Shown here in pieces: positions 1-64,000 of a stretch of 64,000 nucleotides of DNA (position 1 is its first letter; every line of letters begins with the position of its first letter). Source of the DNA: Branchiostoma floridae. Its lineage: Eukaryota > Chordata > Leptocardii > Amphioxiformes > Branchiostomatidae. The notes under the pieces were generated by a model. It searched no databases and was not told where the DNA came from. It was given only the letters and a program-made list of their open reading frames with translations. Where the stretch lies: positions 17,840,401 to 17,904,400 of the forward strand of contig NC_049979.1 in NCBI RefSeq assembly GCF_000003815.2. Reading direction: 5' to 3'. The position numbers and the translations under genes are program-made.

Positions 1-57
1 TGTTCCTGTTTCAGTGATTTTTACGATGCTGGGGACTTTTCATTTTCTCATAGGAAA

Positions 58-236
58 TGTAGAAATACGAGGGGGCGAGTAAGAACAGAAAGAAACAACA
101 CCCCGACTCCCGGGATTCGAACCCGCGCCGACCCGGGGCAGCCGGATCACAAATCGAACGTGCAAACCGTTCGGCCAAAAGGCTTAAGCCATTAGACGTC
201 TTCGGTTTAGCAGTCCTTGAACACCACTGTTACACT
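58..236 (-). repeat. tRNA-derived SINE, copy 1
   Basis: Read on the minus strand, the unit contains an RNA polymerase III B box (GGTTCGAATCC, complement of 113-123) preceded by a tRNA-like body. A second copy at 339-517 shares the whole unit, including the flanking GGCGAGTAAGAACAGAAA and CACTGTTACA blocks, which lie outside any tRNA. That makes it a dispersed SINE rather than a tRNA gene. The family name is not assigned. Confidence 0.75.
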
Positions 237-338
237 ACTCCCCCTTTTCTTTTCAAGATTCGTCCTCGAATCTCCGAGATCGACATCCCTGTGTGGCACA
301 TACTAGCCTGTTACTCACAGGGCCGGCGTGGGAACCAT

Positions 339-517
339 TGTAGAAATTCAGAGGGGCGAGTAAGAACAGAAATAAACAACATCCCGACTCCCGGGATTCG
401 AACCTGCGCCGAACTCGGGCAGCCGGATCACAAATCCAACGTGCTAACCACAACACCAAAAGCTCAAGAGCTGTTGGCGTGGTCAGTTTGGCAGCGCTAG
501 AACCCCACTGTTACAGG
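339..517 (-). repeat. tRNA-derived SINE, copy 2
   Basis: This is a second copy of the unit at 58-236, in the same orientation. The B box is the complement of 394-404, and the tRNA-like A-box region (GTGGTTAGCAC on the minus strand) is better preserved than in copy 1. The two copies are only about 100 bp apart and have clearly diverged. Confidence 0.75.
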
Positions 518-1431
518 AACAATGTTCAAATGATAAACCTGACATGCACCAACTTGGAAAGATGCGGGTGTTTATATTGATATCTGATGCTTCAATAATC
601 AACATTACACGGAATGTATAGTACCAAGTTGAATAAATGTATATTGGGTTGGACTGAACCAAAATAAACCCCTGTTGTCAAAGTAGACTCGTCCAAGTTT
701 GTCGTCATTTTCGCGCGCTTTTTGAAGATCACACGACTGGAATGACAGAAATTCATGCTCAACACTGACTGATGAAGTAAGGTACGTTTCAAGCATGTTT
801 GTCTTAAATAGCAACAGAGATTATGATCAGCTAATTATGAAGGTCAATGTAGTCAAGATTCGTGTCACAGAAATATTTCTCGTTTTACACAGTGGACCCC
901 TTTATATAAACGTACAGACGGCGGTAAATCAGCGACGCTATTTACGCTAGCGCCACGTTATCTACATTGAGGACTTGTCATTGAGTTATAAGCTCCATGA
1001 TCAAAAGCATATGGGCTGCAGAAGTTAATAGCTAACTTAAGTTAAGACTTCACTATCATTAGATGTTCCGAAGTTTTCACCTTTGCTTGGTTAGGTTGGA
1101 AATCTTGGTAATTAGAAGCAAACTGCTCTTTCAACCAGTCNNNNNNNNNNNNNNNNNNNNNNNNNNNNNNNNNNNNNNNNNNNNNNNNNNNNNNNNNNNN
1201 NNNNNNNNNNNNNNNNNNNNNNNNNNNNNNNNNNNNNNNNNNNNNNNNNNNNNNNNNNNNNNNNNNNNNNNNNNNNNNNNNNNNNNNNNNNNNNNNNNNN
1301 NNNNNNNNNNNNNNNNNNNNNNNNNNNNNNNNNNNNNNNNNNNNNNNNNNNNNNNNNNNNNNNNNNNGTTAATGACCCGCCCCGAGGTGTATATGGTGTC
1401 ATAACGCCTGGTCCTTTGCTATAACCACCGA

Positions 1432-1529
1432 ATAAAACCACCGATGTGAGCGAAGCGAACGAGGTGGTTTTATGAGCATCGACACTGGTGCCGGTGTCGA
1501 TGCAAATCGACACCGGTGCCGGTGTCGAT
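1432..1529. repeat. Hairpin plus two near-palindromic 24-mers
   Basis: ATAAAACCACC at 1432-1442 is exactly inverted at 1463-1473 around a 20-base loop. It is followed by two copies of a near-palindromic 24-mer (ATCGACACYGGTG then CCGGTGTCGAT) at 1478-1501 and 1506-1529. This looks like the end of a dispersed, hairpin-rich non-coding transposon next to the N run at 1141-1367. No coding potential is seen. Confidence 0.6.
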
Positions 1530-3014
1530 TCATTCTGACCAATCAGAGGAGCGAAACCCACTTGCCTGGCCCGGATCTTTGTGTTACGGCGTCATAACCA
1601 ACGTGGAACGGGGCCTTCTGATTGGTCCGCGGCACCTGGCTATATGATAATGTTGCTCATCAACAAAAGCCTTGTTATACACATATTACACAGTTCTTTC
1701 TGCTGGTATTATTGAACCACACGATATAAGGTGTATGGATGGACATTTTGTTAGGTAGCACATTCATTCTATATTGATGTGACATTGTGTTTGTTCCACG
1801 AACAAAGATTGTCCTGACATTAAAAAATGTTTTATAAGAAGTGCGATAACTGGTGTTTAGTTTGTTGTCTTTCCAATATCGAAAGCTTGTGCTAGAAAGG
1901 CCCAGTCCATCTGGTGCATGTTGCCATCGCATCATGTCCTGCTATTCCCAAAGACTTGATTAAAGGACGCGAGGACGAAGCGGTTCTGACCTAGAGCGTG
2001 TGATTGTGTGAATCCTTTGTTACTTAGCATGTATTTAAATAGACCCCGCCAAGATAGAGACCTTGCATATCTTGGGTGTCTTTCCGCAGAGTCCGGGTGG
2101 GTATAGGACGAACAAGATTATACGGGTATTCCGGATAACAAAGATACACTTTTTTGCTACTCTGAGTTAGCAACATGAAGATAAGAGGTCCAGCATTATA
2201 GACGAACATGACCTGATCAGTTCAAATAGAGCCAGTATGTACACTATTCGGCTTTCCTCCAAATGTTAGAGATTCTGTAATTTACGTTACCACAGTTCAT
2301 TGGCATTTACCTGTAGAATAGATATCGCCTGCTTCCAACCATTTTCATAAATACATGTATATTCTATCGCTCTTATCCCATCCTACAGGGTGAAAATTAA
2401 GGAGTATTAAACGGTTTGTCTTCATATCAGAAAAAAAAATATATCATTTATTTACTTTTATACAAATGTAGCAAACTTAATAGCTAGTAATTTTGATGAT
2501 TATTCCGAAACAAATGACACGGCGGTTAAATATTTCTCATTGGCGTGTAATTTGAAGGTTTTGGGTTGGAAAATTCGCTAATTTGGCTGTTGTTAATCCA
2601 CTATTACTTGCTGGAACATTTCTCTGTGTAGTAATATGCTCTTTATTACGAAATTGTAGGAAAGATGACATGGCCTACTACAAATCAAATATCTCCAAAA
2701 TTAAGCGTGTTNNNNNNNNNNNNNNNNNNNNNNNNNNNNNNNNNNNNNNNNNNNNNNNNNNNNNNNNNNNNNNNNNNNNNNNNNNNNNNNNNNNNNNNNN
2801 NNNNNNNNNNNATAGCAAAAGATAGTCGATATAAGTGGTAACAAGTTCATACCAGCAGGTAAGCGTTTTGGACAACTTTATTTTTTACAATTTTCTACCT
2901 CCAATTTTCCCAGTTAATGAGGAATGGGCGTTCAATTGAAGCACTTTTCAAGAATCTTAGTAGAGGTCCCATTTCTTCAAAGAATAAAACCTGGCATAAA
3001 TTGTCTGTATTTAC

Positions 3015-4420
3015 CAGTCTGGGCAGAGTAGAGTGAATGGACACCCTCTGGAATGATGACAGCTAATGCAGTACCCACCAGGAGCCCAGCTCCCATCACA
3101 GTCACAAGCTTTAGTCTTTGCTGTAAGAAATCCAATAAAGGCATTGCAGTTACCTATAGTAAATTCCTGTAAGACTACGCAGATACTATTACTAGCATAT
3201 GGATGACATCCTCTGAGTGCTCCAAAAGGTGATATGAGCTCCCCCACAAAAAGTTGAATTCCATATGATTTCTAAGCAATGTATTCAACTTAACAGGCTA
3301 TTGTTTTGAAAGCATATTCTGTGTGTTTGATTAAGTGTTCTTGATCAAGAACACTGAACTGAACATACAGAATATGCTAAATAAAACAATTTTTGGTCTT
3401 TCACATCTTCTTCGTCTTTGGAAGACTTTGCTCTTTTGCATCCATTCTCCAACAGTTTTTTTTTTCACTGTACTCATTTGCACATTTTGCAGCTTCTGTC
3501 TACAATCAACAGTGTGGTTGCAAACATTTTTTTGAGGGGAAAGGAGCCAGCCCAACTGATCTCAAAAGTTAGATTCTTGAAAATTTGTTTGTAACTGAAG
3601 AAGTTAGCAGGTAAAATTTGGCAGCCAGGTGCTAGGTCGGAGGTACACAGTCCTAGGTTCTGAGTGGTGTGGTTGTACACAAACAGTGAAAAAGTGCCTC
3701 TTGCGGGGAGTGACTATGTGCAGTTTGTAATTGCTATAATTAACTAAACAAAGAAGACATAAATAAATAAATGGTATATTGGTCATTGGCAGTTTTTCTC
3801 ATGATACAGAGTAAGTGTACTCAACAAAGAGTGAATAATATGAAGAGGTTTCCGGTAGCTTCAATCTGAACGCACCCATGTGAAAAAAAAATGACATTAC
3901 ATTCAAAGAAGTGAGAACTTATGAATAAGCATTGAATACATTGTTGGTTTTTAAAAACTATAGAGTTTGGAATATGATTAGCTAGCTCAGAGTATCTTTA
4001 AAACAGTTGATGACACATTTGTGCATTGTCTCCAATGAGAATATATGATTGTAATCATGACTTAGTCAAGGAGGATACTAAAATTTCTTGATTAATCTAA
4101 CATATGGATGAACCAATCTTGAAGTTAAACATGAATCTTTGCACCTTGAACCTGAGCGTCGCAAAGGCAACGCAATGTGGCAGGAAAACAGATATTATTC
4201 AAAGGGTAATTGATCTGCCAAATAAACATAACCTATATATGGAGGAGATACACTTTTCACTGTGACCAAGGAGCTTTTATCAAGTCTGTCACACTGTAAA
4301 ATCAAATCTCACCTCAGACAACGATATGGCAAGTGGTATGGAGCCTGCCACGTAACAACCTACTAACATCGCCAGGGATAGCAGCGTGATTCCCCAAACA
4401 TCTCCGATCCACATATCCAT
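3015..4420 (-). CDS. SLC39A9: Zinc transporter ZIP9, first two coding exons (partial)
   Basis: ZIP9 is a zinc transporter of the Golgi/trans-Golgi and plasma membrane that moves zinc into the cytosol. Exon 1 (4313-4420) encodes 36 residues starting [10 protein letters not shown] and includes [19 protein letters not shown], the first transmembrane helix of the family. It ends at a GTGAG donor. Exon 2 (3015-3120) follows a CTTACAG acceptor and encodes [20 protein letters not shown] and PEGVHSLY, helix 2 with the conserved HxxY end, before a GTAAAT donor. Both segments match human SLC39A9 almost residue for residue as I recall it. The start is the only ATG in frame ahead of the helix. Later exons, including the metal-binding helices IV and V, are not in the window. 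The gene is divergent from ERH, 458 bp away. Confidence 0.9.
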
Positions 4421-4878
4421 GGCTCGCTACTGCAGGACTTGCTAGATCTTTGTAAAAGCGTTAATAAGTCCCTAGAGCTTTCTAAGTCAAAATAATTTGT
4501 TTAATCATGACACTTCTCCCTGTGTCGAATCTTGACGCCTCTACGACAGCAAGGTTTCCCAGGCTGCATCATTCTAGGACAAAGGTGAAAGGTTAGTAAA
4601 TAAACAAGACTTGTTTTGATAAAATCATAAAACGTTTCCAAATTCTATCATTGATGAATACTACTTTCATCGAAATGATGTGTTTTTCTTACGTCTAGTT
4701 GTCAGCAATCTGACAAAAAGGGCGTTCAAAACTACAGCAAAGCAAAGGTTGTGACCTTTGCCCTGGGACGCCACATCCAGGACGCCATAATATTTTCATC
4801 GACAGTTTGGGGATCTCTGATCATTTATCAGCGTTTATCGTAATTCGAGGATACATATTGTTGTCTGCGTCGGTAGGA
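4421..4878. promoter_or_regulatory. Head-to-head promoter region of SLC39A9 and ERH
   Basis: Only 458 bp separate the SLC39A9 start codon (minus strand, 4420) from the proposed ERH start codon (plus strand, 4879). Both 5' UTRs and any shared promoter must fit here. I see no TATA box well placed for either gene. Bidirectional use is inferred from the geometry. Confidence 0.6.
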
Positions 4879-6806
4879 ATGGTGAGAGGATTTATATACT
4901 AGTACCTGGTTGTGTTTTAAAGATTTTGTGCAGAATGCACGAGCTGCACCACACGCACCAAACTGCATTGCATGCTGCACCTCCCTTCTTTTGGTTGCCC
5001 GTGGGTGGGCGCATGGACAGTAATATTGGGTGGGCGGTGATCATTGACGGGTGTCCGTCAGTTTTCTCGATCTTGTACGAACGATTCTATATTCTCAAAC
5101 CTTCAAGAGTCCATTAACATCAGTGAATACTAGCTGAATTATGAGATCACAATACGAATCGNNNNNNNNNNNNNNNNNNNNNNNNNNNNNNNNNNNNNNN
5201 NNNNNNNNNNNNNNNNNNNNNNNNNNNNNNNNNNNNNNNNNNNNNNNNNNNNNNNNNNNNNAACATTACAACAAATAGAGTCACGGAATTAAATACCAGC
5301 AAATTTATTTCCATTTACAACATTGCAACTGATAGAGTACTGTAAATTACAGTACTCCATTTGTTATAATGTTGTAACATCCATATTATAACTTACTTTA
5401 TTCAGATTAAGTATTCAAAGTTCCTGTCACATTGAGACTTGGCTGAAATGTTGATTTACCAGTGGTTGCTTTGAATCAGTTTTTTCAATTCCGTTTTAAA
5501 CCAAAGTTTTTTTTTGTTTACCACAGGCCCACACCATACTGTTGGTGCAGCCAACTGGCAGGCCAGAGTCCCGAACATACTCAGACTATGAAACAGTGAC
5601 AGAATGTATGGAGGGTAAGTACAATTACAGACAGGACAAATACAATTTATTACATTAAAACATGATAAACATTTTCTGATTTTTTTGTCATTGTCTTTCT
5701 GAATTGATTGTAATGTGTTTGAACATTGTTCCAATTCCGTTTACGTCTATGTAAATAAATCAGCCATAACTTCATCTTTGATACCTTACCTGTACCAGGC
5801 GTGTGTAAGATATTTGAGGAACACCTGAAGAGGGTAAACCCAACCAGTCCCTCCATCACATATGACATCAGTCAACTGTTTGACTTCATTGATCAGCTAG
5901 CAGACCTCAGTTGTCTTGTGTAAGTACTGATGACAACCTTTTGACTATATATATATGTAACAGTTATACATATAACAGAAAGTCTCAAAATGACCAACTG
6001 ATATCCTAGAACTGATGGGGGGTGGGGGGTGGCAGGCCTTACAGTTTCCTTCAGGCAGCATACACATGTTGCCATGACTGCACAATGCACACCATTTGTA
6101 GCCAATCTTAATTACAGCAAGGGGTTTAAAAAAATCCTTGATTACAGTATGTGCCTTGGTTTGGCATGGTGCTTGTTTAGGTAGCTTGTAAATAGTAGTA
6201 ATAATACTAATATAGTGCAATGCAGCTTACTTTGTGATATCATTTGTGATATCTATTGTCTGATATTGTCCTACAGGCATGTAATTGCCTTCATAATCAC
6301 ACGTTATTATACAATCAGGGCTGTCTCCATGACCCATCCCTCTGTCCTGGGATGGAAATCTGCTTGTTGGGACTGACAAAAATTTTACCCTTTCCATCCC
6401 ATGAATCAACTTTATTACATGAAATAGGTGAAAATGTGTTTTTATAAGCTTAACATGTCAGATGTAATGAACTAATAAAATGAACATCATGACCTCCTAA
6501 ACAATGACTGGGTGGAAAAAAGGTTTAAAGCTGGAGACAGCCCTGTAAACAAGTATCAATTTTCTTATTATGGTAGTTAAGGGGTGTGCCTTTAATTCTT
6601 TCGTGAAAAGGTCAAGTAATTTTAATGATATTCATCCTGGCCAAAAGTGTTTTGAGCTCTAAGTTTCAACATCTACATCTATTCTTCCATTGCCTGATAG
6701 GTTTCAAAAATCAACAAACACCTATGCACCCCATGACAAAGACTGGATCAAAGAAAAGATCTACATCTTACTGAGAAAACAGGCTGAACAGGCAAGGATG
6801 GACTGA
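4879..6806 (+). CDS. ERH: Enhancer of rudimentary homolog (complete, 4 exons)
   Basis: ERH is a small nuclear protein that binds RNA-processing partners and is linked to splicing, mRNA decay and microprocessor activity. Exon 2 (5527-5614) encodes [18 protein letters not shown] and onward; exon 3 (5799-5919) encodes [20 protein letters not shown]; exon 4 (6701-6806) encodes [18 protein letters not shown] and ends in TGA. All match human ERH closely. Exon 1 is assigned to the ATG at 4879-4881, directly followed by a GTGAGA donor, so the start codon is the last triplet of its exon. This gives a 318-nt frame with compatible phases and a 105-residue protein (human 104). Exon 1 is the least certain part, because intron 1 contains the gap at 5162-5261. 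Exons 2-4 are secure. Confidence 0.93.
5262..5378. repeat. Inverted-repeat element with perfect palindrome, cut by a gap
   Basis: The block beginning AACATTACAACAAATAGAGT at 5262 is inverted, imperfectly, as ACTCCATTTGTTATAATGTTGTAAC ending near 5378. Inside it, 5336-5356 is a perfect 21-base palindrome (AGTACTGTAA, A, TTACAGTACT). The left side abuts the N run. It lies in ERH intron 1 and resembles a small foldback element. Confidence 0.5.
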
Positions 6807-9800
6807 CGCTGAAGTCATCTTCCCAGGGCATTTTATCTTTCATACAAGGGATTTCCAAAGGAACAGTGATGTTAGTCATCAGACTTGGGAATAAGTGAAG
6901 AAAAACAATGATACAAAGATGAAACTTAGTTTTGTTACTCAGGTTGTTTTCCAAATACTTTATGTCTTCAGTCCCTAGAATTTTGTGAGGTACTGTTAAG
7001 GGTCTATAGTACTCTATACCTCAAAAATATTTTGAAACATGTTGGAGTTATAGCAGCGCAGCATGAATTTTAAAAGATTCAAAGCATTCACAGTTTGAAG
7101 TCAATCAAGAGCCATACTTTTTTCAGGTTTTGACCTGATAAGCAATATTACAATACAAGGGAGACCTGAGACAGCAAGGTGTATTGATGTCCAGTATTAA
7201 ATTGGATGTGCAGGTAGTGTACACCATGGGGAAGTAAGCAAAGTAAAGAATACTCCAACAGAAAGTAGGCAACTAGTGTACCAACTTATTATTCCAACTG
7301 TATTAATGCTTTTGTACTGAAATCATTAAACTGTAAAGAATTGTTTAGGCATGGTTACAAATTCGGTTGTAGTTGGCCTTGATGTTGGTTGTAAAATTCA
7401 TTCAGACCAGAGATCTTTTTGTGCCCAGTTTATTTTTTACTCTAGTTTGTAACATGACTAGAGGATGTTTATCAAATGTTAAGGTTGTAGAAGATAGAAA
7501 GTCAAGTGCAAAAGAGAGAACTTCATGCCTGGGGTGTCTCTATATCAAGTTATTTTAGAACTGAAGTAACAGGAGTAGTATGCTGAATTAGTGATTAAAT
7601 GATACAAGGTAACTGACATTATGTTGGTGTTGAGGGATTCAATGTGGGATATATGGGCTTGTATTTGCCACCATGTCATATAGGGAACATTGTAGAGAAA
7701 CAGTTCAGTTATACTGCAAACCATGTAATCAGTGATTAGGACTAAGATGTGTAAGTCTTTATATGCATAAATGGTTCAGTAGGTCTGTGGAATGAACGAT
7801 TTTGATGTTGATCATTGGTTTTCAAAAAATCTTAGTGATTATGCAAATATTGCTAACATATCTGTGTTACACTGAATTAGTCATAAACAGATCTATTTGT
7901 TGCAGAGAAGGTTTTGGAGCATTGCTAAAATGATATCTTTTTCAAAGTTTTGTTATACTGGGTACTTCACTTGTACTTGTTTATGTAGCCTTTGTTAGCA
8001 GTTCAGTTTAGAAAACATATTAACCTTATTCACAATGTTGTTCAAAGGCACATTCATGTGCAACAAGCATGTTTTTTAAAATATTGTTCATTAAAATGTA
8101 TGAAGTAGATGATAAATGAAATGTGTTTGACTTTACTCAATCAAAGTGCATTTTATTACTGACACAAAATATCAGCCACATACAATCAGCAGCTACCCAT
8201 GATCAGACATGTGATACTATTCACTGTAACTACATGTACAATGTACATCAAAATCACAGCAATCAAAATCACTGATTACTAGTGTAACTAAATTTCTATG
8301 TACTCCATGTAGTATACTCGAAAGTATCTTGTACACTGTAAAGAACTTTGCATCAAACATGACTGAAAACAGATACAAAGTTCGTTGTGCAACAAACTCT
8401 GATGCTACTTATTGAGCTTTACTACATAAGAGTCCTCCAGTAGTCCTCCTGACTAAGGTGGGAATGTCGGACGACTCGGACCATTACCAACTCGGCCCAT
8501 CTGCCGGGACAACTCGGACCATCCCCCCTGGACAGCTATTTAGTTGATTTTTTTTCGAAAATGTAATCCCCAACACTAGTTTTATATGTATATACTCTGA
8601 AATGAGAAAACTGTAGGTTGGATTGATTGAATTGTGTAATTCATCGGAACTTTTCGGCATTCCATGCGGCGCACATTAGGTCGTTGACCCCGAAATACGC
8701 AGTGTGTGTGGACACGTGGATAGGTGTGAGGTGCTTCTAATAGAGGACAGTAGTAAACTTTACCATTACTTGCTCTTCGGAATAGCTTTAGACAAATAAG
8801 ATGTGGGTATTGATTTGCTAGTTAAGAATTTTTTATATCGCGGTTTTAATATCACCGGCGCCCGCGGCACATATGATGCTAGATCAAAGGACCGCCACTC
8901 TGTATGACCAGGAAACTTCTGACGTTCTAATAGTATCAGCTGGAGACAATCTTTATAATACTAGTACAAATGTACCAAGAAATGTCAAATTAACTTTTTT
9001 TCAAAAGATAAGTAATTTGGTCCGACTGGTACCTGGGGGTGGTCCGAGTTGACCAGGGGGGTGGTCCGAGTTGACCAGATTTTCAATGGGCCGAGTTAGT
9101 AATGGTCCGAGTTGTCCTGATTCCCCAAGTTGGTTAGGTAGAGATGGAGATCTAGACAAGACTCAACTAGCACCCCACTACACACTTCTGTTCTGTGTGT
9201 ACAATCTGACATTTGTTTTAGTTGACAGTGATACTAATAAGTTACATATTTGTTGGTCAATGAAAGTGAAGTTTACAGCAGCTATGATAATGATTTCTCT
9301 ACTGTAGCTATGCAACACATACTGCACAAACCACGTACAGATAAGGCCATACCAATTTAATTTGTTGGCTCTCAGATTTTTTTCAGAAAAAAACATGGAG
9401 CAACAGGGCAAACGAGAATCTAATTCTTTTGCGAAAAGTTAACATAACATAAAAAACAAGGTTTCAGCTTGAAAAAGATTTTATGACGGACAAGCTGTTG
9501 CAGCCCAACCCAGTACAAATGCTATACACTAGATGCACCTGTTTGTTTGAGATTATTAGAAGTACAGTTTTTATGCATGTACATTCATGAAAGAAACATG
9601 TTCATTTAAGATATAAGACGTCTGTATACCTCAATAATCATAATTAGTAATTCATCATGAAAATTTCCTGAATGGAAGGTGTGGGGTATTTTTTTTCTTT
9701 TCAATTTCCCCTCACCAGCAAGTAGCAATCCTGAATCCTGAGAATCAATTGATGAAATCAGTGTGGCCTACTATATACTACTATATGCTCATATACTATA

Positions 9801-9839
9801 TGAAGATTTATGCCAAAGATGTCATTCAATAACAGGACA
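6807..9839. other. Convergent intergenic DNA between ERH and GBP-A
   Basis: ERH ends at 6806 (plus) and GBP-A ends at 9840 (minus), so both 3' UTRs lie here. A possible ATTAAA signal for ERH is at 8090-8095. The only distinct structure is a long terminal-inverted-repeat element at 8460-9125. Short open frames are not conserved and their composition is AT-rich. Confidence 0.6.
8460..9125. mobile_element. Non-autonomous TIR transposon, about 666 bp
   Basis: The left end reads GGGAATGTCGGACGACTCGG and runs to about 8525. The right end, read in reverse complement, starts GGGGAATCAGGACAACTCGG and runs from 9126 back to about 9050. Both arms carry the same order of units: CTCGGACCATTA, ACTCGGCCCAT and ACTCGGACCA. 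The interior has no long frame, so this is a MITE-like element. No clear target-site duplication was found. Confidence 0.75.
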
Positions 9840-12800
9840 CTACATAATGCTGCATCGAGAAGGACTTGGCACGTTCACCACAGCTGTAACAAAGAAACAT
9901 ACCATCAGTCGCTGCGGTGATCTATAGCAAAGAGTTGTGATATGCATTTGTGCTACCCCAGTGGACATGTTGTAGACATATATGGGTAACTATAAATTAT
10001 GATATAATCTATTTCCTTCTTTTCATGTATATACGATGTAACAGGGAAGCAACTATCATAAGTGTAATCATAATGCAAATGACATTTCATCAGGCCATCA
10101 TTCAGTTCACATCAAAGGATATAGTATGTGTACCGAGTGTTACACGCCTTACATTTCAGTACTTGTCCAGGAGAAGATATCAACAATTTAACCAGTACTT
10201 ACGTGGAGGTGTATCCTTGATAGCCTTCACCAAGTCCATCATCTGCTTGTTCATGTCTGCCTGCTGCTCCTGCATCCTCATCATCAGGTCCTGCATCTGG
10301 GAGGAGGACTTCTCGTTGAACTCCTAGAGGAGACATTTAGGTCCAAGTTCGTAAATGAAGTGTACAATATATCCCAGTGGTTGGTGACACTCCTTGGCCA
10401 GCCACACTCCTTGGTCAGCTTTGATACTATCTTATGCCGCGGGTAAATCTGCCTGGAGATTAGTAGAAAATCTATATGTGATGTTATTCATTCAGTGAAC
10501 ATATGAATTTCCAACGAGAAAGTCGAATGACGAAAACCTAAATATACTAACTAAAGATGATAAAGCAACAAGTAACCTTTGAACCCTACAAAACTGTCAT
10601 CCTTCCTGGTAGGAGAAGACTCAGAGGAAATCAGAAAAAACACAGTGGGATCCTTGAGCCAACCGTAAATTTAAACATCAGTACATAACATTATAACAAA
10701 CCAATAAGTGCTGCTTCAAAACCTGTGACCTCCTTAAATTGTTACTTAACTGTGGCATTACTGTTTCCATGTTGTATTAACCTACCCTTGCCATGGTTGC
10801 ATACTGCTCCATCTGTGCATTCTGCAGGTCTCGGTACTTCTGCTCCTCCTGCTGACGTCGCTCTGCTTCGTCTTGTCTCACCTGTGGGTACCATATTTTT
10901 AGTTAAATATTTGATAATAATTAATGCAAGGTAAAATGATAATAATGGTCATATCAGAGATGGCATGAAGATTTTTGAAAATTGGACTCATCTGCTCATC
11001 ATGACTATTGGTTGACAGTCATTCAAATGTAATACCAACTACTAGTAGTTGATCTGATATCCTTGTTACATGTACCTTCTCCATCTGCTCTCTGTGCTGC
11101 TGATCCATTTTCTGCAGAGTCTCCTGGTGAGCCTTCTGCATGTCCTGTTGCTGGTCAAACAGTTGCTTCACCTCCCGGGCCTTCTCCCTGGCCTGCAGCT
11201 CTGCCTCCTGTGCCTTCTGCTGCTCCTGCATCAGCTGCAGGAAGGAAAGAATTGCACAGGCTTAATTCTTATGTTCACTTCATCACATACATTTCATCTC
11301 TGATGGAGGGCAATATATATAGCATATTAGTAGTCAGCGATAAGAAAACTAAAAATATGCACCCATCCAACCTCAGACACAGAACTTAATCTTCAACAAC
11401 AAGGAAAATTTACAACTTCAGTACTGTACAGTAATATGATTGACCATTGTACATTTCCTAATGGAATGATGAGATTACTAGAAGTACCTTTTTCTGATAC
11501 CCCTTAATCTTTTCAAAGTTTGCCTTCAGTTTCTCAAAGTTTTTGGTCATCTCTTGCAGAACGACCCACTTCTCTGGACCACGAGCCTGCTCACTGTACT
11601 GCTGGCGTGCACTAGCCAGCTCTCCCATCAGCTGCTGAAAGTCATAGTGTGGAGGAGGTGTCTCTACACACTTCCTAAAAAGTAGGACATTACACCACAT
11701 GAAAAATACAAATCAGGGAACAGCATTAATGTCCATCTTGATACTTAAGCTCCAAAATAATCAATGTCATGCCAGGTATCTCTAGAAACAGTGAGGTTCA
11801 ATGGGAGTTTATCAGAGAAAGTCAGAATGAAAATGGATATCGATCTGACCCAGCTAACATGGATTACCTTATTGGGTCAAACAAGGACTCAAACAGCTTC
11901 TGGCAGAAGACCTTGGAGAGTTCTTTGTTTGCCTGGATGAAGTGATAAAGCTCTCCACCAGTCACAACAAACCCCTTCTGCTTCTTGATGGTACCGTCAG
12001 CTGCCACATAGTCAACTGAGCGCTCCTCTCTTTGAACTGCAGTAAACAGTTAACCAGATTAACATTAGAAAGAAAATGTACTACGATATTTAAAACAGTT
12101 TTAAGCCTTTGTTGCTTCTGGTCATGACAGAATATGGTAGCAGTAATCCATGATCATGACAACATAATGATCACCTGCAATTCTCCAAGCATATTTAGAA
12201 ATATCAGATATATTCTATTTATTTTACATCACCTGGGTATGCAGTTGTAGCCTTCATGCAGTCACGGTTGTGAGTTTGGTTTCTATTCCCTAAAGGCCTA
12301 GTGAAACCATCCAAAATGTTAATTGTGCCTACCCAAGCGTTTTTGCATTTCGTCCACCACAATCTTGTTCTCATTGCCCAGATTCCCTGAGCTGATCCCA
12401 AGATGGCCGACCTTCTCCAGAAGCATGTCTGTGACTACCTTGAACAGCTGGTGATGGAGGTCCATAAGGGAAGGCTGGCTGGAGGATTTCCTGAGCAAAG
12501 AACAGAATTTCCTTGGTTTCATCAACATGGAAAGACCTGAATTATTTGGTTATACATTGTACCAGATTAAAGTTTTACCGTAAAAAAAACCTTTCATCAC
12601 TAAAATATATTTGCATACCCATTGTTTTCTGCACTTTCCAAGGGAATCTGTCCATTCTTTGAGGCTGCAGCTACCTGTGCCTGCAGAGGAAAAAGTGTAT
12701 CTTATTACAAGTCATTTTAGTCACATTTGAAGCAGAACAGGAAGTGAATTAGACTGACAATAGCTTAGTCAACAAACTGTGGTATCTTAGCACCAAAAAA

Positions 12801-14901
12801 AATCATTTTTGAAATGCAGTTTAACTATATTTGTAATGTAATTATAAATATGTAATCATAAAATGTAATTATAAATAATGTACGGTGTATAAACCTTACC
12901 TGCATCTGCTGTTTATACTCCACAACCACCTCCTCAATGGCCCTGCTCCGCATGAGCTGTATGGTGTTCTTCCAGGTGTTGTCCAGTGCAGGGATGGCCT
13001 TGGGGTCATTGACCGCTTCCACATACTGCTTGGCCATGATGCTGAGGGCCACACCTGAGAGAAAATATTTCATGTATGCTTGGTGATTTTTAATCAGCAA
13101 GACTGCCAACACCTTTGATGGGAAACATAGTTATTTGGCTGCCACTTACATTGTATGATAAAGCAAACATTATTCATATTGCTTCTGAAACTGATATATT
13201 TATAACTTACATTGATTCCTCTCTCTTACTCACCACTGACAGTTGACCCCTTGTCATAGCCTCTCTTGGCACGTGATTTTAGAAGCAGCCGTTCAATGAG
13301 GTCCTCCACACCCTTGTTGAACTCTGGGTTCAGGTTGCCGGTGTGCTGAGCAATGTTGTTCATTACCTCCTTCTTCTCAGAGGGCCGCTCCAAGGTGGCA
13401 CACTCCACTGAAGAGAAGAATGTAAGGATGGCCCGTCCTACTTTGTCACTGGTTGACTCATCAAAATCATCCTCACCCTGACGTCCAAGCACCTAAGTGT
13501 AGAAGGTATTTTGTATCATTACAACTGTGTAATTCAAGCAAACCACTGAGAACAGCCAGCAAGTGCAGCCCTAACTGATGCAACCACCTGTTATACCAGT
13601 ATCCTTGATCAACATTTAGGGATCGGCAAAATTGCAATTTGGCTTTAAAACAGTGTTTTAAGGCCTAAATTGCACACTTTAATAGCCACAAAAACCTGAC
13701 ATTTTTATGTGCAAGAACACCTATGATTTTTTAAAAACCTATGCCAAAGCTGTAACATCTTACCAGTTATTTTGAAGTCATACCATCATCTTCCACCAAC
13801 CACTCCTTCCTGACAAGAATGAGACACTGCATATTTCATATCTTACCCTAGTCTTCAGGTACTCTGAAGGATCCATGTCTACACCATCCTGGTCAGTGAT
13901 CATCAGAGAAACATCTCGCAGCAGCCACAAAAAGTCTGGGAAGAACTCACGGAAAGCTGACATCTGTGTCTTTTCTCCTTTTTTAACTGTGATCCCCTTA
14001 GCCAGCTTAATGAAACACCTGGTGAGATTTAGAATGCGAAACATGTCAGTGATTCAATGTAGATATTTTGAATTAAATGATTAGTAACCCTGGCCACTGT
14101 GAAAATGTTAACAGCAAAAACGTTTTTGTTGTTAGAGACCAGCTTCTTTGCAATGGTACATATAATGACTAGTGAAGGTCGAAATGTTGTTAGCACAACG
14201 TGTAACATGTTTCAGTATAGTCAATGTACTTACTGCATCTTCTCCAGATCTCCCTTATATGGCACATTGAGGGAGTTGTAGATGAGTAGGGAGGACAGCA
14301 GGATAGTCATCACCAGGATACTGGCATCCTGTTTGGCACTCGCTCCAGCCGCATCTGGAGTTTTTAGGTTTGCTACTTTAGGTTTGATTCTTTGTACTCT
14401 ATGACACTACCCTTTGGGTATAATTCTTACTTTGAGCTGACAAAATTTGTTCAGCTGGCCTAAACAAGAAAAGAACTTCATCAAAAGAAGTAATCAGAAG
14501 AAAAATCATCACACACTTTATTTGATAAAGATTAATCCAATTCCTACATTACCAGGTATTGTTTTCCATACACTTATACCTTTTGTACGGAAACTTATCA
14601 AATGTTATGTACATGTACCTAGCCTAGAGTAGTCCCAAGCTTACATAGTCTACAGAGCAAGCCTAACACGTGCCCTCTAGGCTAGCTCACCTACCTATGC
14701 CTTCTGTGTCCAGCAGCACGATGGTGAAGTCCTTCCCCCTCAGCACACTGGTGCCCATCCAGATGCCAAACGTCTGGGGGTCCATACGATGGCCTAGCTC
14801 AAAGGCATCTGCAGTGCCCAGTAGCCTATCCCGGATAACACCAGTGTGAGATTTTAAGTATGCATAATCATAGTCGCTAGAAAATTATGTTTTCAGTAGC
14901 A

Positions 14902-14943
<42 letters not shown>

Positions 14944-16100
14944 TGTGTGTCTGTGTGTGTGTGTGTGTGTGTAGTCAACCAGCATAACTCCATCTCCATA
15001 ATGCCTATATGGATTGTCTTGATATTTGGTACGTGGATAGGTCTTGATCAGTACATGCAAAAAAGTGAACTGAAACTGAAAGTCTAATGTCACTGAATGC
15101 TTTTGAACATATCTATTACCAACATGTTGAAAATTGATTCTGTAAATTAAGGTACATTAGCATATTGCACATTCTTTGCATTTACCTATCCAAAAGGCAC
15201 CTTCACCTACAATATCCACCTTCTCCTACGCAGAGGGACCACAGTCGTGTCGAAACTCCTTGTGGTCGAGTTAGCTAGCCGTTGTGGACCGTGCGTAGGA
15301 GGATGCAATATCCATAACATGTACAGTTACTTAAGTGGCATTAATTAGTAATTGATTATGCAACCTAGATCCTCATCAGAATACAGGAGATAACAATATC
15401 TCAAGAGATACAGTGTTATATACCCAGTTTCAAACATAGGAATAGCCCGAGAAACCATGTGTATTTCTATGCCGCTTATCGGCGTTCACTGTGAAGGCCA
15501 GTCGTTTCGATCATCTGTCTCGCTTTATGCACCCCTTTTTGCTGAATGGTCTGCGCCATTAAGTACTGTTATCGAGATGTTATTACCATACCACGCCAAG
15601 GTTCACAGTTAATTATCAACAATTCACAGCCAGCCTCTTCTTTCAGTTGCCTGGGTTTCTGCATACTACGAGCAAATTTAAAGAAGACTCTGAAAATAGA
15701 TTACCGGCGACAGAAAGCAGTTGCGAGTGACCGAAAGCTTGAATGCGGAAGTGACACTGCTGAATACATAAGTAGCTTAAAGCTTGCAAGCTACATATTG
15801 GCAACATTCAATGTAATATTACCTGGACAGGATGTAACTTTTACCGCTCCGACATGGCCCACAGATTGCGAGTGCGCTCACGGGCTGCTCGATCCCCTCC
15901 AGTAGGTCCAAGGCCTCGGGAACAACCTGCAGGGTCTCCCGCCGCGCGCCCTGCACCTTCTCAACTGCACCGGTGGACACATTGTACTCCAGATCGTTGG
16001 GCAGAATCAGTGGGATAGCCGAGCCGTGGACGGCCTTCCCACCTGCCTTCGGCTTCAGTGCCTCGACTTTGAAACCGTGCTTGGAATGTAGCCCCGACAT
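9840..16100 (-). CDS. Guanylate-binding protein A with CaaX box (complete, 14 coding exons)
   Basis: This is a dynamin-superfamily large GTPase of the GBP type, a family that self-assembles on membranes in cell-autonomous immunity. Exons (5' to 3'): 15823-16100, 14695-14825, 14234-14354, 13847-14018, 13234-13492, 12900-13054, 12619-12680, 12333-12490, 11868-12036, 11488-11674, 11076-11234, 10786-10881, 10203-10323, 9840-9883. They total 2112 nt with consistent phases, giving 703 residues. P-loop GPCRSGKS is at 81-88 with the GBP arginine finger position kept; DTEG is at 132-135; the GBP-type RD guanine motif (FLWLLRD) ends at 212. The C-terminal third is a Gln/Glu-rich coiled coil. The last residues are CSIM, a CaaX prenylation box. 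The start ATG at 16100 was chosen over upstream in-frame non-ATG codons. It is head-to-head with GBP-B. Vertebrate GBPs are about 590 residues; the extra length is in the coiled coil. Confidence 0.92.
14903..14972. repeat. (GT)n microsatellite
   Basis: A run of GT dinucleotides with two TCT interruptions lies in intron 1 of GBP-A. The open frames it creates on both strands are artefacts of the repeat. Confidence 0.95.
15223..15301. mobile_element. Small hairpin MITE, about 80 bp
   Basis: CTCCTACGCA at 15223 is inverted as TGCGTAGGAG at 15292-15301, and the interior arms also pair partly (GGACCACAG against CGTTGTGGACC). It is non-coding and sits in intron 1 of GBP-A. Its GC content is clearly above the flanking DNA. 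Confidence 0.55.
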
Positions 16101-17200
16101 GTTAACTGCAACAACCTGGCCACACAACGGTCTGCTCTGCCACTGTCACCAGCCGAAGCCTATTCTCTTCCTCTGGGCGCTTTACCGAAACTCTGCGACA
16201 GTTCCCCTTTTATATCAGATCCGTAAACATATAAGCCGGGGATTTCCAATGATTGCACTATGCCCCATAGTGAAGGGCAGCAATGAGGTTTCCCAGTAAT
16301 CGCCCCTTGATTTATTTGAATAATTTGTTTGGCCCATGATAGTTTCACTATGTACACCCTCGTCTGAAGTTTGCGCACATCATTAGAATTCCTTTCCATA
16401 AGAGTCCCCCTATACAGAGCTGTAAAATTACATGCATCTTCCCCAGTTATAAATCTAAGACCGCATATCGACTCCTTTGTTCATACAATGAGTCATCCCG
16501 AAAAGTCCCTGTTGAAATTCCCCTTAAATGGTCGATCCGTTTGAAAAACGGGACGAAATACTCCTCAGTTGCCGAATAACACTTTTCAACATCATGAGGT
16601 CGCAAATCTAACGCCTACGAGTAAATCACACTCTAATCATAAAGTTTCTTTAAGATAGTTAGTTGGTCTCACATTTATGACCTTTGCAACCATAATGTTA
16701 TATGCTAGTATTCAAGATATTATAGTACGAGTTAAGTTTTGATGATTCATTACTGAGAAGTCCCCAAAGTTTCACATCCAAGTGTTGCATGAGCTATGAT
16801 GATAAAGCCGTTTTGCCAGATGGCCCCATGCCAGCCTGAATGTGAAAGTGAAAGTAGAAGCTGAAGCCACCCAGTGACTCCGAAAGTGACGTCAGTTTAT
16901 TGGCACTTTCAGTTTCGGAGGTCTGGTGTTTTCATCTTGTGTGGGTTGCAAAATCCCAATTGGAGTTTCCACTGGGTTGTAACGAAAGTTGTTCATTTCT
17001 TGACTTAGGGTAAAGGTTCTGAGCAGGGGAAATTCAGTGCAGGGAATTCCCCTGTTTGGCGCACTTTAGACTGTCGCACCATTGAGATCATTGAGAAGTC
17101 ACAAAAATCCCCCGCGCCAGGCTAGTTCCGCTTTTGCTCCAGCACAGCATTGATAAGAGCAGAACCGAACGCTTTCAGTCGTGCTTGGGGCTTCTGAAGC
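16101..17200. promoter_or_regulatory. Bidirectional GBP-A/GBP-B promoter with IRF, CRE and NF-kB motifs
   Basis: The start codons of the two divergent GBP genes are 1.1 kb apart. The interval contains GAAAGTGAAA (16844-16853) and TTTCAGTTTC (16907-16916, i.e. GAAACTGAAA on the minus strand). Both fit the GAAANNGAAA core of IRF/ISRE sites. TGACGTCA (16887-16894) is a perfect CRE. GGGAATTCCC (17042-17051) is a perfect palindromic NF-kB site, with related GGGGAAATTC at 17026-17035 and GGGGAATTTC (minus strand of 16514-16523). The strongest cluster is 150-360 bp upstream of the GBP-B ATG. The motifs are seen directly; their activity is inferred. Confidence 0.65.
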
Positions 17201-20200
17201 ATGGCGGCGCAGAGGAACCTCTCCGTCGAATCCCTCGGTCAGAGCCAGTCTATCCCACCGTCTGTACCTCTGGTCCTGCCCAATAACCTGGAGTATGACC
17301 TCGGCACGCACACCGTTCGGCGCAAGCCGGGGGTGGAGCGGTCGTCCCTGACGGTGGTGGCGGAGGCTATGTCGCTGCTGGCGAGTATTGACGACCCGGT
17401 AGCGGTGGTGGCAGTGACGGGACCCTGCCGCACGGGCAAGTCTTACATGCTGTCCCGCATGCTGGGGTCCTCCGACGCCTTCCAGCTGGGACACTCTATG
17501 GAGCCAGAGACTTTCGGGATATGGATGAGCACTAAGGTATGTTTCATCAAGGACGTTACATCCTTGGTTTCATAGCTCATTAGGAGGCTGATTCTGGGTG
17601 TCGTCACGCCGCCTAGTCTCATGATACAGACTAACGTTACTAGTAGCAGTAGTAACGTTATATACAGACAATTTTAGACTAGTAGTGATTGCAGTTGTTG
17701 CCTTTTATTTCACCGGGCATATGATCCTCAGGTGTTGACACGTGACGGGTTGACAGTGGTGTTGTTGGACACGGAGGGTATCGACGCCGTTGACGCCGAG
17801 GCCCGAAACGACGCCTCACTTCTGGTCCTGACCATCCTGACCTGCTCCCTGCTTGTGTTCAACACCACGTCTGTACCAAAACAGGGCCAGTTGGAAAAGC
17901 TACAGTGAGTCATTGTGACCTTTGGTGTGTTTGCTTTGTTACCAGGATCATATTTAATGTATGGCGGCATTGTGCGCAATGCACGTTTCTATATGGTTTC
18001 TGAAGAGAGCCTCTAGTCACAGGTGGAAGCCTGTACTACTACTCACAGCGCTACACCTGTCCCCGTGCGCCACAGCCAGGTGGTCAATTCACTCAATTTT
18101 ACAGGATAACCAATCAGAGGAGTTATGCAAATGGCACATATGCTAATGAGGTAGGGGTTTAAAAGGCGGAGATATCCCTCCATCATCACCTGTCTGGCCG
18201 GCGCGGGGGATGGGTGTGGCGTTGTGAATTTTTCCACTGTTCCAGACATCCACAATCTAAAGTAAATGAAGCGTTTAGTTGACATGCACAATATAATCCC
18301 AGGTAAAACCGTTTTTTTTCTTGTTGAATGGGTCCGCAAAAAACGGACCGCTAAAAAAAAAGTGACCGGACCTTGAACCAATTAGCAACGAACAGATTAT
18401 ATTGGCAGGCGTTCACAAGGTGCTAAGTAATGTCTAACATGCATTGGCATAATACCGGTCATAAGCCTTATACCGGTCGATTAAAAATAGTGGAACTTAA
18501 AGAGATCTACAATTGCAACAATAATCATTTCTGAGGTATGCACACTTCAGACATCTAGGTGTCCAATACATAATTTACAAAGCATCGATAACAATGCATT
18601 CGAAGACAACAAGGCCAAAAGTTTTCAGGTCATTTTCGGGGCAGGCGAGCTCGTCGTGGGACAGACACACTGTCACGTTCATCGCCAGATTTGTAAATAA
18701 TAATCACATGTGCTCACGGCACAAGACGAGCATGATTCAACAGCAATCTTGAATTTCTTTTGGTGACCTACAACTCGTGTAAAAGTGTGAGGAACCGTTG
18801 CATTATCGCCCGGATCTACGGCTGAATGGGTCAAATTGAACGTACGCCGCCATTTTCCCGCCATTTTTAATGCTACGGCCAGCAGTAAAGTTTTACGTCA
18901 TAGCGGTTGTGACGGACCAAAATTAAATGAAAATTCTTGTCAGTATACGCCCATTTTCTCATGACTTTTTGTATGCTCATGCAGATTTTTGTTTTGTGCA
19001 ACTACTAACAGGAAAGAAAGGAACAACAGAGGATGTATCAAGGTACATAGCGGCAGTTAATTGTGCCGTGTTTCGTTCGGCCGGTATAGTGCACCCCCTT
19101 CCAACCACGCGCCCGTTCTCCGTGCAATTCCGCGGTGTGTTCCAATTACGATATTATGTTTTTAGCAGGACCAGAGAGACAAAATAATTTACACAGAAGA
19201 AGTGGCAAAGGTAAGCTGTAACAGCAACATGTAACTGGAGAAAATGATGCGTTGATCATTTGCCAAATTAGCATTGCTTGAGAAATTGCAGTAAACCGAC
19301 CGGTATTATGCCAATGGATGTTAACAGTTACCAAGTTTCTACTGTCAAACTTAGCGTTAACTGTGTTTATATGGATTTCTAAACTCCAATGGGTGTCGGA
19401 TACCCCACCAAACAGATTCCTTTCTAGCGAAATGGACCATTTTTTTTAGAAACGCCCATTTAAACTTTCCGGACAGTTAATTAGGTTCACGGATCCGGAC
19501 CGGTAACTGATCCTCTGGACCCAAATCTGTACCTTAATTTTCTGTACCAGTACCCTCCCCTAATCTCAGGCGTTAGAATGTAGATGCTCACTTGCAGAGT
19601 TCTTCACGCACCTAGCTGTTTTATCTTTTTGTAGATGCTTTGCCGAGTTAGCAGAGGCGGTCCGTATTTGGAAAAGCGGCGAGATGGACCATGAGGAGTT
19701 CAGCCGTCATTTTCCCGATCTCCTCTGGTTACTGCGGGACTCCACTCTCATACCGACAGACGAGGACGGCAACCCCATAGATGCTCGGAGCTACTTGACT
19801 GTGAGTAAAAGTACAAATATTGCAATAAAACTGAATATAAGGCAATGTATTGTAAAGTTGAAACGAATGTATTGTAGGATAGAGGTGTAACTAATTTGCT
19901 ACTGCCTATTCACTCTATCCTGACAGAAGAGGATCCTGAAAGAGAGCGGTCGATTCAGACCGACACCCAGCGACATGGTCAGCCGGGCCATCACCAGTTT
20001 CTTCCCCAGCCTGGACTGCCGGACGCTCCCACCTCCGTCCAGCGACACGACCGTCATGCAGAACATCGAGACCAGCCATGACAAACTGGACCCTGAGTTC
20101 AACCAAGCCATGGAGGACCTGGTGAAGGACATATTGTCCTCTATCAAACCCAAGCAAGGCTTCGGACAAGGTACATGTACTTGAAAATCACCCGTGAGGA

Positions 20201-22815
20201 ATATAACGGTTTAACAAACCGTTGACGACGTACATGTTGTCCACCTACGTTCGATACCGATATCGTTTTCATATGGCCCTGACATTGTTACAACTTTAAG
20301 TTAATAACGCACCTAGATCTACATTGATATTAAAGATCGTTATAACTTATTTTTCCATACAAATGTCTCCCAGGAAAGACAGTTACAGGCCGTCAGCTGG
20401 CAGGCCTTGTGCAACAGTTCGTCGCTGCCCTGAACGACCCTAGGGCCCTGCCAACCCTACAGACCGCCTGGGACGCCGCCCTGATGACGCTGGTGGAGGA
20501 CACCGTGCGGGAGCTGCAGGAGCGCTATGTACAGGAGATGCGGCAGGGAATCCAACAGGCTGGCGGCATGCCGCTGGAGGAGGGTAAGCTCAGAGACATT
20601 CTTGTCTGTGTTGGCACTAACGGCTTTGTTTGGTTGATTCTTTCGTGTTACAACTCGACCAGGTATCAACATTGTTCATTTCTTCAAGAACCTCAAATCA
20701 GCACGTCGTGTAGAAAACAACATAGTCACAAGAAAAGTGAAGTTGTAATGATACAAAGTAACAAAATTAATGTACAAACCATCACCTTATTTTATTATGA
20801 ATAACATACTCATGATACGTACAACATGCTGTCACAGATCCCAACAGCAGCGTGCCATCTATGATGTCCCTGCACCAGGCTGTGTTTGAAGGGCTCCTGG
20901 ACACCCTGAAGGGTCGGCTCCACAGTTTTTGTGAGGCGGCCGAGATGACACAGGCCGTAGTGGATTTGACAGCTCGCGTCAATGGGACCCAAGGCAAGTT
21001 TCGTTTGTAATCTATCTTAATTCCCGATTTAATACTTGCAAAACCTAACATTGACCATGTCAGCAAACTATCATTCAATTACGTTTATCTCCATATAGAT
21101 GACAGCGGCTGTGGGATCTTGTCCAGCCTTCTGAGTGAAAACCGCAGCAGCTCGGAGAGTTTCTGTAATCAGCTGATACAGAACCTTTACCAGCCCATCA
21201 GCGAGAAGCTAGCCTCTCCGCCGGACAACTACGATATCAAGGTCGATCTAAAAGAAAACTCTCATTGAAAGGAAAATAGATTGTTGCAAGTTCCATCATA
21301 CAGATTTTATAAACAGGCTATGATAAACAAACACCGTTTTTTATGCATTAGATATACATGGTCTTAGTTTATCATGCCATAATTTTGAGCATCCCAAAAC
21401 TTAAAGACTCTGGTGCTTAACATGAGAGTTATGTGATTTTTCCAGGCTCTTGAAGCTGACCTGGCGCAGCTGAAAGCGACATACGACGAGGAAGCTAGAG
21501 GGCCATGCAAGCACAAGGTTTACCTGCAGTTCGCAGAATTCCTGGAGGGACAGAAGACGACATTTTCCACCATCAAGGTATCAACATCGCATTAATCATG
21601 ATGGATATTGCTACAGTAAGTAAAACAACGTTGGCATTAACATATACCCTCCGGTGTAAGTAAAAGAACGCTTGCACTTACTTATTCCCTAGATCACTGG
21701 CATTCCCTGCTGGAATGACCGAAAAGACTAGAAATGGGAATACATTTCTACTCAAGCCTATACCATATTTCTATACTCATTGATAATGGGTGAATGTCCA
21801 ATCAGGGTTACCAAGAGGAGGATTACAAGCTACAGGAGGAGACACGGCGGCGGGAGGCTGAGGTGGCCAACCTGCAGGAGGAGAGGCTGCAGGTGGAACG
21901 CCAGATGGCGCTGTCCATGAAAGAGCAGCAGGACCAAGTGGAGATGTTGATGGCGGAGTTTGGACGGGAAGTGCAGAATCTGAAAGAGGAAGAAAAGTAA
22001 GTTGATTTTTGAACCAGCCAACAGAAACTTAAGCTACAGAAACAACTATAACAAACCGATGAGAAATTCATACACTGAAATATTGGCCACGCTCCAAAGG
22101 TGACTAAATTACATTTGATATCACGTATTATCAAATACATGATTTCACCGAAATTGTGCGCAACAAATAAATTCAACGACGTTGTTGTTTTGTGCAGAGA
22201 GCGCCGAGACGCCATGTTGCGGAACCTCCAGGTGCAGATGGAGGAGAAGGCCCAGCAGAACGTGGCGATGCTGGAGGACCTGTCCCGCCGCCAGGAGGGC
22301 ATGGTGCAGCAGCAGATGGAGGCCATGCAGCAGCAGCAGCGCCAGCAGATGGACGGGATGATGGAGATGGCCAAGGCCATACAGGAACGGAACGACAAGC
22401 TCGCACGAGGTTTGTGGTCAACATCAGACTCGACAGTCAGTCAGTGCATATTCACTCATAGCGACATAACATTATCGTTAACGCTGACGTTATCCCGTAG
22501 GGACACAGTGATAGACCAAACTTTTATCTGCAACCCATTTTATGTGACAACATCTCTTTGTGATGTCCGAATTGCTTAATTCTTGTAATCAATGTGTTTG
22601 TGTGGATTTCTTCAGATATGCAAGAACAGGCACAGAAGGCAAAGTCTCCGGGGTTCTTGGACAACATATTGGGTTCCGTCGTTGACATCGTGAAGCAGGG
22701 GGCTAGTCTGTTCCTCATGTCCAAGTTTCCTCTTGCGGGCGCTGCCGCAGCCGTGGGTGCGGGGGCAGCCCAGGCAGTCACAAGTCGCACCGCAAAAGCA
22801 CCAAGCACTAAATAG
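17201..22815 (+). CDS. Guanylate-binding protein B with hydrophobic C-terminus (complete, 11 coding exons)
   Basis: This is the divergent paralogue of GBP-A. Exons: 17201-17536, 17732-17904, 19635-19800, 19927-20170, 20374-20583, 20838-20993, 21099-21241, 21446-21577, 21806-21996, 22198-22409, 22616-22815. They total 2163 nt with consistent phases, giving 720 residues. P-loop GPCRTGKS is at 74-81, DTEG at 125-128 and the RD motif (LLWLLRD) ends at 205. The helical domain is followed by a charged Glu/Gln coiled coil from about 521 to 665. The last 50 residues contain FLDNILGSVVDIVKQGASLF and an Ala/Gly-rich stretch, and there is no CaaX box. Intron 6 uses a GC donor (AAG|GCAAGT). The intron 7 donor (GTCGAT) and intron 10 donor (GTTTGT) are weak, but phases and homology support them. 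A likely poly(A) signal is ATTAAA at 23138-23143. Confidence 0.92.
18435..19323. mobile_element. TIR transposon in GBP-B intron 2, about 889 bp
   Basis: CATTGGCATAATACCGGTC at 18442-18460 is repeated inverted at about 19298-19316, and the homology extends outward as TAACATNCATTGG on both sides. The interior lacks a long frame and is partly GC-rich. It is non-autonomous, and no target duplication is obvious. It occupies about half of the 1.7 kb intron that separates the DTEG exon from the RD-motif exon. Confidence 0.75.
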
Positions 22816-23759
22816 TGAAATGTTGAAATATTCTATACTTTTAAGTTTTACCTTTGTAGAAAAACGTGGTAATTATATAGTATTACCTGCTTTATCGCAT
22901 AGTGTATTGCTTAGCGTGGTATGAAATCCGAAACATGGTCTGACTTACTGCTTCAGTTCTCCAAGTCCAACCTGTTGTCGTGTTTATGATGAATCTGTGC
23001 CGCGAGGTAGATACGGGGTATTTGTTCCAATATTTCCTGGAAGTAGGTTTACAACATGTAAAGTAAAGTAGCACAGTACTCGGAAGTGAAATCAGCCATG
23101 TGTATGTGTGAATTTGCATTGTTATGAATTTACTGCTATTAAAGTACACCTCAACAAATGATCCTGCTCAAGATGGTGCTCGTGTTTACCAAAACCATGT
23201 ACCCGGTAAGACAGAAACGGCGCACGAGACTTTTTCTCATGATCAGCTGGCACAAGCTTGAAAGGGAGTGGTAGGTTTACACGAGATCATTGGCGAAGGC
23301 TATAGGGACAGCCTGATTGAATCGTGGTCGGCCCGTCTTCGACGACCGCCGCCCCCTGTGGTAAGAGGCCGGCTATGGTCGTAGACACAGCATTTATCCA
23401 AGAGATAAACGTCAGTTTTTTAAACTTTTTTGTCGAATTAAGATGTTTAGTTTGTGTCATGATGTAACGTCGTAATGTTGATTCAGTAGTTCTTGCTGTT
23501 GATTAGACACATACGAAACTTTTATAATTATTATTTCCTCCGTTGTTATTACTGTCATTTTTATGCCATGTTATGTTGACTTAGATTATTTTGTTGTCAA
23601 CCTGAATTATATGTTACCATTCTAATTATTAGTTATCTTTGTTAATTTTGACTGTCATTTGTTATTCTGTTATTTTGACCTACATAAGCAAGTATTTTAC
23701 TTTGACCTACATAAGCAAATGTGCTTCTTGTCCATCGCTCACTTAACGAATGTGAATGA

Positions 23760-23900
23760 ACTAAAATAAGATGAAATGAGATGAAATAAGATAAAACAAA
23801 ATAAAACAGCAAAACAAAGTAAAATAAGATAAAGTAGAAATAAAAATAAATTGTTAAGTTAGAATATAAATTAAATTAGAAAATAGAATAAAATCAATCG
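23760..23900. repeat. Degenerate A-rich tandem array
   Basis: Imperfect repeats of units like AAAATAAGAT and AAATGAGATG run for about 140 bp. This is low-complexity DNA with no coding content. Confidence 0.8.
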
Positions 23901-24045
23901 GCGTAAATCTGCGCCTGAATACTGGTCAATTTTTGTAGGAGAAAAAGTATAGAATAGTTAGTACATTTGTCCAGACAATAACACCACTAACGTTAAATGA
24001 CCTCTTAAGCGACAATAATGTCTTGCCCTTGCCCTACCCACACAT

Positions 24046-24103
24046 AGCCCCAGACGACTGTTGCTCTCGAGCTATAAGCGATAACCAACAGTCGTCTGCG
24101 GCT
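24046..24103. repeat. 18-bp inverted repeat hairpin
   Basis: AGCCCCAGACGACTGTTG at 24046-24063 pairs with CAACAGTCGTCTGCGGCT at 24086-24103, with 17 of 18 positions complementary and a 22-base loop. It may be the core of a foldback element. It lies 665 bp upstream of the ENOPH1 start codon. Confidence 0.65.
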
Positions 24104-24767
24104 AACCCATACAATATCCCAATAACCCAATAACCGAAAAAATATTATGAAAGGAAAAGGTCACGATTCTTCCCACCAACCTCTGCTTGGAGAGTAACGT
24201 TACCAATAACCATCGGATATCGGAAATAACGCACGTCTACACTTTTAACAATACTGGTTTATTGTATAAATGAAAATAAGCCCACGTCTGAGGTCGAAGA
24301 ATACGGTATTTAGTCTATTAGTTGTACTAGTTTAGGCGAAGCCAAAACCAAGACACTGCAGGATCCTGCAGGGGTTTTCGGATAATATTTGTAACAAGTT
24401 TGAAACAACAACAACTATTTCAAGTAAAATGATATTTCAGTTGCACTCATTTAAAACTGCTGATACAGTTGATAATGAAAGTTTGAACATGTTTGAACTG
24501 ATTCACATATGTTGTACACAATTTGAAAGTAACTGACAAAGAAACAGGTTATGTCTAGGTCATTCACCTTTGACCTATGTACTCTCACATGGCCGGTTCG
24601 CAGTCACAGAGAGCGGATCACTCTTCCGTAGCTGTCCGAAGTTGTCGAAAGGAACGAGCACCAACAGAGCTTCAGAACACCTTTATGCCTGATGGTAGGC
24701 TAGATATTAAACGTCATATCTCTAGAGACTCTGCGATTGTTGGACGTAGAATACTTTGACGTCTAGC

Positions 24768-27333
<2,566 letters not shown>

Positions 27334-30154
27334 CCTTGTGCAAACTTATCAGCGACATGGACATTACATAGCTGTCTGTTAAAAGGATACAGTTGACATA
27401 CAGACTTTTAATTGGCAAGTCCCAATCTGAACTGTAAATCCAACACAAAACATGGCACTTTCCAAATCCTGATGTTTGTGTTACAGTACAAGAATGGCTA
27501 TGAAGATCAGATAAATGAATATTTGTCTGAATAAAGCAGTCAAAAAGCAATCAAGCAGGCTTGTCATCTTCAATTTAGCCTCTTTCTTTTGCATTCTGCA
27601 TAGTTTGGATTACGTATGTTTTTGCTCTATATACTGTTTTGCTGGCCGCAAACTGTTTTAAGAGAATAACTCTTGCCTACAGGATAATTAAGACTTGCTT
27701 TTCATGTCAGGGCACCTGGACTGAATGTTGTGAGCATCAAATACAGAAATACCGTGTTCTAGGTAGAGAGAACTATAAGGACTACGGACTATGAACTAGA
27801 GAGCTGGTACTGAAAAAGTCTTGGGGGAGGGGTATTGACTGGTACAGAGAATGGAAGTCTTCAACCATCACGTTGTGCATGACAAAATGCAGTGAGGAGT
27901 ATTTTCAAACCAATGTCTTGCCCCTTATCTTTTCCCTGGAGCAGTCTGTGGAAAATACTATGAATGTAATGCAATGCAACATCCATCTCTGCACAGTTCC
28001 AATAAACCCATCAAACGTACTGTTACTGTGACTTTTCTTGTCATAATTTTGGTGATGCTTGAATCTATGATCCTTAAAAAGGGAGTTTTGACAATTATCA
28101 TATGAATCACTACTAGGTTGAAACTTTGCAAATTAGAACATTACAGGTACTTTGACAATTTTTTTTAACCAACTTTTAGTTTTTACATTCAAAGTGTCCT
28201 ATATATTCAAACTAATTGCTGCATGGAAATTGCCATATGGTCATAGCATAAGTAAGGTTTTGAAAGCATATTTTCAGACATAGGATAGCTTGGTTCTACT
28301 TACATCCTCTTATTAACAAGGGCTGTAGTGTGAAGAATTTTTCACAACTGAAACAGTAACAAAATCATGACTCAGACACTTTTCTTTGGTCTTTCAAACA
28401 TTTATATAACAAAGTCTTTCCAGTTACAGTAGCAGTGGCTGCCATGATCATGCAATTGAACAGGCGGAAGGCTGAGGGAAGCGAAGGCACACCGAAGTCA
28501 TTGCCAACCAGCAGGGACAGATGCTACTGTAAAGAGCCACTGACTGACCAATTCCTGTCTCAACTGAAAACTGGGCATATTGCAACACATGGATGCAAAT
28601 ATAATGACAGGCAAGGGACTAAGTGTTTTAACTGGAAGGTGTTTGAGTCTATTAATGTTGAAATTATGAGTACCCTCCATCATAACATCTCTACATTGAG
28701 TAGTGCAATACAGAAATGTTAACACTCAACAGCTTTCCGACTTAACTTACAGTACGTTTCCATAAACAGGTAAGGAAAGCAGCTCGCTGTTGTCAGGTAC
28801 ACCAACAGATGTAATGGACTACCAGTCACGTAAATAAACATAACTTACTTATTTGGGAAGTCTTCCAAGTCTCTATACTTGTGAGAGTCCCATGCCTGTA
28901 CAATTGATTTGCCTTACATGTACTTGGTCTAACATAGAAATGAAAGGCACTATCATTGTTGTCAAAACCTTGAAGACCTATCCAAGCCACAACCAACACA
29001 GGAACAAACAGAGAAGAAAAACGGGCAGAGAAACTGTCAACGTCGGTTTTGAGAACATGGATCTTGTTGCTCCATTTCAAAATTCAGGAGGGGGTGACTC
29101 AGACCCTTAAATCTTATCTACCATATTTACATTTTTGCACAAGTACTTTTTAACAATCCCCAATCAATTATTTAACTCCTTCATTTAAGTAAATGAAAAT
29201 GCACCACATCCTGCATTGTTTTATCTGTTTCTTCGAGATCAAGCTTGATCATTTTTTAACCCCTCCAAAACTTTGAACAGTGGACATGCTCTCCACGGAC
29301 TGTGCCTCCCATTACTAGACAAAGGGACTTTGCTGAAAATATTGAAAGTTCTGTAAAATACAAAGCAGCTTTACATTTGACATCTTTTAGGAAAGTTCAG
29401 TCTCTTAACTGTCATTTATACTTCTTGTAGGTTTCAGAAACTTTTCATCTAATCAGTTATACATGAGTATTTCTGTATATCCAGCATCAGTACAACAAGA
29501 AATATCATTTGCATTTTGTTACCTTACATTTGTAAATGCTTCCCTCTTACTGGCTAGCAATTGCATGTGTTCAACATAACAAAGGAGTTGATGTATTCAA
29601 ATGAACAAAGGCAAAACAAATGTAACTAGTTAAGTATTTGTGTAAAAGAAGTATTGATACAAGTACTGTCCTTCCTGGCCACAAAAGCTAGCATACTGGG
29701 CATGAGTACCAAGTCATAAATACAGAACAAGTTCAAGTGACCAAAGCTATAGTAAATCTGCAACTTTACAATTACCATATACTGATCTCTAAAGGCCCCT
29801 ATGTTGTTATAGTCATCAATTATCATAGGTTATTTGATTGCTATCTACAAATTAAGCAGGCAATAAAGGCTCAAAGACCAATCCTCACATTACATGGGAA
29901 AGGCAGTCCACTTTTTTGCATATACACCTTCTTAATATATTTGTATTGGAACATCCCATCCACACCACAGTTATCATTAGCCCACAGCAGCAAACACTAT
30001 GGCACAGACATACAGGTACACTGAACAAACCCATGCATCTTCCAGCACATGCACACTTGTTTACACACTGCATCCACAGTCTCTACGCTTCTTGTATGTT
30101 TTTGTCCGAAGCAACAATAGTAGTAATCAAGGTGGCTAGAAAATGGAGTCAACA
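27334..30154. other. Convergent intergenic DNA between ENOPH1 and HECTD1
   Basis: It contains the ENOPH1 3' UTR (AATAAA at 27530-27535 and again near 28000) and the HECTD1 3' UTR on the minus strand. One 95-codon frame (28435-28722, plus) shows no recognisable family and no convincing splice context. Nothing else was recognised. Confidence 0.6.
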
Positions 30155-33100
30155 TTAATTTAGGTGGAATCCCTTTTCCCTTGTTGCGGCTAGGAGTCTC
30201 TCTCGTAATATCTCTTCAGAGGAGTACTCGGGGAGCTTCAGGTAGTGTACACAGGTGTTGACAGACGGGAAGCTGCCATCAGAGGCGTCCACTTTGCGGA
30301 CGATGGTGAGGCGTGGGTACAGGTTGGCCAGACCACCGGGGGGGAGGGAGGAGCAACCAGTGGCAAACTGGAGGAACGCCTTCCGCTCATCAGCATTCAG
30401 GTTGCACATCACGTTAACAAACCTTTGGAAACCAGGGCTGTGGGCAGAGAGAGAACAGAATCAAATTATGTGTTTAGTGCCATAGATATCACAAGACGAA
30501 ATTGAGCAACACACATTTTTTTTACCTTCTACAAGGCTATTTCCTATTCAAGACTGAACAAGAAGATGCAAGCTTCTACCTTGTTCACATAACCAACTCA
30601 AAATTTTCATCACTGGAAAATGTACCAGTTGGTTTTGCTGGAAAGGGGAGACTGCACAATGTTCTAGTTTGACTGATTGGCATTTATTGTACAGTGTAAC
30701 ACAACAATAGAGTGCAACACAATAGCATGGTTTTGTACCTTTCCCTGGTATATCCTAGCTTGGGCTCTGTGTAGTTCAGGATGTCATCCCTGATCCAGGA
30801 AGGTGCCTGGTCCCCACTGATCATCAGCTGCACTTCTGTGGGACTGAAGCCTTGAAGCTTCTCCATGGGAAACACCTCGGAGAAGCCAGCTGAGGAAAAA
30901 AATTATTACTTAGAGAGGTCTGCTGAATCTGGCTTCTGAGCATACAGCATTCCATAGCCTTCTCCAATAAACCCCACATTGCCATTCTTAAGTGCATGAT
31001 GCACTTCTCTTCTTTGCAACATTCTTCACACTACATTCTCCAGAAACCCCATTCTGATCTTAATGAAATTCATTTAACTATAATACTGCATGACTTTCTG
31101 CTATGTACATGAACCAAAGTTATCATTAAGCTGTTAAATTGCTATTGGTTATCATACCTCTGAATGCCTCCAGCTGTTTCCTAACACCAGTGTTCATGCA
31201 GAAGTCAAACATCACCTCCACATACTCTTCCAAGTTGTCCAGAGAAAGATGCTGTAACAAGACAAACATAAATTGTCATTTGCTAGGGATCCTTCCTTCT
31301 TTCCTGGCATGAATGAGATACTGTGATTATTTTTACATTGTGTAAACCCCAACAATTAAATGATAACTGCAAAGGTCTATGCTTTCAGTACCAAATAAAT
31401 TTAGATGAAAATAGCATTATCCTTTTGTCTTATTTTGTTTTTCTTCTTATACAAATAAGTGATGCCTGAGATGTTAACAATACATCACTTTCTCCACCAC
31501 CAACTGGTACCCACCTCATCAGAGCCATTGGGTTTCAGGTCCAGGTGGGAGAATCCATACACCTTGGAGGAGGGTGAGTAGGTGAAGTCCAACCTGCATG
31601 AGGAAAAAGGAGAATGTTTCATATACATCATCTGTTGAGCAGCTACAACATCAGGAAATTTGAAAAAAAATTAAAAGAAATAAACTGCATCCACATGTGC
31701 TATGCTTTATATACATCATCTGTTGAACGGCTACTACATTAGGAAATTTAAAACAAATTAAAGAAAGAAACTGCCTCCACATGTGCTAATGGCGTTTTTC
31801 AGACTAAGTACTGATCCTGGCTGGAGAGTGATTACACATACCCCAGGTCCTCTAACTTGCAGGGTGGTCCTGATCCAATTGGGTTCACCAGGCACAGGTT
31901 CTGCAGCTGATTGGACCTGTCATCCTCCGACAGGGAGTTATCATTCAAGATGACGCGCTTCTTCGCAGCCAGCTCCTTCAGTTGGTTCAGGAAACGTGCA
32001 CGATGCGGGTTCACCAGCTCAAAGTCTTCCCAGTTCAGCAATCCTGTCAACAACAATCAACAATCAATTATTCATGAATGTATTAAGATAGGATTACTAA
32101 TTGTAGAGCAGACATTCTAGTGTTTGTGTGTTACGCAATTCATCCTTTCCGGTCATCTGATTTAAAAGGAACTTTGAATGAATACCAGTATTTGCTTTCA
32201 TTGATTCAACCTTGGCTTTGCTAGATTAGTTTACTAGTACAACCTAGATGACGTCGGATGCATAAGATAAATGGAATGACCAGAAATAAAAGGCACTTGG
32301 CTTGACAGAACCTATGAAAACATCAATGCTAACCTGTAAACCAGGCAGGTGACTTGGGTTTGGGTGGGTCCTGTACCAGATCATACTTGGAGTCATCGTC
32401 TGTGATGTAGCCTGTAATGATTTCTGTACCATCTTCAGTGGATGCCTCTGACTGGGTCTCATTGGAGTGTAGGTCGATTTCTGACATGCTGCGGTGATAC
32501 TCTGCACAAGTCTCTGTCATGCTGTTATCTGCGTCCCCAACACACATCAACTTCAGGAAGGGGCGTGACATGGGCAGGTCTACCAGTCGTCCGTCCTGCA
32601 AGCTCTTAGCCAGGAAGATGCCCAGGAAGTGGAACATGCAGGCCACACGTTCTGTTGCCTCTGCATCCTGCTGGAGTGGTGCAGGGAACAGTCCACAGGC
32701 ACGCTGGACATAGTAGCCTGGTGGTTTGGTGCCATGTCCTATATCCACCTAAAAACAAGGAAATGGCTTTGAGTTTGAGGGAGGGTAGCTGATAGTTGTC
32801 TACATCTTTGCATGAGGTATAAGCTGACACACCTGTATCATGCTCCTGCTATGCAGTTACAGCAGGACAACATGTGCAAACAAAACATTAAACAAGTCAC
32901 GTGAACAACCTTCCACCAAGTGAATTCTAATCATATCAAGCTGAAAGAAATGTAAACATTGTGTTCACCTCTCTAGCCTGATCATCAGGGAAGTCATCAT
33001 CACACAGCCACAGCCCCAGGGACTTCCTCTGCAGCTCAGCAGCCACCAGAGCATAGAACTCCAACGTGGGACCCAGTCCTGTGCCTTCCTCACCAAGAAA

Positions 33101-33421
33101 CTCCACCTGGAACACAGACAGGTCATGGGTGAGCACTGCTTCCTCATCAATGGTCCAAATGGAGTGCAATCTATGTGATAAATGACTGGCAGAAAAACTT
33201 CAAGGTCAAGACCGGCCCTTACCTCTAGAACTGATTTCCTGTCAGAATGTAGTCTCATGACATTGACTGCCCATTCCATCAGACTCTCGCCTCGTGGGAC
33301 CTTGACTCTCTCGTGCTTCAGGCGCCCGACCCGGAACTCGTGGTGGTCATCACGCCGTGGTGAGGGTCCGCGTGACCTTTCCAGAGCTGCATCTCTCTTG
33401 TTCTGTAGCCATACAATTGCT
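30155..33421 (-). other. HECTD1: HECTD1 catalytic HECT domain exons
   Basis: Exons 34-41 encode the C-terminal HECT domain. The N-lobe carries [20 protein letters not shown] (33106 down) and [20 protein letters not shown], the E2-binding face. The C-lobe carries [36 protein letters not shown] in the last exon (30155-30437) contains the cysteine that forms the ubiquitin thioester. All key residues are intact, so the ligase should be active. An acidic insert between the lobes ([11 protein letters not shown], exon 36) is also found in vertebrate HECTD1. Confidence 0.93.
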
Positions 33422-36400
33422 CTGTAAGATATTAGGGAAAATGATTCTCACAACTTGGCTTCTTCATGGCATTTCATATTCTAATACAACTAGAGTTCGG
33501 CGACCTCATACCTCCATGAAAATTTAGAGCTTTCGTAAATTTCATGCAATTGACTAACACATTAACATAATTTATGCATGGTATTGTTCATCATTGACTA
33601 ACGTACACATGTCACAATTATAAAATTCCCATTATTAATTATAAAGCGTTTTTGCAATTTTTACATAAATTATGCAAATAAGTTCCTCATTACCATATTT
33701 GGTATCTGCTTACTAGTATATTCCACCTATCATAGTTAACATGTGTTACATTTATTGAAGTCCAGTTATTGAAAACAATGGAATTATACAATTTCCTCAT
33801 TAATTATGCAAATTAAGTCATCATTTGCATAAAATGTATATCATTATGAACATCTTTGCCTAAGGTACCCGCATGCCTAATATGATGCCAATCCATCAAT
33901 CCTTTCTGCAGTTATCCTCTTTAGAATGTCTTGACAAAAATGCCCCTGCAGTTCCGAAATTAAATGTTAGGGGGCTGAAACCTGCCCCACTTTGTCATGA
34001 CACTGCAAGCTATCTACCAGCCAAATGTCAAGACCATATCACATCCAGGACAAGAGATACATTGAAAAAACTGCCATGATATAATATCCTCATTAATTAT
34101 GCAAATGTACTCCTATTTTGCATAATTAGTATTTAATCTTGTACAACATTGTCTAAGGTACCCACATACCAAAAATCATGAAAATCCGTTGTTCCCTTCT
34201 TGAGTTATCCTCGTCAGAAGTTTTTGACAAAAATGCCCCTGCTATCCCCAAACTAGACGCTAGGGGGCCCAAACTTACGTAATTTTTTCCTGAGTACAAG
34301 AGCTATCTAATACTTAAAAATCTTGACCATAGCATGTTCAGAACACCGAGATGGCAAAACCGGAAGTTGCGCTGCAGTACCAAGGCCACACACCAGGGGG
34401 CCCAAAATTGACCTTGACCTTCGTCTTCCCAACCCCTACCTACATACCAAATATCATCGTAGTCCATCACGAGGTTCTCAAGTTATGATGACCACAAATA
34501 TGCGGACACACAGACACACACACAAACACACACACAAACACACACACAGACACACTCAAAACTATACCTCCATTTTTTCATGGAGGTAATGATACATATA
34601 GACATTACTATTCTAGTGAGGGTATTGGATGCAACTCAACCAAACAAGATTCTTCATAAAACTTTGTCATGAGACACATTTAATCCATTCCTTGATTTGT
34701 CATTTTAGTTAATGTTAGCTCTCAAATGCAAGTGTGATAATCAATGACAAAATGAACTCCTATAAATTCATACCTTGAGCAGCCAAAGGCAGTGCAGTTG
34801 AAGTAGAGTTGTCTGGTCTCAAATGGGAAGATCATGGGGCACTTGTTGGTCAGCTTCTCACACCACTCAGGCAGTGCTGCAGCAGCCAGGCTCAGTGGGT
34901 CCTAGCGGAGGAAGGTGAGAAACTAGTGAGACATCTCACATAAAAACACATTTTAGGCATTCAATCTTACGGCAAGTTCATTCAAGTATTGACATTAAAT
35001 ATCCCTAATCACCATGAAACATTTGTGCTGTAATTGAGATTTTACATGTAACAGCATTTCCATAAGCCAAGTATTGGTTATATTAACCTGAGTTTGTTGA
35101 ATGACTTTGTTAGTGAGCTTCTTGCTCTGGAACTCCTCTGCCGACACGTTGAAGTGGTGGCTGTCTCCTCCCTCTGTGTCCATGTCTGCAACATCCGATG
35201 CGACTGCGTACAGTATCCTGAGTAGCTGAAGGACGTCGTCCACTGTGCAGGAGGAGGATCCTCCCGGGCATGCGGGGGAGAGAAGTCTCCCTCACTGAGA
35301 ATGTTGCTGGTGTGAACAACTGGCTTGTGCTGTGGTGTTGGAGGTTTAGATTCACCACCGCTGCCAAGAAACTCCTACAGCCACAAAAGATTGGACCCAT
35401 TTAGCATCATCAACATGAAAACCCACACCTTCATGCTACCCTGAGTGTTTATCATTGATCTCTGATGCCTCTTTGTATCTCTTGATACATGTTACAACAA
35501 AGCAATACGTATCAAATCTTGATCACTGTCGATAACAAGACGCACCTTGTATGCTGCCACCAACTGTGCACAGTTTCTGTTCTTCCTGATGCTCTTGGGA
35601 GCCCCCGTCAGCTTCCATCTCCTGAGAAACGCGGTGTCTGCGTTCTGCTGAAGGTAGGAGATCAGCTCCGACTTCGGCAGATCGTCTGTGCCCAGCGCTC
35701 TCTCCACAAACTCAACAGTCCACCGGCCCTGGGGAAGAAACAAAAACACAAGTCAGCTAGAGCAGATAATGTTTATTCTTCCTTGTCTTTTGAACAGGAG
35801 GAATGCAAAGAACGAAGGAACTTTAATAACGAATAACAAACTACAAAAGGCCGCATCAGCAAGCATTTACATTTTGTGAGCTGCCTCAGGCATTTTGGCT
35901 GCTGTACTTTTATTTGTCAATAGAGATTGATGTATCCCTTGTCTTCTCTCTCTAATCATTGTATACAAGTCATTTAAAACAAAGATAAAAGAATTTTTTC
36001 AGATATTCATTAGCAATCAAAACTCAGACTCACCCTTTTCTCCACTTCCTCTTCTTCCTTTCTCTCTCTGTACACGATTCTAGAATAAGAATATTACAAG
36101 CATGAAATAAAACTTATCTATACAGGGAAGGCAACTTCGAAAAATTATGAGATTTCATCTAGTATGGCAACTTGCCCACACTCAAGGAGAGACGTGAACT
36201 CGCTGCCATTAAGCTACTCAAGCAAATGATGAACCCGGATCACCCGCTACATGACATGGTCCCTCCGGTCAGGTCAGAGGTCACTGGGAGGTCACTTCGA
36301 AGCTCATGTAGTATCTCGGTCCCAAAAGCAAGGACCTCCAGACTGCGCAACTCATTCCTACACTATACAATCAGACTGTACAACAAATCAATGACTGGTG

Positions 36401-39400
36401 CCTAAGTGTTTTATTTGTCTATGTACTGTGTATGTCATGCGTACTGTACATGTTGTCTAGTCGTTGTAAGTATTTACTCTGAGTCACATTGTAAAGATCA
36501 ACGGCATTCAGAGATGCGTCTGCTAAGAATTAATCTCTGTAAGGTTGATTTTAATGAATAAAGAAAGAAGTATAAGTAATGTAGACAAGCATAATGATAC
36601 ACATACATATATGTGGGTTCCCATATCCTGCGTAGTCTATCAGCCCTGCCACCAGCAGACACTGCAGTGGCCACCATGTGTTGGATGTGGCTGAAGATGG
36701 TAGCAGCATCCCCTTCCAGGGTCTGTTCCACTGAATCTACAAACTGTAGTATGCAGAAGCATGGTCAATTACACTAGGTCATTCACTCCATATCTTTTCA
36801 TATCCTCAAAGTACAAACATGGTCTACAACAAACGACTATCCCATTGCACATGACATCTCCAATGACACATAGCAGACATGACAGTATGTTACTCACCCC
36901 TGGTGCTTTGAGAGTGAGAACCAGCTGGGGTGTGGGGACAGTCTCCTCCTGTTCAGGTGTTGCTACCTCTGGGTCGCCTGAGAGATTATAACGACATTAC
37001 AATGACTGACAAGTTTTCATCATCCAAACATGCCAAACAGGTCGGGTGGTCAAACCATGTTGATCACTGTGTTTATCAGATGATAAAATGAGACCACCCT
37101 CTAATATTATAGGTTTGAAACTACTGTTCACATTTTGAATAAAACATGTACTTTGTCATGATATGAACTGTTTGCGTACAGTGTGTTTCTGGTTTAACGA
37201 CAACATAACGACTTCCTGACAATCCAAGTCTATTCTTGACCACTCTGGCCTTTTTACCACTACCTGGGGCAGGGATCTCCAAGTCCTGTGTCTGCTGGAC
37301 ATTGGTACGGCCAGGACGGGGGTCAAACGCCGGTACAAGAGAAGAGAACTGTCTCTTCAGGACAAACTCATCGTCCCAGGTGCGGCGCCGGCCCCCGCGC
37401 AGCTCGTACTCCTCTTCCTCCTGCTGCAGGCGACGTACAATTCCCATCAAAAGACTGCCACAATGTTGGTAGGCTGACTTCAACTACATGAAACACACCA
37501 CGCAGAGCTACGGTATCACTTGCTGTTAGGCACGCATGCATGCTGCAACCAAAGGGTTAGCTGGGCTGATACATGACAGCCAAAGCTGCAGCCCAATATG
37601 AAGGTGAATAAACACTAAAACATGACACAAGATTACAGTTTTAAGCCATGTCCACTCCATCATAATGAATGTCATAATGCTTCCATGCAATGTTTTCGAG
37701 CCTAGCACAAATTCTCTTTGTACTGTATGCATTCTTAGCAGTTGATAATTGAACATGTTTAACATCGTTAATGTTAGTCTTCATAAAAAAATACTACTAC
37801 ATGCGGGAGACTTGTCTTCAAGACAGATATAAGTATATAAAATTAAAGTAATATGTATACAAATGATCCTCAACAATACTACTTGTATCTTCTGGTAAGA
37901 ATAATGATTTCTACATAACACAATCGGAACCAGGAAACAACACTGTGACAACAGGAAGAGACATCAGCACTGACCACAACCTCCTCATACTCCTCTTCTT
38001 CCTCATTCTCATCCTCATTCTCATCATCATCCTCGTCAGGCTCAGGGAGATCATCGTCATCCTCCAGCTCGGCCAGAAGTGTGCTGGCGCGGCAGGTGTC
38101 CAGGAAGTCGTTATCGCTCTCACTGGACGTGGATGTGAGGCTCATCGTCATGGTGGTGCTGAGGTTAGCTGTGGAGACAACAGTCTTGCCTATGAATCCT
38201 GACCAAATTATGTATTAATTTACTTTGGCCAGGTGGATGAATAATGGCATAGACAATGATTTATCTAGGTGCTCTCCAGAAAGGCATAAAGTACAGAATT
38301 TTCAGCTTTGTGAAACCTGAAGTTTATGTCCCGCAAATCATCTTACAGAAACAGAATTCAATGTGCCATTTTTGTCATTTTCCAATGCCTCATTTCTATC
38401 CATAACTGGGAAGAAAAAAGACTCAAGGACTACAGAGTCTAATGTCTCTCTTTGGTCAATGGAGCAAGATTGTTAGAGAAGCACTATAACTACTAATAGA
38501 TTATGCAATCCTGCCATCAAATCTGGTCCCACAACTAACGATTATCCAGATTTATTAATAGTTCTGAGTGTAGAATCCTTTTTCGAGCTCAGTGAAGAGG
38601 AGTCCTTCGTTGGCAGGGCTTAAAACATCTGAACTTTCCTCCAATGGAAATACCCAAGAGAAAAGTAGAAGAACAGGCTTAATAAATTCCAAATACTAAA
38701 TATGGACACTTATTGTCAATTTTGGTCTTCAAGCCTTCTGCATGCTTGAAGACTACTTTATAACTGAAGTATGTACATAATATACATGTATATTACCACA
38801 CATTTGTGTCAGTGTAGCGGAGTAATGTTACTTGTGAAAGGGGGGAGTACTGGGGAAAAGTGCACGAGGTAGCTGCAAAAGACTGTGTTACATGGCTTGA
38901 TATGAAGATAGCTTAACTCAGTTAAAGTGGACGCTTTGGAACAACACGTAGTGAAGGACAGGGTGCATTGAGGGGAATGACACGTACACTGGGTACAGAG
39001 CAGAGAAATTTACACGGCACTTAGATCACCACCACAGGGCCACAGCAGGGTTTGTACTACCAGATCTTTTCACTGCTCAGTGGTAAAATAGAACTTGCAA
39101 GTAATTTATGTGTAAAGTATTTGCAATTGTGACTGTAAAATCTTTACAGTATTCTCATCAGAGTCATCACACAAAATGGCTACTGCCTTTTTTCAGCATC
39201 CTGTCAACAAAATCATCCATTGACTATGACTATGAAGGTTATCTGGTGATATGTCAGACCTTTCATTAGAATTATAAAGAATCAACTTCTATCTTCAAGA
39301 ACAATGTTATTTTCAGGACTGTACAAACCCTGCTGAGCACAACATATAAAGATGGGCAGAATCATCCATGTACCTGCCATGGTGGTTGTGTTAGTGGCAG

Positions 39401-42400
39401 TAGCGTTCGAAGTGCTGGACGTAGTCAGGTTGGGGACACTTTGGGCCGAACTCAGCACATTGTTTGATGCCACTGGAGGAGACGGGGTACATTTGTTGGA
39501 CTTACACAGCAGAGACTAACTTCAGGTCCTCAAGACTTGCGGTAAGACTTTTCAGAAGTTTCTTGCTGTCATTTTTCTTACATGCATTTTGTAGCATGCA
39601 GTTGGGAATAACTTTATAACTCACTCCCAAGGATTAGTCTAGGAATTGATAAGGGCATTTGGGGGGTTAAATGACAGATAACATTACTGATTTGAATCCT
39701 GTTGTCACATGGAAAAGTTTACCATAGACTTTCTGTGTTGACGAATGCATACCTCATGCAGAACGGAAAAGGACCTTATACCAAGATAAATTATTACTAC
39801 AATCTGATAGCACATGCACTTCTGATTAAATAGTCCCATCATTATTGAAAACACCCCACTCCCCACACATAAGTTCTATGATGTCTGTGCTGTCGGCACA
39901 CTAACCTGACTGCACAGCATTAGATCCTGACAGGCCCAGTCTGACCAGTCCGCTGGCATGGCTGCTGCTGGTGCTGCGGCTCAACAGCATGTTGTTGGTA
40001 GCACCAGCGCCAGCCCTTCTCGCGATGGACACAAAGGACTCCATCAGGCTAGCAGCAGTTTCCCGTGCAGACGACAAGTTTGGCACACTTGAGCTCATGC
40101 TTCCTGGTGCACTCGAAGGCTGCGGCTCCCCTCTCAGTTTTGCAGGCTCTGGTTTGAAGGTGCTTAATGTCCTTGTGGTGGACTCTGCTGACATGGCTCC
40201 AGATTCCTCGCCAACAGATGACAGAGTCTCTGAACTCATTGCACTTGTGGGCCGAGGACTCACACTGCCTGGCCGTGGGTCACATGCTGGGCGCTCCACT
40301 GGGTCAGGGAGGGCAGAGATGTCCTCATTGGATGATTCCACAGAGGGTGGGGCCGGTGGCCTGTCACTACTGTGCACCACCACGCCTGTCTCTGAGGTAG
40401 CCTCTGTCTCCAGGTTCACCACAACAGTCTCCGAGGTTGTGGACGTGGCCCCGGCAGATTCCTCTGAGGAGGCCCGTGCTCGAGACTCTCTGCGAGACTT
40501 CAGCTCCTCTCTGGCGCTCCTCACCTCATCATGATCTGAGTCCCTCCTACTTCGCTCAACCTCAACTCCTCCAGTTGCACCCTCTACCTTTTTGGTGTCA
40601 AGGTCCTTTTCCCGTTGGTCCCGACGAGTCCTCCCCACGGCACCCTCAGTGGAGACAGACTTTGTATCAGCTTTCTTGGCCGTCATGACTGCTAGTAGGT
40701 CAGGGTTGTGGGACGGGGCCAGCTGCAGGTCATACTTGCCCTCTGCACCCATACGGTAGGAGTTTGAGCCGCCAGCATCCCAAGTCACATCCACCCAGCC
40801 TGGAGAAATAACAGGACGTTATCAAACATCTTACTCATAATATAAGGGTACAAAGAGAAAAGAAGACCATGGGACTGAAAGCCTAACTGGCTGAGTTCTT
40901 TGAAAAAGCTATAGCCATAAACAGGAATCCTACTGAATATGTTCAAAAGACCAGATCACATAACATACGGGATAGAGGAACTCACAAAAGCACATACCAT
41001 TATGAAGCTCTCCTGTGACGGTGCCCTCTCCCCCGGGTCCACCATCCTGGTCCCGCCACTTCCAGTCGAGTCCTCGTACGACACGTGCACCCACCACCAT
41101 CTGCCGCAGCACCTGGGAGCGCAGGATACGCCGCTGCTTACGCAGATATGCCTCCTGCTCCCGAGCTGCCTTACCTGGAGAACATCACATGTTAGCACAC
41201 AGTTACAACTTCTTGCTTTAAAAACAGCCGAATGCATACTAAGAAACAAACAGTTTACTGCAATAAGAATCCCAGAACACACAGCATACCTATGTCATCA
41301 CAAGCCCCAGTCACGATCCCATACAGCTCAAAGCCTGACAGGGAAAGGTAGTGGGTTTGGCCGCTTGCATTCTTGCCTGTCTGCTGGAGACGAATATGGC
41401 GCCATCCCTGCTTCTCATCCTTAGGGGACTCTATGGGCCAAGAAGCTGTGGACCTGCACAAAGAAACAAATAATGGGACACATGCATGACACTGGTTCTC
41501 ATTAAAAAAAAAGAACAACCAAGGGCATGAATTTCAGAGAATTTTGTACTAAATAGTTGGTTTTGAATCAACTATCTATAGTTGGTTTTGGATCAAAATA
41601 TTTCTCATCAAACTGTCCTTGATATTCTCTAAAATAACACAAACTATAACGTCACCATGAAGCAGCCAAGATTTACCTCTTAGTTAAATTACATTGTATT
41701 GTTTGCAATCTCAATAAATTGAATTAAATAACAAAGAAAGTAAGTTCCATCTTATCAAACTCACCCTGGTTCATTCAGAGAACTGTCGTCAGAGTGGTTG
41801 AACAAGGTGACCCAGTTCTGGCCGTCCTTGGACACTTGGAACTGCCAGTTCCTCAGCGCTGACCTGCCGTACCCACGCGCATGGCGAAGGGTGTAGCCTG
41901 TGGGGATGACCCACACACCCAGGTCGATGGCAAACCAGGCTTTCCTGTGACAATACAGTAACATGTCAGCTGAGAGATCAAACATGGACATTCAAAGACT
42001 GAGGAAATCTATATCAATCATAAATCAATAAAATTCATCTTTAGTTTAACTGAAAGATCAAGAAGCTTAGATGAGAACAATTCACACTGTAAATACATTG
42101 AATATTGCTTTCAAGACAGTTTGACTCAAGCAGCACCCCTGGAACGTACTTGTCATCATTGGTGTGACAGTTGAGGGCAGAGGAGTCCCGGCTCAGAATG
42201 TCCTCCAGGCGACCATAGGGCAGGTTCTTCCCTTCTGATGATGTCACCACCACCAGGCCATACTGGGCTGGGTTCACCCACTCAAATGCTGTCCTGCAGA
42301 GACAAAGTTAACAGGGTGTTGAATTTGGAGACTGAAACAGGCTTTGTGAAAGTACAGTCAAACTTGTATTCAACAACTACTCAAGGTACCAAAGAAATAT

Positions 42401-45400
42401 GGTTGTTGACTGGAGTTGGTTGTTGGATAAAACTGGGGTCGGTTGGCTGGTTGGTTGGTATAAAAATTACCATAGGCATCTGCTTGTATGTAACAGTTAC
42501 TTGTAAAAAGTCATACTGATGAAGTTTTGACCCCCAAAGAGTATATTTTAATTCAACTGAGCAAAGAAATACAAAATAATAAAAAAATGTTACAAGAAAA
42601 CATGCTGAATTGGTGTGTTTACAAGTAATGTTACATTCGTACTACAAGATGTCCAAATTATGCATTGACAACTATTAGTCTCCATGCTGTTATGTAAACT
42701 AATTTCAATAAACTATTGTTTAACAATCAGAGCTGTGTTTATCTGTCAATCAAACATGTTCTGTTTGTTAGTTGTCTGCTCCTTAAACAGCCAAAACAAG
42801 CTCTAAGTTTCTCTATCAGTATGTCAAAATTCCCACTGATGTGCACAGTGTTAAATATGCTTCACTGATTTTCACTGACATGTTAGAGTTGAAAAACAGT
42901 AAAAATCTGTTAATGACATTATTTCTAACAGATTTTTATTGATGTTTACATGGTGTTATTGTTGTGAGGTTTAGTGTGGATCAAAATTGTTTCTGATGCA
43001 AATGTCAGAGCTTACAGAAGTACTCATTTTGAAAATGTTGCTGCTGGGATGGATCAGACACAGCGACTGTCTCTCAATTTTGGTTGTTGAGAGGGGTGTG
43101 AAAGACCCCTGGGGACTGCAAAAATGTGATTGCTGGTTGGGGTAAGCAGTTGGTTGTTTAAAAGAGGACCATCACCATGCAAAATAGGACGGGACTGTCT
43201 CAGAGTGGTTGTTGACTGGAGTTGGTTGGTAGATAGAGTTGGTTGGATAGGCAGGTTTGACTGTACCAATGAATATCACCCCCGCCACTTACTTACATAG
43301 AACATCATGCCATCACTTACTTTCCATTGGTTCCAATCCAATATATGATGCCGTTCTCATCAAAATCTTTCACATGTTTGAATGTGAACGTCTGCCCCTC
43401 CTTCAGCCGTCTGATGTAGGAGAAAGTGCTGCGGTCGTAGTCATACCACTGTTTGGCAACCTGAAAAACCAACCAACAGTTGTCACCATAGCAAATTAGA
43501 AAATTTTAAGGAAAGCTATGTCTCTACTTGAAGGTTGTGATCTTCATAAAAAATTTTCTCCCTTCCAGGAACAATACCTACTAAGTTCCATTTCCTTACT
43601 TTTGTTCTCTTTCCATCTGCATTCTTTATCTTTTTTTTTTCTTTTCCAGCTTCTCCAATCTCTAATACATACCATTTTGAGCAGATATCTTTCCAATGCT
43701 CCTATAGTGGCCAGGGGCTCCATCTTCAAGGTGCGCCCTGTCCTGTCGATGAGCGAAGTCTCCCCATTGGCCCGCTCCAGGCGGAACCGGAGACGTCTTG
43801 TCAAGATCTGTGGAACACAATGTCATTTATCATCCTCTAACAAATAGCAAACTTGTAACACTAAAAAAACACATGAAATAAGTCTTTCCTAAGGTTTCTT
43901 ATAAAATGGAGACAATATGAGACAACAGCAGGAGTAATCAATCTGTTTCTTTGCCAGACAATACTAAATATAGCAAGTGGGTATAAATTGATTTGATTGC
44001 AGAGATAAAACAGTGCTTGAGTCCTACCTGAAGACCCGTTCCTGACCCAGGTCCATCATGTACAAACAAGGGCAGCCTTTCGATGGACTCCAGCACAGAC
44101 ACCAGTTTCCTCACCAGGGCCACAGATGGGGTCACACCGCTGTTGTCAAAGTACAAAGGGAGTCAGAAAGTGGAAATAACATCCTTTTTAATAATCAGTT
44201 CAGTATTTATTTCTATCTAAGACAAACTTCCTCACCCTCCACACCATATGTGGTGTCAGAATATGTGCATAATGATACTTTTTCCTCGATCTAAACTAAC
44301 AATCCATAAAGTCAACTTACCTGTCCTCTGTGTTGTCCCTGAAGGCAGCTTTGAACACCTTGATTCTGGAAGCAACTCTGTTGCTGTCAACATCAACATT
44401 CTGAAAGGAAAAATTGGGCAGGATGTAATAATCATGTTGTCTTTATCTTGGCATAGTATTTCAATTCATTTGTGACTGATCTTCGATCTATTCTCCACAA
44501 ATCACATAAATAATCTGACCAATGTTTTGTGTCCTGTCTTTCAAACCTAGATTTCAAACCTATATTTCCATTTCATCCATTGCCTAAGGTTTCTATGACA
44601 CAGCTGTAGCACATGAACATCAGTATGAGCTCACATTGTTGAGGCAGTTGAGCAGCGCCTGCACCAGCCCACTGCTGTGGAGTTCAAATGCTGAGATGGT
44701 GGCCTCGTCCTTCAGCAGCAGGGTCAGACACTCGAGGGCAGTCTTCATCTGGTCCTCCCAGCCAAGCTCTCCTTCCTGCACCTGCACATGCAAACAGACT
44801 TTCATCTCACACAGATATAAACTTCCTACATCAACTCAAAATCAAATAATAACCTTTTAACACAAATTAGTTTATTACAGGAAGCAGGCATTTGATATGC
44901 CTTAAAAATTGATACTTTATTTGGAACATGTTCTATCACTTTTTTCTTTGTAAAATTGTTTGACAGCTGACATACAGCATGATGCCACAGGCAAGAGTCA
45001 GTATTGTGTTCTGCCTGTACCTTGTTCCCTTTGCCGTGAGCTTCACATGATGTCTCCAGCTGAGCCACGATGCTGCGTAGCTTGGACACCACTCCTCTCG
45101 GGGTCGCCTGTGCTGCCTTAAAGTGCTGCTCGTACAGCTCGCGGGCCAGACACTTGATTTTCTGTTTGGTCTGCTCAGCCTTGGACTTGAACCTATGGCT
45201 CTTCTTTCCACCCCAACCTGCAGAGAACTCGGGACCTGTATAGATGAAACATGACTTTTGCAACATAATGCCCGATAAAACCCATTGGGTGCTTCAACTC
45301 ACAACGTTCAGTAGTAAAAAATTTTTTTTTGTTGGAAAGATTCTGATACTACATAGCACTATGCCATCAGCCATATAGATACAGATACATGTACTACACA

Positions 45401-48400
45401 ACTTTTGTATACATTACAAAACTCAATCATCAAATAATCAAAATGTACATAGATTTGTTGACTAAAAAAAGTGTTGCCTATGCAAGACATGATTCTGGAA
45501 TCATACCTATTACTTGGCAATTATTTTCAGAGGAAGAACTGAACTGAACTTGGCAATACCAAGCTGTGTCACACAGAACTTACCGAGAGAGGTTTCTGCT
45601 GTGAAGGAGTGTTTTGTTCCCCTGTTAGATTCAAACACAAAGCCAGGAAGGTCTTCCTTCAGCACAGTAGCCTGCTGTCCATCAGAGTTGTGGACGGAGA
45701 TCTCCCCTTCCTTGCGACACTGCAGTGACCAGTTTCCCACCACAATTTTGGTAGGTCCAGCCTTGGACAGGATGGGAAGACTGGGTGTACCGGGTTTTAC
45801 CCCACTACGAGCCCTCTGCAGCTTCTCTAGGAATTCTCCACGACTCTCTGTAAAACCGAAAACAACCAGTCAGCACTGATTCAGGGAAAAACCAAACATG
45901 AAGAAACAAAAGATGAGAAATAAAAGTCAACTTCAGCATCTTACAAATAATCATATTTACCTGAACTATCTGAGCCACCTTCAGGGCTGCCACTGGAATA
46001 CATGGTGGCAAGTTTGCCATCCAGAATAAAACGGAACCAGCCGTTGCTACCATTGGACAGTTCCAGGGCCGCGGCATCACTCCACACGTACAGACAGTCA
46101 CGGCCGCGTACCAGGCACCAGTCTCGCCAGTGGTAGGGCTTCCCCTGCACTATCTCTGTCACATCCTGTTGGCCTTCTAACCTCTCAGGCTGAAGGAAGG
46201 AAACAATATTTTCCTCAGGCACTTGGGGTAAAGAGGTGGCTGACACAGCAGGCTACAGGGGGACAAAAATACATAAACATACAGAAGTGCTGCCTCAACC
46301 AGTCAGCTCAACTTTAGAACAAAGCAGAAAATTTTGCAATCAGTCCTTAATAAAAAGTTTTTAAAAAGCAGCTCAGAAAGAATGAGGAAAAGGAAAGAAC
46401 GATATTTACCTTTCCTCCCTTTGCACCTTCCTCTTCCTCTATTTCCTCTTCTGAGTCCTCATCTGGAGGGCCAGCGAGAGAGCACACCTTGCTGACCACA
46501 CCCAGCCTGGCAAAGTGATCCAGGTACAGTTCAGCTCCCTTCTTCATCAGATCATTCACTATCTGTAGTGCCGTCAGATGACCATCGTCATCATCCTGGG
46601 GAAAGGGAAGTGTAATGATGCTGGGATTAAACAAGGTCTGTACTGGATATGGTAAATCAATGAGATGTGACTAGGATGGAATTGCTAAACTTTCATATGT
46701 CATGATGATACGAGCATTGAGTACTGTAACAAGTTGCTTTTTGGGCATATAAAAAAGTAATAAAACGGAGTACATCGAAATGTACCTCCTGTTCAAGTAC
46801 CATTGCCAACACATCGACCAGCAGGGAGGCGAAGGTGGGACCTGTCTGTTCACTGGTGCTCATCTCCTCCAGCAGGGAGGGGCAGATGTAGTGTACCATC
46901 TTACGCAGCAGAGCCAGGGAAGCTTTTCTGTAGACCAATAAAAGAGGTATGATATTAAAAAAAACAGCTTGCCAAAACACATTTGGCAGAATAATGACTA
47001 CCAGAATCTGTCTCCTCAACTTTTCTACAAACAGATTGATATGACTAATCGATATTGTATACTTAAGATTAGACAACATTTACAAACTGGCAGTACGGGT
47101 CCTGCCTACCTGACAGATGGCATCATGGTTTGTTGATAAGCTGCTGCAAACACAGGTAGGAGTCTCTTCAGGTAGAGAGGTGCCATCTCAGGGTCTCCCT
47201 TGGGCTCCACCCCGTCCTGTGGTTCCACGGGCTCCTCCCTGGGGCTGCTGGGCTCAGAGGACACCGGGCACATCCACTCCCCGGGGGACTGTAGGATCTG
47301 CACCACCTGTCGGTGGCCCTCATCGTTCCTCTCACGTGCCTTATCCAGCGGTGTCTTACCATCCTCGTCTCTCAGGTCAGGGTTAGCACCATATCTCAGC
47401 AATGTCTACAAGAAGGAAAGATGTCTCTTGAATCTGGTATGTTTTCAGATTTTTCTTGAAGCACAGGTTTTACCCGCCACAAGTTACTAATTCAGTCTGA
47501 CATATCACAGAACTTTAAATGTAGCTTACCTTGGCAACTTGTGGTCTACCAAAACAGGCAGCATAGTGAAGTGAGGATGACCTCTGCCCCCTGTTGACAT
47601 CTGCTCCCCTTTCACAGAGGAACTCCACCATCTCCTGCGTGCCGAAGGCTGAGGCCCAGTTCAGCAGGGTCTGACCAACATCGTCCATGAAGTTCACCTC
47701 AAATGCTGCAAGAACCAAAGTGTTATTTGAGTGTTAAAACGTAACAGATAGTATAATAATGGAATAGAAATGTATGCTACAAATGCCAAATATACCACAG
47801 AATGTGAGTTATAGGAGTAACTACACTTAAGTCTACATATTCTAAGAACAAAGCAAGATGCCTTGCGATGTGAGCTGAAAGTTTCTAAATATTTGAAGCA
47901 TTGAAGAGTGCAGGTATCTGTTTACATAGCAAGTCATACAGGTAGTGTTATTTTGATACATGTTTTTCATGGCAACTCAAGATAACCAAACTTACTACCG
48001 GTATCCACTGCATCGATGAGAGCATCGGTATCTTTGCTGCGGATACAGTCGATGAGCTGGCGGTGAGAGCGCTCCCCGGCACTGTCCATCCTGCGCAGGC
48101 CTGGCAGCCTGCTGACACTGCTGATCCCTGTCTTTGGGAGAGCTTTCCTCCCCTCAAACACCAGCACCAACAGGAGATCTACCAGCCGCATGGTGTCCAG
48201 CACACATCTAGTGAAAGTGGTCAGTCACAGTGTTGACAATGGAAGTCAGTACAGAAAACCATCCCTTATCAAGGCAAGCAGAGGCTGATGTACCAGTATG
48301 TTTACACATGTACAAATGTAATGCAGATGTTGTTAATGCAACTGTAATTTTTATCAAAGCACTGAATGGGATTGTTTTAGCTGCAGCAACTTTTTTCACA

Positions 48401-51400
48401 TCATTACCATACCTAATAATCTTTACAGCATCAAGCAATTTACAAATACCTCCACAGCATGTTTTGTACAGCTTGCATCTAGCAAAGTGTCTACGAATGA
48501 AAAATTCCAATAGTAGCTATGAAGTTCATTAAGAGAGCTTTATCCATCTACCTTTCATCTCCTGAAAGTGCTTTCTCTATGGCTTCTGGCAACTCTGATC
48601 TCAGCAAGTCCTGCATGAAACATATATTCATATATATTAAACATCCACATTGATTCTAAACACACAACGGTATTGATATGAAAAACAACCTTCCCATCTC
48701 AAAAACAAGATAAAATTGAATGCAGAATTTTTTACCTTTGTTATGCCTTCTGATCCTCTGCAAAGTGTGGACAGTAAGCTGATAATAGTGGAGACATTGG
48801 CACTAGATTTTGTTGACTCGGGCGTGGCACCAACTGCACCTGGGGTCCCACCTGGTGTACCTGCCTGAGCACCTGTCAGCTGGCCTGATGCACGGCCCTG
48901 TAAGGAACATTCCAGCATAAATTATGTTACACAGGCTGTAGAACTTTACTTGCTGTTCCATTTTACTCCACTTCAATACATAACAATTCAGTCATATCAA
49001 GTTACCATTCCTTGTATTGATGCCTGATATAATTATTCCTATTTAGAAGATAACACATTGCTCTAAATTTCAATGACATCACATGATCACAATGACACTA
49101 TTGCCGCACCTGGTTGGCTAGTCTACTGAGGAGCTCCGAGGTCAGCCCGTGCTCGGCCAGTGGGGCTGGGTCCATCCCACGCCGGGTGAACCTGTCTGCC
49201 AGCGAGGCGAAACAACGCAAGGCTCCGTCTGCAACCTGGGAGGGAAACATACATGTACAGATATTACAGTTACCATGCAATATGTACTTTGTAAAGATAC
49301 ACCTCCATTGATGATGACACTTAACAGACCTGTTCATATCAGCTATAACCCCCACCATGATGAGAACAGTAAAATATTCTTTTATCTTTATTTATTCGTT
49401 TGGCTGTTTACAGACAGCCAGGGCTGCCCAACTAGCCATTGGCTATTACCAAGCATGTTGGGCATATATATAGAAAGGAGAGTTGAGTGAAAGGCATTTT
49501 GACTTGTCCCACCTGTGGGTCCTCATGTCTGAGCAGTGTGGAGAGGGACTCCACACAGGTTGGTAGCGATGTGTCCTGGGGCTCCATCTTCCCACACAGC
49601 CGTGACACCACCGCCATGGCTGAGTGCAGGGTGTCTTTGTGCACCAGGGAGCCATTGTCACGGATAAATGTCAGCACACAGTTCAGACCTCCTGCTTCAA
49701 ACACAGCTCCTGACTCACGTGTACACATCAACTCCAGCACCTGAGGGAGTTACAGACAGCAGAGTGAACCTCGGTTCTGATAATCAAAATTATCACAAAA
49801 CAAGCCATAATGTATAGGCGTATGCACTTCCCAGAAAATTATCCTACTTATATAAACTATTTCAGATGGCTGGTGCAATAGTTAATCCTGATCAACAGAC
49901 AAATGTTAACACAGCCATGACAGTGGAGTACAGTAAGTAAATACTGGACAGCGCTGGTAGACAAAGCATTCTTACCACTAAGCTAGCTTAGTTTGAGTCC
50001 TGCACATCTGCCTACCTTCACACATTGTTCTGCCAGGTCCTTACTGGTCCTAGAGGACAGCTCCACCACTACCAGCCTGTTGCAGATGGCCTTCACAGCA
50101 CCGTCCACTGCCACGATGCGCCGGGTGCACTCCGCAGACACATCCAGGTAGTAGGTGAGGGCGCGGGCAGTCACCTCCAGTACGTTATCAGGAGCACACT
50201 CATCCAGGAAGATCTTACACAGAGCTGGGATGAAAGATCGGGGAGGGCAGCTGAAAGGGAAGAAGTTAGTCATTTAGAATGTGCAACAACATTCTCTGCC
50301 ATTACATTATTATTAGAAAATTGACCCTATTGCAATCAAGATTGCTTCAGCTTTTCATATCAATAATCATAAAATATAAAACAAGCTTGTTTTTCAACAG
50401 AAAATTTTATAAACCAGGAGAAGACGATACACTTAATTAGACAAGGTGCACCGTCATTATGATATGTGACCTCTTATGAAAGCAGGCTGAAACCTGACAC
50501 CACATAGGAAAAAACCATTACATATGTGCAACATGTACTGATGCTCCAGCTGTGTACACAGTATGCTTGTGTACATGTACACAACAGGGATAACTTATAT
50601 CATTCTCATATTACATGTACCATGCATTGACTACTCCGATTGTAACCAGTTATTTTCCCATCAGTTGGAGTGACCTTATTACATGTTCTCACTTGAAGAT
50701 GCAAAATGCAGCATGTTACATGATAATGTGAACTAAAAAAGGACTCCTTTCTAAGGACTACTACTACTTCTCTAATCAACTGATTATAACATCACTTAAG
50801 AAAGTCACTGTTAACATTAATTACTACATGTATATTCTGATTTGGAATTTGGTCCCCATCCTCTACCAGTAACTCCAATAATTGCAAATAATCAAGGTTC
50901 AAGAAAAATAAGAAATTGAAGGCACTATACTGTAATAGTTCACAAAAAAAACTACACATCCCTACCCATGGTAACCTGTTTGTTTCATATACAATATTTT
51001 GCCAAACTGTCACATTGGCTACCAATGTGGCAAAACAAACAAACAAAAATGTAGCAAGAAAACTGTGAACAATTATTCTAACAGCCCTAAGTTAGGGCTG
51101 ATAAAATCTAATATGTTCACAGTTCACAGTGGCCCCCAAGTTAACCACTATTTTTATATCAAACGTAGTTCAAACTAAAGCACCACTACAATGACTTGGC
51201 AAAAATGAATTTTGAACAAGATGATAATATCTTTTATAAGTATAATTTACAAAATCTTACATTTGAGCAGAACTGATGGTGAATATGACCAATTATCCAC
51301 GTTACAACCAAGGCTACATGACATAACTTTTGATCTACAAATATAGCACAATCATAAGTAGCCCACTTTCTTTTGATTGATTGCCTGGTAAATCAATAAT

Positions 51401-54400
51401 GCTCAATTATACACCTACAACTTAGTACAAGTAGCAGACTTCCAATACTATGTTTGGGCTGATTAAAACAGCTTTCTACAAAGAGGGTTTGATATCATAG
51501 AAAAATTACTTAATGGCTCTATCTAATCCCAAACATAACCAATTAGTCTATAGGCATAGTATAGCCTTAGACTCTATATATACACTGCTCAGCTGCCATG
51601 AATATACCCTTTGCTAAAAATATTCACAATCTTTGGTACTAGTCAAAGTTGGACCTCCCCCCATCTTCGAGCTTCTGTGTCACTCCATGGGTTTTACTGT
51701 ATATGGTGTGTGGTTGTGCCAATTCCCACAGGTCTGCCTTATGTCCATATAAAGACATTTACTCCATGTTCCAAGTTACTAGCTCCAGTCTGGCTGATAC
51801 TTTACTGTCTAAGATGGAAAAATACTTGAAAATACTTGAAAAATCAGCATTGTATCAATTTAAGCACCATGTTCTATTCAAGTCCATCTGACCATACTTC
51901 AGTCAAGTTAAAAAATACTACATGCCCAAGATCTCACACAGAATGTTTTGACTGATAAGCGTTTTAATGTAAACAACTGCACAATGACCTCCACCTTACC
52001 TTCAAGAGAAATGAGGCTGACCAAAGGACACAGATGTTTGAGATGACAGGGACAGTTCATGTTTCACAACATTACACCCACAACAATATAAGTTATAACA
52101 CATACAAATGTTTATGTCATACCTGTGACGCGAAAACGTTCGATACGGGTGTTCCGGACCGGGCCGTACGCTTCCGTATCGCACAGGTTCGAAAGGCGTA
52201 TCACACAGGCTTTCTTCGAGTAAATCAAACCATTTCGAGCGGGCCGAATACGGCTCGGTTGGCAATTCGAATACCTCATTCGGACGTTGGAACATTGCTG
52301 TTGCAACACTTTTGGTTCGAGGGCACCAAATTTGTTCAACTTCTGGCGCATTTCGCATCAAAACATGGGTTTCTCAGGTGGATATGACATAAATAAAATA
52401 CAACATGGTGTATTCCGCATCACCCTCTGTCCCAGCCCTCCCGCGGGTCGAGCGGGCCGACCCGCGGTCGGACTGATACCTCGGGTGATACGGAATACAC
52501 AGTGTTGTATTCTATATATATTATATATAACAATAACCATCTCTTCAAAATCAATATACTACGCCATCTTATAGTTTTTACTTCAGGTCAAGGGCAAGCT
52601 ACACACAGATGTCTTCATATGCTCAATGAAACCGTATAGATAGAATTTAATACAAATAGGGGAAAATCTGACATTGCATCACAAATCATGATATAATTTC
52701 TATTTCTGTATCATGTCAGAGTTGTTTTTTTCAGACATAAGGGTACAGCTTTGTAACTTGAAGTTGCAACATTACTTTTTTAAAGAAAAATTGTTGCATA
52801 GCCAGCCAATTTCATACATAGACAACAATTTTCTGTTCATTACATGCCCTTGTACTGAACTCCCTCTTCTCATTTATGCATCATTGCAAGGGCAGTCATT
52901 ACTAAGCACAGGTGGCTATCAGGGAGAATTAACAACACTACAGCTGGAGGGCAGGAACATTACATGTTACTGTTCTGTCACTAAAAGACTAAGAACTGAG
53001 CAAACAGAACCTTGCAATGACTAATGGCTTACACAACCCTGAACACTGCTTTTCATGGTATGGAGGTTATGAATCCTTGTGCCTCAAAAGTGCCAAGGCT
53101 AGTCATGTTAGCATTTGTCTTTCTGACACAATTCTAAAAGATAAACAAACAAAATTACATATAATATACACCGAGTTGTCTGTTGTTCTGATTAATTTTT
53201 CTGGTTTGTTTTTTGCCTGAAGACCTTCTACGGTTGACTTCTCCCTGCCATGACCTGCCTATTGACCAAGGCTAAAATAACCTATAAATACGACCATCAC
53301 ACTGGGAGACGGATACATCCATTTTGAAAGCTCAACAGTTTTGTAAATTAGACCTTCTACTACATCATCATAAGCATATGCATCTTAGTTACAAATAGTA
53401 ATTTCTTTATCTGTCAGCAAATCTACCTATAGTGATGTAATAATGACAGGGTAGTCAACTGACACAGACCAGCATGACCCTGGGTCATGATGTAATAATG
53501 CCAAATTTCCCAACTACTGAGGACTGGTACCCTTTACATTGTATTTGCATGTCCTCTCATTTTGATGAATCATCTTACCATCATTGGTAGTCTATTGTTT
53601 TGCCTAATAGTAATCCTGTACAACAGAATAGTCATGATGATAAATTTCTTTGTTCAAAGATAATGCTACTTTTGTTAGGCAAATGAATGATTGCATCATC
53701 TGAGAATCATCACTTTATTTGATAGTTTCTAGGAAACACATCATATATAAATTACTATAATCAACTTATTTGGAAAGAGCTTTCCTCTCAAGGATGTTGG
53801 CATTGTTTATGGACTAGAGTTTAAAGTTCAACTGGCCATCCTCCTTACAAATACCATGCAGTGTTATGCTGGCATTGCACAATACACGTCTCTTAGGACC
53901 CAGAGTGCTTAGCCAAAGTTGTGAACATATACAGACAGGATTGTTTGCCAGGAAGTAAATAGGCAAAGAAAGGCAATTATGTAATCCACATGGTGACAAA
54001 GAGGAACAGAAATGGCTAATATTTTCCAGAGAAAGAAAAATGCACTTGAATAAAAATGAAACAATTTTGGTACAATGTAGCTCTCGCATACACGTGGAAC
54101 TGCTGTTAGAGCTGTGTTTCAAAACACAAACTTGTTTTTCCCATGGGTTATTTTTACATTCACGATGCATACAAACCACTAACAAAACAACATTATTGCA
54201 TCTTTGCTTCCTTCATATCAAATCTTCAATTCAAATCTTCAACTATCCTACTAAAACAACAGTCCTACATTTAAAACATACATAAATACAGTATGTGGTT
54301 TCCTGCTTCTGCATAAATAACATCCATCTTGATACACAGGAGTTCATGTTTTCTTTCTGGGTGCCACTTGGCTGTTTATGACTCATCCACCAAAACAGGA

Positions 54401-55195
54401 TGCAACTCACACGGTCAAGAGACAAATTATCACAATGTCAGACAATGTGAGTTTGACTAATAATGTTTGTCACTTGTGTTAAACGAAATTCAACCTTCTT
54501 TCCATACATGTATCAGGACGAGAAACTCTCCCTTTCTCATCATCATGGGATTTAAATTCGTAAACCTCGGAAACATTTTGTCTGGAGAAAAGCTGAATCT
54601 ATAGTGGACAAAGCCTATGTGAATTTTCAATAACAAATAAACATGTCCATACAGGAAAACATAAAATGTGTAATGACAAAGTTAAGATGACCAGAAGCAG
54701 GTGGACTAGTTCCCCTCACGTGGCCTCATTGTTCCGTTGTTCGGAGGCCACAGCTGACACTGCAGCCCTTTGTTGTCTTTCCACAACTGACGAGACAAAC
54801 CCTAGCTTTCTATCGGCTAAAAATCATGTGTTCAAATCATCAATATCATAAACAACCAATGCTTTAACTTAAAATATCGTTCTCTTATGTTCACGTAGTA
54901 TTGTTCTTGGTTCCTCTTTCCATAACGATGACTTGGACAGACGGAAAGTGGGAATTCCCGTTCGTCAGTGGAAACCGTCTCGTAAGTCTGACTATGATAT
55001 ACACAACTCGGCATCTGGTAAACATTATGTGATGTGCACAAGAGTGGTTCCTTACCTTTCGAAGCACCTGTCCACGTTGTCTGACATGAGTAACAGCATA
55101 CAGAGCTGTTCCAGAGCGATAAGCTGCATGTCCCTCTCATCTCCCTGGCCCATGGACAGCCACTCCAACAGTGTCTCGGGGTCCACGTCCGCCAT
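30155..55195 (-). CDS. HECTD1: E3 ubiquitin ligase HECTD1 (complete, 41 coding exons, one apparent frameshift)
   Basis: HECTD1 is a giant HECT ubiquitin ligase. Exons 1-20: 55056-55195, 50016-50250, 49513-49740, 49110-49235, 48736-48897, 48552-48610, 47996-48207, 47530-47705, 47110-47405, 46786-46927, 46410-46595, 45961-46252, 45584-45847, 45021-45235, 44635-44781, 44321-44400, 44028-44139, 43673-43807, 43321-43460, 42150-42293. Exons 21-41: 41765-41944, 41290-41453, 40998-41174, 39906-40799, 39374-39472, 37975-38168, 37264-37423, 36898-36977, 36607-36743, 36034-36079, 35546-35728, 35088-35374, 34774-34901, 33223-33421, 32969-33106, 32334-32748, 31842-32043, 31515-31593, 31158-31251, 30739-30889, 30155-30437. 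The protein starts [20 protein letters not shown] and ends EKGFHLN. The exons sum to 7781 nt; one added base gives 2593 residues against 2610 in human. That base is missing in exon 32. The junction of exons 26 and 27 is the least certain. Confidence 0.95.
33509..34588. mobile_element. TIR element with internal ~293-bp tandem units, in HECTD1 intron 33
   Basis: The left end TACCTCCATGAAAA (33509) is inverted at the right end as TTTTTCATGGAGGTA (to 34588). Inside, two diverged units of about 293 bp begin at roughly 33793 and 34086 with CCTCATTAATTATGCAAAT. They share CTAAGGTACCC, TGACAAAAATGCCCCTGC and CTAGGGGGCCCAAAC-like blocks. A (CA)n tract at 34504-34556 precedes the right end. It is non-coding and lies in the intron between exons 33 and 34. 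Confidence 0.65.
35088..35374 (-). other. HECTD1: HECTD1 exon 32 with a 1-base frame break
   Basis: The exon opens in frame with exon 31 ([20 protein letters not shown], then [12 protein letters not shown]). It then loses frame near the CCCCC run (+ strand GGGGG around 35273-35277). The conserved continuation [19 protein letters not shown] is one base out. Adding one C restores one frame through the exon and makes the whole gene a multiple of three. This is most simply a homopolymer sequencing or assembly error. An alternative is a 53-nt intron with donor GTGAGG and acceptor CACAG, which would also keep frame but would delete residues that resemble human HECTD1. Confidence 0.8.
36165..36575 (+). 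mobile_element. LINE 3' end, reverse-transcriptase tail remnant, in HECTD1 intron 29
   Basis: A 77-codon plus-strand frame (36172-36405) reads [31 protein letters not shown] and, near the end, [16 protein letters not shown]. This is the pattern seen at the C-terminus of non-LTR retrotransposon polyproteins (a tLxxRR block, an HPL block, then an R-x-x-NSF block). It is followed by a short 3' UTR ending in AATAAAGAAAGAAG. The element is 5'-truncated and antisense to HECTD1. Confidence 0.7.
39906..42293 (-). other. HECTD1: HECTD1 Sad1/UNC-like, MIB/HERC2 and Ser-rich linker exons
   Basis: Exons 20-22 encode the beta-sandwich (Sad1/UNC or discoidin-like) domain, recognisable by [20 protein letters not shown] and [20 protein letters not shown]. 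Exon 23 begins the MIB/HERC2 domain ([18 protein letters not shown] and [10 protein letters not shown]), which is completed at the start of exon 24 ([17 protein letters not shown]). The rest of the 894-nt exon 24 is a disordered Ser/Glu/Arg-rich linker whose sequence is mostly not conserved, apart from SVPNLSS and [12 protein letters not shown]. Confidence 0.88.
42355..43263. mobile_element. TA-flanked TIR transposon (pogo/mariner-like), 909 bp, in HECTD1 intron 19
   Basis: The element starts CAGTCAAACTTG after TA (42353-42354) and ends CAGGTTTGACTG before TA (43264-43265). These are inverted ends with a TA target duplication, as in the Tc1/mariner/pogo superfamily. Subterminal copies of GGTTGTTGACTGGAGTTGGT occur near both ends (about 42400 and 43205). 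There is no transposase frame, so it is non-autonomous. Confidence 0.8.
47110..48207 (-). other. HECTD1: HECTD1 ankyrin-repeat exons
   Basis: Exons 7-9 encode the ankyrin repeats, used for substrate or partner binding. Motifs include [40 protein letters not shown] and [20 protein letters not shown]. The preceding exons (49110-50250) encode the helical ARM-like N-terminal region. The donor of exon 7 was placed at ACCGGTA|GTAAGT, giving DTGTFEV where human has DTGAFEV. Confidence 0.9.
50251..55055 (-). other. HECTD1 intron 1 (4.8 kb) with repeat islands
   Basis: This is the longest intron of the gene. It is mostly unremarkable AT-rich DNA. Two features stand out: a GC-richer island at about 52130-52380 with open frames on both strands, and a TA-flanked palindromic MITE at 52401-52507. 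I recognise no conserved coding exon here. Confidence 0.65.
52401..52507. mobile_element. Palindromic MITE with TA target duplication, 107 bp
   Basis: CAACATGGTGTATTCCGCAT at 52401 is inverted at the right end as ATACGGAATACACAGTGTTG (to 52507). Both ends are flanked by TA. The centre is a GC-rich palindrome (CCCGCGGGTCGAGCGGGCCG onward). It is mariner-like in target choice and non-coding. Confidence 0.8.
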
Positions 55196-55777
55196 CTTGG
55201 GTTTATGGCCGACGGTCTGCTCCGATGGTTTTGGTACACTGTAGGCACTGCTGATCGGGAAAACGCGGCCTGCTGACAGCGATAGTCGATATTTTTTACA
55301 GCATATGAAATGGTAGACGAGAATACCGAGACTCAGGTGAAAATATGAGTCGTTTCCGGTCTTCTTCGGGAACGTTTCACCAGGCTTGCATCACAGATGA
55401 CCCTTGGCCCAGGCTGCCCATATACACCCGGTATCCTGCTAGAAGCAGCCTAAAGTCTTCGTCATAAAAACATTTCTGCCGTTTCAATTGGAAGCTATCT
55501 CTGCAGAAAATGATCTTCAGCTGATCTTGGCGTATTTAAAGTCCCGTCTGGACTCGCAACTGGCTCGATTTGTTTACGAAGGACAGGTTTTGTTGTCCTC
55601 CAAATAGCGGCTGCTGTCAATACCAGCCAGCCTCGTTCTGGTATTACCTACGCGAATGAGTGACCCGGGGTCAAATAGCCGATTACGTCATCCTATTTAC
55701 AGCGACATCTAGCGGTTAAGTAGCGACGTGTATCATATCAACAAGAGCCCGATGAGCTCTGTTGCTAGGCAGTACAT

Positions 55778-55921
55778 GTAGAAGCCAGTTAATCGCACAA
55801 CGGATTACCGCACACTTCTGTTAATTGCACGGAATCCCAAAATTCCAAACCAGTGCTGTCCAGCTGGATAACTTGCACGAAATACACTGGCAAAATGGAT
55901 GTGCAATTAATCGGCTTCTAC
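55778..55921. mobile_element. Short MITE, about 144 bp
   Basis: GTAGAAGCCAGTTAATCGCAC at 55778 is inverted with three mismatches as GTGCAATTAATCGGCTTCTAC ending at 55921. It is non-coding. The ends resemble pogo-type elements, but the target duplication is not clear. Confidence 0.7.
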
Positions 55922-56789
55922 TGCAATGGCTTAGATGTAACAACCGGGCTTGTCGTATATTTGTCATCGTTCACGTTTTCTTGAATTGTTCTGTACGTAT
56001 TTCTGCAGGTGTGCGACTTTACACATTAGCCTGGCTTTTCACTACCCGTCTGAAATGCTATATTTAACTTTATACCTAGTGATTAAACACCGTTCTTTAA
56101 ACATACTTCATAGTTTTTATTGGTTGCCATACATTGTACCCTGTACGATTGTTGAGCAATAAATTCATTCATTTATAACCTCCCTGCTGTAAAGGCCCAT
56201 TACGTAATTAATAACAATAAGACAATGTAGAAAGTAGATTTTTACACAGTAAGTTAGATAAACCGTATGAATGAATGCGAAACTCAAGCCATATGATACG
56301 CTATGTCAGGCCTGATACGCATGACCGTTCTAATGACGTTTGTACACGTACCGTCTCTTCTCAAGTCGGTACGCGTTTCTCAGTATGTGTGCGACAAAAG
56401 GCGTGCAAAGCAAACTGAAGTCACACATCTACTCGGAGAATAAATTGGCCCAAACTTACAATAGACTCCTTGAGTAGACCAAACCCGAGTGCGTGGTGGG
56501 AGTACTGTGGAAATATTTCTCCAGCAATAGGACGACGTGGATCACAACTGCGTGAACTTTTTAACAAATAATTTTTAAACGACTTTGCTCAGTACAAGGC
56601 CATTGGCCACTTCTAGACACTACTATGCTCACTGTGGTAGCATCTCTTGTCCGTAAGTCAGAAATATCGAGCTTTTAATATGAAGAAATTCTTCCTTAGC
56701 CAATGTATATTTCAAATAGAGTAGCCCTCAGGGCTGTGTCATTCTTTTTGACTTGTCAGATTTACGCTTTTGTCTGGGCACAAATGAGT

Positions 56790-57089
56790 TACTCTCCAAG
56801 CAGAGGTTTAGGCTCCGGCTGTTTTTTAACGTTTTTTTAGTCGTTTTTATCGGGCTTTCTATTTTGCCATTTTTTTTCGTTGTGCCAAATTCTTGAGTAA
56901 CACAGAACNNNNNNNNNNNNNNNNNNNNNNNNNNNNNNNNNNNNNNNNNNNNNNNNNNNNNNNNNNNNNNNNNNNNNNNNNNNNNNNNNNNNNNNNNNNN
57001 NNNNNNNNATGGCAAAATAGAAAGCCCGATAAAAACGACTAAAAAAACGTTAAAAAACAGCCGGAGCCTAAACCTCTGCTTGGAGAGTA
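56790..57089. mobile_element. Young foldback/Mutator-like element, perfect 81-bp arms, 9-bp target duplication
   Basis: The arm at 56790-56870 starts TACTCTCCAAGCAGAGG and is the exact reverse complement of 57009-57089. The flanking CAAATGAGT at 56781-56789 is repeated at 57090-57098, a 9-bp target duplication typical of Mutator-like elements. The N run 56909-57008 falls in the centre, so the true length and content are unknown. The right end is 87 bp upstream of the TRIM start codon. Confidence 0.85.
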
Positions 57090-57176
57090 CAAATGAGTGA
57101 CATTTCGCCTGTGTGACGATGTGAAACCTGTGTGTTGTCATCACTGGTAAAACCTGTTCCATCACCTTGAATTATC

Positions 57177-59112
57177 ATGGCTACCACACAGCAGTACGAG
57201 TCAAAGTTTAGGCAACAGATGAGAGAGGAATTCCTCTCCTGTAGCATCTGTACGGATACTTTCAAGAAACCGAAAGTTCTGCCCTGCCAGCATACGTTTT
57301 GTTCGACCTGTCTGCGAGATTGGGCCGAAGCGCGCAAGCCCTTCCAATGCCCGATGTGCCGTGTGTCAGTGGACCTGCCAGCTCAGGGCGTGTCGGGCTT
57401 TCAAGACAACCGTCTTGTGGCCGAGCTTTGTGAGCAGTTCTCAGACAAGCTTTCCACAAGTCCACCGAAGGCTGAGCAACGTAACCAAGGCAAATGTTAC
57501 TTCCACCCAGGGCAGGACATAGCTTTGTTCTGCCAGCAGTGCAAGATGCCAGCCTGCAACCACTGCGTCAACGAGAGGCACACAGGCCACACGTTTTGGA
57601 GTGTGGAAGAAGGGGCATTCCAAAGAAAGGATGTATTCGCGAGCTTGATCACTGACAGCCATCGATTCCGCGAGACGATCGTTGGGAAGCTCCAGCACCT
57701 TGAGCACGGAGAGAAAAGGCTGAACCAGCAAAAGAAAGAAGCTGACGAGGGTGTCGCAAGGGTTGTGGCTGACGCAATAGCGCAGCTACGCAGCTCCGAA
57801 AAAGTCCTGCTGTCTGAGATTGACGAAAACTACCGTCAGAATCTTGGACCCATCAAACAGAAGCACAACGCACTACTCGCGCAAGTTGCTCAGCTCACAG
57901 AGGCATGTGACGCTGCACGGCTCTCCCTGAGTCAGGGGGGTCGCGAGGCCCTAGGGCAAGAGGCGGCCCTGCACAAGATGCTATCGAGGTACCGAACCGA
58001 CCCGTCGTCGCAGCTGGCGCCCATACAAGCACAGGTTGTCACCTTCCAGCCAGCTACCATCGACCTCCGCAATCAAAAGTTAGGCAACCTTAGTCTCCAG
58101 TCATTCANNNNNNNNNNNNNNNNNNNNNNNNNNNNNNNNNNNNNNNNNNNNNNNNNNNNNNNNNNNNNNNNNNNNNNNNNNNNNNNNNNNNNNNNNNNNN
58201 NNNNNNNCTCACTCCACAGACAGGTGGATATAGCCACCGTTAAGTCCGGGTCCGGGTAGCCCAACAAGTCCGGGGCCGGGTAGCCCAACAAGCCCAGGTC
58301 CTAGACTAACCATCCCGGGGATAGCTTCAACAGGTGCGACTGTTTCCCGCGCTCGTAATAACGAGGTGTACATCACCGACAAGAGGAACTGCCGGATCCT
58401 GGTCTACAATTTGCAGGGTGCCCATATCCGCCATTTCACCACTTCTGTTCCAGGTGCAGCCGGCACGGAGGTGATGGGGCCAGATGATGTCGAGGAGGAG
58501 GAGGCAGGGAACCTCTGGGTGGTGGGAGTTATCGACAAAACACGTGACCAACTTGCCGTGCAGTATGCTAAAGACTGCAGCTTCGTCAGCAAGATAGACC
58601 TGAAGCTGAAATATCCATCCTCGAGCCTAAGCATAGCCGTGAACAAGAAAAAGAACTACATCGTCCTGCCGTACGACGTCAGCCGTGACGCCGTCAACAT
58701 CTGTAAGCCGAACGGTTCTACTGTTCGACACGTCGGTGGCGGGAAACACGGCGTTAAGCATGCCAGTGGATTCGCTGTGAACAACGATGGAAACATCTAC
58801 ATCTCCGATGATGAAAACCACAGCATCTTCGTGTATGACGGGAAGGGGAAATTCCTGTTCAAGTTCGGTAGCTACGGTACCGGTGATGGTCAGATGAACC
58901 AACCCCGTGGCGTGTGTACCGACACATCCGGCAACGTCGTCGTGGCAGACACGGGGAACCGCCGTGTGGAGTTGTTTGACGCTAAAGGGACGTTTCTCCG
59001 TCACATCAGCGCCAACATGAATGCTCCCGTTGCAGTAGCAGTGGGTCAGCATGGGCAACTGGTCATCAGTGACATTGGGAACAACGCCATATCTGTTTTC
59101 GACAGGTACTAA
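57177..59112 (+). CDS. TRIM-NHL protein (TRIM2/3/71-like), interrupted by a gap
   Basis: This is a probable RING E3 ubiquitin ligase of the TRIM-NHL class. Upstream of the gap one long frame encodes a C3HC4 RING at residues 22-61 (CSICTDTF through CPMC) and a B-box 2 at about 107-143 (CYFHPGQDIALFCQQCKM, then CVNERHTGH). A coiled coil follows at about 150-260. After the gap (58108-58207) a proline linker (SPGPGSPT repeats) leads to NHL beta-propeller blades (EVYITDKRNCRILVYN, NIYISDDENHSIFVYD, NVVVADTGNRRVELFD, LVISDIGNNAISVFDRY) and TAA. The two halves are in different frames as written, but the N run is a placeholder. The NHL frame has a TAG at 58231-58233, so either an intron ends at GGATATAG or the locus is damaged. 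Which TRIM subfamily it belongs to is not settled. AATAAA at 59463-59468 may be its poly(A) signal. Confidence 0.85.
58236..58300 (+). repeat. 24-nt minisatellite encoding SPGPGSPT
   Basis: The unit AGTCCGGGGCCGGGTAGCCC plus AACA repeats about two and a half times just after the gap. In the NHL frame it encodes tandem SPGPGSPT, a flexible linker between coiled coil and propeller. Repeats of this kind are a plausible cause of the assembly gap beside it. Confidence 0.75.
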
Positions 59113-60959
59113 TCATGAATTTTCGGAGGACATCCGTAGAATGGTCATAAATACCAAAGGAACTAAGGTTCTTAACCTGCTGAAAACTCCTACTTGAATG
59201 ATTCAGGTCATCCTCCACAAACCACCTGAGAAATAGGGTGAAATAAGCACATCGCAGAGTAGCGCCACAGGATACGTGAAGGATTCGTGTAACCGGGTAG
59301 TCAAACTGTGGGATATGTTCTTGGAATATGTATGTAGCAAGAAAGTCCATACTTTTTAGCTTATCCTGTAAAGCAGATTCATAAACAGTAATGAAAGCAT
59401 ATGCAAAGTATGCAGCACAAATAACCCCATGTTCACAGTAACAAGCCCTGCCAAGACTGTCAAATAAAACTGAAAGTTATGTGCAAAGCAAGGAATGCCA
59501 ATGAAACTTAATGAAGAGGAAATGTAGTACATTGTACTATTTGTACATGTACTTCAGGGCAAAGCACCTCCCTAGCCTATGTATCGTAACTGATAGAGGA
59601 CACTGAGGGTGACATGAACTCCAAGGCTACTGATTGGTGATTGGCAATCCTGGACATGCTAGTACATAGTTTTCTGCTGTACAGACTCTCTTGTATCAGT
59701 TCCTAACTAAACTTATAGTGAACTCTTATAGATAAGCACTTTAATTATTAACTGACAAGTCATATGAAGGTTTTGACTTTTTGTTTTTCATTGCTACAAA
59801 TCTTTCCAAGATATTGTTGGATACCATGAGTTGTTCAGTTCACTTTAAAGTCATGCTAGTATCTAATATTTGCTTTGCTACAACAGTGACAGGACAGGTT
59901 AAAGAGTGCAACAGAGCCTGGGGCAGTGTAAATAGCTTTCAGTTTGTGCAGACAAATAATTATAACCAGAGCAGTAACAGCAAGGTGAGATCAATGGGCT
60001 TTCATTTTTGGAATGGAATTCAACAGCATAATTCTATGTCAAAAGGAACAATTTTAGAACTTAAGATTATCAGAAGCATTATATATTAGTTGTTCCTATA
60101 CTATGATGATATCTTATTCTTACCTGCCACAATGATGTTTACCATATCTATTCACATTACATTTGTACTCACAGTCTAAAATTCTTCTTCATAAAATCTT
60201 AAATGGAAGTAAACTGATATAGTATATAAAGTATATACCATTGGGTAACATTATACATATATATACAAACATCTCATATACAAATGTATAACCACAGCAA
60301 ACAAGGAACATACACTTAATGCAGTTATTAAGTCTTGTCTTGTGCTGGGTCCAAGGTCTGGGGCAAGATTAAGTCTTGACCAAAGGCCAAAGATTTGCAC
60401 CACTATTGCACCAATAATTGCTATTACTCCATGCAACAGATATGTTACTGCACCACATATATACTGTTCATATTAATCACTTTATACTTATACAAGATTA
60501 CATGGATTAATGATGAAATAGTATACATGTAGTTGAGGGGAAGTGATGATCAGTGTTCAATTATCTGGTGGACATAGACTAGATGACTATTGTAAGAGTA
60601 CATAAACCTTCACAATAAAAGGACATTGGGTGAAAATCAATACAAGCCTCTGTTGTTCATGATGCATGAGTTCAGAGTTAACACAACCCAGTAAGAAAGA
60701 AATATAGTTTTGACACTTTCATAGACAGTTAATCAACATGGCAATATGGATATATCCTGTGCCATTTTCATCCTTCCCAAAATATTGAGATTTCATTGGT
60801 AGTATTTCTCTGTATGCATCTAAGGAATGTAACAAAGAAATGCAGTCAGACAAGCACTTTTGCTATGTACATGTACATTTAGAGTATGAATATACCTTTT
60901 GTCTAACAGAACATATGATTAATCTGAACATCTAACATAATTTCCACTCCTCAGCATCT
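59113..60959. other. Convergent intergenic DNA between TRIM-NHL and PNKD
   Basis: It contains both 3' UTRs (AATAAA at 59463-59468 for the plus-strand gene). The remainder is AT-rich, with no conserved frame and no repeat structure that I recognise. Confidence 0.6.
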
Positions 60960-63900
60960 TCATGTGGACACCTTGAACTTGTCCTTCATCTCCCTGAGCT
61001 CTGCCAGCACACTGGCCTGGAACTCCTCTGTCACACCTGTCAATCTCCTGGTTGCCATGCCGACCGCTTCAGCCACAGCGGGGTCCCTGGTCCTCAGGAA
61101 CACGTTGTGTTGTTTCTCATCTCCCACTGTTGATGGGCACTGTTTGTTGGGATATGGCAATGAGGCTCACAAACTAATTGTGACTGATTGTGTTATTGCA
61201 TGCCTGAATTACAAGTCCAGTCTCCCATCCAATCATCACTGGATCAAATTTGAGTAGTAATTTCCAACACAAATATTGGACTTGATCTGTGTAAATTCAA
61301 CTTTTGTGTTGGAAATTACAGTTCAACTTTGATCCAGAAAGACATCTACCAACACAAATGAGCTTCCATGTTAAAATCCAACTATCAACCTTGCTATTGG
61401 TAATGGTCAGCAAATACAACTGTATTCTGCATTATAGATAAATTTTGTATACTGCGCATGTACATATAATCATGTACAACTTAAAACAAATATATACACA
61501 GAATGCATCTGTGGGAAACAATGGATTCAGCACATAAAACCAAGTTACAACTAAGCCAACTCACGGTAGCCATCCTTGCTTTTCTTCTGTCCTTTGTCCA
61601 TCTCAGTTTCTCTCTGATGTTCTCATTGTCTCCATCTATTGTCTCTCCATAGAGCAGGTTTTCCAGAGTGTACTCATGACCTTAGAAATGATACCAGCAA
61701 TTACACTGTTATCCAGTGACGAACTTTCAGATTGAGTAGCCATGACAAACTGAAGTAGAAAGACAATTGCAGACAGAAAATCATAGTGAAAGGAATCATT
61801 ACTATATTGTCTTCAATTAAAGCACGGAAAAGGCCAAGATGAGATCACCTGGCCAGATGATGGTGTTGTCTGGCTGGCTGCTGACCTTCTCCAGAGACTT
61901 CAGCATGGTCGCTGCATCACCCTCAAATGTGCGACCTGACATGGTGGTAAACATTATTTCAACTCCTGGTTTTCCACATCATAGCACTCAAATAACAGAA
62001 ACGAGGACAGGGCCATTTTTTTACATTCAGAATAGGAATGCAGAATAGGAGTTGCAGTTTTTGTTTGTCTGGCCTTTTTCCTTGCTGGCCAGGCCAGACT
62101 GTTGCTCTCCCTGCCTCCCATACCCCCTTACCTGCATGGCCAAGCAATAACCAGAACAAAATGCCACTGTTGGTGATTAAATTCTACACGTCTGTGGAGT
62201 TTGAACCATATATGTTTATGGACGCTGGCATCATAACTGATATGTAGTGGGTCCTTCTGCTTGGCCAAGTACTTAGTAGCCATATGATAATGAATAATGT
62301 TAAATCTTAAAGGAACAACTTTACATGAGTTGTCTACATGCATTCTACATGCATTCATGCTTATAAGTCAGACTTACCACAGCCCCCAATAAAGAGGAGA
62401 TCTCCAGTGAAGAGTGAGTCAGGTGCCTGGAATGGCGCTCCATCCAACTGGTACACCACATGGCCCACTGTGTGTCCAGGAGTGGACATTACATGGAACT
62501 CCAACCCTCCCACCTGTATCATATCCCCATCCAGTACTGGGCTGGATAGGACACATAATAACATCCTGAATACATACATACAGGGCATGCTGTAAGAACT
62601 CTTACAGTAACTGTACCACTCACACCTGTGCTACATCCCCATCCAGTACTGGGCTGAACAGGACATTTATTACGTAAGGCAAATTAGGGCTCCAGAGTGA
62701 CACATTAGGAAACAATAAGTACAATAAACAAACAAGGTGCAGAAGTTTGACAAACAAAACTACAAGTACTGTCTTCTGTACTTAACCTGTGGTACAGTAC
62801 TCCTTACCACTGCTTCTATTATCTCTATATCCTAAAGTTAATGACAAGTTTTCTTGTCATAAGATAAGATTTATTGTTACAGTGATAACTAGTATGTACT
62901 TAGATCGGTATATTTGTTCTGTTGGTACATACTTGGTGAGGCCTGGAACTCCATCTGTAGCACTGCCATATATGGGCAGACCTGGAAACATCCTCTTTAA
63001 GGCGTGGTTCCCACCACTGTGGTCCCTTAGAGAGAACAGATAACAAAGGTTTACAGGTGGGAAAGCTTTACATCTGTGTTGTTCTGACCAAAACTGCTGG
63101 TCACATGATGTCCAATTTTGTTAACGCTACCAGTGATCATATCCATGTTGGTAAAGACATGCATATAACATCCGACATTTACCAGTGTTTGTGAGTTGTC
63201 AGCACAGCTGCAAGCTGTATACCTTCTTGCTTCACATAGGCCTGGAAAAAAAACACAAGTACAAATTTTTTAACATTCTTTTTTTAACATTTAATAACAA
63301 TTATTATTAAATTTCTGACAGATATGTTATGGTGATAACTTAACTGTTACATCACTATATCTTCTAACTGCCATGTATTCATAACACTTTCTGTAGTTCA
63401 ACTTACATTATATGGTTAAAAGTCTGCATGTGGGGGGAGTAAAGAAGCTTCATGCTACATTCAACATCTTTCATATCCCTTATGTGAATCACAACTTACT
63501 GTATTACAGCATATGTCTAAATGAAGATCAACAAACCTAGCTGGTCCTATTCACATAGCTAAAGTGAGTAGGACCATACCTGAACTGCCTCTGGGTCAGA
63601 AGGGTCCACAACAACTGCAATCCTCCTCTTGGTGTTCATCACCACATAGCTGTAGTTGTCTGAGACAATGGCCACAGGCTGGATCTTTAAGTCTGGATAA
63701 TATGTCAATCAACGGACTATGTCTTTCAATTCCAACTAAAGGGAACTCAAATTAGAAATCAACAGGTGGTCAACCTTACTCGTTTTCTGTACACACATAC
63801 AACTGATGTAACTGTACTGAAGTACTTTTGGGATATGAAATTCTTAGCAGACAACCTCAGTGAAACAATCAATGTTAACATAATCATAGTTCATCATCAT

Positions 63901-64000
63901 AGAGTCAATTTTTAATATGTAAAAGCCAATTTCTTACACAAACCTCCAAATGTCACTGCTGATGTAACAGAGTGGCCATCTGGATATTTCTCCCTTGCCT
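60960..64000 (-). CDS. PNKD: Probable hydrolase PNKD (metallo-beta-lactamase fold), 3' eight exons
   Basis: PNKD is a glyoxalase-II-like metallohydrolase; the human gene is mutated in paroxysmal non-kinesigenic dyskinesia. Exons (5' to 3'): 63944-64000 (runs off the edge), 63580-63692, 63183-63241, 62933-63025, 62378-62541, 61849-61935, 61565-61680, 60960-61139. All phases agree. Motifs in order: [42 protein letters not shown], the metal motif [68 protein letters not shown] and the basic tail [13 protein letters not shown]. The segments SDNYSY and TCPST, and the C-terminal [13 protein letters not shown], match PNKD better than HAGH. The N-terminus is outside the window. Confidence 0.92.
62618..62665 (-). 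repeat. Partial duplicate of the 5' end of a PNKD exon
   Basis: CCCCATCCAGTACTGGGCTG occurs at the start of the real exon (to 62541) and again at about 62637-62656, with homology spreading on both sides. The copy keeps an acceptor (TGTTCAG) and the codons for [10 protein letters not shown], then runs into GTGTGAG, which could act as a donor. It lies upstream of the real exon in the sense of transcription. It may be a duplication remnant or a small alternative exon. Confidence 0.55.

Follow-up and report, generated by a model that had tools for sequence, protein, structure and literature searches.

IRF and NF-kB motifs between two divergent GBP genes of a lancelet: a candidate infection-inducible control region

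Results

A divergent pair of GBP genes

The window analysed here, a 64-kb stretch of the Branchiostoma floridae genome, contains two GBP genes that point away from a common 1.1-kb interval, as an earlier note on this DNA had proposed. The left gene, 11076..16100 on the (-) strand, was modelled as 11 exons with GT-AG splicing (exons 1-6 at 16100-15823, 14825-14695, 14354-14234, 14018-13847, 13492-13234 and 13054-12900; exons 7-11 at 12680-12619, 12490-12333, 12036-11868, 11674-11488 and 11234-11076), giving a protein of 617 residues over the modelled part, which does not include the 3' end of the gene. The splice model of the right gene, 17201..22815 on the (+) strand, also has 11 exons, with a last junction from 22409 to 22616 and one GC donor after 20993, and encodes a protein of 720 residues. 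Both flanking genes matched the GBP N-terminal GTPase domain of Pfam (PF02263; E = 3.9e-47 for the right protein and 1.2e-44 for the left), and the C-terminal helical domain GBP_C (PF02841) was above cut-off in the two proteins. A P-loop (GPCRTGKS / GPCRSGKS) and the sequence LLDTEG with its DTEG motif were present in the two spliced models. The best solved-structure matches of the right protein were GBP1 chains (E = 7e-43), aligned over residues 52-633. Identity between the left and right proteins was 39% across 588 aligned columns, which marks the pair as old.

The two start codons, at 16100 (-) and 17201 (+), are 1101 bp apart. A bidirectional promoter is commonly recognised by transcription starts less than 1 kb apart together with coordinated expression, and the distance given here is that between the ATGs.

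Motifs in the interval and around it

Motifs for three classes of factor, all named in the earlier note, were recovered in the interval: two GAAANNGAAA IRF cores in opposite orientation (16844-16853 (+) and 16907-16916 (-)), a perfect CRE, TGACGTCA, at 16887-16894, and a palindromic NF-kB site, GGGAATTCCC, at 17042-17051, with the right ATG 150 bp downstream. The first core is part of an IRF array, GAATGTGAAAGTGAAAGTAGAA (16838..16859 (+)), composed of hexamer-spaced GAAA half-sites; it reaches the highest three- and four-half-site score in the window under a crude matrix and contains a strict ISRE, GAAAGTGAAAGT (16844-16855). By strict ISRE we mean GAAASTGAAA, a definition picked post hoc with the sites already known. 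A second strict ISRE, GAAACTGAAAGT, occupies 16905..16916 (-). The CRE octamer between them, by itself not above chance, is the sole one of the window, with a GAAA half-site just before it (CCGAAAGTGACGTCA) and the IRF-core centres at -42 and +21 bp from its own. It is enclosed by an 8-bp inverted repeat (CTCCGAAA at 16878-16885, TTTCGGAG at 16913-16920), which may be due to chance.

Four further elements, absent from the earlier note, were identified. A perfect NF-kB site, GGGGATTTCC (16238..16247 (+)), lies 138 bp upstream of the left ATG, and a candidate TATA box of the left gene, TATAAAAG (16207..16214 (-)), is located between this site and the ATG (chance expectation of TATAWAAR, 0.28 per 1.1 kb). 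An AP-1 motif, TGAGTCA, was found at 16489..16495 (chance expectation 0.18), and a third strict ISRE, AGTGAACTGAAACTGAAAGT (15064..15083, core 15072-15081, (+)), in intron 1 of the left gene. All three GAAASTGAAA sequences of the window cluster in a 1.85-kb span at the 5' ends of the GBP pair. When the 64 kb were scanned with a crude 12-mer matrix, three of the top five matches were at the GBP locus, the top 12-mer, GAAACCGAAAGT at 57266, being located within the coding sequence of a RING/B-box gene and the fifth-ranked, AAAACTGAAAGT, at 59466. No GAS of the TTCNNNGAA form was present in the 14-20 kb part of the window, where the scan returned one TTCNNNNGAA at 19422, inside an intron; the missing GAS is weak evidence, since only ~0.3 would be expected per 1.1 kb.

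The earlier note had described the interval as a single promoter shared by both genes. The layout does not support this, because a separate kB site precedes the ATG of each gene by 138-150 bp and the left gene has a TATA-like TATAAAAG as well; it resembles two apparent core promoters, each with a kB site, and an IRF/CRE cluster nearer the right gene. The cluster and the 17042 kB site could be the proximal promoter of the right gene only, in which case the left gene would depend on its TATA box and the kB site at 16238, and nothing would be shared. The distances agree with such an arrangement (~0.3 kb separates the cluster from the right ATG, compared with ~0.75 kb for the left ATG), as do the left gene's own TATA and kB elements and its close paralogs described below, which have no strict ISRE upstream. 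We nevertheless find it rather doubtful, given that the third strict ISRE sits in intron 1 of the left gene and that 1.1 kb is a short range by the standards of animal enhancers.

Inverted duplication was considered as an origin of the symmetric motifs and rejected: no inverted repeat of at least 12 bp links the two sides (15800-17600), and the proteins share 39% identity. By eye, intron 1 of the left gene holds a hairpin-like inverted repeat at 15220-15300 (CTCCTACGCA ... TGCGTAGGAG) with the look of a small MITE.

Motif co-occurrence relative to chance

The co-occurrence of IRF and kB motifs in the interval exceeds chance. Under four Markov models, each represented by 20,000 sequences of 1.1 kb, at least two IRF cores together with at least two kB sites were seen in 0, 2, 0 and 0 sequences. 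Column permutation of the motifs gave two matches in the interval for 0/300 permuted versions of GAAANNGAAA, 1/400 of GGGRNWYYCC and 0/400 of GAAASTGAAA. With a 34-entry motif panel, two matches each were obtained for three IRF/ISRE and two kB entries, and one at most for each of the other 29.

Comparison with real DNA employed a background of 89.1 kb, a small control made up of 38.7 kb of random genome stretches (n = 4) and 50.4 kb of window sequence excluding 10000-23000. Here, the probability of two IRF cores per 1.1-kb window was 0.017 (3e-4 for the strict ISRE, a form chosen post hoc) and that of two kB sites 0.0026, while one CRE had a statistically non-significant P of 0.083. The CRE was dropped as evidence, given this value and the seven CRE octamers in the 38.7 kb of random stretches; of the motif set put forward in the earlier note, the IRF and kB components thus stand beyond chance and the CRE, common in this genome, does not. 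The joint probability of two IRF cores and two kB sites was ~4.5e-5 per 1.1-kb window, and 7.8e-7 when the strict ISRE was used, corresponding to chance expectations of ~21 and ~0.37 windows, respectively, over the 513 Mb.

Loose clusters, defined by a minimum of one IRF core and one kB site together with either a CRE or a third site, numbered one in the 38.7 kb of random stretches, none in the 50.4 kb of window background and three in 144.9 kb of other GBP stretches; the random one combined IRF, kB and CRE motifs. Across the genome, GAAASTGAAAST had 1534 occurrences in 513 Mb and was rarer than its reversed control (2009). Three GAAASTGAAAST in 1.9 kb would have P ~3e-8 if occurrences were evenly spaced, and their actual spacing is uneven. 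Inspection by eye of the 100 listed places (C1 to 18.4 Mb) found three spots with at least three GAAASTGAAAST within 2 kb, the GBP locus included, and the other two resemble tandem repeats. The arrangement ISRE-N(20-50)-CRE was found 14 times genome-wide (two being near-identical neighbours on C13) vs 5 times for the reversed pattern.

These data also bear on the possibility that the motifs came together by chance in intergenic DNA and play no part in immunity, and that transcription of the GBP genes is constitutive or tissue-specific. Some 21 windows with at least two IRF cores and at least two kB sites would arise by chance in a genome of this size, a loose IRF, kB and CRE cluster did turn up in 38.7 kb of random genome in which CREs are common, and the ISRE shows no genome-wide enrichment. 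The 5' region of a GBP gene, however, is an immune-type place named beforehand, with a chance expectation of 7e-4 such windows across ~15 GBP promoters, and the window's three strict ISREs are all at this one locus; we regard a chance origin as unlikely.

Regulatory factors and repeats in the genome

Searches were conducted on the whole genome (513 Mb, 431 contigs). IRF DNA-binding exons gave 19 matches, representing about ten genes as judged by position, and Rel-homology sequences six matches at two loci. One of the Rel-homology loci, C1:17391313-17392384, is on the same contig as the GBP pair, ~0.46 Mb away. The search for the IFN-gamma family returned no match in the genome and none in the control genomes either, and is uninformative for this reason.

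A second copy of the 1.1-kb interval was absent from the genome in a DNA search that skips very common words, which disfavours an abundant repeat, although one could escape such a search. Delivery of the motif cluster by a transposable element has a precedent, as some mammalian interferon enhancers derive from such elements; with the whole interval matching only itself in the same search, we consider this origin extremely unlikely.

Other GBP genes

For the survey of other GBP genes, sixteen stretches of 10 kb were read, located at GBP-domain matches or next to them. A strict ISRE was found upstream in 0/4 of the close paralogs of the left gene (L027, L028 and L030 on contigs C143, C167 and C258, respectively, and L029; C1:20.34 Mb). 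Upstream distances in these paralogs were counted from the GTPase exon, and in three of them a DED exon is located further 5'; no GAAANNGAAA was seen 5' of the DED exon in these three, up to the end of the 10-kb stretch. In L030, a loose GAAAGGGAAA occurs 585 bp upstream, between the DED and GBP exons. A module general to lancelet GBPs is ruled out by the count of 0/4, and the module is accordingly a property of this pair rather than of all GBPs.

A distant tandem GBP cluster on C206 has strict ISREs within a shared block, CTTTCAGTTTCGGCATGAC, placed 219, 227 and 972 bp from the GTPase exon on its 5' side (L021, L022 and L019, respectively); less than 1 kb from its ISRE, L022 also carries a kB site, GGGGAATTCC, and two CREs. 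The C206 block represents either an independent or an ancient parallel to the module of the pair. A decayed copy of the block was seen at the C13 gene in L018. Elsewhere, strict ISREs were 2.7 kb away in L020 and 4.4 kb away in L026, L024 and L025 were without one, and L023 has a sequence gap at that place. Two C206 neighbours without a GBP match were also included (L031 and L032), of which L032 carries a strict ISRE. L017, which may be an atlastin, gave a domain match, none to the two window proteins, and no IRF core. Overall, the density of strict ISREs in the other GBP stretches (6 in 144.9 kb) was not clearly higher than in controls (2 in 89.1 kb).

Discussion

Comparison with known systems

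The closest vertebrate counterpart is mouse Gbp6, reported as a gene co-bound in the ISRE-NFkB mode; its promoter, like the region described here, combines an ISRE and a kB site in a GBP control region and is classed there without a GAS (PMC6558219). The lancelet locus has features of this type in its strict ISREs, two of them in the interval and a third in intron 1, and in the kB sites at 16238-16247 and 17042-17051. Co-binding of STAT1 and p65 at Gbp6 after interferon and LPS was established by ChIP, unlike the IRF use considered here, which we infer from motifs, and the lancelet genes form a divergent pair whose interval holds two kB and two ISRE sites. At human GBP1, ISRE, GAS and c-Rel sites are described as cooperating, the interferon response requiring the ISRE and full activation the c-Rel site (PMC7025589). 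The combination of ISRE and c-Rel/kB elements at a GBP gene is common to both; the human promoter differs by its GAS, no TTCNNNGAA-form of which lies in 14-20 kb of the lancelet window.

Within the genus Branchiostoma, lancelet IRF1/IRF8 and p65 have been described as activators that recognise ISRE and kB motifs (PMC10155998). In reporter assays of the GSDME promoter, IRF/NF-kB cross-binding motifs were found to be important, and activation of the long promoter construct by IRF1 or IRF8 was only slight (PMC10155998). GSDME of Branchiostoma belcheri is comparable to the GBP pair in encoding an immune effector and having motifs for IRF1 and RelA; it differs in being reporter-tested, in being another gene, not described as a divergent pair, and in having cross-binding IRF/Rel motifs where the GBP pair has separate strict sites (PMC10155998).

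Cnidarian GBPs (Nematostella, Stylophora) are reported to be upregulated in the antiviral response, to poly(I:C) and, in Nematostella, to cGAMP, and promoters of induced Nematostella genes to carry IRF, NF-kB, STAT and ETS motifs (PMC8476169, PMC13319465). These cases share with the lancelet pair the involvement of GBP genes in antiviral responses, but differ in that the available portions of the two reports contain no locus-level dissection of a GBP promoter. Knock-down of the dsRNA sensor RLRb in Nematostella was without significant change in GBP1 mRNA (PMC8476169). In lancelets, one study gives a GBP5-like gene as strongly down after poly(I:C) (log2 -10.75; PMC5752451), and GBP expression in immune-related tissue of Branchiostoma japonicum is mentioned in a review (PMC9005921). 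The literature searched (titles and starts of abstracts, with most subscription journals outside its scope) yielded nothing on cis-elements of lancelet GBP promoters. Li et al., in 2009, are said to have treated IFN-inducible GTPases of vertebrates and cephalochordates, and we take that work as the source of the GBP expression in B. japonicum.

A likely control region and its possible mode of action

We think it somewhat probable that the interval is an infection-inducible IRF/NF-kB control region that belongs to the same type as the ISRE-kB regions of vertebrate GBPs and works independently of interferon. Infection would be sensed by pattern-receptor signalling, which would activate Rel/NF-kB and IRF1/IRF8-type factors; Rel would then bind the kB site near the start of each gene (16238 for the left, 17042 for the right), and IRFs the strict ISREs at 16844 and 16907, perhaps also the intronic one at 15072. 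Together, Rel and IRF would raise transcription of both GTPase genes with no interferon and no STAT step. The TATA box of the left gene suggests two core promoters with an IRF module between them, possibly shared and nearer the right gene. Binding, inducibility, the effect on both genes and the signalling route are in this scheme predicted from the motifs, and the control region of the pair can at present be described as a well-placed motif prediction.

The infection-inducible reading is favoured by the joint excess of IRF and kB motifs against Markov, permutation and real-background nulls, by the position of all three GAAASTGAAA of the window at the pair in a genome that has both IRF and Rel families, and by strict ISREs 5' of the GTPase exon in the C206 GBP cluster. 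The published precedents of lancelet IRF1/IRF8/p65, human GBP1 and mouse Gbp6 point in the same direction. It is weakened by the absence of a strict ISRE upstream of the close left-gene paralogs (0/4) and the lack of clear ISRE enrichment at other GBPs and of any genome-wide, by the ~21 chance windows expected genome-wide, by the non-significance of the CRE and the post hoc choice of the strict form, and by the reported decrease of the GBP5-like transcript (log2 -10.75; PMC5752451) and the unchanged GBP1 after RLRb knock-down (PMC8476169).

The earlier note had further suggested that the immune wiring of GBPs predates interferon. As a general idea this draws support from the cnidarian data (PMC8476169, PMC13319465), which also means that GBP induction predating interferon is not new; novelty would lie in a specific lancelet element. 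The present locus is no sufficient basis for the evolutionary claim, because none of the four left-type paralogs has a strict ISRE upstream and a GBP5-like transcript fell strongly in the poly(I:C) study. Cnidarian expression data already back interferon-free induction of GBPs, and control of another lancelet effector by IRF and Rel has been described. Should both genes of the pair respond via the sites described here, they would provide a DNA-level case of an interferon-stimulated effector wired straight to IRF and NF-kB, and a small, mutable element for asking whether interferon joined an existing circuit later.

A wider reading takes the CRE into account. The vertebrate IFN-beta enhanceosome packs IRF sites, an ATF/CRE-type site and an NF-kB site into ~55 bp. 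The same site classes occur in the interval, which unlike the enhanceosome is not contiguous, the nearer kB site being 156 bp from the CRE, centre to centre. The IRF array and the inverted ISRE are spaced 42 and 21 bp from the CRE, equal to four and two helical turns. It is conceivable, though in our view very unlikely, that, in an animal lacking interferon, GBPs are driven directly by the same three classes of factor as vertebrate interferon-beta, through IRF and CRE/ATF sites and a kB site at both core promoters. If so, vertebrates would later have put interferon between the sensor and a pre-existing effector circuit.

DED exons near GBP genes and other coding sequence

The DED exons upstream of three left-gene paralogs were located at 6233-5922 of L027, 5783-5481 of L028 and 4415-4113 of L030 (Pfam DED E = 9e-13, 4e-15 and 7e-13, respectively). 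In each, the DED exon runs by eye in frame into the GBP exon, which is without an ATG at the start position of the window gene. These three loci therefore encode apparent DED-GBP fusion proteins, which would tie GBPs to FADD/caspase-8-type death signalling. No match to the paralog DEDs was present within the window.

Two other places in the genome have a DED near a GBP domain. On C6, a DED exon (24028586-24028819 (+)) precedes a same-strand GBP domain (24033091-24033327 (+)) by ~4.3 kb. On C13, less than 17 kb of the (-) strand (4102854-4119091) carries a GBP domain at 4102854, an IRF DNA-binding domain at 4114018-4115254 and a DED at 4118855. A dense DED array, comprising 67 of the 150 matches scored, extends over ~0.6 Mb at C17:18.28-18.90 Mb.

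Within the window itself, RING and B-box coding sequence at 57180-58106 is followed by a 100-N gap and by NHL repeats at 58234-59106, forming a TRIM-NHL-type gene (57180-59109), and a fragment of a HECT ubiquitin-ligase domain was detected at ~32332-32748 (-) (Pfam E = 3.7e-6).
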